Part shown: positions 1-64,000 of the stretch, piece by piece
How the letters are laid out: the number at the start of each line of letters is the position of its first letter
How positions within the stretch are numbered: the first letter of the stretch is position 1
Assembly: GCA_039030075.1 (NCBI GenBank)
Contig: JBCCEW010000004.1
Location: 213,826-277,825 of the forward strand
Length of the DNA: 64,000 nt
Source of the DNA: Myxococcota bacterium
GTDB taxonomy: Bacteria > Myxococcota_A > UBA9160 > SMWR01
Reading direction: 5' to 3'
Translations under genes and position numbers: made by a program
The notes under the pieces: generated by a model
Database searches by the model: none
What the model was told of the DNA's origin: nothing
What the model saw: only the letters and a program-made list of their open reading frames with translations

Positions 1-118
1 TCGCGCCGGCGCCGCATTCGGTAACTCGCATTCCGCGATTGGCGTTTCGACGCAGTTCGCCGTTCGCCGCTTCATCGGAGAAGCAGAACCGGGCGGTGCG
101 GGAATACGAGCGAATCCA

Positions 119-132
119 GGGGCTTACGCCCC
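119..132. terminator. Small GC hairpin just past the amidase stop
   Basis: GGGGC-TTAC-GCCCC forms a 5-bp stem with a 4-nt loop, about 10 nt beyond the leftward amidase stop codon. No T-tract follows, so a terminator role is only a guess. The rest of positions 1-142 shows no gene that I can support. Confidence 0.25.
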
Positions 133-142
133 GGCCGCCGGA

Positions 143-1621
143 CTAGTCGCGGGGTCCGGGCAGACGGCCGGCCCAGGGCGCCGCGGCCTCGAGCTGGTAG
201 GCGAGCGCCAGCAGGGTCGACTCCTCGCCGAGGCGGGCGGCGAACTGGCTCCCGATCGGCAGGCCGTTCGCGGACATGCCGAGTGGGACCGACATCGCCG
301 GGTTACCCGCGGCATTCCACACGGGCGTGTACGAGACGTACTCGATCATCGGGTCGAAGACGTCCTCGAAGGGGAGCGTCCCGGCCTGGGTGCCGAGCGG
401 GATCGGCGGCGTGCGCAGGACGGGCGAGAGTACGAGGTCGTAGTCGTCGAAGAAACCGTTCACCGCCGGGCCGTAGCCGTGCAGGAACGCGATGGCCTTT
501 TCGAGACTGCCCTCGGGAAGCTTCGCGAAGAAGTCGGCCATGCCGAGCGTCACCGGTTCGAGCAGCTCGCTCGGGTTGCCGCCCTGGGCCTCGATCTCGC
601 GGCGCAGCGCGAAGGGGCGCGCCATCCACAGCGCGAGGAAGTGCTCGCGGAACGCCTCGCCCTGATACTCGGGCATCGCTTCGCTGACCTCGTGGCCGAG
701 AGACGCGCAGAGCTTCGCGGTCTCCTCGACCGAGGCGGCCACCTGCGGGTCGGCGTCCGTTCCGTAGGCCGTCTTCGTGTGATAGCCGATCCGCAGGCGT
801 CGCTTCTCGGGAGCGGTGACGAATCCCGCCGCAGGCAGCGGCGCCTTCGCGTCGGTGCGCTCGGTTGCGGCGAGGAAGGCCGCGCTGTCGCGCACGGTGC
901 GGCTGACGACGTGCTTCACCGAGATGTCCACGGGCCTGTTCGAGGCGCGCTGCGGGTTGCGACCACGGCTCGGCTTCAACCCGAAGAGCCCACAGCACGA
1001 CGCGGGCACGCGAATCGAGCCCCCGCCGTCCGAGGCCTGGGCCATCGGCATCATGCCCGCGGCCACCGCGGCAGCGGCCCCACCGGATGAACCGCCGGCC
1101 GAATAGTCGAGGTTCCAGGGGTTCTTGCAGACGCCGAGCAAGGCGGGCTCGGTGGTCGCCACCAGCCCGAACTCGGGCGTGTTCGTCTTGCCGAGGATCA
1201 CGAGTCCGGCCTCGACCGTGCGCTCGGTGTGGAGCGTGCTCTGCTTCGAGATCTGCTTCGCGAACATCCGCGAACCCATCGTGTTCCGCGTGCCCGCGAG
1301 ATCGTTCAGATCCTTCAAGAGAAAGGGCACGCCGCGGAAGGGGCCGTCGGGGAGGCTGCCCTTCGACTCGGCGAGAGCGCGCTCGAAGAACCGCGTGGTC
1401 ACCGCGTTGATCGGCGCGTCGAGGGTTTCGATCCGCGCGATCGTCTCCATCACGAGCTCGGCCGACGTGATCTCCCCCGTGCGGATCAGCTCGGCCTGGC
1501 CGAGGGCGTCGGCGTCGAGGGCGCGCGTCGGCACCGAGCGCAGCGCGGCGCCACCGCCACCGCAGGCGACGAGCCCGCTGCTCGCCAAGGACCACAGGAA
1601 CGCGCGCCGATCGAGTGCCAT
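143..1621 (-). CDS. Amidase-signature hydrolase, Tat-type lipoprotein
   Basis: 492 aa member of the amidase signature family, hydrolysing amide bonds through a Ser-cisSer-Lys triad. The candidates are K103 in LLKDLND, a serine of GGSSGG (S178/179) and S202 in [11 protein letters not shown], followed by the typical [12 protein letters not shown] stretch. The N-terminus reads [17 protein letters not shown]: a twin-arginine-like motif leading into a lipobox with Cys20, so the enzyme is probably exported and lipid-anchored. The start is placed at the ATG at 1621 because AAGGAGG lies 7 nt upstream; a longer frame (to 1660) would bury the signal peptide. The family is certain. The substrate is unknown, and names such as glutamyl-tRNA amidotransferase A should be avoided because the protein is secreted and has no GatB/C neighbours. 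Confidence 0.9.
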
Positions 1622-1735
1622 GCCAAGCCTCCTTGCGGCAAACCTGCCGCGACTCGGCATGCTAGCTCGACGACGAGCGACTGTGGGCCGGAACGGGAAG
1701 AAACCGACGCGTGTCGGCCGGGTCTGTGTCCGGGT

Positions 1736-4700
1736 TCAGGCCGACGGGCTCGGTGAACCCGACGGGCGCCAGCGCGCCCAGGCTTCGCGCGGTGAGCGCA
1801 CGAAGACCTTCAGGTCCTCGAGCGCCAGGTAGAAGACCGGCACGATCAAGAGGGTCAGCAGCATCGACGAGAACATGCCGGCGGCGGTCGCGACGGCCAT
1901 CGGGGCGCGCGTCTCGGCGCCGGGCCCGATCCCGAAGGCGGCCGGGAGCACGCCGAAGATCATCGACAGCGCGGTCATCAGGACCGGGCGCATCCGGACG
2001 GGCGCCGCGCGACGCATCGCGGCCTCGGGCTCCATGCCGTCGTCGCGGAGCTGGTTCGCGTAGTCCACGAGCAGGATCGAGTTCTTCGTCACGAGCCCCA
2101 GGAGCAAGACGATGCCGATCAGACTGAAGAGGTTGATCGACATCCCCATCACCCAGAGGCCACCCAGCGCACCGACCATCGAGAACGGCAGGGCCAGCAT
2201 CACGATCAGGGGCTGGGTGAGGCTCTCGAACTGGGCCGCCAGCACCATGTAGATCACCAGCACCGCCAGGCCGAACATCATCGTGAATTCGCTGAAGGTC
2301 TCGCGCATCGACTCGGCGTCGCCGGCCAGGCGCAGCGCGATCCCCTGCGGAAGGATCTCGTCGGCGATCGTCTGGGCGCGCGCCACGGCCTCGCCGAGGC
2401 TGATCCCCTCGAGATCCGCCGAGATCTCGACGCTGCGCAGGCGGTCGGTGCGCGTGATCGTCGACGCCGTCGCACCGGTCTCGATGCGCACGAGGTTCCG
2501 GAGATCCACGAGGTCTCCGTTGCGGGCCCGCACCCAGAGGTCGCCGATCGCGTCGAGGGTGTCGCGCTCGCTCTCCTCCATCCGCAGTCGGATGTCGTGG
2601 CGGCGCTCGCCATCGCGGAAATCGGCGATGTCCAGCCCACCGATCATCGCCTGGACGACCTCGGCCAGGGTCGAAGCATCGACGCCCAGAGCCGCGGCCT
2701 TTTCGCGATCGGGAACGACACGCGCTTCGGGCAGCCCGAGCCGCAGGCTCTTCTCGATGTCGACCAGGCCGCCACCGCTCTGGAGCCGCGACACCAGCGC
2801 GGTGGCGTACTCGTCTAGCTCCTCGAGCGAAGCGTTTCCGACCACCTCCACCTCGAAGGCGCGATCACTCGAGTTTCCGCTCGGGTCGTAGATCGCGATC
2901 TCCTGGCCGGGATAGGTGGACAGCTCGATGCGGGCGGCGGCCATGATCTCGGCCGCGCTGCGATCGCGCTGGTCGTGGGGCACGAGCTGGGAGTTCACCA
3001 TGCCCTCGGTGGGCGAGTTGACGCCCATCGTGGTCGAACCGATGCGACCGAAGACGGCGGCCACCTCGGGCTGGGCGAGGAACCAGTCCTCGTTGCGCTG
3101 CATGATGGCTTCGGTGCGCTCGAGCGAGGTGCCGGGCGGCGTCTTGAACTGGACGACGATGAAACCCGAGTCGGCCTGGGGCATGAACTCGCCGGGCAGC
3201 CGGCTGCCGGCGAACACCGCCACGACGATCGCCGCGACGGCGATGCCGAAGGTCGCCAGGCGATTGGCGAGGGACCAGTCGAGCACCGCGCGGTAGGTCG
3301 CTTCGAGGGATTCGAACCAGCGCTCGAGGCGCTCGTAGATGCTGTCGGGCTTCCGCGGCTTGGGGGGAGGCATGCGCGCGGCGAGCATCGGCGTGAGCGA
3401 GAGCGCCACGAACAGCGAGATGATCACCGCCACCGACACCGTGACGCCGAACTCGGAGAGGAAGGCACCCATCTGCCCGCTCGCGAAGGCGACGGGAACG
3501 AACACCGCCGCCACCGAGAAGGTGGCCGCGGCCGCGGCGAGGGTGATCTCACGCGTACCGACGTGGGCGGCCTCGCGGGCGGACTTCCCGTCCTCCCGGT
3601 GCCGCTCGATGTTCTCGAGCACGATGATGGCGTCGTCGATCACCACGCCGATCGCGAGCGTGAGGCCGAGCAGGGTCATCGTGTTGAGCGTGTAGTCGAA
3701 GACCCAGATCATCCCGAAGGTGGTGATCAGGGACATCGGGATCGCCAGCGCCACGATCATCGTGGGGCGCGAGCGGCGCATGAAGATGAACACCACGAAC
3801 ACGGCGAGCAGGCCGCCGAACTGGAGGGCGAACATCGTCTCTTCGAAGGCTTCCCGGATCGAGCGGGAGTGATCGATATTGCCGTTGGCGTCGGCGATCT
3901 GGATGCCGTCGGGCATGAGCGGCCGCAGCTCGTCCATCCGCCGGTTGAACTCATCGACGATGGCGACCGTGTTCGCGTCGGTCTGCTTCGAGAGGCCGAT
4001 CGCGATCCCCGGCTTCCCATTCATGTGGGTGGCGTCGCGGACGTCCTCCTGACCATCCTCGACGCGCGCGACGTCGCGCAGCCGGATCGGGGCGTCGCCG
4101 TCCCAGGAGATCACCATCGCGGCGAGCTCCTCGACCGAGCGGAACTCGGCGTCGGTCTTCAGCGCCCAGTCGACCGAGCTGCCCTCGATGAAGCCGCCCG
4201 AGCGCTCGACGTGCTCGCGGCGCAGGGCGCGCAGCACGTCGCCGGCCGCCAGCCCCCGCGCACGCAAGGCGTCCGGATCGATCCAGATGCGGATGTTCCG
4301 CTCGATTCCCCCGAAGAGCATGACGCCGGCCGCTCCGGGAATGCTCTCGATCACGGGCTTCACGTGCCGCTCGAGGTACTCGGTGGCCTCGGTGATCGGC
4401 ATGTCGATCGCGACGGGCGCCCAGATGATCGGGAAGTTCGAGTAGTCGGCCTTCCCCATGCTGGGTGGGTTGATCTCGCGCGGAAGCTCGTCGAGCTTCA
4501 GGTTGAGTTTGTCGCGCACGTCCTGGGCGGCGACGTCGAGGTCGTGATCGAGCTCGAACTCCATGATCACGGTCGCCGCGCCCTGGGTCGCGGTGGAATA
4601 GATGTGACGCAGGCCCTCGAGGCTGGAGAATCCCTCTTCGAGGACGTCGACGATCTCGTCCTCCATCACGCTCGGGGACGCGCCTTCCATCGAGACGCGC

Positions 4701-4840
4701 ACGCCGACGAAGGGAAACTCCATCTCGGGGTAGCGGTCGACGCCGAGTCGGGTGAAGCCCAGGATCCCGAACGTGGCCATCGCGAGGGCCATCATCCAGG
4801 TCAGCACGGGGCGCTGGATCGAGAGGTCGGAGAGGCTCAT
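1736..4840 (-). CDS. RND-family inner-membrane efflux transporter (AcrB/HAE-1 type)
   Basis: 1034 aa, the usual length of a proton-driven resistance-nodulation-division pump. The N-terminal TM1 (SIQRPVLTWMMALAMA) precedes a first periplasmic loop. The TM4 segment AIGVVIDDAIIVLENIERH carries the paired aspartates of the proton relay and is followed by the mid-protein TM block. A second loop starting near the FMPQADSGF motif and a C-terminal TM block complete the duplicated architecture. It is the last gene of a leftward operon, 14 nt after the adaptor stop, and follows the TetR gene. It should pump hydrophobic compounds across the envelope together with the adaptor and an outer-membrane channel encoded elsewhere (no TolC homologue is in the window). 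The substrate cannot be read from sequence. Confidence 0.93.
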   Translation of the reverse strand: MSLSDLSIQRPVLTWMMALAMATFGILGFTRLGVDRYPEMEFPFVGVRVSMEGASPSVMEDEIVDVLEEGFSSLEGLRHIYSTATQGAATVIMEFELDHDLDVAAQDVRDKLNLKLDELPREINPPSMGKADYSNFPIIWAPVAIDMPITEATEYLERHVKPVIESIPGAAGVMLFGGIERNIRIWIDPDALRARGLAAGDVLRALRREHVERSGGFIEGSSVDWALKTDAEFRSVEELAAMVISWDGDAPIRLRDVARVEDGQEDVRDATHMNGKPGIAIGLSKQTDANTVAIVDEFNRRMDELRPLMPDGIQIADANGNIDHSRSIREAFEETMFALQFGGLLAVFVVFIFMRRSRPTMIVALAIPMSLITTFGMIWVFDYTLNTMTLLGLTLAIGVVIDDAIIVLENIERHREDGKSAREAAHVGTREITLAAAAATFSVAAVFVPVAFASGQMGAFLSEFGVTVSVAVIISLFVALSLTPMLAARMPPPKPRKPDSIYERLERWFESLEATYRAVLDWSLANRLATFGIAVAAIVVAVFAGSRLPGEFMPQADSGFIVVQFKTPPGTSLERTEAIMQRNEDWFLAQPEVAAVFGRIGSTTMGVNSPTEGMVNSQLVPHDQRDRSAAEIMAAARIELSTYPGQEIAIYDPSGNSSDRAFEVEVVGNASLEELDEYATALVSRLQSGGGLVDIEKSLRLGLPEARVVPDREKAAALGVDASTLAEVVQAMIGGLDIADFRDGERRHDIRLRMEESERDTLDAIGDLWVRARNGDLVDLRNLVRIETGATASTITRTDRLRSVEISADLEGISLGEAVARAQTIADEILPQGIALRLAGDAESMRETFSEFTMMFGLAVLVIYMVLAAQFESLTQPLIVMLALPFSMVGALGGLWVMGMSINLFSLIGIVLLLGLVTKNSILLVDYANQLRDDGMEPEAAMRRAAPVRMRPVLMTALSMIFGVLPAAFGIGPGAETRAPMAVATAAGMFSSMLLTLLIVPVFYLALEDLKVFVRSPREAWARWRPSGSPSPSA

Positions 4841-4854
4841 GGGGGAACCGCCGA

Positions 4855-5973
4855 CTAGGCGCCGTCGGCGATTTCTTTCTTCGCCGCCAGGGCCCCCTGT
4901 GCACTCTCGCGCACGACCACCTGCGCGCCATCGACCAGGCCGCCGTGGCCCCCGCGCACGATGCGATCGCCGACGGCGATCGGGCCCTTCACTTCGACGC
5001 GTCCATCGCGGATCGCGCCGGTCTCGACCACGATGCGCTCCACGCGATCGTCGTCCCCGATGCGATACAGGATCGCGCCGTTCGCGCGCTGCACCAGCGC
5101 CTCTTCGGGGACCATCAACACGCCTTCACGCCGGTTCACGCCGAGGCTCAGCCGTGCGAAGAGGCCCGGGCGCAGGGTGCCCTCATCATTCTTGATCTCG
5201 GCCTTCATGCGCAGCGTGCGCGTCTCGGGGTCGACGGTGGGAGAGATGAAGGTCACGACACCGTGGAAGCGGCGATTCTCGAAGGCCCCGACCTCGATGT
5301 CGACGACCTGCCCCACCCGCACGCGCTCGGTATCGAGCTCGGTGAGCCGGAAGACGACCTCGAGCGGATCCAGCGCCACCAGTTCGAAGAGCGGCGCGCC
5401 CTTCTGCACGAACTCGCCGAGCTGCACCGCACGCTTCGCGACATGGCCGGAGAACGGCGCGCGCACGCTCGCGTCGGCGAGCGCGCGCTCGGCAACACCC
5501 ATGTCGGCGCGGCGAGCTGCGTACTTCGAGCGGGCCAGGGAGAGCGCCGTCTCGGCCTCTTCGAGTGCCTGCTCGGAGGAGATGTTCTCGGTGCGCAGCT
5601 TCCGAATGCGCCCCGCCTGACTCTTCTCCTTGCGGTAGCCAGCCCAGGCTTCGGAGAGATGCGCGCGGTCGGCGGCCAGCTCGAGCTTGCGGCGCTCGGG
5701 ATCGATTTCGATGACGGTGGAGCCGGCTTCGACGAACGCGCCTTCGTCGACGGAGATGCCGGTGATCCGGCCCTCGATCTCGGCGGCGATCATGGTGTGG
5801 AGCTTCGCCTCGAGGTCACCGCTCGCGCGGATCTCTTCCTCGAGGTCGACGGATTGGACCCGTGCCGCGGACACCGAAGGCGCGAGCACCTCCTCCACGA
5901 CCTGTTCGTCACCGCAGCCCGCGCCGAGCCAGACGACCAGCGCAAGAGAGAGAATCAGATGCAGTCGCTTCAC
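4855..5973 (-). CDS. RND periplasmic adaptor (membrane fusion protein), lipoprotein
   Basis: 372 aa HlyD/AcrA-type adaptor. It has an N-terminal hydrophobic segment ending in LGAGC (Cys20, probable lipobox) and a first half-lipoyl segment (AEIEGRITGISVDEGAFVE). A helical hairpin (about residues 95-150) follows, then a second lipoyl half (VRAPFSGHVAKRAVQLGEFV) and beta-barrel and membrane-proximal domains. The GTG start at 5973 is chosen because AGGAGG lies 10 nt upstream and because GTGA overlaps the TGA of the upstream TetR gene, a translational-coupling arrangement. It bridges the RND pump encoded immediately downstream to an outer-membrane channel. A longer open frame to 6261 runs antiparallel in phase over the TetR gene and has no signal peptide, so it was not used. 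Confidence 0.92.
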   Translation of the reverse strand: MKRLHLILSLALVVWLGAGCGDEQVVEEVLAPSVSAARVQSVDLEEEIRASGDLEAKLHTMIAAEIEGRITGISVDEGAFVEAGSTVIEIDPERRKLELAADRAHLSEAWAGYRKEKSQAGRIRKLRTENISSEQALEEAETALSLARSKYAARRADMGVAERALADASVRAPFSGHVAKRAVQLGEFVQKGAPLFELVALDPLEVVFRLTELDTERVRVGQVVDIEVGAFENRRFHGVVTFISPTVDPETRTLRMKAEIKNDEGTLRPGLFARLSLGVNRREGVLMVPEEALVQRANGAILYRIGDDDRVERIVVETGAIRDGRVEVKGPIAVGDRIVRGGHGGLVDGAQVVVRESAQGALAAKKEIADGA

Positions 5974-6641
5974 GGCCGAGTGGCCTCCTGGCGGGCGGGC
6001 GGGGTGGTCGCCGACATGCCGGCGAAGAAGGTGTGGAGGGTGCGTTCGGTGAGATCCGCGACCCATTCGTAGTCGGGCTCGATCACCTGCAGCGAGGTGA
6101 GACCGCGCATCACGGCCCAGAGCATCTGTCCGATCGTCTCGGCGTCGAGATCGCCGACGCGTCCGTCCTCGACGAGCGCCGCGATCGGACGCTCGAAGCG
6201 CTCGCGCACGCGCTCCATCGCGCGGGGCATGCGGCTCTCGCCCTTGCTCGACATCGACCACATCACGCGCGAGAAGCTCGAGTGCTCCACACTGAAGGCC
6301 ACGTAGGCGGTCACGATGGCGTGGAGCTCGGCGAGGCGATCCTCGTGGGCTTCGACGCGGTCGAGCTCGTCGGCGAGACCCGTCATGCGCTCTTCGAGCA
6401 GCGCACGGATCAACCCGTCCTTGTCACCGAAGTAGTGGTAGACGGTCGGCGCCGAGTAGCCACAGCGGGCTCCCAGACTGCGGATCGAGAACTGGTCGCT
6501 GCCGGTCTCGATCAACAGCGCCTCGACGGCGTCGAGAATCGCTCGGCGCGTCTCACTGCGCTGGCGCTCACGACGCTGCTCGGCGCCCGGAACCTCGTCC
6601 GGAGCGGCCGGCTCCAGGGTTTGGAGTTCGGAGGAAGACAT
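5970..6641 (-). CDS. TetR-family repressor of the RND operon
   Basis: 223 aa. The N-terminal helix-turn-helix covers roughly residues 30-75, with the recognition-helix hallmark SAPTVYHYFGDKDGLI. The remaining ~150 residues form the variable ligand-binding domain. It is the first gene of the leftward TetR-adaptor-RND operon and overlaps the adaptor start by 4 nt. A perfect inverted repeat lies about 35 nt upstream, which suggests autorepression with release by a pump substrate. There is no clear Shine-Dalgarno before the ATG, so the start is less secure than the family call, though the next in-frame Met is too far inside. Confidence 0.88.
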   Translation of the reverse strand: MSSSELQTLEPAAPDEVPGAEQRRERQRSETRRAILDAVEALLIETGSDQFSIRSLGARCGYSAPTVYHYFGDKDGLIRALLEERMTGLADELDRVEAHEDRLAELHAIVTAYVAFSVEHSSFSRVMWSMSSKGESRMPRAMERVRERFERPIAALVEDGRVGDLDAETIGQMLWAVMRGLTSLQVIEPDYEWVADLTERTLHTFFAGMSATTPPARQEATRP

Positions 6642-6676
6642 GGAGGATTGATCGGTGTTCAGGGCGTTGAACAGGA

Positions 6677-6691
6677 GTCAATGGGATTGAC
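6677..6691. promoter_or_regulatory. Probable TetR operator upstream of the RND operon
   Basis: GTCAAT-GGG-ATTGAC is a perfect 6-bp inverted repeat with a 3-bp centre, 35 nt before the TetR start codon. A TATATA-rich stretch (about 6696-6704) immediately upstream on the minus strand could be the -10 region, so bound repressor would sit at the transcription start. The function is inferred from position and symmetry. Confidence 0.55.
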
Positions 6692-6813
6692 CACTGTTAT
6701 ATAGCGAAGCCCGGAAATTCCGCAAATCCACGTCCGAAAAGGGATTTTTGCCCCGCCTCCGTCGTCCCGGCGCCGCCGGTTCTCCGGTGGCCCTGCGGCA
6801 GGACGTGGGGGGA

Positions 6814-8400
6814 CTACCCCAGCGCGCGCTGCAGCTTCCGAATCAGCTTCTTGCGCTCACCGGGCTCTTTCAGGCCCTCGAGTCGCTTCCCCAGCGCCAG
6901 GATCAGCGCGGCGTAGTCGTTGTACCAATCGCGCTCGAGCTCGGCGGGGTCGATGCGGCGCTTCTTCGCCGGCTTCCCGGTGGCGCTCGAGGGGGTCAGG
7001 GTGAAGGTCTCGTCCAGGTCGGGGAGCAGGACCCGCTTCGCTGCAACGCCGCTCGCGACCAGCGCCTTCTTCAGCAGCTTCCGCTGCTCCTGCTCGCCGT
7101 GGGTCAGGAACACGCCGCCGTGTACGGGCAGACGCTCCTGCACCCACGCGACGAGTTCGTCCTGGTCCGCGTGGGCCGAGTAGTTCCCGATGCGGCGGAT
7201 GCGCGCGTTCACGTCGACTTCCTTGCCGTGGATGCGCACGCTCTTCGCGCCGCCCTGCAAGATGTGCCCGAGCGTGCCAGGCGCCTGGTAGCCCACGAAG
7301 AGCACCGTCGAATCCTTGCGCCAGAGGTTGTTGCGCAGGTGGTGCTTGATGCGACCCGCGTCGCACATACCGGACGCGGACAGGATGATCGCCGGACCGT
7401 CGTGGTCCTTGATCGCCTTCGAACCGTCGACCGATTGCACGATCTCGAAGTTCGGGTGACGGAAGATCTCCTTCTCGTCGACTTCGATCTCTTCGAGGGT
7501 CGAGGCGTAGCGGACGAAGACGCCGGTGACCTTCCGCGCCAGCGGGCTGTCGAGGAAGACCGTCACCTGGGGGATCTCGCGACGACTCAGCAGCACACCG
7601 ATGTCGTGGAGCAGCTCCTGACTGCGCTCGACGGCGAAGGACGGGATCACGAGGTTGCCGCCCCGCGCGATCGCGTCGCGGATCTCCTTCCGCAGCGTCT
7701 TCCGACGCTGGCGCAGGGTCGCCTCCTCGCGCTGACGACCCCCGTAGGTCGACTCGCAGAGGATGTAGTCGAAGCCCTGGGGCGCTTCCGGGTCGGCGTA
7801 GAAGGCCTTCTCGTCGGGGCCGAGATCGCCCGAGAAGAGCAGCCGCAGGGGGCGATCGCCCGACTTCCCGTTCTCGATCTCCACTTCGACGGAAGCCGAC
7901 CCGAGGATGTGCCCCGCGTTCCAGAAGCGCGCCCGCACGCCGGGGCCGGGCGAGAACCAGGTCTCGTAGGCCTGGGCGTCGGTGCGGTTCAACGCCTGCT
8001 CCGCGTGCTCGGAGGTGTAGGCGGGTTCGATGAGCGGCTTCCCCTCGCGGGCGCGGCGCTTGTTCGCGCGCGCCGCGTCCGACTCCTGGATGCTCGCCGA
8101 ATCGGGGAGCAGGAAGGCGAGCAGGTCCTTCGTCGGGCGCGTGGCGTAGATCGGCTGGTCGAAACCGTGGCGGACGAGCTTGGGGACGAGGCCCGCGTGA
8201 TCGATGTGGGCGTGGGTGACGATCAGATAGTCGAGCTTGCCGGCGTCGAAGGGGAAGGGGCGCCAGTTCAGTTCGCGAACCGACTTGTTGCCCTGGAACA
8301 GCCCGCAATCGACGAGGAACTGTCCGCGCGAATGCTCGATGCGGTAACAGGACCCGGTGACGGTTCCGGCGGCGCCGTGAAAGGTGATCTTCGTGGCCAT
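6814..8400 (-). CDS. Metallo-beta-lactamase/beta-CASP RNA-processing hydrolase
   Basis: 528 aa. The Zn-binding motif THAHIDH is at residues 62-68 (H63, H65, D67, H68). The beta-CASP domain contains LDSPLARKVTGVF and SASGMCDAGRIKHHL. The C-terminal RMMBL segment includes GNYSAHADQDEL. This is the domain order of the CPSF73/Ysh1-like bacterial family, usually annotated as an exonuclease of the beta-lactamase fold or an mRNA 3'-end-processing factor. It is cytosolic and predicted to cut RNA. The ATG at 8400 follows a GGGGAG box. The frame stays open to 8895 over an oppositely oriented gene, but that part looks non-coding. It stands alone between two unrelated genes. Confidence 0.92.
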   Translation of the reverse strand: MATKITFHGAAGTVTGSCYRIEHSRGQFLVDCGLFQGNKSVRELNWRPFPFDAGKLDYLIVTHAHIDHAGLVPKLVRHGFDQPIYATRPTKDLLAFLLPDSASIQESDAARANKRRAREGKPLIEPAYTSEHAEQALNRTDAQAYETWFSPGPGVRARFWNAGHILGSASVEVEIENGKSGDRPLRLLFSGDLGPDEKAFYADPEAPQGFDYILCESTYGGRQREEATLRQRRKTLRKEIRDAIARGGNLVIPSFAVERSQELLHDIGVLLSRREIPQVTVFLDSPLARKVTGVFVRYASTLEEIEVDEKEIFRHPNFEIVQSVDGSKAIKDHDGPAIILSASGMCDAGRIKHHLRNNLWRKDSTVLFVGYQAPGTLGHILQGGAKSVRIHGKEVDVNARIRRIGNYSAHADQDELVAWVQERLPVHGGVFLTHGEQEQRKLLKKALVASGVAAKRVLLPDLDETFTLTPSSATGKPAKKRRIDPAELERDWYNDYAALILALGKRLEGLKEPGERKKLIRKLQRALG

Positions 8401-8589
8401 GCGCTCCCCCACCCGCCAGGGCAAGAGGCCCGGACTGTGCGCAGGGTATCCCCTGACGGCGCCGCGCGGGACCGGCCCGGGGGCGGATCGGCGGTGAGTG
8501 CGAGAAGGCCGACCGGATTCCGGCGCATCGAGTAGGATCGGGCGCCGGCCCCCGCAGAGGCCGGCCCGATTTAGAGAAGGAGACCCCCC

Positions 8590-8982
8590 ATGCCCGAACC
8601 CACCCCCGACTACGTCCGCGCCGTCTACGACCGCTATCCCGAGATGGTCACCAAGGGCGACGTCGACGGGATCCTGGACCTCTACACCGACGACGCAACG
8701 ATCGAAGATCCGATCGGATCCGACATCCACCGCGGACGCGACGCCATCCGCGCCTTCTACGAGGCATCGGCCGGCACCGTGACCATGAAGCGCACCGGCC
8801 CGGTCCGGGTCGCGGCGAACGAAGCGGCCACGCCGCTCGTCGTGCTGATCGGGCCCCCGGGCGACGGCCAGCAGGCGCTCGACATCATCAGCCATATGGT
8901 CTTCGACGCGAACGGCAAGGTCACCGCGATGCGCGCGTTCTGGAGCGCCGACGCCTTCCGGCCCGCGACCGACGCCGACTGA
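8590..8982 (+). CDS. Ketosteroid-isomerase-like SnoaL/NTF2-fold protein
   Basis: 130 aa, the usual size of bacterial delta5-3-ketosteroid isomerase (KSI). The sequence follows KSI closely through the first half, including GDVDGILDLYTDDATIEDP. Y16 and D40 coincide with the catalytic Tyr and Asp of KSI (Tyr14/Asp38 in the Comamonas enzyme). The third residue, the oxyanion-hole Asp of the IDHFRF motif, is replaced: the window has ISHMVF, with Ser101 at that place. It is therefore a KSI homologue whose isomerase activity is uncertain. The ATG follows AGAAGGAG at good spacing. Flanking genes are convergent or unrelated, so it is probably monocistronic. Confidence 0.87.
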   Translation: MPEPTPDYVRAVYDRYPEMVTKGDVDGILDLYTDDATIEDPIGSDIHRGRDAIRAFYEASAGTVTMKRTGPVRVAANEAATPLVVLIGPPGDGQQALDIISHMVFDANGKVTAMRAFWSADAFRPATDAD

Positions 8983-9000
8983 TCGTCGTGCCGCCGGGGT

Positions 9001-11970
9001 TCACGCCCCGGCGGCGGCAGCCTCGAGCGCGCGGAGCCGCGCCTGCATCGCCGCGTGGCCGGGACGCAGCGCCAACCCCTCCGCGACCACCCGCCGCGCC
9101 TCGTCGACGCGTCCGGCTTCGACGAGCAACCGCGAGAGGTCGTCGTGCACGAACCAGTCGCGCGGCGCCCCCTGGCGCGCGGCTTCCAGCGCGTCGATGG
9201 CACCCGTGCGATCCCCCGTCGCCTCGAGTGCGACGCCCAGCAGCCGTTTCCCCGCCGCGTCCTGGGGCCAGAGTTCGAGGGCAGCGCGCGTCTCGGCCAC
9301 CGCGAAACCCGCGCGACCCTGGGCGAGCGCATCCGCCGCCGCACCGAAGCGCAGCTCGGCGAGTTCCCGACGCGCCGGGGTGTAGGACGGGTCCTTCGCG
9401 AGCGCCTCTTCGAGCAGGCGCCGTGCCGCCGGCTGCCGCCCCGCCGAAGCCAGCGCGAACGCGCGCACCACGCGGGACTTCGCCTCGCGCACGCGTTCCA
9501 GGGAATCCTGTGAGTTCGGCTCCGGCCCGAAGAAATGGGCCGTCCCACCCACCCAGTCGAGCAGCGACACGCGGAGTTTCTGCAGCGCTACCAGGTTGTG
9601 CATGCCGTGGACGCCGATGTTTCGGGGCGCCGCGAACTCGAGATACAGGTTGTCGTCGGTGTTGACGATGCCTCCGCGCACGAAGCGCGCGGTCGCGTCC
9701 CCGGCGAGCGTGAGATCGGCGAGGAAGGGGAGCGGCGCGTCGCGGGCGATCGGCGCGAGTTGATCGCGCACCTGGGGCACCATCAGACGCTCGGCGAGTC
9801 GCGGCAGGTCGGCCCGGATCGGTGCGTCGCCGCCCATCAGCACCACGTCGTTGCGCGACTGCCACAGGACGACGTGCTCGAAGACCTCGGCGAAGGTCGT
9901 GACGATCGACTGAAAGTCCTCGAGAGAGAGCTCGTCGGCGGGCAGCCACTGACAGGCGAGCCCGCCGGGCCGCAGCCGCTCTTGCACCAGCGCGTAGTAC
10001 TCGCGGGTGTAGAGGTAGGCGGCCCCGTGCGCCCAGGGGTGGATCGGGTCGGCGGTGATGATGTCGAAGGTGTCTTCGGTGGTCTTCAGGTGGTTGCGGC
10101 CATCCTGGATCACGAGCTCGACGCGCGGATCGTCGAGCACGTGATCGTTCCAGGCACCGAAGACCCGCGTCCCCCCCGCCACCTCGGGTTCGATCTCGAC
10201 GATCCGGAGTTTCTCGATGCCCGGATGCGCGGAGAGGGCGCCTGCGGTGACGCCGGCACCGAGCCCCACGACGAGCGCGTCGCGGGGATCTTCGTGCAGC
10301 AGCGCGGGCACGTGTCCCATCAGAAGCTGCAGCTGCATGTCGGTCTGGTTGCTCGACGCGACCACCTTCCCGTTGATCAGGATCGCGAGATGCCCGCGGG
10401 TCTCGAGCACCGACACGTTCGAGACGCGTCCTTCGGCGAGGTAGACGACTTCCCCCAGCTCGAGGGCGCCGGCCACGTCGACGGATCCGTCGGCCTTCAC
10501 GTAGCGGCCCAGCCGGTTGTTGTTGAAACCGCCAAGCAGATCGCGATCCCAGCCGCGGGGTACCGAAGGCAGCGCCAACACGAGCGCGAGCACCGCCGCG
10601 AATCCCACGGCCACGAGCGCCCGCCGCTTCGGTACGCGGGCCGCGAGAGTGCAGGCGAGGATGAACGCGCCGTAGGCCAGCGGCAGCACCGACACCCAGA
10701 GCATGCCCCGCTGGAGACCGAGCCACGGGATCCAGACGAAGCCCGCCGTCAGCGACCCCGCGATCGTGCCCAGGGTGTTCAGACTCAGCGTGTCGCCGAC
10801 CGACGCGCCGGCCTCGTTGGCGAGCCGCGAACGCACCTCGGCAGCCAGCGGAAAGGCCATCCCCATGAACAGACAGGGCACCCACATCACCACGAACGAG
10901 ACGAGCAGCGTGGTGGAAGGTCTCACCTGTGTGAGATCGCCGTGGAGCGCGAGGTTGGCGCGAATCACGAGGTCGGGAAGCACCGGGATCCATTCGGAGG
11001 CCAGCAGACTCGTGATGCCGGCGCCCATCATCACGATCCCGAGCCAGCTCGCCGGGTCGAGCCGACGGCTCGGCAGGAAGGGACGCAACCAGCTCCCGAG
11101 CCAGATCCCGACCAGGAAGCTCGCGAGCATGACGGTGAAGCTGTAGGTGGTGCTGCCGACGTGCAGACCGATCGCGCGGGTCCACATGACCTCGAGCGCG
11201 AGCGAGGAGAAGCCGCCCACCGCCGTGCCGAAGAACGCGACGCGATAGGCACCCGCCGCGAACCAGGTGTGGCTTTCGGTGGGTGTGGGATCGGGTTCCG
11301 GTGCGGCGCTGGGCTTCGCAGTTTCCCAGGCGTCGAGCGACCAGGCCACGGCGCCGATCGCGAGGTTCACGATCACTGCGCTGAGCTGGGTATGCCAGAC
11401 GCCGAGCGTCGGAATCAGCACGAAGCCAGCCGCGAGCGCGCCGAGCAGCCCCCCCAGCGTGTTCAGCCCGTAGAGCCAGGCGAGGCGATGTCCGAGGGAC
11501 TCCAAGCCCTCGGGCCCGCGCAAGAGCCAGCGGATCAGCACGGGCAGCGTGCCGCCCATGAAGAAGGTGGGAACCACGAGCAGACCGAAGGCCATCGCGA
11601 CGCGTGCCGTCGCCAACCCGGCCCCGGCGCCACCCGCCTGCTTCGCCGCGCCGACGTAGAACGCGTCCGCCGCGTCGAGCGCGAAGGGCAACGCGCAGGC
11701 CGCGAGCGCGATTCCGATCTCGAGCCAGGCGTACACGCGCAGGGGTCGCGCGAGGGAATCCGCGCGGCGGCCGAGCACGAAGCTTCCGAGGGACAGCCCC
11801 GCCATGAACGACGCGAGCACGATCGCCGTCGCCTCGAAGCTGGCCCCGAGGATCAGCATCAGGTCGCGGACCCAGGTCACCTGGTAGAGCAGCGCCGTCG
11901 CCCCCGACACCACGAACAGGGCCTGGACCCCGAGACGCAGCGAGCGGGACGGCAGGGCTTGGGACTCCAT
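9001..11970 (-). CDS. Multipass membrane protein fused to spermidine-synthase-like domain and TPRs
   Basis: 989 aa. About residues 1-430 hold a dozen or more hydrophobic segments resembling an MFS-like bundle (opening ALFVVSGATALLYQVTW). About residues 450-750 form a spermidine-synthase-like Rossmann methyltransferase fold, with GLGAGVTAGAL, the acidic RIVEIEPEV and DIITADPIHPW. The final ~150 residues are TPR-like helical repeats (QPAARRLLEEALAKDPSYTPARREL and similar). This matches the known fused MFS/spermidine synthase group, whose biochemical role is poorly defined. It is third in the leftward xsc-aminotransferase operon, 29 nt after the aminotransferase stop. No clear Shine-Dalgarno precedes the ATG. 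Any link to sulfonates or polyamines is inferred from location only. Confidence 0.85.
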   Translation of the reverse strand: MESQALPSRSLRLGVQALFVVSGATALLYQVTWVRDLMLILGASFEATAIVLASFMAGLSLGSFVLGRRADSLARPLRVYAWLEIGIALAACALPFALDAADAFYVGAAKQAGGAGAGLATARVAMAFGLLVVPTFFMGGTLPVLIRWLLRGPEGLESLGHRLAWLYGLNTLGGLLGALAAGFVLIPTLGVWHTQLSAVIVNLAIGAVAWSLDAWETAKPSAAPEPDPTPTESHTWFAAGAYRVAFFGTAVGGFSSLALEVMWTRAIGLHVGSTTYSFTVMLASFLVGIWLGSWLRPFLPSRRLDPASWLGIVMMGAGITSLLASEWIPVLPDLVIRANLALHGDLTQVRPSTTLLVSFVVMWVPCLFMGMAFPLAAEVRSRLANEAGASVGDTLSLNTLGTIAGSLTAGFVWIPWLGLQRGMLWVSVLPLAYGAFILACTLAARVPKRRALVAVGFAAVLALVLALPSVPRGWDRDLLGGFNNNRLGRYVKADGSVDVAGALELGEVVYLAEGRVSNVSVLETRGHLAILINGKVVASSNQTDMQLQLLMGHVPALLHEDPRDALVVGLGAGVTAGALSAHPGIEKLRIVEIEPEVAGGTRVFGAWNDHVLDDPRVELVIQDGRNHLKTTEDTFDIITADPIHPWAHGAAYLYTREYYALVQERLRPGGLACQWLPADELSLEDFQSIVTTFAEVFEHVVLWQSRNDVVLMGGDAPIRADLPRLAERLMVPQVRDQLAPIARDAPLPFLADLTLAGDATARFVRGGIVNTDDNLYLEFAAPRNIGVHGMHNLVALQKLRVSLLDWVGGTAHFFGPEPNSQDSLERVREAKSRVVRAFALASAGRQPAARRLLEEALAKDPSYTPARRELAELRFGAAADALAQGRAGFAVAETRAALELWPQDAAGKRLLGVALEATGDRTGAIDALEAARQGAPRDWFVHDDLSRLLVEAGRVDEARRVVAEGLALRPGHAAMQARLRALEAAAAGA

Positions 11971-11999
11971 CGGCGGAACGGGTGGGTTCGAGCGCGCGC

Positions 12000-13313
12000 T
12001 CAGGGACGCGCGGCGAGCGTCTCGCGCAGGACGCCGAACATCTCGTCGAGCTGGGTCTCTTCGAAGACGAAGGCCGGGGCCAGGAGCAGCGCGTCACCGG
12101 TGGCCTTCACGTGAAGCCCCGCATCGAAGAGCTGCTTCTGCACCTCGTAACCCGCGCGCCCGGGTTCACCCGGAACGGGCTCGATGTCGACGGCGCCGAG
12201 CAGTCCGAAGCCGCGCACGTCGGCGACACCGGCGACGTCGCGGAGCTCGGCCAGGCCGGCCAGGAACGGACCGGAAAGCGCGTGGGCACGGGCGAAGCTT
12301 CCTTCGCGCTCGTAGAGGTCGAAGCTCGCGACGCCCGCAGCGCACGCGGCGGGATGACCGCTGTAGGTGTAGCCGTGGAAGAACTCGACGAGGCCTCCGT
12401 CGGCCTGCTCGACGATCGTCTGGTAGATCGCGTCGGATGACGCAACGGCGCCCATCGGCTGCATGCCGTTCGTCAGCGCCTTTGCCAGGGTGATGACGTC
12501 CGGGGTCACCCCGAACGCGTCGGCGGCGAAGGCGTGGCCGGTGCGCCCGATGCCGGTGATCACCTCATCGAAGATCAGCAGGATGCCGTGGGCGTCGCAG
12601 ATCTCGCGCAGGGCCTCGAGGTAGCCGACGGGCGGCGCCAGACACCCGGTCGAGCCCGCGATCGGTTCGACGAACACCGCTGCGATGTTCTCACCGCCGT
12701 AGAGCGCGCACGCCCGCTCCAGGTCTTGCGCGAGTTCGGCCCCCTTCTCGGGCTGGCCAAGCGCCGTGCGGTTCTCGGGGATCGCGGTGTGCCGCATGTG
12801 CACGACGCCGGCGACACCGGGCCCGTACACCGCGCGATTCGGCTTGATCCCGGACAGCGCGACGCCACCCATGTTCACGCCGTGGTAGGCCCGCTCGCGG
12901 GAGACGAACATCGTGCGCTGGCCGTCGCCGCGCGCGCGGTGATAGGCCAGCGCCATCTTCATGGCCGAGTCGACCGACTCGGAGCCCGAGTTCGTGAAGA
13001 AGACGCGATCGAGGCCGTCGGGCGTCAGCGCCGCCACCCGTCCGGCGAGCTCGCTCGCCTTCGGGTGATTGCGGTTGAAGGAGCCGGCGAAGTCGAGCTC
13101 GAGGAGCTGGGCGCGTACGGCGTCAGCGATCTCGGCGCGACCGTGCCCGAGCGGCACGCAGAAGAGCCCCGAGCAGCCGTCGAGGACGCGCGCGCCGGAC
13201 ACCGCTTCGTAGTACACGCCCTCCGCCCGCAGGAAACTCTTCGGATCCTGCCGGAAGTCGCGGTTGGGCGTGAACGGAAGCCAGAGGTGATCGAGCGACG
13301 GTTCGTGCGCCAT
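12000..13313 (-). CDS. Class III omega-amino acid:pyruvate aminotransferase, probable taurine transaminase
   Basis: 437 aa PLP enzyme. The N-terminal HLWLPFTPNRDF resembles the beta-alanine:pyruvate aminotransferase signature. FFTNSGSESVDSAMKMA is the cofactor phosphate-binding region, IFDEVITGIGRTG holds the PLP-stacking Asp, and the lysine of TLAKALTNGMQPMG is the Schiff-base residue. The gene lies 19 nt after xsc in the same orientation. Xsc consumes sulfoacetaldehyde, the product of taurine transamination, so taurine or hypotaurine is the most sensible amino donor and pyruvate the acceptor. The family is certain. The taurine assignment is inference from context; beta-alanine or another omega-amine remains possible. 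The ATG follows AAGGGGA. Confidence 0.85.
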   Translation of the reverse strand: MAHEPSLDHLWLPFTPNRDFRQDPKSFLRAEGVYYEAVSGARVLDGCSGLFCVPLGHGRAEIADAVRAQLLELDFAGSFNRNHPKASELAGRVAALTPDGLDRVFFTNSGSESVDSAMKMALAYHRARGDGQRTMFVSRERAYHGVNMGGVALSGIKPNRAVYGPGVAGVVHMRHTAIPENRTALGQPEKGAELAQDLERACALYGGENIAAVFVEPIAGSTGCLAPPVGYLEALREICDAHGILLIFDEVITGIGRTGHAFAADAFGVTPDVITLAKALTNGMQPMGAVASSDAIYQTIVEQADGGLVEFFHGYTYSGHPAACAAGVASFDLYEREGSFARAHALSGPFLAGLAELRDVAGVADVRGFGLLGAVDIEPVPGEPGRAGYEVQKQLFDAGLHVKATGDALLLAPAFVFEETQLDEMFGVLRETLAARP

Positions 13314-13332
13314 GCGATGCGTCCCCTTCGGT

Positions 13333-15117
13333 CTAGTCCGAGAAGTCCTGGTACTTCGCGAGCAGGCGCTTCGGGCGCTTCAGCGCGTCGCGCCGGAAGG
13401 GGTCACCGAGCTCGCGCGTCACCATGACCTCGACGACGGTCGTCTTCCCCTCGCTCTGGGCCTTGCAGGCCGCCTCGAGCGCCGGGCCGACATCGCCCAG
13501 CTTCTCGACGGTGATGCCCTCGGCGCCCAGCGACTTCGCGACGGCCGCCCAGCTCGGGTTGTCGAGGTTCACGCCGAGGAAGCGGTTCGAGTAGAAGTCC
13601 ACCTGGTTCTTCTTCTCGGCGCCCCACTGCTGGTTGTTGAAGACGACGCCGGTCACCGGGATGCGCTCGCGGACCGCGGTGAGCAGCTCGCCGAAGCTCA
13701 TGCCCCAGGCGCCATCGCCGACGTAGGCCACCGCCGGGCGGTCGGGCGCGGCCGCCTTGCAGCCGATCATCGCCGGGAGCGCGTAGCCACAGTTCCCGAA
13801 CATCATCGCGCCGAACATGCTGCGCGGCTGATCGAAGGAGAGGTAGGAGTTCGCGATCTGGCAGATGTTGCCGATGTCGGTCGACACCATGGCGTCGGCC
13901 GGCAGCGCCTTCTGCAGCTCGCGCAGCACGGGACGCGGATGCAGGTAGTCGGAGCCCTGGGTGACTTCGAGGCTCCAGGAATCCTGCTCGTGATCCCAAT
14001 CGGCGCGCTCGGCGTCCCAGGCCTGCTTCGCCTCGCGGATCGTCGCGGCACGCGCGTCGCGGTTCGCGGCGCCCTTGAGCTCCTTCCCCGCCAGGCGAGC
14101 GGCGATCGCCTCGGCCGCCTCGCGGGCATCGCCGCACACGGTCACGTCGGCGCGCTTCACGAGCCCGAGCACCGACGCATCGGCGTCGACCTGCACGAGC
14201 TTCGCCTTCGCCGGCCAGTACTCGAAGCCGTACTGGGGCAACGTGCCGAAGGGACCGAGACGCGAACCCAGCGCGAGCACGACATCGGCCTTCGCGATCA
14301 GGTTCATGGCCGCCTTCGAACCGTGGTAACCGATCGGGCCACAAGACAGCGCGTGGCTCGCCGGGAACGAATCGTTGTGGAGGTAGCTGTTCGCGACCGG
14401 CGCGCCGAGCAGCTCGGCCAGGGCCACGCAGGCCTGCACGCCGTCGGCCGCTACGACACCACCGCCCGAGAGGATCACCGGGAACTCGGCCGTAGCGAGC
14501 ATCTCGGCCGCGGCATCGAGGTCGGCCGCGCCGCCCGGGCCGCGCTCGATGCGCAGCGGCGGCTGGATCTCGCACTCGAGCTCGCCGTAGAAGTGGTCGC
14601 GCGGGATGTTCAACTGGGTGGGGCCCATGTCGATGAACGCGCGGTCGAAGGCGCGCGCCGTGAGCTCGGCCATGCGCACCGGGTTGTTCACGTGGGCCTG
14701 GTACTTCGTGATCGCCTGGAAGATCGAGAGCTGATCGGTCTCCTGGAAGCCGCCCAGGCCGATCGCCGTGGTGCCGGCTTCGGGCGTGATCGCGACGACG
14801 GGGCTGTGAGCCCAGTACGCCGCGGCGATCGCGGTGACGAAGTTCGTGACCCCGGGACCGTTCTGGCCAATGCACACCCCGTGACGGCCCGAGACCCGGG
14901 AGTACCCGTCCGCCATGTGGGCCGCGCCCTGCTCGTGCACGGTGGGGATGAAGCGAATGCCCGCCGCCGGGAACAGGTCGAAGGCGTCCATGTACGCCGA
15001 CCCGACGATCCCGAAGACGTCGGTCACGCCTTGGGCCACCAGCGTCTCGACGAACGCTTCGGAGGGGGTCATGCGCTGCCGACCCTGGACGACTTGGCGG
15101 GCGTCCTGCTGTGCCAT
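13333..15117 (-). CDS. xsc: Sulfoacetaldehyde acetyltransferase
   Basis: 594 aa ThDP enzyme converting sulfoacetaldehyde plus phosphate to acetyl phosphate and sulfite. It follows the Xsc family rather than acetolactate synthase. The opening MTPSEAFVETLVAQGVTDVF, the segment GIVGSAYMDAFDLFPAAGI, GQNGPGVTNFVTAIAAAYWA and GPTQLNIPRDHFYG are family signatures, as is the C-terminal WGAEKKNQVDFYSNRF. The ThDP glutamate is in VHEQGA and the Mg/pyrophosphate motif begins GDGAWGMSFGELL. The length matches known Xsc. The ATG at 15117 is preceded by AGGAGA; an upstream extension to 15192 has no support. It heads the operon with the aminotransferase and is divergent from acetate kinase, which would use its acetyl phosphate product. 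Confidence 0.93.
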   Translation of the reverse strand: MAQQDARQVVQGRQRMTPSEAFVETLVAQGVTDVFGIVGSAYMDAFDLFPAAGIRFIPTVHEQGAAHMADGYSRVSGRHGVCIGQNGPGVTNFVTAIAAAYWAHSPVVAITPEAGTTAIGLGGFQETDQLSIFQAITKYQAHVNNPVRMAELTARAFDRAFIDMGPTQLNIPRDHFYGELECEIQPPLRIERGPGGAADLDAAAEMLATAEFPVILSGGGVVAADGVQACVALAELLGAPVANSYLHNDSFPASHALSCGPIGYHGSKAAMNLIAKADVVLALGSRLGPFGTLPQYGFEYWPAKAKLVQVDADASVLGLVKRADVTVCGDAREAAEAIAARLAGKELKGAANRDARAATIREAKQAWDAERADWDHEQDSWSLEVTQGSDYLHPRPVLRELQKALPADAMVSTDIGNICQIANSYLSFDQPRSMFGAMMFGNCGYALPAMIGCKAAAPDRPAVAYVGDGAWGMSFGELLTAVRERIPVTGVVFNNQQWGAEKKNQVDFYSNRFLGVNLDNPSWAAVAKSLGAEGITVEKLGDVGPALEAACKAQSEGKTTVVEVMVTRELGDPFRRDALKRPKRLLAKYQDFSD

Positions 15118-15250
15118 CGGGAGTTCTCCTGTCGGAACGGGGCGATGTCGGGACGATCGCCGCGGTGGAAGTCGGGACGCGGCCCCCGGCAAGGGCGGGG
15201 TCGGGTCGCGATCGGGCAGTCTCTCACAGGCCGAAAAGCCGGTAAAGGCT

Positions 15251-15295
15251 GGGCCCCGGGGCGTTTCTGAACTACCCCGTGCGGGCCCCGGGACG
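15251..15295. promoter_or_regulatory. Direct repeat in the xsc/ackA divergent control region
   Basis: GGGCCCCGGGGCG (15251-15263) and GGGCCCCGGGACG (15283-15295) differ at one base and start 32 bp apart, about three helical turns. They lie in the ~200-bp space between the divergent xsc and ackA start codons. They could bind a shared regulator, but GC-rich repeats arise readily by chance in this genome. Confidence 0.35.
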
Positions 15296-15320
15296 CACCC
15301 GACCGGCAGGAAAGGGCCCC

Positions 15321-16523
15321 ATGCGTGACGCCATCGTGGTCCTGAACGCGGGCTCCTCGAGCCTGAAATTCGGCCTGTATCCGGCCTCGGCCGAGGCCTT
15401 CGCCGGCGCGCCCCTCTGGCGCGGGCGGATCGAGCGGATCGGGGACGCGGCTTCGTGGAGCGCGGCCGGGAGCGCCGCCGACGTCCCAGCCACGCCTCTC
15501 GGAGAGCATGGCCGCGACCATGCCCGGGCCCTCGCCTTCCTGTTGGAGGAGATCGGCTCCCGCTTCCCCGACCTGCAGATCGCGGCCGCGGGCCACCGCG
15601 TGGTCCATGGCGGCACGCGCTTCGCGGGACCGGCCCGGATCGACGACGCGGTGCGGGCGGAGATCCAGCGACTGGTGCCGCTCGCTCCGCGCCACCAGCC
15701 CCACGGGCTCGCGGCGATCGCCGCGCTCGCCGAACAGCGCCGCGACCTGTTGCAGGTCGCGTGCTTCGACACGGCCTTTCATCGGAGCCAGGATCCGCTG
15801 GCCGAGCGCTTCGGTCTCCCCAGCTCCCTCCACGAAGAAGGCGTGCGGCGCTACGGCTTCCATGGGCTGTCCTACGAGGCGGTCGCCGCGCAGCTTCCGC
15901 GGGTGCTGAGCGAGCGCGCCGACGGCAAGGTGGTGGTGGCGCACCTCGGCAACGGCGCGAGCCTGGCCGCGCTGCGCGCGCGACGCAGCGTCGCGACCAC
16001 GATGGGGCTGACGCCGCTCGACGGGCTGCTGATGGGTACGCGTCCCGGGGCCCTCGACCCGGGCGTCCTGCTCTACCTGCTGCGCGAACACGGCTACGAC
16101 GAGGCTCGCCTCTCGGCGCTGCTCTACGACGAGAGCGGCTTGCTCGGCGTATCCGGTTCGAGCCACGACATGCAGGACCTGCTCGTCGACGCGGGCGAAG
16201 CGGCCGCGACCGCAGTGGCGCTCTTCGTCCAGCGTCTGGTGCAGGAGGTCGCGAGCATGGCGGGGGCCCTGGACGGCCTCGACGCGTTGGTGTTCACCGG
16301 CGGCATCGGCGAGCGCTCGGCCGAGGTCCGCGCGCGCGCCTGTGGGCGACTCGCCTGGCTCGGGATCGCGCTCTCGGCCGAGGCCAACGCCGCGCACGCG
16401 GAGCGCATCGAAGCGCCGGGCAGCGCGATCGCCGTCGCCGTCGTCGCCACCGACGAAGAAGCGGTGATCGCCGAGCAGACCTGGCGCGTCTGGCGCGACG
16501 GGCCCGCCAGCGCGCGCGCCTGA
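15321..16523 (+). CDS. ackA: Acetate kinase
   Basis: 400 aa. It transfers phosphate between acetyl phosphate and ADP. Family motifs are LNAGSSSLKFG at the N-terminus, HRVVHGGTRF, CFDTAFH, HLGNGASLAALRARRS with MGLTPLDGLLMGTR, and FTGGIGERS near the C-terminus. Length is normal for the family. The ATG at 15321 is chosen because the protein then begins MRDAIVVLNAG as in homologues; AGGAAAGG lies just upstream. It diverges from xsc. Because Xsc makes acetyl phosphate, the pair would give acetate and ATP by substrate-level phosphorylation. Most described aerobic xsc clusters instead carry phosphotransacetylase (pta), which is not in the window. Confidence 0.95.
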   Translation: MRDAIVVLNAGSSSLKFGLYPASAEAFAGAPLWRGRIERIGDAASWSAAGSAADVPATPLGEHGRDHARALAFLLEEIGSRFPDLQIAAAGHRVVHGGTRFAGPARIDDAVRAEIQRLVPLAPRHQPHGLAAIAALAEQRRDLLQVACFDTAFHRSQDPLAERFGLPSSLHEEGVRRYGFHGLSYEAVAAQLPRVLSERADGKVVVAHLGNGASLAALRARRSVATTMGLTPLDGLLMGTRPGALDPGVLLYLLREHGYDEARLSALLYDESGLLGVSGSSHDMQDLLVDAGEAAATAVALFVQRLVQEVASMAGALDGLDALVFTGGIGERSAEVRARACGRLAWLGIALSAEANAAHAERIEAPGSAIAVAVVATDEEAVIAEQTWRVWRDGPASARA

Positions 16524-16735
16524 ACCGCTGCGCCCGCCGCCCGCCTCGGGACCCGGCAGTCGGGGAGCGGAAGTCGCGCCAGACACGATTCCTCGAAGCG
16601 GGACGGACGCGGCGGGTCGCGCGCCGGGCCGGCTCGGATTCCGGGTGGCCCCCACCCCAACCTCGGGAGGCGCTCAGGAGGGTCAAGAACCGGGGGCGTC
16701 GGGCCGATTCGGCCCAGGGACGTAGGGGGTTCTCG

Positions 16736-17188
16736 ATGCGCAAGGGTATTGACTCGCGACGTGCGATGCGGCTTCTGATGCCGCGCACCCAGCTGATTCT
16801 GACCGGCGCCGTGCTGTGCCTGTCTCTCGGGTTCGCCGGCGCGTTCGCGTGGCACGCCCACTCGGCCTACGCCGGGTTCTACAAGATGCTGGCCTCGACC
16901 GCGCCCGAGAGCTTCCTCCTCCAGCTCTCCGAGCAGGCCTCGGACTTCGTATGGGTGTCGGGCGCGATCTTGATCGCCTACGTGGCCGTCATGGTCAGCT
17001 TCTGCGTCGCCTGGAGCCATCGCATGCTCGGTCCGATCGTCCCGATCCGCCGCATGATCGAGGCGCTGAAGAACGGCGACACGGACGCGCGCATCAAGCT
17101 CCGAAGCCACGACGGGGCCTTTCAGCCCATGGCCGACGACCTGAACGAGCTCGGTGCCATGCTCGATCGCGAGAAGCTGGGCCGCTAG
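16736..17188 (+). CDS. Small membrane protein with HAMP-like domain
   Basis: 150 aa. Two transmembrane helices (about residues 19-42 and 73-95) flank a short extracytoplasmic loop of ~30 residues. They are followed by a HAMP-like linker beginning at MLGPIVPIRRMIEALKNGD and ending in a helix, after which the protein stops. There is no kinase, chemotaxis or cyclase output domain, so it resembles the sensory half of a signalling protein without its effector. The start ATG is preceded by GTAGGGGG. It lies 212 nt after acetate kinase and 125 nt before the ligase gene, so probably has its own promoter. Its function is unknown. Confidence 0.75.
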   Translation: MRKGIDSRRAMRLLMPRTQLILTGAVLCLSLGFAGAFAWHAHSAYAGFYKMLASTAPESFLLQLSEQASDFVWVSGAILIAYVAVMVSFCVAWSHRMLGPIVPIRRMIEALKNGDTDARIKLRSHDGAFQPMADDLNELGAMLDREKLGR

Positions 17189-17313
17189 CTCCGGCGCTGG
17201 CGGGAACGCGCTACGCGCCCGCTCGACACGCGCCTCCGGCGCCACGAACACGCTCCTCGGGCCCGTCGGCTGTGCCATCATCCGGCGACTCGCCCGCGAG
17301 AAGGAGTGTGTTC

Positions 17314-19098
17314 GTGTCCGATTTCGGCCCCCTGCAAGAACTCGCCGCACGCGCCAGCGACGCCCGCGGCCTCGCGCGCATCGTGACCCGCGCCCCCTAC
17401 TTCCTCCCGGGGCGCAAGTGGAACCTGGCGCGACTGCTCGAAGAGCGCGCCGAAACCCACCCGGGTGTGCTGGGGCTGGCCTTCGAAGACCGCCGCTACA
17501 CCTGGCCCGAGATGGACCGCGCCGTGAATCGGCGCGCGCACGCGCTGCGCGACCAGGGCGTGAACGCCGGTGACTCGGTGGTGCTGTTGATGGACAACCG
17601 GCCCGAGTTCGTCTTCAACCTGCTGGCCTGTTCGCGGCTGCGCGCAACGCCCGCCCTGATCAACACCAACATCAGCGGCAGCGGCCTGGTGCACGCCCTC
17701 GAGATCACGAAGCCGGTGAAGGCGATCATCGGGAGCGAGCATCTGGACAAGGTGCGCGAGGTGCTGCCCGAGCTGACCTCGCTCACCGCCGGCGACCTGC
17801 TCGTCGACGCCGACGCGGGCGACCCGGCTCCGGGTGACCTGCCTTCCTTCGATGGCTTGATCGAGCTGGCCTCCGAAGCCGCCGCGCGCAGCGAGGAGCC
17901 GCGGGTCGAGGATCGCGCCTGTTACATCTACACCTCCGGTACCACCGGTTTGCCGAAGGCCGCGATCGTCACGAACCAGCGCATCCTGATGGCGGGCACG
18001 ATGTTCTCGCGCGGTTTCTTCGAAGCCGGCCCGAACGACGTCATCTACGTGACGCTGCCGCTCTATCACTCGAACGGGATGTTCGCGGGGGTCGCGTCGT
18101 CGCTGATCACCGGCGCGACCATGGCGCTGCGCCGGAAGTTCTCGGCGAGCCGCTTCTGGGAGGACGTGCGCCGCTTCGACGCCACCTGCTTCATCTACAT
18201 CGGCGAGCTGTGTCGCTACCTGCTGAACCAGCCCGACGACCCCCGCGACGGCGAGCATCGGCTCCGCGTGATCGCCGGGAACGGGCTGCGACCCGACATC
18301 TGGGAACGTTTCCAACAGCGCTTCCAGATCCCGATGATCCGCGAGTTCTACGGAGCCACCGAGGGCACGACGCCGGTCGCCAACTTCGCCGGGCGCCCCG
18401 GAATGGTGGGCCGCTTGCTTCCGGGCCAGGCGGTGCTGCGCTGCGAGCAGGACACGGGCGAACTCTTGCGCGACGCGAACGGCCTGTGCGCGAAGGTCGC
18501 CGCGGGAGAGACCGGACTCCTCGTCACGCCCATCAACCAGACCTCGAAGTTCGACGGCTACCTCGACGAGTCGGCCTCGAAGAAGAAGATCATGGAAGAC
18601 GTCCTGAAAAAGGGCGACTGCTATTTCAACACCGGCGATCTCCTGACACTCCACGCCTACGGTTGGCTCTCCTTCGCCGATCGCGTCGGCGACACCTTCC
18701 GCTGGAAGGGCGAGAACGTGTCCACCAACGAGGTCGCCGAGGTGCTGAACGGCGCGCCGGGCGTACAGGAGAGCAACGTCTTCGGGGTGCAGATCCCGGG
18801 CGCCGACGGGCGCGCGGGCATGGCGGCCCTGAACGTGGGCGAGGACTTCTCCCTCGACGACTTCGCCGCCTACGTGGTGGAGAAGCTCCCGGGCTACCAG
18901 CGCCCCTACTTCGTGCGCCTGCTCGAAGAGATGCAGATCACCGGCACCTTCAAGCACCAGAAGGTCGACTACCGGCGCCAGGGTTACGACCCGAGCCAGG
19001 TCACCGACCCGCTCTACTTCCTCGACGGGGAGAAGTTCGTCCCGGTGGACGGCGCGCTCTACGCGGGAATCCAGTCCGGAGAAGTGACGCTGCGCTAG
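17314..19098 (+). CDS. FATP-type fatty acyl-CoA synthetase (AMP-forming)
   Basis: 594 aa adenylate-forming ligase activating a long or very long chain carboxylic acid with ATP and CoA. The P-loop-like motif YIYTSGTTGLPKAAI is near residues 205-220, and GATEGTTPVANF is the adenylation motif. The hinge region DRVGDTFRWKGENVSTNEV is the distinctive form of the FATP/very-long-chain subgroup. The GTG start at 17314 has AAGGAG 7 nt upstream; the frame is open further upstream but without support. It opens the 17-37 kb catabolic region of LLM enzymes, SDRs and an enoyl-CoA hydratase, which fits activation of a hydrophobic acid. The real substrate is unknown. Confidence 0.9.
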   Translation: MSDFGPLQELAARASDARGLARIVTRAPYFLPGRKWNLARLLEERAETHPGVLGLAFEDRRYTWPEMDRAVNRRAHALRDQGVNAGDSVVLLMDNRPEFVFNLLACSRLRATPALINTNISGSGLVHALEITKPVKAIIGSEHLDKVREVLPELTSLTAGDLLVDADAGDPAPGDLPSFDGLIELASEAAARSEEPRVEDRACYIYTSGTTGLPKAAIVTNQRILMAGTMFSRGFFEAGPNDVIYVTLPLYHSNGMFAGVASSLITGATMALRRKFSASRFWEDVRRFDATCFIYIGELCRYLLNQPDDPRDGEHRLRVIAGNGLRPDIWERFQQRFQIPMIREFYGATEGTTPVANFAGRPGMVGRLLPGQAVLRCEQDTGELLRDANGLCAKVAAGETGLLVTPINQTSKFDGYLDESASKKKIMEDVLKKGDCYFNTGDLLTLHAYGWLSFADRVGDTFRWKGENVSTNEVAEVLNGAPGVQESNVFGVQIPGADGRAGMAALNVGEDFSLDDFAAYVVEKLPGYQRPYFVRLLEEMQITGTFKHQKVDYRRQGYDPSQVTDPLYFLDGEKFVPVDGALYAGIQSGEVTLR

Positions 19099-19222
19099 CC
19101 CCAGGTCGGCGGGACGGCATCCTGGCCGAAAGCGAGGGAGGAACGTCGGTTCGGCCGGGCACCCGTGCCGCTACCGTGACGGGGCTCGCCCCGCGTTTGC
19201 GCGCCCCGCAAAGGAGACCGCC

Positions 19223-19858
19223 ATGACTTCGTCGCCCCGCACCCTCGGTGCCCTCTTCTACGACCAGTTCGAGCTGCTCGACATGTACGGGCCGCTCGAG
19301 ATGTTTGCGAGCATCGAGCCTGGGATCGAGATCGTGAGCGTCGCCGACCGCAAGGGGCCCGTGGGCCCCGTACGCGGACCGAAGACCGACGTCGAGTACG
19401 ACTTCGAGGACTGCCCGAAGCTCGACCTGCTGCTCGTGCCGGGGGGTCTCGGCACGATCGCGGCACTCGCGAACGAGCCCCTGCTCGACTTCCTGCGCAA
19501 GCGCTCGGACGAGGCCGAGGTGGTGATGTCGGTCTGCAGCGGGTCCGCCCTGTTGGCGAAGGCCGGCGTGCTCGACGGTCAGCGGGCCACCAGCAACAAA
19601 CAGTTCTTCGACCTCGCCGCCCAGCAGAGCGACCGCGTCGAATGGGTACCCGAGGCGCGCTGGGTCGACGCCGGCAAGATGGTGACGTCTTCGGGCGTGT
19701 CCGCCGGCATGGACATGGCGATCGGCGTGATCCGTCGGCTGTACTCGGACGAGGAAGCCGAGCGAATCTGTGCCCTCACCGAGTATCAGCCCCACACCGA
19801 TCCCGACACGGACCCCTTCGCGAAGTACCTGAACGCGATGATGCCCAGCGAAGGCTGA
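19223..19858 (+). CDS. DJ-1/PfpI family protein, isonitrile-hydratase-like
   Basis: 211 aa single-domain class I glutamine amidotransferase-like fold. The nucleophile-elbow cysteine is C105 in VMSVCSGSALLAKAG. The N-terminal segment DQFELLDMYGPLEMF carries the acidic residue that pairs with the cysteine in DJ-1 proteins. The arrangement resembles ThiJ/PfpI and isonitrile hydratase (InhA-like) enzymes rather than transcriptional regulators, since no AraC domain follows. AAAGGAGA precedes the ATG. Its reaction is undetermined. Confidence 0.85.
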   Translation: MTSSPRTLGALFYDQFELLDMYGPLEMFASIEPGIEIVSVADRKGPVGPVRGPKTDVEYDFEDCPKLDLLLVPGGLGTIAALANEPLLDFLRKRSDEAEVVMSVCSGSALLAKAGVLDGQRATSNKQFFDLAAQQSDRVEWVPEARWVDAGKMVTSSGVSAGMDMAIGVIRRLYSDEEAERICALTEYQPHTDPDTDPFAKYLNAMMPSEG

Positions 19859-19937
19859 GACTTCTCGCGGGGTGGAGACGGCCTCCGGGTCTGCGACACT
19901 CCCCATGGCGCCTGGGGGCGCGAGGGGAGGACTCGGG

Positions 19938-20180
19938 ATGAGTGACGACGCCGACCTGAAGGCCGAGCTCGAGAAGCTCCGCGCCGAGAACGAGGCGCTG
20001 AAGGCGAAGGAAAAGCAGGGGCTCCGGCTCCAGGTGAGTCAGAAGGGCGCCGTCTCCCTCTACGGGATCCGGCGCTTCCCGATCACGTTCTACGCCGACG
20101 AGTGGGACACCGTGCTCGGCATGAGCGACCAGATCCGCGCGTTCATCGCCGAGCACCAGGGCGAGCTCAAGCGGAAGTAG
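19938..20180 (+). CDS. Conserved small coiled-coil protein
   Basis: 80 aa. Residues 5-28 form a leucine-spaced coiled coil (LKAELEKLRAENEALKAK). The second half contains KGAVSLYGIRRFPITFYADE, a stretch I recognise from small uncharacterised proteins (usually KGAVSVYGLGRFPVTLY). GAGGGGAGG lies upstream of the ATG. It follows the DJ-1 gene by 79 nt in the same direction. No function is known to me; the coiled coil suggests oligomerisation or a partner protein. Confidence 0.75.
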   Translation: MSDDADLKAELEKLRAENEALKAKEKQGLRLQVSQKGAVSLYGIRRFPITFYADEWDTVLGMSDQIRAFIAEHQGELKRK

Positions 20181-20203
20181 CGCGCCGCTCCGGCGCGGTG
20201 CGC

Positions 20204-21070
20204 TCAGAACTTTGCGATCACCCCGTCGCCGAAGCGCCGCACCCAATCGAGCTTCTCCTGGAGCTGCATCGTGTCGGGCGCGTAGGGGTTGCGGTAGCCC
20301 ACCAGCAGGTGGGTCACGCCGCGATCGCGCAGACGCAACATGTCGTCGCGGGAGCGCACGCTGGCGAGCCCCGCGTACACCGAGAAGGGCTCGTTCTCGC
20401 GGCCATACTCCCGACGGAGCGCGTCGAGGGTGGCGAGACGCTCGAGGAGCTCGGCCTCGTCGACCCCGGTGAAGGTGAAACCGTCGGCGAGGCGCGCGGC
20501 GCGGCGGTAGGCCGGCTTGCTGTGGCCGCCGATGATGATGTCGGGGCAGCGCGACGGGACGGGGCACAGCTTGAGCCTGGGGATCTGGTAGTGCTCGCTC
20601 TCGTACGCGAAGTAGTCGCCGGTCATGAGACCCCGCATGATCTCGATCATCTCGTCCATGCGCGGACCCCGTGAATCCCAGTCTTCGCCACAGGCCTGGA
20701 AGTCTTCGACCCACGGCGAGAGGCCCACGCCGAGCGCGAAACGCTCGCCGGTGAACACGGCCAGCGAACTCACCTGCTTCGCCACCAGCACCGGGTTGCG
20801 GATCGGGAGCTTCAGCACGCCCACCTGGAAGTGGATCCGCTCGGTCACCGCCGACATCGCCGCGAAGAGCTGGAAGGGGTCGAGGAACGGAGCCCCCTCG
20901 AGGAAGCTGCGATCGCCGTCCTGCGTGTAGGGATACTTCCCGACCGCCTGCTCGGGGAAGAAGATGCTGTCGCCGGTGCTGAAGGTGTGAAAGCCCGCTT
21001 CGTCGGCCGCGCGTGCCAGGGGCAGGTAGTGGTCGACATCGCACATCGCTTCACTGATCACGAACTTCAT
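20204..21070 (-). CDS. LLM-class flavin-dependent oxidoreductase
   Basis: 288 aa bacterial luciferase-like TIM barrel using FMN or F420. The characteristic core strand is seen as ERFALGVGLSPWVEDFQACG, followed by DSRGPRMDEMIEIMRGLMTG and the conserved glycine turn DIIIGGHSKPAYRRAARLADG. The ATG follows GGAGAG at 5 nt spacing. It is divergent from the EthD-SDR-dehydrogenase run, with an inverted repeat between them. Three more LLM proteins occur downstream (29.5, 30.9 and 35.2 kb). Substrate and cofactor choice cannot be decided here. Confidence 0.87.
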   Translation of the reverse strand: MKFVISEAMCDVDHYLPLARAADEAGFHTFSTGDSIFFPEQAVGKYPYTQDGDRSFLEGAPFLDPFQLFAAMSAVTERIHFQVGVLKLPIRNPVLVAKQVSSLAVFTGERFALGVGLSPWVEDFQACGEDWDSRGPRMDEMIEIMRGLMTGDYFAYESEHYQIPRLKLCPVPSRCPDIIIGGHSKPAYRRAARLADGFTFTGVDEAELLERLATLDALRREYGRENEPFSVYAGLASVRSRDDMLRLRDRGVTHLLVGYRNPYAPDTMQLQEKLDWVRRFGDGVIAKF

Positions 21071-21096
21071 GGAACTCTCCGGGGGGCGCGGGACTC

Positions 21097-21154
21097 GTCA
21101 GGAAGACGTGCCTGACTTTGTGCGCGCCATCGTGGGGCGCGGCGAGCATATACT
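21097..21154. promoter_or_regulatory. Divergent promoter region with inverted repeat
   Basis: GTCAGG and CCTGAC form a perfect 6-bp inverted repeat with an 8-bp spacer (21097-21116), between the leftward LLM gene and the rightward EthD gene. A near-consensus -10 hexamer TATACT follows on the plus strand at 21149-21154. I see no convincing -35 at 17-bp spacing. It is probably an operator and promoter for the EthD-SDR genes; no regulator gene is adjacent. Confidence 0.45.
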
Positions 21155-21225
21155 ACGCGGGTGCGTTCGTTGCGAGACGCTTCGCTACGGAAGGCTTTGC
21201 TACGAGAGGCGAGTGGAGGTTCGCG

Positions 21226-21933
21226 ATGGGCGTGGACAAGGCGCTCCTGCACGCGGTGGCGCGCGATGCGCAGCACGACGCACTCGTCGACGTGCTGGGC
21301 GGCCTCGCGGAACGCTGGCGTACCTCCGTCGGCGGTTCGCAGCTGACGCTGCTGCGCGCGCACACGAAGGACGCGATGCGGGGCGACGGCAACGGACGAC
21401 CCACGCGGTGCTTCGACGCGACGCTCGAACTCCGCACGAGCGGCCCTCCGTTGGAGCACGACCTGTTTGCCGGGCTCGCCAGCGAACTCGACGCCGTTGC
21501 GTGGATCGACCTGTGTGCGCTCCAACTCGGGGCACACCGCAGCTTCGTCGCCTGCGATCCCACACCGGTGCGCTTCCAGTACTGCATGCGGCGCCGCCAC
21601 GATTTCAGCCACACCGCGTACCTCGAGCGCTACGCCGCCGTGCACTCGCGCTTCGGGCTCGAGACCCGCGGCATCGAGGGCTACGCCCAGTTCCACATCG
21701 ATTCCGAGGCCACCGCCGCGGCCGCCGAGGTCGCCGGGGTGCCGACTTCGCGAGCGAGCAGTGTGTCCGAGCTCCACCTGGCCTCGGTCGAGGCGTTCTT
21801 CGCCGAAGGCGCTCACAACGCCAAGCTCGGGGCCACCGAGGACGAGGACCGATTCGTCGACCGCGCGGCGTCGGTGCGCTGGATCTCGGACGCGGTGCTG
21901 CGACTCGGATCGCTTCCGAGCGCTTCGGCATGA
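21226..21933 (+). CDS. EthD-domain-containing protein
   Basis: 235 aa. The C-terminal half has the EthD/ferredoxin-like-barrel pattern: RFQYCMRRRHDFSHTAYLE, then ETRGIEGYAQFHID, then VSELHLASVEAFF and EDEDRFVD. The N-terminal half looks like a degenerate copy of the same alpha+beta barrel. The ATG at 21226 has TGGAGG upstream; the open frame to 21118 is not needed. Its stop overlaps the start of the following SDR (ATGA), indicating translational coupling. EthD-fold proteins often accompany degradation enzymes, but this one has no assigned reaction. Confidence 0.78.
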   Translation: MGVDKALLHAVARDAQHDALVDVLGGLAERWRTSVGGSQLTLLRAHTKDAMRGDGNGRPTRCFDATLELRTSGPPLEHDLFAGLASELDAVAWIDLCALQLGAHRSFVACDPTPVRFQYCMRRRHDFSHTAYLERYAAVHSRFGLETRGIEGYAQFHIDSEATAAAAEVAGVPTSRASSVSELHLASVEAFFAEGAHNAKLGATEDEDRFVDRAASVRWISDAVLRLGSLPSASA

Positions 21934-22802
21934 GCGCGCGCGCCGCCGACTTCCGCGACCGCTACGGCCCGTGGGCGCTCGTGTGCGGCGCCTCGGACGG
22001 GATCGGCGAGGCGTTCGCGCGGGAACTCGCGGCCGCCGGGCTGCACGTCGCCTTGCTGGCACGACGCCGTGACCGGCTGGAGGCGCTGGCCGCGGAGCTC
22101 ACCGCGCAGCATGGCGTCGACGCGCGGGTCGTCGTCGCCGACCTCACCGCCGACACCCTCGTCGCGGACGTCACCTCCCAGGTGGGCCCGCGCGAGATCG
22201 GCTCACTCGTTTACGTCAGCGGATCGCCCACCGAACACGTCGACTTCCTCGATGCCGAACCCGACACCTGGACCCGTCAGATCCGGCTCAACTGCGATGG
22301 CCCGATGCAGCTGGCACACGCATTCGGACGCGGCATGCGCGAGCGCCGCCGGGGCGGACTGCTCTTCCTGACCTCACTCGCCAATCAGGCCGGCGGCGGA
22401 CGCCACGCCCTCTACTGCGGTACGAAGGCCTTCGATCAGCTCTTCGCCGAGTCGCTCTGGCACGAACTCTCGCCCCACGGCGTCGACGTCCTCTCGCTGC
22501 TGGTCGGTCCGACCCACACCCCCACCACCGACGAGGTGCTCGGGCTGGACTTCGGCCGTCTCTTCCCGGACCCGAGCTTCGTGGCCAGGGCGGACGAAGT
22601 CGCTCGCGAAGGTCTCGATCACCTCCACGAGGGTCCCGTCTGGATCCCCAACGCGGCGCTGCGACAGGCCTTTCCCCATCTCAGCCCCGAGCAACGGGCG
22701 GCAGCCGTGGAAGCCGCCACCGCCAGCAATGCGCGGCTCGACGGCATCACCGACTACGTCCCGGTCTGGGACCCGGAGCGTGGGCGCAAGCGGGTGCGCT
22801 AG
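21930..22802 (+). CDS. Short-chain dehydrogenase/reductase (SDR)
   Basis: 290 aa classical SDR. The nucleotide-binding CGASDGIGEAFARELA lies near residue 20. The active site has Ser in LTSLANQAGG and the Tyr/Lys pair in YCGTKAF. The N-terminal ALVCGASDGIG differs from typical fatty-acid reductases and resembles 17-beta-HSD-like SDRs. It overlaps the EthD gene by 4 nt and is followed 38 nt later by a DapB-fold dehydrogenase, so the three probably form one transcript. The substrate is unknown; the context suggests a hydrophobic alcohol or ketone. Confidence 0.88.
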   Translation: MSARAADFRDRYGPWALVCGASDGIGEAFARELAAAGLHVALLARRRDRLEALAAELTAQHGVDARVVVADLTADTLVADVTSQVGPREIGSLVYVSGSPTEHVDFLDAEPDTWTRQIRLNCDGPMQLAHAFGRGMRERRRGGLLFLTSLANQAGGGRHALYCGTKAFDQLFAESLWHELSPHGVDVLSLLVGPTHTPTTDEVLGLDFGRLFPDPSFVARADEVAREGLDHLHEGPVWIPNAALRQAFPHLSPEQRAAAVEAATASNARLDGITDYVPVWDPERGRKRVR

Positions 22803-22840
22803 ACCTCCCCACCCTTCGTTTCTTCGAACAGGAGTCCCCC

Positions 22841-23908
22841 ATGAGTTATCGCGTCATCCAATGGGCCACCGGTGGCATCGGCAAGGCCGCCATCGAAGGC
22901 ATCCTCTCCCACCCCGAACTGGAGCTGGTGGGCGTCTGGGCGCACAGCCAGGAGAAGGATGGCAAGGACGTCGGCGAGATCCTCGAGCGCGAGCCGGTCG
23001 GGGTCGAGGCGACGAACGACGTCGAGAAGATCCTCGCCCTCGATGCCGACTGCGTGCTCTACGGCCCGGTGGTCGCGGATCGGCCCCAGCTGATCCGGAT
23101 CCTCGAGTCGGGGAAGAACGTGGTGACGCCGCTCAACTGGTTCTACCGCGGCAACCGCAACTGGGACGATCTCGAACAGGCCTGCCAGAAGGCAGGCGTG
23201 ACCCTCCACGGGACCGGGATCCACCCGGGCGGCATCACCGAACGCTTCCCGCTGATGGTGTCGGCGCTCTCGCGCGAGATCACCCACGTCCGCGCCGAGG
23301 AGTGGTCGGACCTCCGCACCTACGGTGCGCCGGCCGTGGTCGGCGAAGTCATGATGTTCGGGAAGACGCCGGAAGACGCGAAGAGCAGCCCGATGGCGAA
23401 GCTGCTGGGCGACGGCTTCCTCCAGTCGGTCGACATGGTCGCCGACACGCTGGGCTTCGATCTCGACCCGGAAAAGCGCGTCACCCACGAGGTGAGCGCA
23501 GCCACGAAACCCATCGACTCGCCGATCGGCGTGATCGAGCCCGGCCTCGTCGCGGCTCAGCGCTTCACCTGGGAGGGCACCGTCCGGGGTGAAGCCGTGA
23601 TCACCGTGCGCACCAACTGGCTGATGGGCGAGTCGGGCTTCGAAGACGACTGGTCCTTCGGCGAGCAGGGCGAGCGCTTCGAGGTCGAGGTCGTCGGCGA
23701 TCCGGGCAGCCTGCTCACCTTCAAGGGTTGGCACCCCGAGTCGATCGCCGCCGGCCTGGCGCGCAACCCGGGCATCGTCGCGACAGCGATCCACGGAGTG
23801 AGCGCCATCCCCGCCACCTGCGATGCCACGCCGGGGATCAAGAGCTACCTGGACCTGCCCCTCGTCGCGGGACGCGCGGCGCCGAAGTACGCCCGGAACG
23901 CATCGTGA
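22841..23908 (+). CDS. DapB-fold NAD(P)-dependent dehydrogenase (2,4-diaminopentanoate dehydrogenase-like)
   Basis: 355 aa. The N-terminal Rossmann segment VIQWATGGIGKAAIEGI binds NAD(P). The central HGTGIHPGGITERFPLM is characteristic of the dihydrodipicolinate-reductase-like/2,4-diaminopentanoate dehydrogenase family, which is abundant in hydrophobic-compound degraders. The start has AGGAG 6 nt upstream. It ends in a GTGA overlap with the next SDR. The family is recognised; the substrate is unknown and probably not a diamino acid. Confidence 0.83.
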   Translation: MSYRVIQWATGGIGKAAIEGILSHPELELVGVWAHSQEKDGKDVGEILEREPVGVEATNDVEKILALDADCVLYGPVVADRPQLIRILESGKNVVTPLNWFYRGNRNWDDLEQACQKAGVTLHGTGIHPGGITERFPLMVSALSREITHVRAEEWSDLRTYGAPAVVGEVMMFGKTPEDAKSSPMAKLLGDGFLQSVDMVADTLGFDLDPEKRVTHEVSAATKPIDSPIGVIEPGLVAAQRFTWEGTVRGEAVITVRTNWLMGESGFEDDWSFGEQGERFEVEVVGDPGSLLTFKGWHPESIAAGLARNPGIVATAIHGVSAIPATCDATPGIKSYLDLPLVAGRAAPKYARNAS

Positions 23909-24696
23909 TCCTCGATCGCTTCAAGCTCACCGATCGGGTCGCGATCGTCACCGGCGCCGGCAAGGGCATCGGGCGCGGGATCGCCCTCGCCTTCGCCGAA
24001 GCCGGCGCCGACGTCGTGTGCGCCGCGCGCACCCAGAGCGACCTCGACGAGACCGCCACCGCGATCCGCGAACGCGGTCGACGCGCGCTCACCGTGACCA
24101 CCGACGTTACCCACACCGACCAGCTCGACCGGCTGGTCGAGGCCACCCTCGACGAGTTCGGGAAGATCGACCTGCTGGTGAACAACGCCGGCGGCACCGG
24201 GCCGCGGCCAGCGCTCGAGACCTCCGAGTCGTTCTTCGAGAACACGCTGCGCTTCAACGTCACCCAGGCCTTCCTGCTCACCACCCGCGTCGTGCCGAAG
24301 ATGGTCGAGACGGCGGGCGGCGGCGCCATCGTCAACATCTCGTCGCGCTCGAGCGACATGCCTCAGCCATCGTTCGTAGCCTATGGCGCGGGGAAGGCGG
24401 CGCTCAACATGATGACGCGCAACATGGCGATCGAGTTCGCACCGAAGGTCCGAATCAATGCGATCTCGGTCGGTGGCATCAACACCGAGGGGCTGGCCGT
24501 GGTGCTCACCAACGATACGCTGCGCGAACAGTTCAACGCGAACACGCCGATGCAGCGGCCCGGCGAGGTCGAGGACATCGCGGCCTGCGCCCTCTACCTG
24601 GCGTCGCCTGCCGCGGCGTGGGTGACGGGGAAGATCTTCCAGATCGACGGCGGCACGGAAGCGCCCTCGATCCGGGTGCCGACCCCGCCCCTCTGA
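23905..24696 (+). CDS. SDR family oxidoreductase
   Basis: 263 aa. The dinucleotide motif TGAGKGIGRGIA is near residue 17, the NNAG motif is in LLVNNAGGTGPRP, and the catalytic Ser-Tyr-Lys lie in ISSRSSD and YGAGKAAL. The C-terminal GKIFQIDGGTEAPS is standard for classical SDRs. A GTG start overlaps the preceding TGA. It is the last gene of the rightward EthD-SDR-DapB-like-SDR run and converges on the enoyl-CoA hydratase gene with only 6 nt between the stops. Overall it is close to 7-alpha-hydroxysteroid or 3-oxoacyl reductases. Confidence 0.9.
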   Translation: MILDRFKLTDRVAIVTGAGKGIGRGIALAFAEAGADVVCAARTQSDLDETATAIRERGRRALTVTTDVTHTDQLDRLVEATLDEFGKIDLLVNNAGGTGPRPALETSESFFENTLRFNVTQAFLLTTRVVPKMVETAGGGAIVNISSRSSDMPQPSFVAYGAGKAALNMMTRNMAIEFAPKVRINAISVGGINTEGLAVVLTNDTLREQFNANTPMQRPGEVEDIAACALYLASPAAAWVTGKIFQIDGGTEAPSIRVPTPPL

Positions 24697-24702
24697 TCCC
24701 GC

Positions 24703-25599
24703 TCAGCTCTTCGTGCGGTAGTCGCCGAACTTCTCGTCGCGATCCTGCAGCGCCTGGGTCAGCTGCCCCTTCCCCGAGCCCGTCTTCGAGATGAACTCGT
24801 CGAAGGACTTCTGATGGATGGCGAGCGTGCACAGCTCCGTGCCCTGACGGATGCCCTGTCGCAGGCCCATGACTTCCATCTGCCGATGCACCGCGCGCTT
24901 GTTGAGCTGCACGATGTCCGGGGGCAGCTCGGCCATGCGCTGGGCCATTTCCAGGGTCTTCGCCTCGAGCTGATCCGCCGGGAAGGCGCGGGTGGCCCAG
25001 CCACGGCGCTCGGCCTCGATCCCGTCGATCGAGTCGCCGGTGAGCATCATCTCCATGCCTTTGCGCATGCCCACCAGCCAGGCGTGGAACTGCATGTCCG
25101 GCACGCCGAAGCGCACGGCCGGGTATCCCATCTGGGCGTCCTCGGCCATGTAGACGACGTCGCAGCCGGTGGCGAGTTCGCTGCCGCCAGCCAGGCAGAA
25201 GCCGTGCACCTGGGCAATCACCGGCTTGTGCAGCTCCCAGATGCTCATCCAGCTCTCGGTGACGTGGCGCGGCCACTGGCCCTCGCCGGCGGCGGTGAAG
25301 AAGGGATAGTCGTAACCCGCGTTGCCGCCGCCGAGGTCATAGCCCGCCGAGAACGAGGGCCCGGCGCCGCGGATGATCATCACGCGCACCTGCGGGTCGT
25401 TGTCGCCCTCCTGCAGTGCGTGGAGCAGTTCCGCGCGCAGGGGATGGTTGAGGGCGTTGCGCTTCTCGGGTCGATTCAGCGTGAAGCGTCGGACGTGGGG
25501 CGCCGGGTCGTCGACGAGCAGCACCGTGTAGTCGTCGGCGGAATCGGGCCAGCTCGGACGGGTGGCGGTTTCGGTGACAGCATCGGAGTCGTAGCTCAT
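24703..25599 (-). CDS. Enoyl-CoA hydratase/isomerase (crotonase) family protein
   Basis: 298 aa. Crotonase signatures are LNRPEKRNALNHP, the oxyanion-hole segment GPSFSAGYDLGGG and VIAQVHGFCLAGGSELATG with CDVVYMAEDAQMGYPAVR. The usual first catalytic Glu of hydratases is present in the GGSELATG helix, while the second position falls in the YPAVRFGVPD segment, so hydratase activity is not guaranteed. The ATG at 25599 has AGAGGA upstream; 20 further open codons precede it. It is leftward and divergent from the DegT gene. Confidence 0.88.
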   Translation of the reverse strand: MSYDSDAVTETATRPSWPDSADDYTVLLVDDPAPHVRRFTLNRPEKRNALNHPLRAELLHALQEGDNDPQVRVMIIRGAGPSFSAGYDLGGGNAGYDYPFFTAAGEGQWPRHVTESWMSIWELHKPVIAQVHGFCLAGGSELATGCDVVYMAEDAQMGYPAVRFGVPDMQFHAWLVGMRKGMEMMLTGDSIDGIEAERRGWATRAFPADQLEAKTLEMAQRMAELPPDIVQLNKRAVHRQMEVMGLRQGIRQGTELCTLAIHQKSFDEFISKTGSGKGQLTQALQDRDEKFGDYRTKS

Positions 25600-25784
25600 G
25601 GCGTCCTCTGGAAGGCTTGGGGTGTGCGATGATGACGCGGCACGGTTCGCGTTCGTCAAGTGAATGCGACTTGCACGTCGGAAGCGTCGCGCCCGACGCG
25701 CCCCAAGGAAGGCGGCCGGCGGGCGTTCGGAGCGCCGCCATCCTACACGCGCCGGCGGGTCTCGGCCCGCCGCCTCGAGGAGTC

Positions 25785-26996
25785 ATGGATCGCATCGACT
25801 ACGCGGGCAGTGTGCACGACGAAGAGGAGGTCGAAGCCGTCCTCTCGGTCCTGCGCGGTGGCGCCACAGCGCTGCGGATCGGCAAACACGTGCGCGAGAT
25901 GGAGCGTCTCGTCGCCGAGTGCTTCGGCAAACAGCGCGGGGTGATGGTGAACTCGGGCTCCTCGGCGCTCTACCTGGCGATCGAGCTGCTCGATCTCGAG
26001 CCCGGCGACGAGATCGTGACGTCGGCGGTCACCTTCTCGACGGACATCGCACCCATGGTGCGCAGCGGCGTGGTTCCCGTGTATGTCGACGTGACGCCGG
26101 ACACGTACCAGATCGACGTCGAGCGCTTGGAGGCCGCGGTCGGACCGCGCACCCGCGCCATCCTGGCGCCGAACCTGATCGGCAACTGCCCCGACTGGGA
26201 CCGCATCCGCGACATCGCCGAACGCCACCAGCTGCGCGTGGTCGAGGACTCCTGCGACTGCTTGGGCGCCACCTTGCGCGGGACGCCGACCGGAACCCGC
26301 TCGGATCTCTCGCTGACGAGCTTCGCGCTCTCCCACATCATCACCGCCGCCGGGACCGGTGGGATGCTGCTCCTCGACGACCCCGAGCTCGCCGACCGGG
26401 CGCTGATGCTTCGACGCTGGGGCCGTCGCAGCGAACCCGCCCTGTTCGGCTCGAAGAAGCGCCAGGCGCGAGACGGCGAGAAGCGCTTCTTCAGCGACGT
26501 CGACGGACTCGAGTACGACGACCTCTTCATCTTCGACGAGGTCGGCTGGAACTTCGAACCGAGCGAGCTGTCGGCGGCCTTCGGCTGCGTGCAAATGAAG
26601 AAGCTGCCGGAGAACCTCGCGCGGCGGCGCCGCAACTTCGATCGGATCACCGCAGGGCTCGGCAAGCGACCCGACGTGTTCGTGCTGCCGCGCGTGACGC
26701 CCGAGGTCGAGACCGGCTGGCACATGGTGCCCTTCCTGATCCGGCCCGAATCGGGTGTGTCGCGGAGCGCGCTCCAGGCGCACATGGAGCGGAACGGCGT
26801 CGACACCCGGATGGTCTGGACGGGCAACGTCGCGCGCCAGCCCGCTTTCCGCGACGCGCCGCACCGGATCGCCCCGGGCGGGCTCGACAACGCCGACCGC
26901 GTCATGGAGTGCGGGCTGATCCTGCCGTGCAACCATGGCATCGACGATGCGGGCTGCGCCTACATCGTCGAGACACTCGACCGCTTCTTCGACTGA
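25785..26996 (+). CDS. DegT/DnrJ/EryC1/StrS family enzyme with His in place of the PLP lysine
   Basis: 403 aa fold-type I PLP/PMP protein of the sugar aminotransferase/dehydratase family. The phosphate-binding GVMVNSGSSALYLAIELL and the PLP-stacking VVEDSCDCLGATLRG are intact. The cofactor-lysine position reads SFALSHIITAAGTGG, with His184 where aminotransferases have Lys. That change is known in 3-dehydrases such as ColD and E1/RfbH, which use PMP for deoxygenation. E1 also needs a [2Fe-2S] cluster, but its cysteines are absent here (LRRWGRRSEPALFGSKKR), so ColD-like chemistry is the better match. GAGGAG precedes the ATG. An SDR follows 20 nt later and may act with it. No other sugar-nucleotide genes are nearby. 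Confidence 0.85.
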   Translation: MDRIDYAGSVHDEEEVEAVLSVLRGGATALRIGKHVREMERLVAECFGKQRGVMVNSGSSALYLAIELLDLEPGDEIVTSAVTFSTDIAPMVRSGVVPVYVDVTPDTYQIDVERLEAAVGPRTRAILAPNLIGNCPDWDRIRDIAERHQLRVVEDSCDCLGATLRGTPTGTRSDLSLTSFALSHIITAAGTGGMLLLDDPELADRALMLRRWGRRSEPALFGSKKRQARDGEKRFFSDVDGLEYDDLFIFDEVGWNFEPSELSAAFGCVQMKKLPENLARRRRNFDRITAGLGKRPDVFVLPRVTPEVETGWHMVPFLIRPESGVSRSALQAHMERNGVDTRMVWTGNVARQPAFRDAPHRIAPGGLDNADRVMECGLILPCNHGIDDAGCAYIVETLDRFFD

Positions 26997-27016
26997 GGCG
27001 GCGCAAGGGAGAACCC

Positions 27017-27760
27017 ATGTTCGATCTTTCGGGACGCCGCGCACTCGTGACCGGCGCCGGCCAGGGCATCGGAGCCGGTATCGCCGCGCATCTGGCGCGC
27101 CAGGGTGCGGAGATCTGGGTGAACGACGTGGTGGGGGAGCGCGCCGAGACCACCGCGAAGGCCATCGTCGCCGAGGGCGGAGCGGCCCAGGCCTGCCCCT
27201 TCGACGTCACCGACCCCGACGCCGTGCGCGCCGCCGTCGGCAAGGAGCACATCGACATCGTGGTGAACAACGCGGGGAACGCCGGTGCACACGTCTTCGC
27301 CCCGACGCCGTTCCGCGAGCAAGACCCGGCGAAGTGGAGCAACGCCCTCGACGTGAACCTCTACGGCGTCCTCCACACCACCCACGCCGTGTTGCCGGGG
27401 ATGGTCGAGCGCGGCTTCGGGCGACTCGTCACGATCGCGTCGGGAGCCGGCGTGGTCGGGCTCCCGATCGGGGTCGCCACCTACGGCGCGGGCAAGGGCG
27501 GCGCGATCGCCTTCATGCGTCACATCGCCATCGAGAACGCGCGGCTCGGGGTCACCGCGAACTCGGTAGCGCTCGGGCTGATGGAGATGACCCAGGTCAC
27601 CGACGCGGCGCTCGTCGAGCAGCTCTCGAAGACGGTTCCGCTCGGAAGACTCGGCACCGGCGACGACATCGGCCCGGCCTGCGTGTGGCTCGCCTCGAAC
27701 GAGGCCGCCTGGGTGACGGGACAGACGCTGCACGTGAACGGCGGGTCGATCACGACCTGA
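27017..27760 (+). CDS. SDR family oxidoreductase
   Basis: 247 aa. It has the TGAGQGIGAGIA cofactor motif, VVNNAGNAG, catalytic Ser in TIASGAGVVG, Tyr/Lys in YGAGKGGA, and the C-terminal WVTGQTLHVNGGS. AAGGGAGA precedes the ATG. It starts 20 nt after the DegT gene in the same direction, so the two are likely co-transcribed. It converges on the next SDR gene with 18 nt between stops. Specificity is unknown. Confidence 0.9.
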   Translation: MFDLSGRRALVTGAGQGIGAGIAAHLARQGAEIWVNDVVGERAETTAKAIVAEGGAAQACPFDVTDPDAVRAAVGKEHIDIVVNNAGNAGAHVFAPTPFREQDPAKWSNALDVNLYGVLHTTHAVLPGMVERGFGRLVTIASGAGVVGLPIGVATYGAGKGGAIAFMRHIAIENARLGVTANSVALGLMEMTQVTDAALVEQLSKTVPLGRLGTGDDIGPACVWLASNEAAWVTGQTLHVNGGSITT

Positions 27761-27778
27761 GACGCGCGGTCGCGAACC

Positions 27779-28549
27779 TCAGGCGTGGATCACGGCGCCG
27801 CCGTCGACCCACAGGGTCTGGCCGGTGATGAAGTCGGCATCCTCGCTGGCGAGGAACGCGACGGCCCTTCCGATGTCGCGTTCGGGATCGCCCTCGCGCC
27901 CGAGCGGGACCGTCGCGAGGTGTCGCTGGAACGTCTCCGGATTCTCGGCGGCCCAGCGCTGGTTCGCCTCGGTCGCAGCCGTCGGACAGACCGCGTTGAC
28001 GGTGATCCCCTTGCGGCCCCATTCGCGCGCGGCGACGCCGGTGAGCGCACGCAGGGCCTCTTTCGCCGCCGCGTAGATCGCGAAACCCGGGGCGCGTTCG
28101 GTGCCCGACATCGAGCAGATGTTGACGACGCGCCCGCGTTCGCTCGCAGACAGATGCGGGTAGCACGCCTGCATGCACGAGAAACTCCCGCGTACGTCCA
28201 CCGCGAGCTGGAGCTCCACCTGTTCCTCGGTGTGCTTCATGAGACTGCGAAAAGCCGTCTCCTGGCGGGCGCCGGTGGCGTTGTTCACCAGGATGTCGAG
28301 GCCGCCGAGGGTCTCGACGGTCTGTGCCACGGCGGCGTCGACCTGGGCGCGGTCGGTGACGTCGCACGGTGGTGCGATCGCGCGGACGCCCAGGGCTTCG
28401 AGATCGCGGGCGGTCGCCGGGCCGGTTTCCGGATCGAGCTCGGCGATCGCGATGTCGGCGCCTTGCTTGGCGAGCGCGAAAGCGATCCCCCGCCCGACGC
28501 CGCGCCCGGCTCCCGTGATGAACGCCACTTTGCCTGCGAGTTTCGTCAC
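27779..28549 (-). CDS. SDR family oxidoreductase
   Basis: 256 aa. Motifs are TGAGRGVGRGIAFALA, ILVNNATGAR (NNAx variant), Ser in ICSMSGTERAP, and Tyr/Lys in YAAAKEAL, ending FITGQTLWVDGGA. The GTG start at 28549 has TGGAGG 5 nt upstream. The frame is open much further upstream but overlaps the next gene. It is the second gene of a leftward SDR pair, 56 nt after the 28.6-29.4 kb SDR. Confidence 0.9.
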   Translation of the reverse strand: MTKLAGKVAFITGAGRGVGRGIAFALAKQGADIAIAELDPETGPATARDLEALGVRAIAPPCDVTDRAQVDAAVAQTVETLGGLDILVNNATGARQETAFRSLMKHTEEQVELQLAVDVRGSFSCMQACYPHLSASERGRVVNICSMSGTERAPGFAIYAAAKEALRALTGVAAREWGRKGITVNAVCPTAATEANQRWAAENPETFQRHLATVPLGREGDPERDIGRAVAFLASEDADFITGQTLWVDGGAVIHA

Positions 28550-28605
28550 CGTACCTCCAGGGCTCCTGCTCAGCCCAGATTTCCCGTTCACCCAAGACTT
28601 CCCGT

Positions 28606-29379
28606 TCACCCCAGATCGAAGGGGAAACGCGTCGACGCGCCGCCGTCGACGACGAGACTCTGGCCGGTGATCCGACCCGCCAGCCCGGAGACCAGGAAGA
28701 GCGCCGCGTGGGCGATGTCCTCGGGAAGGGCCATCCGCGACAGGGTCTCGGGTGTGGGGGCCGGGATCGTGCCGTCGGCCCAGGCCGCCTCGATGCGGGG
28801 CGTGCGCACGGCGCCGGGAACGACCGAGTTCACGCGGATCCCGTGCGGCCACCATTCTTCGGCCGCGGAGCGCACGAGGCTCTGCAGCCCGGCCTTCGCG
28901 GCGCCGTAGGCGGCATGCCGCGCGGAAGAGAACGCGCCGGAGATCGATCCGACCGCGCACAAGGCCCCGGCCGTCTCCGTCCCGATCCAGTGGCGCGCCG
29001 CGCAGCGCGACACGTACCAGTGCTGCTTCAGGTTGAGGGCGAAATCCGCTTCCCAGGTGGCGTCGTCGAGCTCGAGCAGACTGCCCCAGGACGCCCCGCC
29101 GACGATGTTGATCAGCGCGTCGAAGCGTTCGAGGGACCCGGCCGCAGAAGTGAGGACACGCTCGACCTGATCGGCGTCGGTGACGTCGGCGACCGCGCAG
29201 TGCGCACGGTCGGTCTGCGCTGCGAGCTCGTCGCGAACGGCTTCGGCGCGCTCGGCCTCCGCGTCCACGACGCATACTTCGGCACCCGCGGCGACCAGCG
29301 CATGCGCCGCCGCCCGGCCGATCCCCTGCCCGCCTCCGACGACGACGGCTCCGCGTCCCACCATGTCGATCGCCGTCAT
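28606..29379 (-). CDS. SDR family oxidoreductase
   Basis: 257 aa. The cofactor motif is VVGGGQGIGRAAA (GGG replaces the usual TGxxxG start). The NNAG motif is degenerate (LINIVGGAS), while the catalytic Ser (GSISGAF) and Tyr/Lys (YGAAKAGL) are intact, ending GRITGQSLVVDGGAS. The ATG at 29379 has CGGAG upstream; an alternative ATG lies at 29412. It is divergent from an LLM gene 110 nt away. The changed NNAG suggests a specialised substrate, but the enzyme should still be active. Confidence 0.87.
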   Translation of the reverse strand: MTAIDMVGRGAVVVGGGQGIGRAAAHALVAAGAEVCVVDAEAERAEAVRDELAAQTDRAHCAVADVTDADQVERVLTSAAGSLERFDALINIVGGASWGSLLELDDATWEADFALNLKQHWYVSRCAARHWIGTETAGALCAVGSISGAFSSARHAAYGAAKAGLQSLVRSAAEEWWPHGIRVNSVVPGAVRTPRIEAAWADGTIPAPTPETLSRMALPEDIAHAALFLVSGLAGRITGQSLVVDGGASTRFPFDLG

Positions 29380-29489
29380 CGCTTGCTCCGGAAAGCACTC
29401 GTCGGGCGGCACACCGGCGAGGGATAGATCATCCTACCGCAGCCGCAGGCGGGGGAGCCCTCGGGCTGCGCGTTCACGAGGAGTTCGCG

Positions 29490-30386
29490 TTGAAGTTCGG
29501 TATCCGCATCCCCCCGCCCCAGATGGGGCCCGTGTCCGACCCTGAGTTCATTACCCGCTACGTGCAGCTGGTGGAAGCGATGGGCTTCGAGTCGGTCTGG
29601 ACGATCGACCACGCGCTGATGTGCGTCGAGTACGACTCGACCTACCCGTACAAGACGACCGGGCGCACCCCGATCCCGGCCGACGCCGACATGCCCGACC
29701 CGCTGATCCTGATGACGTGGATCGCGGCGGCCACCGAACGCCTGCGGATCGGCACCTCGATGCTGATCCTGCCCCAGCGCCATCCGATCGTGCTGGCGAA
29801 GGAGGTGGCCACCCTCGACCGCTTCGCCGGTGGGCGCATCACCCTCGGCGTGGGCGTCGGGTGGGTACAGGAAGAAACCGAGATCCTCGGCCAGAACTTC
29901 CACGACCGCGGACGCCGCGCAAACGAGTGGATCGAAGTGATGCGCGCGCTCTGGGACCAGGACGTCTCGGCCTATGAGGGCGAGCGTTTTCGCTTCGAGA
30001 ACGTGGTGAGCGCACCGAAGCCGGTACAGGAAGGCGGGATCCCCCTGATGATCGGCGGTCATAGCGAGGCCGCCGCCCGACGCGCGGGACGCTACGGCGA
30101 CGAGTTCTATCCCCACTGGTCGACACGCGGCCCGAACGACGAGGCGTTGGCGACGCTCTGGCCGATCGTCCGCGAAGAAGCCGAACGCGCCGGCCGAGGC
30201 GCCGATGCGGTCTCGCTGACCCTCACCAGTACCAGCGATGCGAAGACCGCCTACGACACCGCCGCCCACTGCCGCGAGCTCGGTGCGGACCGCGTCGTAG
30301 TCTTGCCGCCGAAGGGCCCCCTCGACGGCGCGCTCCCCGAGGAACTCGCCCGCTTCCGCGACGAGGTCATCGCGCCGCTCTCGTAG
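29490..30386 (+). CDS. LLM-class oxidoreductase, F420-type subfamily
   Basis: 298 aa luciferase-like barrel. Signatures are SVWTIDHALM, LRIGTSMLILPQRHPIVLAK, GGRITLGVGVGWVQEE and IPLMIGGHSEAAARRAGRYGD. This pattern fits the group often annotated as a probable F420-dependent oxidoreductase. The start is TTG at 29490 with GAGGAG 7 nt upstream, and the protein then begins KFGIRIPPP as homologues do. No F420 biosynthesis genes are in the window, so the cofactor is uncertain. Confidence 0.87.
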   Translation: MKFGIRIPPPQMGPVSDPEFITRYVQLVEAMGFESVWTIDHALMCVEYDSTYPYKTTGRTPIPADADMPDPLILMTWIAAATERLRIGTSMLILPQRHPIVLAKEVATLDRFAGGRITLGVGVGWVQEETEILGQNFHDRGRRANEWIEVMRALWDQDVSAYEGERFRFENVVSAPKPVQEGGIPLMIGGHSEAAARRAGRYGDEFYPHWSTRGPNDEALATLWPIVREEAERAGRGADAVSLTLTSTSDAKTAYDTAAHCRELGADRVVVLPPKGPLDGALPEELARFRDEVIAPLS

Positions 30387-30398
30387 GCGGAGCGGCGC

Positions 30399-30866
30399 TC
30401 AGTCGGAAGCGCGCGGCGCCAACCGGAAGTACCAGGCTTCCTCCGGAGACTTCGACGGACCGCCGCCATACTTCTCCTGGACCCGATCGAAGAGCTCCTG
30501 GGCCAGCTCGGGATCGTTCTCGACGCGCTCGAGTGTCGCCCGGTAGCGACGCCCGTCGATACGCACCACGGCCTCGGGCGACGCCAGGGCCCGCTCGTGC
30601 CAGGTCTTGAACGGCGGGAAGTCCGGATTCGCGGGAACGAAGCCCTCGCTGCCCAGCGCGATGATGCGCGTCGTGCGCGACCGTCCCGCCGACTCGAGCT
30701 CGATCGACTCCACCTCGCGCGCGAAACTCCAGTCGACCTCGCGCTCGTCGACGAGCGCGCCCGAGGTGAGGGGCCCACCGGCGAAGATGCCGACGGGGCC
30801 GTCGAAGAACGCGCAGCCGGAGAGCGTCCCCGCGATCAGCAGGGCAAGTCTGGGATCGAGTCTCAC
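30399..30866 (-). CDS. Small lipoprotein with F420/FMN-split-barrel-like segment
   Basis: 155 aa from a GTG start with GAGAGG upstream. The N-terminal signal ends in the lipobox TLSGC (Cys18). The mature part has TTRIIALGSEGFVPANPDFP and VVRIDGRRYRATLERV, reminiscent of the beta-strand pattern of the deazaflavin-dependent nitroreductase/quinone-reductase group, though weaker. It converges on the LLM gene with 12 nt between stops and is leftward like the next LLM gene. An envelope-anchored accessory protein is likely. The fold call is tentative. Confidence 0.65.
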   Translation of the reverse strand: MRLDPRLALLIAGTLSGCAFFDGPVGIFAGGPLTSGALVDEREVDWSFAREVESIELESAGRSRTTRIIALGSEGFVPANPDFPPFKTWHERALASPEAVVRIDGRRYRATLERVENDPELAQELFDRVQEKYGGGPSKSPEEAWYFRLAPRASD

Positions 30867-30897
30867 GAAGGCCTCTCCCGTTGCCCCCAGGACCGCG

Positions 30898-31866
30898 CTA
30901 GCCGTGGAGCGCTTCCTTCATCGCCGCCAGCTCGCCGGGAACGTCCGGGCCCATCGGCGCGTAGACGATCTCGCCCACGCCCTGGGACTCGAAGGCCTTC
31001 GCGCGCTCGCGTAGGTCTTCGGCCGTGCCGCTGAAGGTGGACGCCCCGACGGCGGGATGGATGTGGCGGCGATCGCGATCGGTCAGCTCATAGATGTGCC
31101 CCTCGTGCACATAGAGATGGCGAGAGGCTTCGGGGAACTTCTCGACCTCGGCGCGCCAGGCGGCTCCGCCCGGCAGCGGGTCGACGGCTTCGGCGCCACC
31201 CGACTCGTACGCCCCGTGATAGACCACCGCGATCGCCGGACCGATCGCTTCGACGACGCGCGGTGACTCGAAGTCTTCGCCCGGCCGCAGCACGGTTCCG
31301 AAGGACAGCAGTGCGGCGTTCTCGACACCTTCGGGAAACACGCCGCCACACATCACGCCGTCACCGATCTCCTTCGCGATCGCGAGCCCGCGCGGGCCGT
31401 TCGCGGCGACGATCAGTGGGACCTCGATCGGGCGCGCCGCGATCAGGCCCTCGGGATGCATCAACTTGCACTGCTTGCCGTCGACTTCCGCTTCCTCGCC
31501 CTGCAACAGCGCGCGCAGCGCCACGACGTAGCGACGCACCTCGTCCCAGCGCATGGCCTGCTGGCCGAAGAGGCAGCGCCCGGTGAAGCCCGTGCCGATG
31601 GCCACCTGCAGGCGCCCGGGCGCCAGGGCTTCGATGGTCCCGATCGCCGCAGCCGTCGTGACGACGTGGCGCAGGCTCGGAATCAGCACGCCGGTACCGA
31701 CGCCGATGCGCTGGGTGCGCTCGACGGTGCGCGCGATCGTCACCCAGATGTCCGCGTAGAGCGCGGGCGAGTCGTAGAACCAGAGGCGCTCGTAGCCCAG
31801 CTCTTCCGCGACGGCCGCGAGCTCGGGCGCCTTCGGACCGGGCGGAAGCGCACACGAGAGTCGCAT
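30898..31866 (-). CDS. LLM-class flavin-dependent oxidoreductase
   Basis: 322 aa luciferase-like protein. It has LGYERLWFYDSPALYADIW, RIGVGTGVLIPSLRHVVTTA, GRLQVAIGTGFTGRC and PLIVAANGPRGLAIAKEIGDG. The ATG at 31866 sits 2 nt after the stop of the amidohydrolase-fold gene, so the two are one operon and translation is likely coupled. The pair is divergent from the region at 33.2 kb. The association of an LLM monooxygenase with a hydrolase-fold partner suggests a two-step degradation of the same substrate; this is inference. Confidence 0.85.
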   Translation of the reverse strand: MRLSCALPPGPKAPELAAVAEELGYERLWFYDSPALYADIWVTIARTVERTQRIGVGTGVLIPSLRHVVTTAAAIGTIEALAPGRLQVAIGTGFTGRCLFGQQAMRWDEVRRYVVALRALLQGEEAEVDGKQCKLMHPEGLIAARPIEVPLIVAANGPRGLAIAKEIGDGVMCGGVFPEGVENAALLSFGTVLRPGEDFESPRVVEAIGPAIAVVYHGAYESGGAEAVDPLPGGAAWRAEVEKFPEASRHLYVHEGHIYELTDRDRRHIHPAVGASTFSGTAEDLRERAKAFESQGVGEIVYAPMGPDVPGELAAMKEALHG

Positions 31867-31868
31867 GG

Positions 31869-32741
31869 CTAGGACTCGACGCCCAGCACGTTCAGCGCGT
31901 TCTCGCGCAGGAACTTCGGCCACACCTCGTCCTTGAACGGCACGTTCGGCATGTCCCGGAAGATCCGCTCGAGGGAGAGGCCCATCGGCCAGTAGCCCGC
32001 GTAGATGATCCGGTCGGCACCGCGCGTGTTGGCGTAGTCGATGATTGCCTGGGGGTAGTGCTTCGGCGCGAAGGCGCTGGTCGAGTAGTAGAGGTTCGGC
32101 CACTTGAGCATCAGCTTCACGGCCAGGTCTTCCCAGGGTTCGCAGCCGTGGCGGAACACGAACTTCAGCTCGGGGAAGTACCAGCACACCTCGTCGACGT
32201 GCTGGACCATCTGCGGGTACATCGGGATTCGCGGCCCGGGCACGCCGGCGCAGCAGAAGATCGCGATGTCGAGCTCCACGCACTTCGCGTAGATCGGGTA
32301 GAACTGCTTGTCGTTGATCGGCACCTGGGGCACGAGGCCGCAGGGGAACGCCCCGACCGAGCGGATGCCCAGCTCCTCGTACTCGCGCACGATGCGGCGG
32401 ACGCCTTCCATCGCCTCGTTGGGGTTGGCCTGACCCTGCGGAATGAAGCGATCCGGGTGCTGCTTGACGGCGCGCACCGAGACTTCGTTGTCGAGGGATA
32501 CCCCGATCAAGCCCTTCTCGATGCCGAACTCGTCCATCTTCTGCAGCGTGTACTTGATGTAGTCCTCGTGGGACCCGGTCTTCGGCACGTCCTTGAACAT
32601 GTATTCGACGGGAAAGTCGAACTGGTCGAGGCTCTGTTTGTCCCGGAACAAGGGCCGCATGAAGTCGTAGGTGGCGGGTTGGTTCGGGCTCGGGATGCCG
32701 ATCATCGTGTCGACGATCGCGACGTCCTTGGGCATGGGCAT
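31869..32741 (-). CDS. Amidohydrolase-2-fold protein with degenerate metal site
   Basis: 290 aa TIM-barrel protein of the amidohydrolase_2 group. The ATG at 32741 has GGAGG at 6 nt spacing. The N-terminal DxHxH-type metal motif is replaced by IVDTMIGIP. The strand-5-like His is present in VFRHGCEPWED. The usual C-terminal Asp of GSDYP/GTDYP is replaced by YAGYWPMG. Several metal ligands thus appear missing, although the frame is intact and the rest is well conserved. It could act without metal, as some decarboxylase-like relatives do, or serve a non-catalytic role. First gene of the leftward pair with the LLM enzyme. Confidence 0.78.
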   Translation of the reverse strand: MPMPKDVAIVDTMIGIPSPNQPATYDFMRPLFRDKQSLDQFDFPVEYMFKDVPKTGSHEDYIKYTLQKMDEFGIEKGLIGVSLDNEVSVRAVKQHPDRFIPQGQANPNEAMEGVRRIVREYEELGIRSVGAFPCGLVPQVPINDKQFYPIYAKCVELDIAIFCCAGVPGPRIPMYPQMVQHVDEVCWYFPELKFVFRHGCEPWEDLAVKLMLKWPNLYYSTSAFAPKHYPQAIIDYANTRGADRIIYAGYWPMGLSLERIFRDMPNVPFKDEVWPKFLRENALNVLGVES

Positions 32742-33176
32742 GGGGGTCCTCCGCGGCGCGCGATCCTATCACAGGGGTTTTCGCGGCTCGGCGGGCGTCT
32801 CACGGATGCGCAGCACACCTCGCCTGGGGCCCGATGACCCACCCGCCGCGACGACCTGGGGCGGCCCGCCCCAGCCGCTGTGCGTAGGATCGTGCACAGC
32901 CCGCACCAGGAGTCCCGCCGCGCGTCGCCGGCTCGGCTCGAAAGCCGCGTCCGTACTGGGTTTCCGGGTTCCTTCGAAACATCTCGACGCGACGCGTCGT
33001 ACTGGCATACGGGCTGCAATGGGTCCGGGCGTGTCCGCGATCGTTCCGGGTCTCCTCTACCGGCCGGATCGCAGCGCGGCACGAACCCGGGTGCGCCGGA
33101 GTTCCCCACGAAGTCCCCGTGCACCCCTTACCGGCACGTTCTCCGATCCGAGACGTGACCCACAGGAGCTGGACCC
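32742..33176. other. 435-bp intergenic region, no supported gene
   Basis: It lies between divergent genes. Open frames here have no credible starts or homology and are rejected. A perfect hairpin CTGGGGC-GGCCC-GCCCCAG is at 32856-32874, without a T-tract. The promoters of the leftward amidohydrolase-LLM pair and the rightward small membrane protein must be here, but I cannot pick convincing -35/-10 elements. Confidence 0.6.
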
Positions 33177-33440
33177 TTGAAGAACGATCGCGTGTTCACG
33201 CTGTACGCACTGACCCTCCTGCTGATCGGCGGCGGCATGATCACGGCAGCCATCATGATGGGACTCGCCACAGTGCCCAGCACGGGCATCTTCCTCGAAC
33301 ACCTCGCGCTCGGTCTGGGCGTCCGGGCCGCGTACAAGAGCTTCGGCGGCTTCGACTGGCTCTACGAACTCGCCGACTGGGCGGGCTTCTACGAACTCGA
33401 AGCGACCGCACCGAACACGGGCGCCGAGGTGCCCGCCTGA
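33177..33440 (+). CDS. Small single-pass membrane protein of unknown function
   Basis: 87 aa from a TTG start with AGGAG about 9 nt upstream; a GTG at 33192 is an alternative. Residues ~6-33 form a hydrophobic helix (LYALTLLLIGGGMITAAIMM). A short polar tail with several aromatic residues (FGGFDWLYELADWAGFYELE) follows. I do not recognise the family. It is followed 31 nt later by a convergent membrane protein gene. Confidence 0.55.
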   Translation: MKNDRVFTLYALTLLLIGGGMITAAIMMGLATVPSTGIFLEHLALGLGVRAAYKSFGGFDWLYELADWAGFYELEATAPNTGAEVPA

Positions 33441-33471
33441 GCGATGCGCGCGGCCCCTGCGCCGCGCGCCC

Positions 33472-33798
33472 TCACTCCCCTCGGGCCTTCTCGGAGACGG
33501 CGTCCGCTTCGGCGGACGTCGCGTCTTCGCCCGAGTCGTCCCGCGTCTTCCAGAACGCCGACGACTCCTCGCGCACGCGTCGCAAGAGCCGGCGCGCCCA
33601 CTCGAACTCTAGGGCCAGGATGCCGAGACCGGCCGGGATCACCAGGAAGGCCGGACCCGGCAGGAGGAGCATCGCGGTGCCGACGGCGAGCACCGAAATG
33701 CCGAGGACGAAGACGACGAAGCGCCGCACCAGCCGGTAACCGTCGGCGAGCAGCTGGCCCGTTCCGGAGGTCTCGGGAGTTCGGTCGCTGGATTCCAT
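33472..33798 (-). CDS. PGPGW-family inner-membrane protein
   Basis: 108 aa. Two closely spaced hydrophobic segments (about residues 27-45 and 48-66) surround LLLPGPAFLVIPAGLGILAL, the signature of the putative transmembrane PGPGW family. It is followed by the typical FEWARRLLRRVRE amphipathic helix and an acidic tail. The start is taken at the ATG at 33798, where the protein begins MESSDRTPE; no strong Shine-Dalgarno is seen. The family has no established function. Confidence 0.7.
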   Translation of the reverse strand: MESSDRTPETSGTGQLLADGYRLVRRFVVFVLGISVLAVGTAMLLLPGPAFLVIPAGLGILALEFEWARRLLRRVREESSAFWKTRDDSGEDATSAEADAVSEKARGE

Positions 33799-33905
33799 CG
33801 CGCGACGAGCGTAGCCGTTCGTCGTTAGGAGCGAGGACGCAAGGGGCTCCGAGGCGTGCCGACCGACGAGCGCCGGCCGGCACGCACGAAGCCCACGGCA
33901 CGTGC

Positions 33906-34880
33906 CTAGTGGAACAGGCCCCGCAGTCGGTGCCGGACGATCCACTCGCGGTAGAAGTCCGCGGCGTACGTCGCCTGGATCGGGCTCACGGTCACCGTGG
34001 TCCCGCCCAGCGCGTTGCCCTCGCTGCTCGGCCGAGTGTCTTCGGGGTAACCAGCAGCCGTGTAGGGAATCTCCACGCTGACGCCTGGCAGGCCGATGTT
34101 CGGCGGGATGCCGACGGCCTGGGCGATCGGGCTGTCGCCGATGTTCTCGTAGAACTGGAGCCCGATGTTCGAAGCGGTGCCGATGCGCGTCTGCTTGAAC
34201 GAGAAGTCGTGCGCGTCGGTGGTGTCGGGATCGACATCGGGAATGTTCACGTTGAGGCCGGTGCCGCGCGGCAAGCGGATCCCGTGGCGACCGTCGACCG
34301 CGGCGACGACCCGGAGCGCAATGGCCGCGATGAGCTCGGCCTCCGCGACCGTCTCGTCGTCGTTGTCGGCGCTGAAGGCGATCGCGGGAAGCCCCTTGTT
34401 GAGGGCCGTCACCGTGGCGCCCACGGTGCCGGAGTGGGGCGTGACCAGGCCGAGGTTGTTGCCTTCGTTCGGACCCGACAGCACCAGATCAGGCGGTCCG
34501 CCGAAGACCTGGGGCGCCAGCACGTCGATGCCGTAGAGCACCGCCGCCGCCGGCGATCCATCGGCGTAGAACTGCTGACCCGCGATGGTCGTCGGCCCGA
34601 TCCCGAATGAACCCGCCGGCAGGAGACCTCCCTCGGACGGTTCACTGGTCGGGGGAATCGGCTGCAGGAAGGCGATCTGCCCGCTCGTTCCGCTCTGGCC
34701 CACATAGGGCGCCGCCATGATGACATTGTGGCCCGCGTCGACCAGGGCCCGGTAGAGCGCCTGGATGTTCTCCGTCTCGAACCCGTCGTCGTTGGTCAAC
34801 AAGATGTCGAGAGCCTGTGCCGAGAACGATCCGAGACTCAGTAGAAGTCCCGTCACTACTGCGATGCATCGAGAACGCAT
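33906..34880 (-). CDS. Secreted SurE-like 5'/3'-nucleotidase
   Basis: 324 aa. The start ATG at 34880 has GGGAGA 7 nt upstream. It gives a clean Sec signal peptide ending near FSAQA-LD. The mature protein opens with the SurE metal-binding motif DILLTNDDGFETENI, and SGPNEGNNLG and HSGTVGAT match the further SurE active-site motifs. SurE normally is a cytosolic nucleotide phosphatase of about 250 aa. This one is exported and longer, with extra residues between the motifs and at the C-terminus, so it probably scavenges phosphate or nucleotides in the periplasm. Confidence 0.83.
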   Translation of the reverse strand: MRSRCIAVVTGLLLSLGSFSAQALDILLTNDDGFETENIQALYRALVDAGHNVIMAAPYVGQSGTSGQIAFLQPIPPTSEPSEGGLLPAGSFGIGPTTIAGQQFYADGSPAAAVLYGIDVLAPQVFGGPPDLVLSGPNEGNNLGLVTPHSGTVGATVTALNKGLPAIAFSADNDDETVAEAELIAAIALRVVAAVDGRHGIRLPRGTGLNVNIPDVDPDTTDAHDFSFKQTRIGTASNIGLQFYENIGDSPIAQAVGIPPNIGLPGVSVEIPYTAAGYPEDTRPSSEGNALGGTTVTVSPIQATYAADFYREWIVRHRLRGLFH

Positions 34881-35181
34881 GAATGTCTCCCACGCCGGAC
34901 GGCGATGAGGATGGGGCGTCGGTGACCGCACCCTGCGGACCGACGCCCCAGTCTATTCCGGGCGTGCATGCCCAAGGGCGTCAATCATCACCGTCGCGTG
35001 TCGGATCCGAAGCGGTCTCGAGCGTCGCGGCGCGCGCCGCTCGTCGGAGGACTTTCGTCAGAGCGGCTTGTCTAACCCGCGTTCTTTCCCCGGGGCCGCT
35101 CCCCTCCGACGATTCGCCGACGGGGCGGCGCGCTTCGATTCGGGGTATCCCTGTGCAGCGCGAACCGCCTCAGGAGATCCC
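34881..35181. other. 301-bp intergenic region, no supported gene
   Basis: It separates the divergent surE-like and LLM genes. I see neither a credible ORF nor a strong repeat. Promoters for both genes must be here but cannot be resolved by eye. Confidence 0.5.
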
Positions 35182-36153
35182 GTGAACACCGCCTCCCCGC
35201 TCGCGTCGGTCACACCGGCGCTGTCGATCCAGCCGATGAACTTCGCCGCCAAGGATCCGGGCGTCGGCGGCTGGCGCTTTCTCAAAGCCCAGGCCCGCGC
35301 CGCCGACAACGCTGGCGTCGACCGCCTCGTCGTTTCGGATCACGTGGTGCTGGGCGAGAACCTCGACGCCTACGGCGACCCGAAGCTCGGCGGGGTCGAA
35401 GGCGGACGTCAGCCGACGGGCCCCGACGGACACTGGCTCGATCCGCTGACGGTGCTCGCGACCTGGGCTGCGGTGACGCAACACACGCGCCTGATGACGG
35501 GCATCCTGATCGCCGGTTTGCGCCGCCCGGCAAACCTCGCGAAGCAGGCAGCCACCCTCGACGTGCTCTCCGAGGGCCGCCTCGACCTCGGTGTCGGCGT
35601 GGGCTGGCAGCGCGAGGAGTATCAGGCGAACGGGATCCCCTTCGAGAAGCGCGGCGCCCGCCTCGATCGCACGCTCGAGATCTGCCAGACCCTGTGGCGC
35701 GACGAACCGGCGGCGTTCGAGAGCGATGCGGTGAGCTTCGAGCGCATCCACTGCAACCCGAAGCCGCTCCAGGCCGGCGGTGTTCCGCTCTGGATCAGCG
35801 GCACGCTCAACAAGAACGTGCTCCGACGCATCGCGCGCTTCGGGAGCGGTTGGATTCCGTGGGGCCCCGATGCCATGAATCCGGCCGCCGGGCTGGCGCG
35901 CATTCGCGAGGAGATCGACGCGGCCGGTCGCTCCAGCGACGGCTTTCAGGTCACGAGCTACATCCCGGTCAAGAAGCGGGAAGACCGCAGCATCGACGTA
36001 GCGGCGACGATGGCCGCGGTGGCCCCGATGGTAGACGCGGGCATCACCGACCTCCGCATCCAACTGCCGATTCCCGAGGAAGAGCAGGCGGCCACCGACC
36101 TGCTCGCCCCCCTGGTCGAAGCCTTTCGCCCGGCCGCGGGCCGGACCGCCTGA
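35182..36153 (+). CDS. LLM-class oxidoreductase (probable F420-dependent subfamily)
   Basis: 323 aa. Motifs are ADNAGVDRLVVSDHVVLGE, TRLMTGILIAGLRRPANLAK, GRLDLGVGVGWQREEYQANG and VPLWISGTLNKNVLRRIARFG. The start is GTG at 35182 with CAGGAG upstream. It is followed 13 nt later by a SnoaL-like gene, forming a two-gene operon. It is the fourth LLM enzyme in 16 kb. Confidence 0.87.
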   Translation: MNTASPLASVTPALSIQPMNFAAKDPGVGGWRFLKAQARAADNAGVDRLVVSDHVVLGENLDAYGDPKLGGVEGGRQPTGPDGHWLDPLTVLATWAAVTQHTRLMTGILIAGLRRPANLAKQAATLDVLSEGRLDLGVGVGWQREEYQANGIPFEKRGARLDRTLEICQTLWRDEPAAFESDAVSFERIHCNPKPLQAGGVPLWISGTLNKNVLRRIARFGSGWIPWGPDAMNPAAGLARIREEIDAAGRSSDGFQVTSYIPVKKREDRSIDVAATMAAVAPMVDAGITDLRIQLPIPEEEQAATDLLAPLVEAFRPAAGRTA

Positions 36154-36166
36154 CGAGGAGCTCCCC

Positions 36167-36601
36167 ATGAGCGACGAACATCCCGCCCGCACGGCGGGCC
36201 TCTTGTCCCAGAAGCACGTCTCGGAAGGAAACCGCGACGCCTGGCTCGACCTCTTCGCCGAGGACGCCGTCGTGCAGGACCCGGTGGGCGTGTCGCCCCT
36301 GGACCCGACGGGAAAGGGACAGATCGGGAAGACGGGGATCACCGCCTTCTACGACAACGTGATCTCGAAGGGAAACGTCAGCTTCGACTACCCGCGCTCC
36401 TACGCCGCGGGCGACGAATGCGCGTTCATCGGCACCGTCTACAACACCCTGCCGGGCGGACAGGAGTTCGCGTCGGAAGGCGTGTTCGTCTACCGCGTGA
36501 ACGAGGCCGGCAAGATCGTGTCGCTGCGGGCGTTCTGGGAGTTCAAGCGCCCGGTACCCGACGGCGACATCCACCCGCCGGTGGGCCGGTCGCGCGACTA
36601 G
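36167..36601 (+). CDS. SnoaL/KSI-like NTF2-fold protein
   Basis: 144 aa. The cone-fold signature FAEDAVVQDPVG keeps the KSI-type Asp (D38). The Tyr of KSI is absent near residue 14 and the oxyanion Asp is replaced in VFVYRVNEAGKIVSLRAFW. It is therefore a KSI homologue with one of three catalytic residues, and is more likely a binding or different isomerase/hydratase function. GAGGAG precedes the ATG. Co-directional with the LLM gene 13 nt upstream. It differs from the 8.6 kb paralogue, which keeps Tyr and Asp. Confidence 0.82.
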   Translation: MSDEHPARTAGLLSQKHVSEGNRDAWLDLFAEDAVVQDPVGVSPLDPTGKGQIGKTGITAFYDNVISKGNVSFDYPRSYAAGDECAFIGTVYNTLPGGQEFASEGVFVYRVNEAGKIVSLRAFWEFKRPVPDGDIHPPVGRSRD

Positions 36602-36634
36602 CCCGCCGCTTCGACGCGAGCGGGCCGACCCGGC

Positions 36635-37819
36635 TCAGCCCGCGTTCTGGTAGTGCTCCATGAGGATCGCCGCGACTTCGGGACGCGCGAACTCTTCGGG
36701 AAGCGCTTTCCCCTCGGCGAGCATCTCGCGCACCTTCGTGCCCGAGAGCAGCACGAAGTCGCTCGAGTCGTGGTCGGGGGCGTCCTTCATCATCACCACC
36801 TTGCCGAGCTTCTTCGAGAAGGCGGTGTGGTCGGCCTTGAAGATCTCGATCTGCAGGGCGCCGGCCGGCACCTGGTCGAAGATCTCCTGGGCGTCGAAGG
36901 CGCCGTAGTAGTCGCCCACGCCCGCGTGGTCGCGGCCCACGATGAGATGGGTGCAGCCGCAGTTCTGGCGGAACACGGCGTGGAGCACGGCTTCGCGCGG
37001 CCCGGCGTAGAGCATGTCGAAGCCGTAGCCAGTCACCATCGCCGAGTTCTCGGGGAAGTAGAGCTCGACCATCTTGCGGATCGCGGCGTCGCGCACCGGC
37101 GCCGGAATATCGCCGGGCTTCAAGCGACCCAGCAGCATGTGGATCAGCACGCCGTCGGCCGACACCGCCTCCGAGGCCATCTTGCACAGCTCTTCGTGAG
37201 CGCGGTGCATCGGGTTGCGGGTCTGGAAGGCGACGACCTTCTCCCACCCGCGCTTCCCGATCTCGTCGCGGATCTCCACGGCGGTGCGGAAGGTGTCGGG
37301 GAACTCAGTGTCGAAATAGCTGTAGTCGAGCACCTCGACCGGACCCGAAACGAAGTGGGGACCATGGGAGAGGAAGGTCTCGACGCCCGGGTGGGATCCG
37401 TCGGTCGTGCCGAAGACCTGCTCGGTCATCGTCTGGAGCTGGGCCTCGTTCGCCGTGTCGATCGCCTCGACCGTCTGCACGGCCAGGATGGGATGTCCCT
37501 CGCGGTTGGGATCGCGCAGGGCGATCCGCGCGCCGACCTCGATCCCGGCGACGTCCTCGAGACGATTCACCACGGGTACCGGCCAGAAGAGCCCCCCGCT
37601 GGTCTTCATGTCCGACGCCACGGACACGGCGTCGGCGAGGCTCATGAAACCCTCGAGCGGGTTGAAGTAGCCGGCGCCCAGCATCACCAGGTTGGCGGCG
37701 GCGGCGGAGGTGACCACGCGGTCGGGAAGGCCGGCGGCCTCCTTCTCGAGGGCGCTCTTGCGGGCGGGGTCTGCGACGATGCGCGGGGCGAGCGTCGCCG
37801 AGCCGTAGGGGGCAATCAT
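36635..37819 (-). CDS. sat: Sulfate adenylyltransferase (ATP sulfurylase), single-chain type
   Basis: 394 aa. Converts sulfate and ATP to APS and pyrophosphate, or the reverse. The catalytic motif QTRNPMHRAHE is at about residues 199-209, and GRDHAGVGDYYG matches the second active-site motif. There is no C-terminal APS kinase domain, and the length fits the homo-oligomeric Sat of sulfate reducers and sulfur oxidisers rather than CysD/CysN. AGGAGATC precedes the ATG. It is isolated: no aprBA, cysC or transporter lies within the window. It could link with sulfite from Xsc only through enzymes encoded elsewhere. Confidence 0.93.
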   Translation of the reverse strand: MIAPYGSATLAPRIVADPARKSALEKEAAGLPDRVVTSAAAANLVMLGAGYFNPLEGFMSLADAVSVASDMKTSGGLFWPVPVVNRLEDVAGIEVGARIALRDPNREGHPILAVQTVEAIDTANEAQLQTMTEQVFGTTDGSHPGVETFLSHGPHFVSGPVEVLDYSYFDTEFPDTFRTAVEIRDEIGKRGWEKVVAFQTRNPMHRAHEELCKMASEAVSADGVLIHMLLGRLKPGDIPAPVRDAAIRKMVELYFPENSAMVTGYGFDMLYAGPREAVLHAVFRQNCGCTHLIVGRDHAGVGDYYGAFDAQEIFDQVPAGALQIEIFKADHTAFSKKLGKVVMMKDAPDHDSSDFVLLSGTKVREMLAEGKALPEEFARPEVAAILMEHYQNAG

Positions 37820-37999
37820 GGAGATCTCCTGCGTTGCGAGGGCGGCATTCTAGCGGGCGATTCCGACGGGACACCCGGTGGGTAGGGAGCGGCCCGCGCG
37901 CGTCGTCAGGGCCCCGGAACGACCCGGGAATCCGCCTCGGCCTGCTCGATCCTCGGCCGCGACCCGACCGATATCGATCGAGGCCGACCCGGACGATCC

Positions 38000-39499
38000 C
38001 TATCCGGCGAGACGTTCGGCGGGTGCGTCCGGCCCTTCGGCCAGGCGCGCCACCACGGCCGCGCGATCCGGGCCGCGAAGCACGTCGTCACGCGACTCCC
38101 GGCGCCCGTAGACCTCGAGCACCTTCGCGAACACGGCCGGGTTGCGCATCAGGTCCTGGGGCGACTCGAGCAGGTTGAAGATGCGCAGGAAGGTCCGGAG
38201 CACCCCGACGTCTTCGCGCAGCGCGGGCACGAAGCCCTCGCGCACGAGCGAACGCATGTAGCCCTTCGGGTCGACGCTGCCGTCGGGCCGATGCACCTGG
38301 TAGGGATCCTCGCCGCTGCGCAGGCGGGCCGCGACCTCGATCGCGTTGCGATCCTGGTTGCGCACCTCCTCGTACCAGGGCACGAGTTCGCGCTCGACCG
38401 CCGCGTCGAGCTCCAGGGCGAATGCCGCGCCGGCGTCCGGGTGGGCTTCCCAGGCGTCGGCGACCAGGAAGGCGTTGATCGCCGCGAAGGTGCAACCGCG
38501 GCCGACGATCGGGTTGGTGTGCAGGAGCGCGTCGCCGACCCACGCCATCCCCAGCGCGACCGGCGTTCCCTCCGACACCGGGAAGCGACGCCGGTTCTCG
38601 AGCTTCGCCATCGCGGAAACGTCACTCACCGGTACGGAGACGGCAGGGTCGACCCAGTCCCGCGTCGCGGGCAGCCACGCCGCCAGGGCGTCGAAGGAGC
38701 CGGGACGCACCAGCGTGCGGAGCTCCGGGTCGTCCGGGCTCGCGGCCAAGGTGATCGAGAAGACCCGATCGTCGCCGGGAAAGATCCCGTACTTCAGAAA
38801 GCCCAGGTCCGCCCCGATCGGACCCTCGAGCTTCGGCGCCTCGGCGCCCTCGCGCACCCGGTAGAAGCGCGACGCGTAGAAGATCCCGCAGGGTGAACGC
38901 TCGAGCTGCGGCGGCGTGATGCCCGCCGCTTCGAGCCAGGTCGCCGAACGACTGCGGCGTCCGGTCGCGTCGACGATCAGCGGCGCCTCGAGAGTCGCAC
39001 CGTCGTCGCACACGACTCCCGTCACGCGAGGCGGCACGCCCGCGTCGGCCCGGAGCTCCTGGACCGCCGCGCCGCGCCGCCATTCCAGGCCGGGAAGCGC
39101 GGCAGCGTAGCGGCGCAGACACCACTCGAAGGTGATGCGTCGACACGCGAGCAACACCAGCTCTTCGTCCTCGGGCACGGTCCCCGTGGCGTCGCCGAGC
39201 GAACCGGCGAGGTCCGAGAAGCGCATGCGCTCGGCTCCGTGCTCGAGGAGGGAGTCCAGCAGCGCGGGCACGTGCTCGGCCAACAGATTGTGGAGACGCG
39301 CGAGGAAGGCGTGCGAATGGCTGCGCTGTGGCGATCCGCGGCGATCCCAGGCGTCGAAGGCCGCGTCCGGGCTCTCGGGGAGCGGGCTTGCGTCACGCTC
39401 CAGCACGGTGACCCGGGCGCCACGCTGAGCGAGCGCTACCGCGGTGAGCATCCCGGCAACGCTGCCTCCCACCACGACGGCATCGCGCGCGTCGCTCAT
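38000..39499 (-). CDS. FAD-dependent monooxygenase/oxidoreductase
   Basis: 499 aa. The N-terminal FAD-binding AVVVGGSVAGMLTAVALA is followed by VTVLERD. The central IVDATGRRSRSATWLE is the second dinucleotide-contact motif. The C-terminal VALGMAWVGDALLHTNPIVG resembles the GD motif of geranylgeranyl-reductase and squalene-epoxidase-like flavoproteins. The ATG at 39499 overlaps the TGA of the TetR gene (ATGA) and has GGAG at about 9 nt; another ATG lies at 39514. Its co-expression with a TetR regulator suggests induction by its own substrate. Substrate unknown. Confidence 0.83.
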   Translation of the reverse strand: MSDARDAVVVGGSVAGMLTAVALAQRGARVTVLERDASPLPESPDAAFDAWDRRGSPQRSHSHAFLARLHNLLAEHVPALLDSLLEHGAERMRFSDLAGSLGDATGTVPEDEELVLLACRRITFEWCLRRYAAALPGLEWRRGAAVQELRADAGVPPRVTGVVCDDGATLEAPLIVDATGRRSRSATWLEAAGITPPQLERSPCGIFYASRFYRVREGAEAPKLEGPIGADLGFLKYGIFPGDDRVFSITLAASPDDPELRTLVRPGSFDALAAWLPATRDWVDPAVSVPVSDVSAMAKLENRRRFPVSEGTPVALGMAWVGDALLHTNPIVGRGCTFAAINAFLVADAWEAHPDAGAAFALELDAAVERELVPWYEEVRNQDRNAIEVAARLRSGEDPYQVHRPDGSVDPKGYMRSLVREGFVPALREDVGVLRTFLRIFNLLESPQDLMRNPAVFAKVLEVYGRRESRDDVLRGPDRAAVVARLAEGPDAPAERLAG

Positions 39500-40167
39500 G
39501 AGGGAGCGCTCCATTTGAGCCGCGGCTTTGGGGCGCGCAGCCCTTGCAGCCAGCTCGCGAGGAATCGCTCGCGAGCGGCGTCGGCCTCGGCATCGGATCG
39601 CGCGCAGAGGGCGGCCAAGCCCGTGAGGAAGGTCAGCGCACTCGTCTCCGGGTCGGCCTGCGCACGCAGCTCACCGCGGGCCTGCCCGGCGCGAACCCGC
39701 GCGGCCAACCAGGCGCCGAGTTCGGGTGGGCGGGATGCGCCCGGCGCGGCGGGAACGGACGGGGCGAGTTCGGCGAAGAACTGCTGGACGAGTGCAGGCA
39801 TCAGCGAGTTCTGGTCTAGCCAAACCTCACAGAGGCGCTCCGCCAGCATGCGATACTCCCGCGCGGCGGAACCGCGCGCGGTGGCGGATGACACCTCGGC
39901 TTCGGACGCCAGCGCGGACGCGAGCCGGCGACTCCACTCGGAGACGAGCGCCGCCTTCGAGGGGTAGTGGAGGAAGAAGGTGGCTCGCGCGACGTCGGCC
40001 TCTGCGCAGATGGTCTCTACGGTGAGAGAGGCGAAACCCCGGCGCGCGGACAGCCGAAGAGCTGCATCGAGAATCGCGTCGCGGGTGCGGGCCTTCTTGC
40101 GGCCGCGGCGGCCGTGCCCGGAATCCGGCTGGCCCTGCAAACGGGCCCCGGTGCTGGGTGATGCCAT
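39496..40167 (-). CDS. TetR-family transcriptional regulator
   Basis: 223 aa from the ATG at 40167; a GTG two codons earlier is possible. The helix-turn-helix includes TVETICAEADVARATFFLHYPSKAALV at about residues 45-75, with the rest a ligand-binding domain. It heads a two-gene operon with the FAD oxidoreductase and is divergent from the octahaem cytochrome gene. An imperfect inverted repeat between them could let it control both directions. Confidence 0.87.
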   Translation of the reverse strand: MASPSTGARLQGQPDSGHGRRGRKKARTRDAILDAALRLSARRGFASLTVETICAEADVARATFFLHYPSKAALVSEWSRRLASALASEAEVSSATARGSAAREYRMLAERLCEVWLDQNSLMPALVQQFFAELAPSVPAAPGASRPPELGAWLAARVRAGQARGELRAQADPETSALTFLTGLAALCARSDAEADAARERFLASWLQGLRAPKPRLKWSAPS

Positions 40168-40177
40168 TCGCACGACG

Positions 40178-40197
40178 CTAGTCCATTTTTAGACTGG
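40178..40197. promoter_or_regulatory. Candidate TetR operator between tetR and the cytochrome gene
   Basis: CTAGTC (40178-40183) and GACTGG (40192-40197) form an imperfect inverted repeat around an AT-rich centre. This is one of the few AT-rich spots in the window. It lies 11 nt upstream of the TetR ATG and 13 nt upstream of the cytochrome start. The role is inferred from position. Confidence 0.4.
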
Positions 40198-40210
40198 GAT
40201 CTATTTTTTG

Positions 40211-42568
40211 ATGTCTCGATCTCTCGAGTCTCTCGGAAAGACCTGCGCTGGAAGGCGTTTTTTATGGATCTCCGTCTACCTCGTGCTCACAGCGGGGTGC
40301 TGGGGCTGCTCCGAGACGGAGGCTCCGAGACCCGCGGGGGAGTCGACCCCCAGCGCTCGCACGTCCGCCGTGGAGATCCCCGAGACCGCCGCGTGGGTCG
40401 GGAGCGCGGTCTGTGCCGAGTGCCATGGCGCCGAGGCGGAGGCCTGGCGCGGGTCGGATCACGACCGGGCCATGCAGGAGCCCGACGCCGAGAGCGTGCT
40501 GGGCGACTTCGAGGACGCACGCTTCGAAGAAGCCGGCACGACCTGGAGCTTCGTCCGCTACCAGGGCAAGTACCTGATCAAGAGCGAGGGCCGCGAGAGC
40601 GGCGAGTACGAGGTGGCGTACACCTTCGGCGCCGACCCGCTGCAGCAGTACCTGATCGCCTTCCCGGACGGACGGCTCCAGGCGCTGCACGTCGCCTGGG
40701 ACACGCGCCCTGCCGCGGCCGGCGGCCAGCGCTGGTTCTCGCTCCACGATGCACCGCCGACGGTGGGGGATCCGCTGCACTGGCAGAGCGCCGCCGGGAA
40801 CTGGAACCTTCTCTGCGGCGACTGTCACTCGACGGGCTTTCGGAAGGGCTTCGATCTCGCCGAGCGGACCTACGCCTCCCACTGGGAAGAGGTCGACGTC
40901 GGCTGCGAGGCGTGCCACGGGGCCGGCGGTGCGCACGCGCGCTGGGCCGCCGGGGGCGCGGGCCGCGGGGGGCCGCAGCTTCGCGTGGACTATCCCGCGC
41001 CAACGCGCTGGGAGCGGGCCGATGGCGCGCCGATCGCCCACGCGGCGTCGGGTGCCGTTTCGCCGGACACCGAGATCGATACCTGCGCACCGTGCCACTC
41101 GCGCCGCACGCGGCTCGTCGACGCGGCGGGGCCGGAACAGGACTTCCTCGACGGCTATCGCCCGGCGCTGCTCGAGCCTGGCCTCTACCACGATGACGGA
41201 CAGATCGCCGACGAGGTCTTCGTCTGGGGCTCCTACGTGCAGAGCAAGATGTACGCCGCCGGTGTGCGTTGCAGTGACTGCCACGACCCGCACTCGACGG
41301 GTCTGCGCGCCGAGGGCAACGCCCTGTGCGGCAACTGTCATGACCCCGCGGTCTTCGACACGCGCGACCACCACCATCACGCGGGCGACACGCCGGCGTC
41401 GCAATGCACCGCCTGTCACATGCCGAGCCGCACCTACATGCAGATCGACGCACGCGGGGACCATCGCTTCTCGATCCCGCGGCCGGAGCAGAGCGCGGCA
41501 CTCGGAACGCCGTCGGCCTGCGATGGGTGTCACGCCGACGCGGCGCCGGGCTGGGCCGCCGAACAGCTCATCGCCTGGCGCAGCGGTGGCGAGGAGCGCA
41601 CCCACTTCGGGCGCCGCCTGGCCATGCGTCACCAGGAAGGGGCCGAAGCCGCCCGCGCGCTCGAAGCCCTGATCGACGACCGCTCGGCGCCGGCGATCGC
41701 CCGCGCCGCCGCCTTCGTCGGGCTCGCGACGCCCAGCCCCGAACGTGCCCGCGCTGCCGCGGCTTCGCCGGACGCCCTGGTGCGTCTCGCGGCAGCCAGC
41801 GCCAGCGATGCCCTGCCCGCGCTGGAGCGCGCCGCCGCGCTGGCCCCGCTGCTGAGCGACCCCCGCCACGCCGTACGCATCGAAGCGGCGCGCGCGCTCA
41901 TCGATGTCCCGGCGGAGCTCCTGACCCCGGACCAGCGCGCCGCGCGACGCCGCGAGATCGAGGCGTTCCGCGCGGCCCAGGACGCCCGCGCCGACGAGCC
42001 GGGCTCGCACGTCCAGCTCGCCTCGCTGCACCTGCGCGAGAACCGGGACGGCCCCGCAGCGGAGGCCGCCTTCCGCACGGCGCTGCGCGTTGGCCCCTAC
42101 TTCTTGCCGGCTTCGCTCGGGCTCGCCGACCTGCTCGGCCAGCTCGACCGCGACGACGAAGGTCGCGACGTGTTGGAGGCGGCGCTCGAGCGCGCGCCCG
42201 AGATCCCCGACCTGCACCTCGCCCTGGGCATGCTGCACGTGCGCCAGGGCCGGCAAGGGGACGCGTTGGCGGCGTTCGAGGCCGCGCGAGAGCAGGCGCC
42301 CCAGGATCCCCGGGTCCTGTACGTGCTCGCCGTCGCACTGCATTCCCAGGACCGCTCGGATGCCGCGCTGGACCTGCTGCGCGAGGGGCTCGAGGCGCAT
42401 CCGGACAACAGCGCGCTGCTGAGCACCCTCGCGACGATGGGCCGGGATCTCGGTGCCTACGAGGACGCGCTCGCCGCGGTCGACCGGCTGATCGCACTCC
42501 ACCCCGGCAATCCCCAGCTGGAGAGCCTGCGCGCCGACATCCAGAGCCGCGCCGAGGGCGCACCCTAG
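40211..42568 (+). CDS. Octahaem cytochrome c lipoprotein with TPR C-terminus
   Basis: 785 aa. The signal has a hydrophobic stretch ending VLTAGC, a lipobox. Eight CXXCH motifs begin at about residues 68, 202, 232, 292, 354, 373, 399 and 437 (for example CAECH, CGDCH, CEACH, CSDCH). An Ala-rich helical HEAT-like segment (~480-570) and several TPR units (~600-780, DGPAAEAAFRTALRVGPYF onward) follow. This matches a group of multihaem cytochromes with TPRs of unknown function. It probably moves electrons in the periplasm or at the outer membrane. The ATG at 40211 has no strong Shine-Dalgarno. Confidence 0.87.
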   Translation: MSRSLESLGKTCAGRRFLWISVYLVLTAGCWGCSETEAPRPAGESTPSARTSAVEIPETAAWVGSAVCAECHGAEAEAWRGSDHDRAMQEPDAESVLGDFEDARFEEAGTTWSFVRYQGKYLIKSEGRESGEYEVAYTFGADPLQQYLIAFPDGRLQALHVAWDTRPAAAGGQRWFSLHDAPPTVGDPLHWQSAAGNWNLLCGDCHSTGFRKGFDLAERTYASHWEEVDVGCEACHGAGGAHARWAAGGAGRGGPQLRVDYPAPTRWERADGAPIAHAASGAVSPDTEIDTCAPCHSRRTRLVDAAGPEQDFLDGYRPALLEPGLYHDDGQIADEVFVWGSYVQSKMYAAGVRCSDCHDPHSTGLRAEGNALCGNCHDPAVFDTRDHHHHAGDTPASQCTACHMPSRTYMQIDARGDHRFSIPRPEQSAALGTPSACDGCHADAAPGWAAEQLIAWRSGGEERTHFGRRLAMRHQEGAEAARALEALIDDRSAPAIARAAAFVGLATPSPERARAAAASPDALVRLAAASASDALPALERAAALAPLLSDPRHAVRIEAARALIDVPAELLTPDQRAARRREIEAFRAAQDARADEPGSHVQLASLHLRENRDGPAAEAAFRTALRVGPYFLPASLGLADLLGQLDRDDEGRDVLEAALERAPEIPDLHLALGMLHVRQGRQGDALAAFEAAREQAPQDPRVLYVLAVALHSQDRSDAALDLLREGLEAHPDNSALLSTLATMGRDLGAYEDALAAVDRLIALHPGNPQLESLRADIQSRAEGAP

Positions 42569-42690
42569 GCCCCGGCTCCACGGCCGAGACCGACCGCTCA
42601 GCGGCCGGTAACCCGTCGGCAACCGTCAAGCCAGCTGCTTGATTTGCCGATGGGTTCGGTTCGGACGGTCGAGGGGAGCGGTCGGGCGGA

Positions 42691-43164
42691 ATGACGCGGA
42701 GCAGGCAGCGGCCGAGGGCAGTCGTCGCGGCGTGGGGGCTCGCCCTGACGCTTTCGTGTGTTGGATGCAAGGCGGTGATCGCCAGCTCGGACAGCGCCTC
42801 GGGCGGGCTGAGCAGCGCGTCCCGCGTGAGCGAGATCCTGCTCGAAGCGGGCTCCTCGGCCTCCAGCTCCAGCAGCGGCGGACCGCGCGCGGTCGGACTC
42901 GAGCGGGACGTCCGCACCTTCACGGCCCTCTATCTCGAACACGGGGGCAGTCTCGACGCCTTCCGCCGCGAACTCGGTCGGCTCTGCGCAGAGCACGGCG
43001 TGCGTCACTGGGAACAGGATCCGGCGGTGCGACGCGGCGTCGAAGCCGGCCTCGCCCGCAGCGCCCTGACGCCGCCCCAGCGCGCGCGCTTTCGCAATCG
43101 CCTCTGGTCCGCGGCCCTGGTACGTCGGGGCATCGTGGCCGAGGGAGAGCGCCGGTGGCGTTGA
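42691..43164 (+). CDS. Small putative lipoprotein
   Basis: 157 aa. The N-terminal hydrophobic segment ends in the lipobox LSCVGC. The mature part begins with a Ser-rich region (SSASSSSSGG). It continues as an alpha-helical domain with basic Arg/Ala-rich helices (TPPQRARFRNRLWSAALVRRG). Its end overlaps the start of the DUF4105-like gene by 10 nt, so the two are translated together. I do not know a function; a periplasmic partner of the downstream protein is the natural guess. Confidence 0.65.
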   Translation: MTRSRQRPRAVVAAWGLALTLSCVGCKAVIASSDSASGGLSSASRVSEILLEAGSSASSSSSGGPRAVGLERDVRTFTALYLEHGGSLDAFRRELGRLCAEHGVRHWEQDPAVRRGVEAGLARSALTPPQRARFRNRLWSAALVRRGIVAEGERRWR

Positions 43165-44996
43165 GACGAGAAGCGCGTCGCCGCTGGTCGATCGGCGTCG
43201 CCCTCGCCTGCGTGTTCGCCGCGTCGGTGAGTGATGCGACGCAGCAGGTGGAGTACGTCTACATCGAAGCGGGCGAAGGCGGCTCGAGCGGGGGCCACGT
43301 CGCGCTGCGGCTCGGCGATCTCGCGTACCACTACCAGCGCGAAGCCGACGGCGCCGTCGAACTGCGTCGGGAGGGCTGGCGCGCCTTCGTGTTCCGCTAT
43401 CGGGTGAGTGAGAACCGCAACCTCCAGATCACCCAGATCGCCACCACGGCGCCTCGGCGGACCCAGCTACAGGAACGCCTCGACACCCAGTTCCTGCGCG
43501 AACGCGCCCAGCGGGATCGCCTCCATGCACTGCGTCGCGACGTCGCGCTGCTCGCCGCCTTGAACGCGCCCGAGGGCCGGGTGCCGATCGCCGGCGCCGG
43601 CTTCTTCGACCTCGAAGCGCTCGCGACCACCGATGCCGAGCGTGCCGGAGAACGCGCGCTGCGACGCCTGCGCGAGCGCCTGCTCGGCCGCGGCGCGGGA
43701 CCCAGCCTGGCGTTCCGGCGGCGCGTCGCCGAGAGCGCGATCGCACACTTGCGGCCCGAGACGCGCGCGCCGCGTGCGAGCGAGGCCCTCGACTACGGAT
43801 TCTCGCGCCGCTTTGCGGACGCCTACGCGGCGTGGTTGGCCCTGCGCGTGCTCGAGGAAGCGCCCCCGCTGCGGCAGGCGGCTCTACGGCGCGTGGGCGC
43901 CGAAGCCCTGCCCCTGCGTCCCCCCGAGCGGCTCGCCCTGGCCCGACAGGCACGACGCATCGAAGCGTCGCTGATCGCCCTGATCGACTCCGCCCGTCCC
44001 GACTGGGGGCGCGCGTTCCTGCTCGGCATGGCGCGCCTCGCGGCGATCGAGGGATCGCTCGCGACGCACCAGTTGCAACTGCTCGACGCCTACCCCGAAG
44101 AGGTCCTGGAGCTGGCCCCCGCGGCGTGGGCGTCGCTCGACGTGACTCTCGACCTGCAGGAGGAGTGGCGGCGCAGCCAGTGGTTGCGTGCGCGCCAGGC
44201 ACTGATCGACGCTCCCGACGACGAGACGCGCCTCGGCGACCTCGAGTTGGCCCAGAGCGACTACGCCGAGTTGATCGACGCGCGTACCCGGCATCGGCCG
44301 CTGCGGATTCCGCTGCGCAACGGTCTGCCCGAAGCGTCGCGTTTCATCGCGCCCACCCCTCGGCCGCGCTTCGCCCGAGACGAGGGCGCTCGCCTGCTGG
44401 CGCTGGCGCGCGTGCGACTCGAGGAGGCCGAGGCGAGCCACGACGCACAGGCGGCCTACGACCTCGTCTCGCGCAACTGCGTGACCGAGCTCTTCGCGCA
44501 CCTCGACGCCGCACTCGGCGACGTTGTTCCGAGTGAAGCGGGCGACGGAGCGGGCGGGGCGCCGGGCTTCGTCCCCGTGCTGTCGGCCCAGGCCGTCGCC
44601 GAACGCTGGGGCCGGGGCGACTCGCGCACCCTGCTCTCCCACCGACGCACGCTGGTCGGCGAGAGCTGGTGGTCGGCCCTGCGTGAATCGAACACCCTGA
44701 CCGCGACGCGCTACGAGAGCCCGCTCGAGGACTCGCTCTTCCTGTTCTTCACCGACAACGCCGCGCCGGTGCGCCCCCTGCTCGGCGCCGCGAACCTGGC
44801 GACCGGCGTGGTCGGAGGCGCCCTGGGTCTGTTCACTCTGCCCTGGGATCAAGGGGCGTTGTTCTCGCGTTCGGTGCGCGGCAGCGTCGCGAGCGTTCCC
44901 GAGCTCTTCTTCGTCAACATCCGCAAGGGGACGTATCCCCTGCTGCCGCCGTCTTCGGCGGACGCCGACGTCGCCGCCACTCCCGAACCCCAATGA
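43155..44996 (+). CDS. Secreted DUF4105-like permuted-papain-fold protein
   Basis: 613 aa from a GTG start overlapping the lipoprotein gene. The signal peptide covers about residues 1-28. The motif GGSSGGHVALRLGDLAYHY (H48) near the N-terminus and SRNCVTELFAHLD (C442) far downstream give the His-then-Cys order of circularly permuted papain-like domains. This pattern resembles DUF4105, the fold of the lipoprotein N-acyltransferase Lnb, and a pairing with a small lipoprotein would fit. Similarity is too weak to claim that activity. A hydrophobic segment follows near residue 540. The 3' end overlaps the convergent gene by 83 bp. Confidence 0.6.
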   Translation: MALRREARRRWSIGVALACVFAASVSDATQQVEYVYIEAGEGGSSGGHVALRLGDLAYHYQREADGAVELRREGWRAFVFRYRVSENRNLQITQIATTAPRRTQLQERLDTQFLRERAQRDRLHALRRDVALLAALNAPEGRVPIAGAGFFDLEALATTDAERAGERALRRLRERLLGRGAGPSLAFRRRVAESAIAHLRPETRAPRASEALDYGFSRRFADAYAAWLALRVLEEAPPLRQAALRRVGAEALPLRPPERLALARQARRIEASLIALIDSARPDWGRAFLLGMARLAAIEGSLATHQLQLLDAYPEEVLELAPAAWASLDVTLDLQEEWRRSQWLRARQALIDAPDDETRLGDLELAQSDYAELIDARTRHRPLRIPLRNGLPEASRFIAPTPRPRFARDEGARLLALARVRLEEAEASHDAQAAYDLVSRNCVTELFAHLDAALGDVVPSEAGDGAGGAPGFVPVLSAQAVAERWGRGDSRTLLSHRRTLVGESWWSALRESNTLTATRYESPLEDSLFLFFTDNAAPVRPLLGAANLATGVVGGALGLFTLPWDQGALFSRSVRGSVASVPELFFVNIRKGTYPLLPPSSADADVAATPEPQ

Positions 44997-45510
44997 GCCC
45001 GGCGACCGCGAGTGTTCCCGCGGTCAACGTGGCAGGGCTCTCGAGGCGCGCCAGGGGCGCCGCCACCGCCGCGCCGAAGAGTGCGGCGACGAGCATCGGC
45101 AGCCCACAGAGCACGGCGAAGCTCACCCCGAACCCCATGACGCCGGCGATGCCTCCCGCGCGCAACCACGCCCGCGGGCCAATGCTGGCGGGCGGCGTGA
45201 TCCCTGCCAGGACCTCGACGACGGGATCGTCGCCCCGCACCTCGAGGATCGCGTCGCCGGCCGCGTTGCGACCCAGCTCGAAGCGCACGTCGGCGCAGCA
45301 GGCGCGCTCCTTCTCGATCCAACGGCGCAGGGTCGCCTCGGCGGCGGCACTGCCATCGCACTCCCAGAGGACCCCGTCGGGCAGGCGCACCACGCGACGG
45401 ACGAGCGGCGCCACCTCGGCCGCGATCCAGGCGCGGCGCTCGGCAAGCTCCGGTGAGGAGAGAGTGCAACTGCTGCCCGCGGGCAGCGACGCTCCGAGCT
45501 CGGTTCCCAT
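44914..45510 (-). CDS. Cys-rich membrane protein under MerR-type promoter
   Basis: 198 aa. The ATG at 45510 has AGGAGG 8 nt upstream. The soluble N-terminal part carries a Cys pair, C71-C72, in EKERACCADVRFEL. Two hydrophobic helices follow (~117-140 and ~160-177), with a basic linker and the C-terminal CGC. The soluble part resembles small proteins often located in MerR-regulated metal-resistance loci. The promoter is of MerR type. A metal (mercury-like) binding or transport role is inferred. Its end overlaps the DUF4105-like gene tail to tail by 83 bp. Confidence 0.7.
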   Translation of the reverse strand: MGTELGASLPAGSSCTLSSPELAERRAWIAAEVAPLVRRVVRLPDGVLWECDGSAAAEATLRRWIEKERACCADVRFELGRNAAGDAILEVRGDDPVVEVLAGITPPASIGPRAWLRAGGIAGVMGFGVSFAVLCGLPMLVAALFGAAVAAPLARLESPATLTAGTLAVAGLIGVREWRRRRRPPKTAAAGDTSPCGC

Positions 45511-45536
45511 GACGCGTTCCTCCTGAGGACAGGGAA

Positions 45537-45567
45537 AGATTACTTGTTCAAGTACGCTTGAAGTCAA
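45537..45567 (-). promoter_or_regulatory. MerR-family promoter with 19-bp spacer
   Basis: On the minus strand the -35 TTGACT (45562-45567) and -10 TAATCT (45537-45542) are separated by exactly 19 bp (45543-45561). Between them lies the perfect inverted repeat TTCAAG-CGTA-CTTGAA (45547-45562). A 19-bp spacer with a dyad between the hexamers is the hallmark of MerR/SoxR/CueR-type activated promoters. Transcription would start about 20 nt before the 45510 ATG. No merR-like gene is in the window. Confidence 0.7.
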
Positions 45568-45647
45568 CCCCGCCTGCCGGATGCGCCCCCTCGCCCGCTC
45601 TACACTTTGCGCGTGCCCCGCGTTTCCGCGCGCCCAGCGAGGTTCCC

Positions 45648-46154
45648 ATGACCGTCGAAGTGAACGGCATCGCGCACATCCAACTCACCACGAACGATCC
45701 GGATCGCTCCCTGCCCTTCTGGGAAGCGTTCTGTCACTTCCTCGAGATGAAGACGCTGATCCGCAACGAGGAGATCGTCTACTGCATCGGGAGTCGCACG
45801 GGCATCCTGGTGCGCGCCGCACCGGCGGTGAAGCGCGACGGCCACTTCGACCAGGAGCGCGTGGGGCTCCACCACTTCTGCTTTCGCGCCCGCGCGCACG
45901 ACGACATCGACAAGATCCATGCCTTCGTGCGCGAGTACCCCGAGGCGACGATCGTCCACCCGCCCGAGGACGGTTCCCAGTTCGCGCCGGGCTACTACTC
46001 GCTGCTTTTCGAAGACCCGGACGGGATCCGCGTGGAAGTGAACCACGTGCCCGGCAAGGGCCACTTCGGAAAGGAAGGACGCCTCGGCGAAGGCGGACCC
46101 GGCCCGGCGGGCCGCTACGGCGAAGACGGGCTGCAGGACGAAGACGCCTCCTGA
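45648..46154 (+). CDS. VOC-superfamily (glyoxalase/dioxygenase fold) protein
   Basis: 168 aa. The first His-containing strand is IAHIQLTTNDPDRSLPFWEAF and the second is RVGLHHFCFRARAHDDID. LLFEDPDGIRVEVNHVPG supplies the closing Glu of a VOC metal triad (H, H, E). The last 35 residues are Gly-rich and probably disordered. The ATG at 45648 follows GCGAGG. It lies between the MerR-type promoter (divergent) and a convergent antiporter. The substrate is unknown; the fold covers glyoxalase, extradiol dioxygenase and antibiotic-resistance functions. Confidence 0.85.
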   Translation: MTVEVNGIAHIQLTTNDPDRSLPFWEAFCHFLEMKTLIRNEEIVYCIGSRTGILVRAAPAVKRDGHFDQERVGLHHFCFRARAHDDIDKIHAFVREYPEATIVHPPEDGSQFAPGYYSLLFEDPDGIRVEVNHVPGKGHFGKEGRLGEGGPGPAGRYGEDGLQDEDAS

Positions 46155-46181
46155 CGCTCGACGCGCATCGGGCGATCGAGA

Positions 46182-46199
46182 CGACCCGCCACGGGGTCG
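46182..46199. terminator. Possible bidirectional terminator hairpin
   Basis: CGACCC-GCCACG-GGGTCG forms a 6-bp stem between the convergent VOC and antiporter genes. No T-tract follows on either strand. Its position suggests a termination role, but the call is weak. Confidence 0.3.
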
Positions 46200-46220
46200 C
46201 CCGCCAGGAACGATCGGCGC

Positions 46221-48062
46221 TCAGTCCGCGGGTTCGGCGGGTTCGAGTCCGAGCGTCCGCAACACCTCTTCGGCCTCGGCGCGGTCGGGTTCGTAGATGG
46301 CGACGGCGACGCGGTCGCCCTTCGCGAGCTTGATCCCCGCGTGCATCGGCCCGGCGGTCTTGCCGCGATGGTGTCCGAGGAAGACGAGCCGCTCTCCGGT
46401 CTTGGACTCGAGCGATTCGGTCGGCGGCTCCCCGACGCTCCATTCCTCGACGGCGACATCGCCGTGGCGCACCCGCACCTCCCAACGCTCGGCGTCGTGG
46501 GGTCCCTCGAAGAGGGTGCGCGCGTCGCCCTTCTGCACGAGGTCGGGAGCAATGCCCGTGCCCGCGCGCATGACGGCGATGTAGGCCTGGGGTACGCCGA
46601 AGAACTCCCGCGAGCGGCTGGCGTAGACGCTGTTGAGCACCTGGTTCGGCGTGAGGCCCACCACCGAACCCACGCTCTCGAAGCGGGCGCGCAGCATCGT
46701 GCGCTCCTGGACCGCGTCGCCGAACACGACCGAGAAGCCCGACTCCTCGGCCTGGCGCACGTGCTCGGCGTTCGAGTCGAGGAAGACCACCGGGACGTCC
46801 ACGCTGCGCAGCCACTCGCCGAGCTTCAGGCCCAGGCCCGAGGCTCCAAGGATGGCCACCCGGTCGCGGCTGGGCAGCCGGACCCCGAGGAGCGACGCCA
46901 CCGGTCCCGCCGTGAAGCCCGCCAGGACGACGGTGCCCGCGATGGTCAGGAACACCAGCGCCCGCAGCTCGTTGCCACCCGCGTCGCCGCTCTCGAGCAG
47001 CGCGTTGGACGTCACCGAGGCGACGGCGGCGGCGACGATGCCGCGCGGTGCGATCCACGAGACGAAGAGCCGCTCCTTGGTGTTGAGGTCGGACCCCATC
47101 GTGCACAGCCAGACCCCGAGCGGGCGCACCACCAGGACGAGGGCCGCCACCAGCGCCAGCCCCCGCATGCCGAGGGCCTGGACCTCGGCGATCCGCACGT
47201 CGGCGGCGAGCAGCACGAAGAGCAGACCGATCAACAGGATCGTCAGCTGGTCCTTGAACTCGCGCAGGTCGCGATCCACGCGGCTGCGCAGGTTCCCCAC
47301 CACGACGCCGGCGACGGTGACCGCGAGGATGCCGCTCTCGTGAACGACGGCGTCGCAGGCCTGGAAGAGCAGCAACACCGCGGCGAGGACGAAACCGTTC
47401 TCGAGCCCTTCGGGAATCAGCCGTCGCACGCGCAGGATGCCGGCCAGCGCGTAGCCGGTGAGTACGCCGGCGCCGGCGCCGAAGCCGAACTGGAGCAGGA
47501 AGGTCACCCCGCCTCCGAGCTGGGTCTCGGTATCGGGGGCGATCGCGAGTTCGAGCAGCAGCACCGCCAGGATCGCGCCGACCGGATCGATCAGGACGCC
47601 CTCGGCCTCGAGCACGGTCGCGACCCGCGGCTTCAAGCGCAGCTCGCGCACGAGCGGCCCGATCACGGTCGGCCCGGTCACGACCACGAGGCTGCCGAAG
47701 AGGAGCGAGCGCATGATCGGCCAACCGAAGATCAGGTGGGCCGCGATCGCCCCGCCGGCCAGGGTGACGAGCGCACCCCAGGTGACGAGTCGCCGGATCG
47801 CCGCCTGCTCGCGACGCAGCCGGGAGATCTCGAGGTTGAGTCCCCCTTCGAAGAGGATCACCGCGACCGCGAGCTGGACCGTCGCGATCAAGCCAACGCC
47901 CAGCGCATCGGGCTGGACCCAACCGAGACCATCCGGGCCGAGACCCGCGCCCGCGGCGAGCAGGAGCACGATGCCCGGCACACGCAGATGTCGCGCCAGC
48001 GACTGGGCCACGATGCCCACGGCCAACGCCAGGGCCAGGGTGAACGCCGGGTGCTCGGTCAA
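46221..48062 (-). CDS. Monovalent cation:proton antiporter with TrkA-N domain
   Basis: 613 aa. About residues 5-400 hold 12-13 hydrophobic segments of the CPA/NhaP type (early LALAVGIVAQSLARHLRVPG, and VTGPTVIGPLVRELRL in the core). About residues 405-520 form a TrkA-N/RCK Rossmann domain (VAILGASGLGLKLGEWL, then VVFLDSN). The last ~90 residues may be a regulatory C-domain. It exchanges Na+ or K+ for H+ with nucleotide-sensitive gating. The TTG start at 48062 is the best available, but no good Shine-Dalgarno is seen, so the first residues are uncertain. Confidence 0.87.
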   Translation of the reverse strand: MTEHPAFTLALALAVGIVAQSLARHLRVPGIVLLLAAGAGLGPDGLGWVQPDALGVGLIATVQLAVAVILFEGGLNLEISRLRREQAAIRRLVTWGALVTLAGGAIAAHLIFGWPIMRSLLFGSLVVVTGPTVIGPLVRELRLKPRVATVLEAEGVLIDPVGAILAVLLLELAIAPDTETQLGGGVTFLLQFGFGAGAGVLTGYALAGILRVRRLIPEGLENGFVLAAVLLLFQACDAVVHESGILAVTVAGVVVGNLRSRVDRDLREFKDQLTILLIGLLFVLLAADVRIAEVQALGMRGLALVAALVLVVRPLGVWLCTMGSDLNTKERLFVSWIAPRGIVAAAVASVTSNALLESGDAGGNELRALVFLTIAGTVVLAGFTAGPVASLLGVRLPSRDRVAILGASGLGLKLGEWLRSVDVPVVFLDSNAEHVRQAEESGFSVVFGDAVQERTMLRARFESVGSVVGLTPNQVLNSVYASRSREFFGVPQAYIAVMRAGTGIAPDLVQKGDARTLFEGPHDAERWEVRVRHGDVAVEEWSVGEPPTESLESKTGERLVFLGHHRGKTAGPMHAGIKLAKGDRVAVAIYEPDRAEAEEVLRTLGLEPAEPAD

Positions 48063-48134
48063 GTCGGGAAGCTACACCGCTTCGCTCGGATTTCCCCGGT
48101 TGTGTTCGCCCAGGCAGCGCGGCACGCTCGGCCC

Positions 48135-48938
48135 ATGCCGCTCGCCAACTACGACTCGTTTCCCTTCACCCACGCAGGCTCCACGCGAACGGTGTATCGC
48201 CGCGGTACCGGAGCCGCGGTGGTCGTCATGCACGAGGTTCCGGGGATCACACCCGAGGTCGAGGGTTTCGCCACCCGGGTCGCCGATGCCGGCTTCACGG
48301 TCTACCTGCCCCACCTGTTCGGCACACCCGAAAAGGCGTTCTCGGGCTCCTACGCCGCCGGGCAGATGCTGCGCGCCTGCGTCAGCCGCGAATTCTCGGT
48401 GCTCGCGCGCGGCGCGTCGAGCCCGATCACCGACTGGCTCCGCGCGCTGTGCCGCTCCGCGCACGCCGAGTGTGGCGGCCCAGGCGTGGGCGCGATCGGA
48501 ATGTGTCTGACCGGGAACTTCGCCCTCACTCTGATGGTCGATGCCAGCGTCATGGCACCGGTGCTCAGCCAACCCTCGCTGCCGCTGCCGGTCTCGGCCG
48601 CCCATCGCGAGGCGCTGCACCTGTCCGACGACGACCTGGCCCGGGTCCGTGAGCGCGCGAAGGGCGGCTGCGGCGTGCTCGGACTGCGCTTCACCAGCGA
48701 CCCGCTCTGCCCGCCCGAGCGCTTCGAGCGACTCCGCCAGGAGCTGGGCGACGGGTTCGAGGGCATCGAGATCGACTCGTCCTCGGGGAATGCTCACGGG
48801 ATCGCGCGCACCGCCCATTCGGTGGTGACGACCGACCTCGTCGATGAAGCCGGCCATCCCACCCGTGCGGCGCTCGACCGCGTCCTCGGCTTCTTCGAAG
48901 AACGGCTGCGGGGCAGCGCTGCGTCGGGGAGCGCTTAG
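48135..48938 (+). CDS. Dienelactone-hydrolase family protein
   Basis: 267 aa alpha/beta hydrolase. The nucleophile is C124 in GAIGMCLTGNFAL, with candidate triad partners D189 (FTSDPL) and H221 (GNAHGIA), and HEVPGITPEVEGF supplying the substrate-binding Glu. This Cys-Asp-His arrangement is that of dienelactone hydrolases, which open 4-carboxymethylenebutenolide in aromatic degradation. No ring-cleavage genes are adjacent, so a general carboxylester role is possible. It is first of three rightward genes (DLH, crotonase, esterase) spaced by 3 and 0 nt. Confidence 0.85.
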   Translation: MPLANYDSFPFTHAGSTRTVYRRGTGAAVVVMHEVPGITPEVEGFATRVADAGFTVYLPHLFGTPEKAFSGSYAAGQMLRACVSREFSVLARGASSPITDWLRALCRSAHAECGGPGVGAIGMCLTGNFALTLMVDASVMAPVLSQPSLPLPVSAAHREALHLSDDDLARVRERAKGGCGVLGLRFTSDPLCPPERFERLRQELGDGFEGIEIDSSSGNAHGIARTAHSVVTTDLVDEAGHPTRAALDRVLGFFEERLRGSAASGSA

Positions 48939-48941
48939 TCC

Positions 48942-49736
48942 ATGTCCAGCTACGAAACGATTCGTGTCGAACGGGAGGAGCATCTCACCTGGCTCACCCT
49001 CGATCGACCGGAGGCCCTGAACGCCCTCTCGATCCAGATGATCGAGGAGCTCCACGACTTCTTCTTCCGACTTCCCGAGGACACCGAGACCCGGGTCCTG
49101 GCGCTGCGCGGTGCCGGCAAGGCGTTCTGCGCCGGACTCGACCTGAAGGAGTCGCGCGGCGGGGACGGAGGCGTTCCCGAAGGTCTGCGCATCCAACGTC
49201 AGGTCGCCGAGCTTTCGGTGATGCTGCGGCGCGCACCCCAACCGGTGATCGCCGCGGTGCAGGGCGCCGCCGCGGGCGGCGGCTTCGCCCTCGCCCTCGC
49301 CTCGGACGTCCGCATCGCCGCCGACACCGCGCGCATGAACGCCGCCTTCATCCGGATCGGTCTGTCGGCCTGTGACGTCGGGGTCAGCTACTTCCTGCCG
49401 CGCATCGTCGGCGCGTCGGTCGCATCGGAGCTGCTCCTCACCGGCGACTTCATCGAAGCCGACCGCGCCCTGCGCACCGGCCTGGTGTCCGACGTGGTTC
49501 CCGAGGCCGCCCTCGAAGGCGCGACCCGCGACATGGCGGCGCGCATGCTGCGCAACTCCCCGCTCGCGCTGCGCCTCACCAAGGAGTGCCTGAAGATCAA
49601 TGTCGACGCGGGCAGCCTCGAGGCCGCCATCGCGATGGAGGATCGCAACCAGATCCTGGCGGTCCAATCGAAGGATTTCCGTGAGGGAGTCTCGGCCTTC
49701 CTCGGCAAGCGGGAGCCGCGGTTCGAGGATCGTTAG
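48942..49736 (+). CDS. Enoyl-CoA hydratase/isomerase family protein
   Basis: 264 aa. Crotonase signatures are LDRPEALNALSIQM, the oxyanion-hole segment GKAFCAGLDLKES and PVIAAVQGAAAGGGFALALA with SDVRIAADTARMNAAF. The first hydratase Glu position reads Gly/Phe (AAGGGFALAL) rather than Glu. That makes simple hydratase activity doubtful; isomerase or hydrolase activity is possible. GGGGAG precedes the ATG, 3 nt after the DLH stop. Confidence 0.87.
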   Translation: MSSYETIRVEREEHLTWLTLDRPEALNALSIQMIEELHDFFFRLPEDTETRVLALRGAGKAFCAGLDLKESRGGDGGVPEGLRIQRQVAELSVMLRRAPQPVIAAVQGAAAGGGFALALASDVRIAADTARMNAAFIRIGLSACDVGVSYFLPRIVGASVASELLLTGDFIEADRALRTGLVSDVVPEAALEGATRDMAARMLRNSPLALRLTKECLKINVDAGSLEAAIAMEDRNQILAVQSKDFREGVSAFLGKREPRFEDR

Positions 49737-50825
49737 GTGCCCAGTTGGATCGAACGCTGGGGCGCGCGCCTGCTGCCGCGCCTGCCCGAAGCCTGGCTCG
49801 AACGCGCGGGGGAGCGCCCCGAGGTGCGAGGGACGAAGCTCGACGCCCACCTCTCGATCATGGCAGGGCAAGCGGGCCGGTCGACGCCGTTCTACGAGAC
49901 CACGCCGGGCGAAGCGCGCGCCGCGCTCGATGCCAGCCTGGCGCTGGCCGCCGCGCCACTCCGCCCCCTCGAGCGCATCGAGCAGCGTCGGGTTCCCGGT
50001 GCCGCCGGCCCTCTCGAAGCGCGCGTCTATGTGCCGTCCCAGCTGGAAGGGCCGCGCCCCCTGTGGCTCTACTTCCACCAGGGCGGTTGCGTGATCGGCA
50101 ACCCCGATTGGTGCGCCCACTTCTGCAGCGTGCTCGCCGAGCGAACCCGAGCCCCGGTGCTCGCCGTCGACTACCGCAAGGGCCCGGAGCACCGGTTCCC
50201 CGCCGCCCAGGAAGACGCCTGGGCGGTGTATCGCTGGGCCCTCGACGCGGCGGAAGAGGTGGGCGGAGACCCGACGCGACTCGCCGTGGGAGGCGACTCG
50301 GCCGGCGGCGGCCTCGCCGCCACCATCGCCCAGCGGGCCGTCGATGAGAAGCTGCGCGCCCCGCTCCTGCAACTGCTCGTCTACCCCTGGCTCGAGGCCT
50401 TCGCCGACAATGCGTCGTACCGCGACTGCGCCGACGCCTACCCGCTCACACCCCAGGGCATGCGCTGGTTCCTGGAGAACTACGCAACGCCCGACGACGC
50501 CTCCGACCCGCGCCTCGCCCCCGCTCTGCGCAGCGACCTCTCGGGACTCGCGCCCGCCCTCGTCTACACCGCGGGTTTCGACGTGCTGCGCGACGAGGGC
50601 GAGGACTACGCCCAGCGCCTCGAAGCGGCGGGCGTACCCACCGTGTTCCGCTGCTACGCTTCATTGTGTCACTCGTTCACGGCCTTCGCCGGCGCGTCGC
50701 CCGCCGTCGCGCTGGCGCTCGACGAGATCGCGCGAGACGCCGACCGGGTCTTGTCGCGCAGCCTCGGAGCGCCCGCAGCCCCCGCTTCGTCGGGGATCAG
50801 ACCGGAACCGCGCGCTTCTTCGTGA
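49737..50825 (+). CDS. Hormone-sensitive-lipase-family alpha/beta hydrolase
   Basis: 362 aa. The GTG start immediately follows the stop of the crotonase gene. The oxyanion HGGG motif is modified to HQGG (LYFHQGGCVIGN, H114). The nucleophile is S188 in GGDSAGGGLA, the Asp lies in AGFDVLRDEG and the His in SLCHSFTAF. This is the HSL (esterase family IV) layout, acting on carboxylesters or lactones. Its 3' end overlaps the convergent RND/MMPL gene by 29 bp. The HQGG variation may alter but not abolish oxyanion stabilisation. Confidence 0.87.
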   Translation: MPSWIERWGARLLPRLPEAWLERAGERPEVRGTKLDAHLSIMAGQAGRSTPFYETTPGEARAALDASLALAAAPLRPLERIEQRRVPGAAGPLEARVYVPSQLEGPRPLWLYFHQGGCVIGNPDWCAHFCSVLAERTRAPVLAVDYRKGPEHRFPAAQEDAWAVYRWALDAAEEVGGDPTRLAVGGDSAGGGLAATIAQRAVDEKLRAPLLQLLVYPWLEAFADNASYRDCADAYPLTPQGMRWFLENYATPDDASDPRLAPALRSDLSGLAPALVYTAGFDVLRDEGEDYAQRLEAAGVPTVFRCYASLCHSFTAFAGASPAVALALDEIARDADRVLSRSLGAPAAPASSGIRPEPRASS

Positions 50826-53190
50826 CGAGGACCAGCAGGGCCGGCGTGATGATGACGTCGAGGATGAACGCGCCGGAGACGGCGAAGGCGGTGAGCACGC
50901 CGAAGTAGCGGAGGTTCTCCATCGTCGAGAGCGTGAAGACGAGGAAGCCGAGCGAGAGCACCACCGAGGTGAAGAGCAGGGCGCGGCCGGTGGTGCGCAG
51001 GGTTTCTTCGAGCGCCCGATAGGCGTCGCCGTGGCGCGCCAGACCGCTGCGGTAGCCATGGATCATGTGCAGGGTGTCGTCGACGGCGAGGCCGATCGCG
51101 ATACAGCCGAACATCATCGTGAAGATGTCGAGAGGCGCGTCGATCCGCGGCATCAGCCCGAGCGTCAGCAGAATCGGCAATAGGTTCGGCACCATGCTCA
51201 CGAGGCCCGATCGCAGGCTGCCGATCAAGAGCATCATCAGTGGCGTGATGACCAGGAAGGCCAACGCGTAGGTGCGGATCAGGCTCGTGCTCGTCGCCTG
51301 CACCGTCCGTGCAATCAGCGACGAGGCCCCCGTGACCACCGCTTCCGCTTTGTCTCCGAGGATGCGCGCCACGTCGCGCTGCACCTGCTCGATCACGACG
51401 GCCTTCTTGTTGCCGTCGTCCCAGGCCGATCGGATCGAGAAGCGGGCCACGCGGAACTGGGGATCGATGACCCGCTCGAGGTCGTCGTGGCCGCTGTTCT
51501 CGAAGAGCAGGAGCTCCTGGGCGAGCAGCGCGCGCTCCTGCGGCACCGCGTAGAAGGCGGAATCGTTCCCGTTCAGCGCCTGGTGGGTCTCTTTCGTGAT
51601 GTCCAGGATCGAGACCGTGCGTCCGAGATCGTCACCGTTGACCACGAGGGTGTCGACGTGAGCGCTCAGCGCCTCGACCCGGTTCATCAGATCGGGGTCG
51701 TAGAAGGCGTTCTCCTCTTTCCCATCGATCACCACCTCGATCGTCATGGCGCCTCCGAGGCGTTCATCGACGTACTCGAAGGCCTGACGGAACGGATCGT
51801 CCTCGGGGAAGTAGGAGATGGGGTCGTTGGACGGGGTGAGGTCGGTCGCCGACACGACCGCGCCGAGGGCCAACAGCGCAGCTCCGACCCCGATCTGTCG
51901 CGGATGCCTTGCGCCGTACATACCCAGGCCGACGAGCCAGCGATCGAAGACGGTTTCGCGCTGGGCCTCGCGCGCGCGAGCGCGCATCGGGAAGACACAG
52001 AGCAGCGCCGGGAGGAACGCGAGGCTGTACACCAGACAGACCAACACGCCGAGCGCCGCGGCCTTGCCGAACTCGCGGATCGGCACCATGTCGGCGGCCA
52101 GGAACGAGGCGATGCCGGCGCTGGTCGTGAGCGCGGTCATCGCCACCGGCGGACCCGCGTGGCGGAGCGCCGCCACCAGCGCCGCTTCCGAGGCGTCGCC
52201 GGCGTCGAGGCGCTGCAGATAGATGGCGAGCAGGTGCACGGCGTAGCCGATGCCGACGGCGAGGACGAAGACGGGCAAGATCTGCGAGAGAATCGAGAGC
52301 GTGCGCTCGAAGGTTCCGAGCACGCCGAAGGTCGTCGCCATCGACAGGAACACCGACGCAAGCGCGAGCGGCACCGGCGCGAAGCGGCGGAACAGCACGA
52401 GCATCGACACCAGGATCACGGCCAGCGCGGCGAGCGAGAAACGCGGGACGTCGCGCGCCATCCCGAGGGCGAGTTCGTGGGTGACCATCGCCGAGCCGGT
52501 GACGTGAATCGGTAGATCCGGACGGCGGAAACGCTCGGCCACCGCCTTCACCGCTTCGACGGCCGCCGCGTTCTCGGCGGGCTTGAGGAACTCGCGCGGC
52601 TTGCCGTCGTCGGCCGCGGGAGCGTCGAAGCCCGAGAGTGCGTCGAAGCTCTCGTCGTAGGAGTACGCGTTCGTCTCGACCATGACGGCGGTGGTCTTGC
52701 CGTCGGCCGTGATCACCACGTCGCGGTAGGACGGCGTGGTGAGCACGCGTTCGCGGAGCGCAGCGAGCTCGGCCGGGGTCGTCGGCATCTCGAGGAGCAG
52801 ATCATCGACGAGCAGCTCGTCGCCCCGACCCTCGACGGCCCGGATGTTGACGAGGCTGGTCACGCGATCGAGGTGGGGCACCTCCTCTTCGAGGGCCTCG
52901 TGGATCTTCCGCAGCTCTTCGAGAAAACCGAGGTCGAAGACCTCGGGGGGCTCGATCGCGAGGAGGATCATCTGATCGCGGCCGAACTGGGCCCGGAGCT
53001 CGTCGTAGGCGACGCGGGTGGGGTCGTTCTCGAGCAGGTAGCTCTCGGTCGAGGTCACCACCTCGAGCTTCGACAGCTGGGTCACGGCGAGGGCCGGAAA
53101 GAGCAGCCCGAGCGCCAGGATCCACCAGCGCCCACGCCGCACCGTCCCCGCCCAGGTCTCGAAACCGGCCTCGAAGTCTTCTCGCCGCAT
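50797..53190 (-). CDS. RND/MMPL-type exporter with sterol-sensing-like TM blocks
   Basis: 797 aa. TM1 (RRGRWWILALGLLFPALAV) is followed by a periplasmic loop and a five-helix SSD-like block (~residues 230-400). A second loop and a second TM block (~640-795, MPRIDAPLDIFTMMFGCIAIG) complete a duplicated architecture about 250 aa shorter than HAE-1 pumps. Such proteins often export lipids, hopanoids or fatty-acid-derived compounds. No adaptor or SBP is adjacent. It runs leftward and overlaps the esterase gene tail to tail. Confidence 0.87.
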   Translation of the reverse strand: MRREDFEAGFETWAGTVRRGRWWILALGLLFPALAVTQLSKLEVVTSTESYLLENDPTRVAYDELRAQFGRDQMILLAIEPPEVFDLGFLEELRKIHEALEEEVPHLDRVTSLVNIRAVEGRGDELLVDDLLLEMPTTPAELAALRERVLTTPSYRDVVITADGKTTAVMVETNAYSYDESFDALSGFDAPAADDGKPREFLKPAENAAAVEAVKAVAERFRRPDLPIHVTGSAMVTHELALGMARDVPRFSLAALAVILVSMLVLFRRFAPVPLALASVFLSMATTFGVLGTFERTLSILSQILPVFVLAVGIGYAVHLLAIYLQRLDAGDASEAALVAALRHAGPPVAMTALTTSAGIASFLAADMVPIREFGKAAALGVLVCLVYSLAFLPALLCVFPMRARAREAQRETVFDRWLVGLGMYGARHPRQIGVGAALLALGAVVSATDLTPSNDPISYFPEDDPFRQAFEYVDERLGGAMTIEVVIDGKEENAFYDPDLMNRVEALSAHVDTLVVNGDDLGRTVSILDITKETHQALNGNDSAFYAVPQERALLAQELLLFENSGHDDLERVIDPQFRVARFSIRSAWDDGNKKAVVIEQVQRDVARILGDKAEAVVTGASSLIARTVQATSTSLIRTYALAFLVITPLMMLLIGSLRSGLVSMVPNLLPILLTLGLMPRIDAPLDIFTMMFGCIAIGLAVDDTLHMIHGYRSGLARHGDAYRALEETLRTTGRALLFTSVVLSLGFLVFTLSTMENLRYFGVLTAFAVSGAFILDVIITPALLVLVTKKRAVPV

Positions 53191-53253
53191 CGCCAGCCCG
53201 CATCCTAAGCCACCGAGAGGTGTCAGCGGCGAAAGATCCGGCTCAGCACGGGG

Positions 53254-53706
53254 TCAAAGCCCCGCGTCGATCGCCCGGACGATCTCCGCCTCGCGCTCGG
53301 AGAAGCGCTCGCCGCGCAGCACCTCGAGGGCCGCCTGCTGCCCGGCCGGATTCAGGTGGTCATCGGCCAGGATCACGTCGCGGGCGCGCTGATAGTCCTC
53401 GAGGCGCACGGGCCAATCCGGGTGTTCCTGGGGGTCGGGGAGCGGCGGAGAGACGGCGTCGGGGTCCCCCGCCGGGTCGGGCAGGTCGACCGCCAGCGTG
53501 CTTGCTGCTTCCGGGGCCGGTGCAGCAGGTGCGAGGGCCGGAACCTCGGGAGGGGCCGGTCGCGGTGCCGCCACCGCGACGGGCGGAGCTTCGAGCAGGG
53601 GGGGCGTGGGCTCCCCGGGTGCGCTGCCCGAGCGCAGCATCCACCCCCACATCCCGACCATCCCGAGCACCACGCCGAACAGGCCGAAGAGAACGACGCG
53701 GAGCAC
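53254..53706 (-). CDS. Anchored small protein resembling the end of lipase chaperones
   Basis: 150 aa from a GTG start that shares one base with the stop of the ThDP gene (TAGTG). One TM helix (~3-22) is followed by a Pro/Ala-rich linker (~30-85) and a helical tail. In the tail, VRLEDYQRARDVILADDHL and AALEVLRGERFSEREAEIV resemble the repeat seen at the C-terminus of lipase-specific foldases (LifO/LipB). Those foldases are about 340 aa, so this would be a minimal version missing the extended helical domain. The similarity is by eye; a partner lipase is not evident. Confidence 0.55.
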   Translation of the reverse strand: MLRVVLFGLFGVVLGMVGMWGWMLRSGSAPGEPTPPLLEAPPVAVAAPRPAPPEVPALAPAAPAPEAASTLAVDLPDPAGDPDAVSPPLPDPQEHPDWPVRLEDYQRARDVILADDHLNPAGQQAALEVLRGERFSEREAEIVRAIDAGL

Positions 53707-55250
53707 TAGGAGACCCGCGCTTCGATCAAACAGGGCCCGGGCTCGGCGAAGGCCCGCTGCAGCGCCCCGGCCAGCGCCTCGGCGGTGTCGACGCGTACGG
53801 CCGGGACCCCCTGCCCTTGCGACAAGGCGACCCAGTCGAGCTCGGGGTGGCTGAGGTTCGTGAGCGAACGCGCCTGGGCCCCGGGCTCGGCGATCCCGGC
53901 GCGGCCGAGCTCGACCTGCAGGATCCGATAGGCCTGGTTCGCGGCGACGACGACGACGACGTCGAGCGATTCGCGCGCGCAGGTCCACAGCGCTTGCAGG
54001 GTGTACATGCCGCTGCCGTCCGCCTGGAACGCGATCACCTTGCGATCGGGACAGGCGAGTGCGGCACCGACGGCGGTCGGCAGCCCCTGTCCGATCGCGC
54101 CGCCGGTGAGCGACAGCGCGTCGTGTCGCGGTGCTCCGTCCGAGAGCGCGTAGTAGGCGAGCCCGCTGGTCGCCGCCTCGTCCACGAGGATGCAATCCTC
54201 GGGCTGGAGGGCCGCGATGGTGGTCCCGAGTGCACCGACGGTGAGTTCGCCGGTGGGCAACGCGGGGCGTGCCGGAGTCACTGCCTCGAATCCGTCCGGC
54301 GCGCCGAGACGCTCGGCCAGCGCCTCCAGGGCGGACGCCACGTCGTCCTCGGGCCGTGCGAGTACGTGCAGCGCCGTCGACTCGGGGGTGAGACGGCTCG
54401 GAATGTCCGGATAGCCGAAGAACGCCACGGGTTCGGCCGTGCCCGCACACACCAGGTGCGACACACCCTGGAGTCGCTCGATCACCTGCTCCGGGAAATA
54501 GGGCAACCGCTCGACGGCAGGCAGCCCCACCCCGCGCGCCAGACGCGCGTAGAAGGTCTCGTGCACCAGCGCGCAGCCCGTGTGCGCCGCGATCCGGCCC
54601 GCGGTGCGAAGGCACGACTCGCTGAGCGCGGCGCCTCCGAGAAACAGCACGCCCGACGCTCCGCTGCCGAGCGCGTCGGCCGCGGCCGCGACCTGGCCTT
54701 CCTCGACCGCCGGAGGAGCCGGCGGCTGCGCGGCCGTGCGCGGCTCGGGCCCCGGATCCCAGGCGCAGTCCTGGGGCACGATCAACGTCGCAATCTGGCC
54801 CGGTGCGGTGCGCGCGGCGGTGATCGCCGCCGCCGTGTCGTCCGCGAGCTCGGAGGCCTGGGCCGTAGTGCGCACCCAGCCGGAGACCGGTCGCGCCAGC
54901 CCGGCGATGTCGGAGGTGAGCGGTGCGTCGGCCTCCAGGTGCCAGCGGGCGTGGTCCCCGATCACGTTCACGATCGGCGTGCGCGCACGACGGGCATTGT
55001 GGAGATTGGCAATGCCGTTCGCGAATCCGGGACCCAGGTGGGTCAGGGTCAAGGCGGGCCGCCCGCTCATGCGCGCGTAGCCGTCCGCCGCGCCGGTACA
55101 GACGCCCTCGAAGAGCCCGAGCACCGCGCGCAGCCCGGGCTGGGCGTCCAGGGCTGCCACGAGCTGCATCTCGGTGGTGCCTGGGTTCGCCAGGCAGAGG
55201 TCGATCCCGCTCGCGTGCGCAGTGCGCACCAAGCTCTCGGCTCCGTTCAT
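53706..55250 (-). CDS. ThDP-dependent acetolactate-synthase-like enzyme
   Basis: 514 aa. The N-terminal PYR domain has the ThDP Glu in LGLFEGVCTGAADGYARM, with a central nucleotide-type domain and a C-terminal PP domain with DGSGMYTLQALWTCARE and AANQAYRILQVELGR. The length and LALTLTHLGPGFANGIANL match the 'acetolactate synthase large subunit-like' group related to benzoylformate decarboxylase, rather than IlvB, since no regulatory subunit follows. The ATG at 55250 has GAGGA 8 nt upstream. Its stop couples to the small LifO-like gene. The reaction is probably a 2-oxoacid decarboxylation or carboligation. Confidence 0.87.
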   Translation of the reverse strand: MNGAESLVRTAHASGIDLCLANPGTTEMQLVAALDAQPGLRAVLGLFEGVCTGAADGYARMSGRPALTLTHLGPGFANGIANLHNARRARTPIVNVIGDHARWHLEADAPLTSDIAGLARPVSGWVRTTAQASELADDTAAAITAARTAPGQIATLIVPQDCAWDPGPEPRTAAQPPAPPAVEEGQVAAAADALGSGASGVLFLGGAALSESCLRTAGRIAAHTGCALVHETFYARLARGVGLPAVERLPYFPEQVIERLQGVSHLVCAGTAEPVAFFGYPDIPSRLTPESTALHVLARPEDDVASALEALAERLGAPDGFEAVTPARPALPTGELTVGALGTTIAALQPEDCILVDEAATSGLAYYALSDGAPRHDALSLTGGAIGQGLPTAVGAALACPDRKVIAFQADGSGMYTLQALWTCARESLDVVVVVAANQAYRILQVELGRAGIAEPGAQARSLTNLSHPELDWVALSQGQGVPAVRVDTAEALAGALQRAFAEPGPCLIEARVS

Positions 55251-55272
55251 CAAGGGTTCCTCGTGCCGGCGA

Positions 55273-56496
55273 CTAGGCCAGGCGTCGATGCGCGTCGCGG
55301 GTCAGCGTCGGGATGTCGAGGCCGTGGGGGCAGGCGCCCGCACAGGACTGATGGGTACAGGTGGCGCACGCCGAGGCCCCTTCGCCCAGTGACGCGTAGT
55401 CGGTGCGTCCGAGCTCGAGGTCGCCGTAGTCCGTCGCGTACATGCGCGTGCGCAGCACTTCGTCGATGGTCACTCCCGCCGGGCAGGCCGACAGGCACGT
55501 CCCGCAGCCATAGCGGCACTGCTGGTCGCCGTGCAGACCCTCGTAGCGGGCGAGCAGCTGCAGATCGTGGCCGCTCACGCCGCCCGTACCGGACGCGCCG
55601 AGGTATTCGTCGACCATCTCGGGGCTCTTCATCGTCACCACCAGCGCGTCGACGTGGCTTCCCGACAGGACCCAGCGGAAGGCCGCCTGGGCGTAGGTGC
55701 CACCTTCCCGCTCGTAGGCCGTCAGGTCGTTGAGACGTGCGCCGCGCAGGGTTTTCATCGCGATGACGCCGACGTTCTTCTCCTTCGCCTTCGCCATGAG
55801 GCGCGGCAGCTCGGGCTGGACGGCCACGAAGTCCATCGACGCCGTCAGCCGCTGATAGAAGGCCGGATCCTGGCCGAAGTTGTGACCGACGAGCACGACG
55901 TCGACGAGGTCGTGATCGAAGGCGTAGTCGAGGCACTCGGCGAGTTTGCCACCGTGCCCCGAGATCCCGGTGAAGCGGATCTTTCCCTGCTGCTTCGCCC
56001 GCTCGGTGAATTCGCCCCACGCCTCGTTCTGGAGACGCCCCACGTCGTTGACGGCGTGGTTGAAGTAGATGTCGATGCGGTCCGTGCGCAGCCGGCGCAG
56101 GCTCGCTTCGAGCGCCTCGAAGAGCTCCGCGACGTCGGTGCGCGCGCCGCACTTCGTCTTGCTCGCCAACGTGACGGCGTCGCGTTTGCCCGCAAGGGCC
56201 CGGCCAAGAGTCTCTTCCGAGCTGCCCAGCGTGTAGCGATCGGCCGTATCGAAGTAGTCGATACCCCGGTCCAGGGCGTGCAGCACGAGTTTCTCGTCAC
56301 CCGACAGGCGGCTCGCGCCGAACCCGATGTCGGGGACCTGGATCCCGGTGCGCCCGAGCGTCACGCGCTTGCGCACCCGCGGCGGCTCCGCGGCGTGCCC
56401 AGCGAGTGGAAGCCAGGACAGGGACACACTGGCGGCCGCGCTCCCGCGCAAGAAGGTGCGTCGATCGAATCCCTGCGGTCGCTTCGGCTGGCTCAT
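55273..56496 (-). CDS. Tat-exported aldo/keto reductase with C-terminal ferredoxin domain
   Basis: 407 aa. The twin-arginine signal RRTFLRGSAAASVSLSWLP leads into an AKR TIM barrel. The barrel has Tyr in DTADRYTLGSSEE, Lys in LASKTKCG and His in IYFNHAVND, completing the AKR catalytic set. The last ~80 residues hold two cysteine clusters (CRYGCGTCLSACPAG and CATCTHQSCAGACPHG) of bacterial ferredoxin type, so 4Fe-4S cluster binding is expected. GGAGGA precedes the ATG. It is exported by Tat as a folded redox protein. It precedes the ThDP gene with 22 nt between. Confidence 0.88.
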   Translation of the reverse strand: MSQPKRPQGFDRRTFLRGSAAASVSLSWLPLAGHAAEPPRVRKRVTLGRTGIQVPDIGFGASRLSGDEKLVLHALDRGIDYFDTADRYTLGSSEETLGRALAGKRDAVTLASKTKCGARTDVAELFEALEASLRRLRTDRIDIYFNHAVNDVGRLQNEAWGEFTERAKQQGKIRFTGISGHGGKLAECLDYAFDHDLVDVVLVGHNFGQDPAFYQRLTASMDFVAVQPELPRLMAKAKEKNVGVIAMKTLRGARLNDLTAYEREGGTYAQAAFRWVLSGSHVDALVVTMKSPEMVDEYLGASGTGGVSGHDLQLLARYEGLHGDQQCRYGCGTCLSACPAGVTIDEVLRTRMYATDYGDLELGRTDYASLGEGASACATCTHQSCAGACPHGLDIPTLTRDAHRRLA

Positions 56497-56571
56497 CCCT
56501 TCCTCCGGAACGTTTGGCGCGCGACGAGCCCGGGGGCTCGCCGAGATGCCAGCACGTCCGCGGGCCGGGCG

Positions 56572-57387
56572 CTACCCGCGTACGCCGTCGATGTACTGTC
56601 GGGTCTCGAGCTGCTGGGGGCGTTCGAAGATCCGCTCGGTCGGGCCGGCCTCGATCATGGCACCGGCGCCGTCGCGCACCCAGAACACCGCGACGTCGTC
56701 GGAAATGCGACGCGCCTGGGCAAGATTGTGGGTCACCACGACCTGGGTGACGCGCCCGCGCAGTCGCACGATCAGGTCTTCCACGACACCGCTCGAGATC
56801 GGATCGAGGGCGCTGCACGGCTCGTCGAGAAGCAGCACGCGGGGTTCCAGGGCCAGCGCCCGCGCGATGCACAGCCGCTGCTGCTGGCCGCCGGAGAGCG
56901 CGAGCGCGGAGTGGTGGAGCCGATCCTTCACCTCGTCCCAGAGCCCGACCTCGCGCAGCACCCGTTCCGCCGTTTCCCCGCGCTCCCTGCGCGAGCGCAC
57001 ACCGTGCTCCTGGAGCGGCATCTCGAGGTTCTTGCGAATCGAGAGTGCGAACGGGTTCGGCTTCTGGAAGATCATTCCCACCTGCCGACGCAGGGCGACC
57101 ACGTCGCAGCTGCGCTCGCAGACGTCCTGGCCGGCCAGTCGGACTGCGCCGGTGACGACACAGCCCGGGACGAGGTCGGTCAGGCGGTTGAGACTCGCGA
57201 GGAAGCTCGACTTGCCACAGCCCGACGGCCCGATGACGGCGGTCACGGCGCCCTCGGTGATCTCGAGCTCGACGTCGCGCAGCGCCGTCTTCCCGTCGTA
57301 GTGCACCGACAGACAACAGGTCCGGATCAGGGGCGCCGGCCTGGCCGCTCGCCCCTCGTGCAGGGAAAGGATGTTTCGATCGCTCAC
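56572..57387 (-). CDS. pstB: Phosphate ABC transporter ATP-binding protein
   Basis: 271 aa ABC ATPase. Walker A is GPSGCGKSS, the signature is LSGGQQQR, and Walker B is RVLLLDEPCSALDP. The LVPGC and NPFALSIRKNLEMPLQEHG segments are typical of PstB. The GTG start overlaps the pstA stop (GTGA). Some core positions differ from canonical PstB (for example ARRISDDVAVFW). It is last of a leftward pstS-pstC-pstA-pstB operon; phoU does not follow. Confidence 0.93.
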   Translation of the reverse strand: MSDRNILSLHEGRAARPAPLIRTCCLSVHYDGKTALRDVELEITEGAVTAVIGPSGCGKSSFLASLNRLTDLVPGCVVTGAVRLAGQDVCERSCDVVALRRQVGMIFQKPNPFALSIRKNLEMPLQEHGVRSRRERGETAERVLREVGLWDEVKDRLHHSALALSGGQQQRLCIARALALEPRVLLLDEPCSALDPISSGVVEDLIVRLRGRVTQVVVTHNLAQARRISDDVAVFWVRDGAGAMIEAGPTERIFERPQQLETRQYIDGVRG

Positions 57388-58253
57388 CAGGCCCCCTCGG
57401 ATCGCGCGCCGAAGCGCGCCGAAATCGCCGACGCCACCAGATTGATCGCGAGCAGCAGGCCGACCAGCACCAGAGCCGCCGCGTAGGCGTTCCCCTCGCC
57501 CCCGTACACGTTCATCGAGAGATCGAAGATGTGCACCGAGAGTGAGCGGCCGGAATCGAGCCAGCTCGTCGGCATACGGTCGACATAGCCCGCCGTGTAG
57601 AGCAACGCTGCAGTTTCCGCCGCGGCCCGGCCGACCCCCAGCACGAGCCCCACCGCCAGGCCGGCGCTCGCCCCGGGAAGCAGCACGCGCCAGAGCGTCG
57701 TCGTGCGCGACAGACCGAGCGCCGCAGCCGCGCGACGCTGGTCGTCGGGTACCGCGCGCAGCCCCGCTTCGGCCGCACGGATGTAGATCGGCAGCACCAT
57801 GCAGGCCAGCGTCAATCCGCCCGCGAGGATCGAGAAGCCGAGACCGAGCCACGCGCCGAAGAGCACGCTTCCGAACAGGCCGAACACGATCGAGGGAACG
57901 CCGGCCAGAACGTCGAGGCTGCGCCGCACCCAGCGGGCGCGCGTGCCCGTGCGCGCTGCGTACTCCGCCAGCCAGACGGCGGCACCGGTGCCGAGTACGA
58001 TGACGACGCCGAGACAGATCGCGAGGATCCACGCAGTCGAGACGAGCACCGAGCCGATGCCGCCGTCGCCGCGGGCGTTGCGCGGAGATTCGATCAGGAA
58101 CGACCACGAGAGCTGGGACACCCCGCCCGCGACCAGGTCGACGAGCAGCCAACCGAAGAAGAGCGTCACCAGACTCGCGACGCTCCAGGTGACGACGAGG
58201 GCCAGCGTATCCAGCAGGCCCGACGGCGGACGCGAGGCGCCGATCTCAAGCAC
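57384..58253 (-). CDS. pstA: Phosphate ABC transporter permease
   Basis: 289 aa with six hydrophobic segments, starting ALVVTWSVASLVTLFFGWLLV. SFLIESPRNARGDGGIG and AGVPSIVFGLFGSVLFG are typical of PstA, and the EAA loop-like region reads AAAALGLSRTTTLWRVLLP. The GTG start at 58253 lies 8 nt inside pstC. The pstA-pstB overlap indicates coupled translation of the membrane and ATPase parts. Confidence 0.92.
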   Translation of the reverse strand: MLEIGASRPPSGLLDTLALVVTWSVASLVTLFFGWLLVDLVAGGVSQLSWSFLIESPRNARGDGGIGSVLVSTAWILAICLGVVIVLGTGAAVWLAEYAARTGTRARWVRRSLDVLAGVPSIVFGLFGSVLFGAWLGLGFSILAGGLTLACMVLPIYIRAAEAGLRAVPDDQRRAAAALGLSRTTTLWRVLLPGASAGLAVGLVLGVGRAAAETAALLYTAGYVDRMPTSWLDSGRSLSVHIFDLSMNVYGGEGNAYAAALVLVGLLLAINLVASAISARFGARSEGAW

Positions 58254-59106
58254 GGCGCTCCCCCATCTGCCCCGACGACGCCCACTCGGCCGCGAGGACG
58301 AGGCAAGCCGCGAGCGCCCAGAGCACGAGGCCCGTCGCGAACAGCGACGCCTGATGCAGACCGAAGGCGTACCCCATCTCGAGCGCGATGTTGGCGGTGA
58401 GCGTGCGCACCGGGTCGAAGACGCTCGCCGGCATGCGCACGACGTTTCCGCACACCATCAGGACGGCCATCGTCTCGCCGACGGCGCGGCCGGTGGCGAG
58501 CAACACGCCCGTCACGATCCCGGGGCGTGCTGCGGGCAGCACGACCCGACGCAGGGTCGAGGCGCGGCCGAGGCCGAGTGCCGTTGCGCCGGCCACCGTC
58601 GCGGCGGGAACTGCAGCGATCGCCGCGTCGGCCAGGAGCGCCACCGTCGGCAGGATCATCACCGCGAGGATCAGGCTCCCGGCCAGCAGGCTCGCGCCCG
58701 GCGGTTGCCACGCGGAGATCAAGGGCACCAGGGTCACCAACCCCCAGAAGCCGTAGACCACCGAGGGAATCCCGCTCAGGAGTTCGAGCAGCCGTCGGTA
58801 GAGCGCCGCCACGATGGGCGGTGCGTAGGCCCGCGAGAAGAGCGCCGACGCGAGCCCGAGCGGCGTGGCGAGCAGCAGCGCGCCGCCCGTGGCGGCGACA
58901 GTCGCCACGAACATGGGCAACAGGTTGAAGCGCCCCTCGAGCGGGTGCCAGGACGGGTCGGAGAAGAATCGCCACACGCCGAGCTCGGCGCCGGCGGGCG
59001 CGGCCGTCGCGAACAAGAAGCCGAAGATGAGGAGCACGATCGACGCACAGCCGATCGCGCTGCTCACCACGAAGGCGCGCAGCAGGCGGTCCTCAGCGCG
59101 GCGCAA
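58246..59106 (-). CDS. pstC: Phosphate ABC transporter permease
   Basis: 286 aa, six hydrophobic segments. LGLASALFSRAYAPP, ELLSGIPSVVYGFWGLVTL and ATALGLGRASTLRRVVLPAA (EAA loop) are PstC signatures. A TTG start at 59106 overlaps the end of pstS by 14 nt. It would sit in the inner membrane as heterodimer with PstA. Confidence 0.92.
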   Translation of the reverse strand: MRRAEDRLLRAFVVSSAIGCASIVLLIFGFLFATAAPAGAELGVWRFFSDPSWHPLEGRFNLLPMFVATVAATGGALLLATPLGLASALFSRAYAPPIVAALYRRLLELLSGIPSVVYGFWGLVTLVPLISAWQPPGASLLAGSLILAVMILPTVALLADAAIAAVPAATVAGATALGLGRASTLRRVVLPAARPGIVTGVLLATGRAVGETMAVLMVCGNVVRMPASVFDPVRTLTANIALEMGYAFGLHQASLFATGLVLWALAACLVLAAEWASSGQMGERRA

Positions 59107-59947
59107 CGAACGCCTGCCCGCTCACGAGGTCGGCGACCTCGGGTGAGAGCGCCAACGCGAGGAAGGCCTCGGACAAGGGGGACGACGCACGCGTGACGAA
59201 GAGCAGCGGACGTCCGAGGGGATACGCGCCGCTCGCCACCGAGTCGCGACTGGCCGGCACGCCGTCCAGCGCCAGCAGCCGCAGCGGCGCGCCGCGGTCG
59301 CGCTCGAACTCGGCGGCGCCCACCGAGAGATACGCGATCGCATAGGGATTCCCGACCAGGGTCTTCACGCAGTGCTGGGTCTCGCCGCACACGAGCCCCG
59401 CGCGGAACGCGGAGGGAACGACGCCGAAGTAGTCGGCGACCAGGGAGAGCTCCGAGCGCCCCTCGGCGCGGTCGACCACCACGATCGGTGCGTCGTCGCC
59501 CCCGACCTCGCTCCAGCGGGTGAGTTCGCCGCGATAGATCGCCAACAGCTGGTCGCCGCTCAGCGCCTGGACCGGGTTGTCGGCATGGACGGCGAAGGCG
59601 ACGCCGTCGCGCGCCACCACGTGCTCCCGGGTCGCGGCGCCCTCGGAGGTCGTGAGCGCTCGCGACGACATGCCGATGTCGACGCGTCCAGAGTGGGCGT
59701 CGGCGATGCCGCGCGAGGAGCCGCCGGTCTGCACGTCGATCCGCACGCCGGGATGGGACGCCTCGAAGCGCTTGCCGATCTCGGCGGCGAGGGGAGCCAG
59801 GGTGCTGGATCCGCTCAGGGTGAGCTTGCCGGCGAGGGCCGACGGACCGGGCGCCGCGACGTCGACAGGGGCGTCGGAGCACGCGAAACATGCGATCGCG
59901 GCGAGGAGGACGCGCGGGCCGAGCCAGGAGAATCGAAGGATGGACAT
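59093..59947 (-). CDS. pstS: Phosphate-binding lipoprotein PstS
   Basis: 284 aa from the ATG at 59947; a GTG at 59953 is also possible. The N-terminal hydrophobic stretch ends ACFACS, a lipobox. The mature part shows LTLSGSSTLAPLAAEIGKRF and the phosphate-loop segment QTGGSSRGIADAHSGRVDI, then PVQALSGDQLLAIYRGEL. These are PstS family signatures. It is the first gene of the leftward operon. No pho box or two-component genes are seen upstream. Confidence 0.9.
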   Translation of the reverse strand: MSILRFSWLGPRVLLAAIACFACSDAPVDVAAPGPSALAGKLTLSGSSTLAPLAAEIGKRFEASHPGVRIDVQTGGSSRGIADAHSGRVDIGMSSRALTTSEGAATREHVVARDGVAFAVHADNPVQALSGDQLLAIYRGELTRWSEVGGDDAPIVVVDRAEGRSELSLVADYFGVVPSAFRAGLVCGETQHCVKTLVGNPYAIAYLSVGAAEFERDRGAPLRLLALDGVPASRDSVASGAYPLGRPLLFVTRASSPLSEAFLALALSPEVADLVSGQAFVAPR

Positions 59948-60066
59948 CGACACTGGGATGCCACAGGGGCACCCCGGATTCCGAGGGCGGGCGAAGCGCG
60001 GAGGCTAGCGGGCCGGTCGCGGGCCCCGCCAGCGGCAGGGCCCGACCGGACGCGACGCTGACGCGC

Positions 60067-61127
<1,061 letters not shown>

Positions 61128-61131
<4 letters not shown>

Positions 61132-61895
61132 GAGGATTCCTCGGAACGGATCGGCGCGGCGGCCGACCCCTTCGTTGCGTGGGATGGGTTCTGCGTCGTG
61201 GAATGGGAAACGGGAATGCCCAGGTAGGCGAGGTAGGTGCGCGTCAGCTCGGTGGCGAGGTCTTCGTCGCTGAGCTGGAAGGCGCCGGAACGCATCTCGC
61301 CGAACAACATGGTGTTGTCGAGGGTGCTGAAGACGAGGGTCATGCCGAAGGCGGCGGCGCGCGCCGGATCGGGATGCGCGATCTCGTCCGGATGGGCGAG
61401 CAGGAGTTCGGAGAGCCCCTCGCTCACACGGTGGGAGAGGCGCTCGCGTCGCGCCTGAAAGCTCGGGTCGACGTGGTTGCGCATCACGAAGGCGCGGATC
61501 AGCCCGCCCTGATCGCGGTAGATCTCGACGAGGAAGCGAACCACCGCATCGATGATCTCGGCCACCGAGGCGCCCGCCCATCGGGACGGGTCCAGCGCTT
61601 CGTCCGCGGTGGCCAGCGCCTGCTGGACGTAGCGCTCGTACAGGGCGTGCAGCAGGGCGCTCTTGTCGTCGAAGCGGCTGTAGAAGGCGCCCACCGATGA
61701 GCCGGCGCGCGACACGATCTCGGAGATCGGGGTGTCGTCGAAGCCCTTCTCACCGACCAGCTGCTCGGCGGCGTCGAGGATGCGCTCGAGGGTTTCCTGG
61801 CTGCGCGCCTGCTGGGGCGGGCGGACCCAGCGCAGGGGGGTCGCGCTTGTCGTGTCGGCGCCGCGCGGCGGTCGTGAATCCGATGTGTCAGCCAT
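61128..61895 (-). CDS. TetR-family regulator of the diiron oxygenase
   Basis: 255 aa. The HTH spans about residues 45-80 (ISEIVSRAGSSVGAFYSRFDDKSALL). The N-terminal ~25 residues are Pro/Arg-rich and disordered, and the C-terminal tail is Ser/Pro-rich. AGGA lies 7 nt before the ATG. It overlaps the diiron gene by 4 nt. A large palindrome 50 nt upstream is its likely operator. Confidence 0.87.
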
Positions 61896-61944
61896 GCTGG
61901 GTCCTGCTCTCGCGGCGTGATCGGCTCGCCGCGGCTTCGCTGAA

Positions 61945-61968
61945 TCAGAATACGAATTCTAATTCTGA
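61945..61968. promoter_or_regulatory. 24-bp TetR-type palindrome
   Basis: The 24-bp site starts TCAGAAT and ends ATTCTGA around a GAATTC core; 20 of 24 positions are symmetric. It sits 50 nt upstream of the TetR ATG and about 200 nt before the CoA-transferase gene. An AT-rich palindrome in this GC-rich genome is a strong operator candidate. Confidence 0.65.
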
Positions 61969-61987
61969 AAAGGACGGCCCGCCACCC

Positions 61988-61997
61988 GATTCGAATC
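61988..61997. promoter_or_regulatory. Second small palindrome in the same control region
   Basis: GATTCGAATC is a perfect 10-bp palindrome, 19 nt from the larger one. It may be a half-strength second operator or chance. It shares the GAAT element with the first site. Confidence 0.35.
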
Positions 61998-62170
61998 AGA
62001 AAATGTCCTATTCCCGCGGGGCGGTTCCGCCGAAACTGGCCGATACTGGTGGGAAGCCACCCGACCGGGTGCGACCCGGCGCGGCAGCCAGCAACACGCG
62101 ACAGAGTCGCCCGAGACCGCTCCTACAATGAGGCGGCTTCGAGCATCCAACGCATCCGAGGGGGGAGGCC

Positions 62171-63463
62171 ATGGAGGAGCTGAGCGCCGGCGCCGCGGCA
62201 GACCGCGTACACGGGACCGACTCCGTCGTCGTACCGCTCGGGCCGGGGCAGCCGGCCGCCTTCCTGCACGCACTCGGCGAACGGCCGCGCTTCGAGCGAC
62301 TGGTCGTGTTCGCATCGCTCCTGATCGATCTGTTTCCTCTGTTCGCGCGGCCCGGCGTGCGCTTGCTTTCGGGCTTCTACGGCCCGGCGGAACGCGCCCT
62401 GCGCGACGCGGGTCACGACGTGCACTTCGTGCCCGCCGACTTCCGCCGCTTCACGAAGATCGCCCGCAAGATGTCCGCACGGGTGATGGCGACGGCGGCG
62501 ACGCCCCCCGACTCCGATGGCTGGTGCTCCCTGTCCCTGCACGCCGGTGCCACCGTCGATGAACTGCTGCGCGCCGGCCGCGACCCGGAGCGACTGCTCA
62601 TGGTCGAAGCCAACCCGAAGCTGCCGCGCACGCTGGGGTTGGGCGAGTCGCGTCATGCCCTGCACGTCGACGACATCGACGTGCTGATCGCCTCGGATCG
62701 TGAGCCGCCGGTGCTACCCGACGCCCGCTCGCGCGACGTCGAGCGCGCGATCGCCGGCCATGCGGCGCGCTTCATTCCCGAGGGCGCCACCCTGCAGACG
62801 GGCATCGGCGGAATTCCCGACGCGGTGGCCGCGATCCTCGCCGAACGCGACGGCGGCGGGTACGGCATCCACTCGGAGATGTTCACGACGGGCCTCATGA
62901 AGCTCCACCAGGCGGGAAAGATCACCAACGACCGCAAAGGGCTGAACGACGGCTACTCGATCTGCACCTTCGCGATGGGCACCCGCGAGATGTACGACTG
63001 GCTCGAGGGCGAGGGGCAGGACCTCGTGCGCTTCCTCCCGGTCGACGATGTGAACACGCCGTCGCTGATCGCCCAGAACCGGCGCATGGTCTCGATCAAT
63101 GGAGCGCTCTCGGTGGACCTCGTGGGTCAGGTGGTCGCCGACCACCTCGGCGGCCGCGAGTACTCGGGAATCGGCGGCCACGAGGACTTCGTGATGGGCG
63201 CGTCGTTCTCCGAAGAAGGGCGGTCGCTGATCTGTCTGCCCTCGACCGCCGGCGGTGAGGATGGCTTCGTGTCGCGGATCGTCTCCGAGTTCACGCCCAC
63301 CACCTGCATCACCACGCCACGGCACCAGGTGGACGTGGTGGTGACCGAACAGGGTGCGGCGGAGCTCGCGGGCTTGACGACGAAGCAGCGGCGCGACGCG
63401 CTGATCGCGATCGCCCATCCCGACGCACGCGACGCCCTCGCGCGGGCAGCGGCCCGCGACTAG
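62171..63463 (+). CDS. Acetyl-CoA hydrolase/CoA-transferase family protein
   Basis: 430 aa. The family signatures are ATLQTGIGGIPDAVAA, GIHSEMFTTGLMKLHQAG (with the catalytic Glu), NGALSVDLVGQVVAD and YSGIGGHEDFVMGAS, as in 4-hydroxybutyrate CoA-transferase or acetyl-CoA hydrolase. It transfers CoA between carboxylates via a glutamyl-CoA thioester. GGGGGAGG precedes the ATG. It is divergent from the TetR-diiron pair and may share the palindromic control region. It converges on the Rieske gene with 13 nt between stops. Confidence 0.9.
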   Translation: MEELSAGAAADRVHGTDSVVVPLGPGQPAAFLHALGERPRFERLVVFASLLIDLFPLFARPGVRLLSGFYGPAERALRDAGHDVHFVPADFRRFTKIARKMSARVMATAATPPDSDGWCSLSLHAGATVDELLRAGRDPERLLMVEANPKLPRTLGLGESRHALHVDDIDVLIASDREPPVLPDARSRDVERAIAGHAARFIPEGATLQTGIGGIPDAVAAILAERDGGGYGIHSEMFTTGLMKLHQAGKITNDRKGLNDGYSICTFAMGTREMYDWLEGEGQDLVRFLPVDDVNTPSLIAQNRRMVSINGALSVDLVGQVVADHLGGREYSGIGGHEDFVMGASFSEEGRSLICLPSTAGGEDGFVSRIVSEFTPTTCITTPRHQVDVVVTEQGAAELAGLTTKQRRDALIAIAHPDARDALARAAARD

Positions 63464-63476
63464 CCCTACGCGCGAC

Positions 63477-64000
63477 TCAGCGCTTCGCAGCGGGCAACGC
63501 CCAGAGATGGCCGTCGCGCTGCTCGAGCCGCGGAGCCGATGCGAGGCGCAAGCGCTCGTGTCCGTCGCAGCCGCGCCCGCTGCGTACATCGAAGGCGTAG
63601 CCGTGCCAGGGACAGATCACGCGACCCGACTCGATCGGCGCGGCGTCGAGGGGTCCGAGGGCGTGGGGGCAGAGCGCGTCGAATGCGAGCCAGTTGTCCT
63701 CGTCGCGCCACACCACCACTGGCCGGCCCCCGACCTCCACGCGTAGCGGTACCCGCGACGCGAGTGCATCGACCGGTCCGAGGTCCACGGCGTCGGGCGC
63801 CAGAGCGCCGCGCCCGGGCCCGTCGAGCAACCAGGAGCGACGCTGCATCATGGCCTCGTCTTCGTCCCAGAGCTGGGTGTAGAGCGCGACGTAGCGCTCG
63901 CCGAAGGCGTCGACGCGCTCGGCTGGCACGTCGGGCAGACAAAACTCGACCTCGATGTCGGTGTGGGCGGCGTCGACCGGATCGAGCGAGGTCCAGATCT
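63477..64000 (-). CDS. Rieske [2Fe-2S] protein, 5' part beyond the window
   Basis: Partial CDS; the frame stays open to the right edge, so the N-terminus is missing. The visible C-terminal ~100 residues form a Rieske domain with the ligands CPH (FDALCPHALG) and CPWH (VICPWHGYAFD) separated by 17 residues, fitting the CXH-X(15-17)-CXXH pattern. Preceding it is a segment reading SLDPVDAAHTDIEVEFCLPD, which resembles the end of an oxygenase-like domain rather than a start. A GTG at 63929 could instead be a true start giving a 150-aa ferredoxin. Electron transfer role. Confidence 0.75.
   Translation of the reverse strand, partial: IWTSLDPVDAAHTDIEVEFCLPDVPAERVDAFGERYVALYTQLWDEDEAMMQRRSWLLDGPGRGALAPDAVDLGPVDALASRVPLRVEVGGRPVVVWRDEDNWLAFDALCPHALGPLDAAPIESGRVICPWHGYAFDVRSGRGCDGHERLRLASAPRLEQRDGHLWALPAAKR

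Follow-up and report, generated by a model that had tools for sequence, protein, structure and literature searches.

A MerR/SoxR-type promoter before a cysteine-rich membrane protein, and its likely SoxR-related regulator encoded elsewhere in the genome

The stretch of DNA analysed, here called the window, comprises 64,000 nt. P0001, a single-copy gene on its minus strand (44914..45510), was delimited from the sequence, its relatives and profile searches, and encodes a cysteine-rich membrane protein of 198 aa. The ATG (45510-45508, minus) is preceded at 8 nt by a Shine-Dalgarno sequence, AGGAGG (45519..45524, minus). Upstream of this, the minus strand reads 5'-TTGACT-TCAAGCGTACTTGAACAAG-TAATCT-3' at 45567..45537, with TTGACT as the -35 box (45567-45562), TAATCT as the -10 box (45542-45537) and a spacer of exactly 19 bp by direct reading. 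A perfect operator dyad, TTCAAG-CGTA-CTTGAA (45547..45562, unstranded), lies inside the spacer region. The divergent gene at 45648..46154 on the plus strand belongs to the glyoxalase/dioxygenase superfamily (Pfam PF00903, E=9e-9) and was considered a neighbour outside the system. Its start was also observed upstream of the P0001 copy in the genus-mate G001 (L028), so the genus keeps this synteny even though its merR lies elsewhere. Elsewhere in the window, a large ORF (40208-42568) with several CxxCH heme motifs and tetratricopeptide-like repeats was judged by eye to be a likely multihaem cytochrome.

The segment 45537..45567 (minus) was classed as a MerR/SoxR-type promoter from direct reading, from its uniqueness in the genome and from its conservation upstream of homologues; it has the dyad between -35 and -10 and a spacer within the 19-20 bp typical of MerR-family promoters. 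According to PMC11049809, activation by this family depends on the abnormal 19-bp spacer length, as at the mer promoter. The pattern has a single match in the window, against none in 100 shuffled versions, and the exact match is unique in the 5.76-Mb genome, where two sites were found at up to three mismatches and none with a reversed-pattern control. Twenty homologous loci were collected, two of which end at a contig edge; 17 of the 18 testable loci are preceded by a TTGAC-N20-TA promoter with the 19-bp spacer and the same dyad. A degenerate version of the site matched 13 of 60 related genomes, with one site each and no match for the reversed pattern, and every one of these sites adjoins a P0001 relative. 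The consensus from 22 sites was TTGACTTgAAGTGCACTTgAAg..gTA..cT. The original prediction had placed TTGACT and TAATCT 19 bp apart around a perfect TTCAAG/CTTGAA dyad and had recognized in them a MerR-family promoter; direct reading, the shuffles and the conservation in relatives bear out both statements.

The dyad was considered as a mark specific to the P0001 system, and this was rejected. In a scan of named genomes, the same dyad was also used, among the matches listed, by true SoxRs (CIGCGC) and by a third MerR group (CPxxSHxxCP). Being common to several MerR subfamilies, the dyad points to a SoxR-type system and does not name the inducer. The third group was noted separately: in Pseudomonadota, among the matches listed, regulators with a C-terminal CPAxSHxxCP have a 19-bp promoter of the form TTGACTTSAAGT-NN-ACTTSAA beside their own gene (L146, L151, L152, L172-L174 and others).

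The genome contains 12 MerR-domain genes, all outside the window, in line with the earlier statement that no merR is nearby. One of them, on contig C13 (C13:45286-44903 in the source genome G000), was assigned from sequence and homology and encodes a protein of 128 aa with CECPTLEDC near its C-terminal end. It is a member of the MerR superfamily, exceeding the Pfam cut-offs for PF13411 (58.4 bits), PF09278 (48.8 bits) and PF00376 (40.4 bits), which cover the MerR HTH and the MerR-DNA-bind domain. Its nearest homologues, at 53-61% identity, adjoin P0001 relatives, mostly in divergent orientation with the promoter between the two genes; 11 related genomes show this adjacency, as do further ones elsewhere in the phylum. 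Of the 12 MerR-domain genes, the C13 gene is the sole clear orthologue of these linked regulators, and the others match it weakly over the HTH. The regulator was present in 16 and the P0001 family in 17 of the 60 related genomes, with both in 15, neither in 42, the gene alone in two and the regulator alone in one (Fisher p=4e-11; such p-values overstate the evidence because the compared genomes are related). A member of the CxCx5C regulator group was observed in G032 (L128), a genome with no detected P0001 relative. Pairwise distances of regulator and N-domain (the cytosolic domain of P0001, below) were correlated over 18 genomes (r=0.49, permutation p=2e-4).

Regulator and gene are linked in 11 genomes and unlinked in four, namely G000, G001, G021 and G041. 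The unlinked regulator gene of G041 (L130) is itself preceded, at a distance of 38 bp, by a site of the P0001 type. The original prediction proposed a regulator encoded elsewhere, to be sought as a genomic merR gene with the same site in its own promoter. The search yielded the C13 gene, which lies on another contig than P0001 and is an orthologue of the regulators linked to P0001 relatives; its own promoter lacks the site. A genome devoid of any MerR homologue able to use the dyad, which was to have spoken against the prediction, is thus not what was found, and the C13 gene is likely, from these sequence comparisons, to be the regulator of the 45537-45567 site. Control by a different regulator, or a dyad that is simply part of a constitutive promoter, would fit the unlinked position here and the use of the same dyad by several MerR subfamilies, but was judged very improbable in view of the sole clear orthologue among the 12 genes and the joint tracking of regulator and dyad over the 60 genomes.

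Evidence for action in trans also came from a second gene. In five relatives, the promoter is followed first by the gene of a small membrane protein and then by the P0001 homologue. The same gene is single-copy here (C3:172640-172855) and shares the operon in all five other genomes that have it. The second-best genomic site, TTGACCTCGAGTGCGCTCGAAGCCCCATCTT, lies about 85 bp before this gene on C3. Its -10 box is poor, and its dyad carries symmetric changes (TCGAG...CTCGA); CTCGA half-sites occur in relatives as well. Because this site precedes a gene that shares the P0001 operon in relatives, the regulon appears to be split over three loci, and the coincidence gives strong independent support for a site working in trans. 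In G021, N-domain and hairpin are encoded apart, by two genes at different loci, and the same promoter precedes each of them.

The class of the regulator was examined with curated profiles and a tree. The best profile was SoxR (TIGR01950) at 75.5 bits, below the curated cut-off of 116.9 bits, and none of the curated equivalog cut-offs for Hg(II)-MerR, CueR, ZntR or CadR/PbrR was reached (best 70.8 against 147.4 bits for CueR, others lower). In the tree the regulator group was sister to the true SoxRs; the true SoxR clade was fully supported, and the sister relation, from a short alignment, had moderate support. All 20 members of the group in this order keep CxCx5C and lack the first cysteine of the SoxR motif CX2CXCX5C, so that three of the four cluster cysteines of the C-x2-C-x-C-x5-C [2Fe-2S] motif are present. 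The SoxR [2Fe-2S] cluster requires four cysteines, and divalent-metal sensors have an additional Cys where the dimer helix begins, a position at which the C13 regulator has none. On sequence grounds, dyad and regulator are thus of SoxR type rather than Hg-MerR type, a refinement of the original prediction, which as a whole is partly supported.

This kinship makes a redox or electrophile inducer a real rival, and the SoxR profile together with the missing dimer-helix Cys makes such a signal possible. The signal for the CxCx5C variant would then be a redox-cycling compound, NO or an electrophile that reacts with thiols, and P0001, as a membrane thiol protein, would repair or buffer oxidized thiols. 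The dyad and recognition region are of SoxR type, the best profile and sister clade are those of SoxR, and true SoxRs use the same site among the matches listed; against this, the score is below the SoxR cut-off, the first cysteine of a cluster that needs four is absent throughout the order's group, and the genes that accompany the N-domain are merB, ars and metal ATPase genes, with no redox genes. We regard a redox role as unlikely.

The product of P0001 has two parts. No Pfam or NCBIfam family was matched over cut-off, and the matches below it (holin family and DUF7092 in Pfam, MYXO-CTERM in NCBIfam) were disregarded; searches of genome-contig, plasmid and PDB sequence collections with the P0001 sequence returned no relatives. 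Relatives were present in 17 of the 60 related genomes. C15, L17, R25, G46, E68, C71, C72 and P138 are invariant across the alignments of the family and C135 is nearly so. The AlphaFold2 model had a mean pLDDT of 77, rising to about 90 and above in residues 21-90; Foldseek/VIA searches with it gave nothing specific, as the best Z (about 6.6, to ArgR C-domains among others) was tied with unrelated folds. A description of this regulator-P0001 system was not found in the literature. The predicted CC and CGC motifs are present, as C71-C72 and at the C-terminus, and the product is, as had been proposed, an uncharacterized Cys-rich membrane protein.

Residues 112-198 (44917..45177, minus) form a C-terminal two-helix hairpin, with helices predicted by AlphaFold2 at 121-153 and 159-182, C135-x-x-P138 in TM1, an Arg-rich tail and the terminal CGC. 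The hairpin was compared with MerF by hhalign with controls. The profiles aligned with E=2e-5 and Prob 77%, the Cys and the Pro each falling on its counterpart; a column-shuffled MerF gave at most half the score, and single MerFs scored 17.7-30.2, where the highest of 98 control membrane segments reached 17.5. P0001 shows the two-helix hairpin with Cys(Cys)-x-x-Pro in TM1 and has one TM1 Cys rather than two, CC being present in several relatives. The TM1 cysteine pairs of MerT and MerE are needed for mercury transport (PMC5715351). P0001 did not match Pfam MerF, MerT or MerC, and its best relative (L121) was sub-threshold for MerF/MerC; we consider the similarity to MerF moderate, as judged from profiles. 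Distant relatives in the phylum have the parts in both orders, with the N-domain followed by a CCATP hairpin in L121 and a GCCAAP hairpin followed by the N-domain in L118.

The N-domain, predicted to be cytosolic, covers approximately residues 12-103 (45201..45477, minus) and was defined from alignments, the AlphaFold2 model and HMM links. Its predicted fold is helix-strand-strand-helix-strand-strand, and its invariant residues are C15, L17, E68, C71 and C72. HMM links extend to archaeal, Bacteroidota, Chloroflexota and Rhodococcus proteins. Relatives encoded on annotated plasmids, confirmed with an N-domain-only HMM against reversed decoys, have the same five residues in common. In haloarchaea, N-domain genes overlap or adjoin merB, metal P-type ATPase or bile acid:sodium symporter genes, and in Adhaeribacter the N-domain gene follows arsB, together with YnfA, in two arsR-arsN2-arsM-arsB operons. 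A Chloroflexi MAG, among the matches listed, has the order MerR(CECQDLEAC)-site-N-domain-(YnfA-like), the YnfA call here and for L147 being made by eye.

Several further arrangements were observed. In Rhodococcus (L133:5518-6297, L134:5506-6297) the N-domain is fused to the MerR C-terminus after CGPDCGC, with a bile acid:sodium symporter gene adjacent. An N-domain gene followed by that of a YnfA-family membrane protein recurs in Bacteroidota and Chloroflexota (L135:6031-6672, L136:5977-6618, L147:2096-2989). Among the 60 related genomes MerB was commoner in those with the P0001 family (8/17 against 3/43, p=9e-4, inflated by kinship), and was not adjacent to it. MerB homologues in which one in-frame TGA takes the place of the second conserved cysteine (..ASPTUSQMHFF..), probable selenocysteine MerBs, were seen at L272-L279, in the related genomes G013, G051, G009, G005, G041, G024, G053 and G038; a MerB-like selenoprotein has already been listed (PMC9312934).

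From this distribution the N-domain, with C15, R25, E68 and C71-C72, may found an undescribed soft-metal(loid)-binding family in Bacteria and Archaea with mixed partners, a three-cysteine SoxR relative having become its dedicated activator in this order; we hold the chances of this to be about even. The partners would be MerF-like hairpins and MerR, as a possible sensor part, by fusion, and arsenite-exporter, YnfA and MerB genes by adjacency.

We favour as probable a dedicated regulon for sensing and handling a soft metal of the Hg or As type, composed of the SoxR-related activator, its site and P0001. The C13 regulator, with its three C-terminal cysteines (CECPTLEDC), would bind the dyad in the over-long 19-bp spacer and, with inducer bound, remodel the DNA and so make the -35 and -10 boxes usable by RNA polymerase. 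P0001 would thereby be switched on, as would the unlinked small membrane protein gene on contig C3. Promoter conservation, the likely identity of the regulator, the split regulon and the two-part protein have sequence evidence behind them. In the cytosolic domain of P0001, C15 and C71-C72 may serve to bind a soft, thiophilic metal species, and the metal may be passed along the hairpin (TM1 Cys-x-x-Pro, C-terminal CGC), as MerF and MerT do for Hg(II). Here we infer the class of inducer (a soft metal, a metalloid or an organo-derivative), the binding of metal, and transport with its direction; the soft-metal reading draws on gene company and cysteine layout.

Gene company supports both mercury and arsenic. 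A narrower form of the soft-metal reading, compatible with it, gives arsenic or antimony (including organoarsenicals) precedence over mercury and makes the N-domain a trivalent-arsenic binder for various exporters. It would suit the position after arsB in the two Adhaeribacter ars operons, the Rhodococcus N-domain-MerR fusion beside a bile acid:sodium symporter gene and the good binding of As(III) by three-cysteine sites; the haloarchaeal copies adjoining merB, the MerF-like hairpin and the co-occurrence of MerB with the family weigh against it, and we consider this narrowing rather doubtful. A canonical mer operon was rejected, since this genome had no match to MerB and none to MerA over the curated cut-off. 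Hg(II) taken up would thus lack a known sink, which makes uptake for reduction unlikely; export or sequestration of the metal by P0001 is more plausible on this gene content.

Two things come out of the analysis: a likely regulator with its target, and a cysteine domain that lacks annotation and recurs in the neighbourhood of mercury and arsenic genes. Proteins of this kind are at present labelled hypothetical and could be turned into metal-handling parts open to test. The system resembles the mer operon (MerR with MerF, MerT or MerC) in its MerR-family activator, 19-bp spacer and small TM protein with TM1 Cys-x-x-Pro and C-terminal cysteines, and differs in lacking merA/merP linkage, in its extra undescribed domain, its SoxR-like regulator and its scores below the Pfam MerF/MerC thresholds. 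With Slr0701/MerA of Synechocystis it shares a MerR-family regulator encoded away from its target, whereas the target there is mercuric reductase and the regulator was shown to bind and respond to Hg (PMC6741143). The C13 regulator is like SoxR (TIGR01950) in its HTH, its dyad with 19-bp spacer, its place in a sister clade and the CxCx5C part of the cluster motif, and differs in having three of the four cluster cysteines, a sub-cut-off score and a different, dedicated target; it would be a natural SoxR-type case minus one cluster cysteine, perhaps changed in what it senses.
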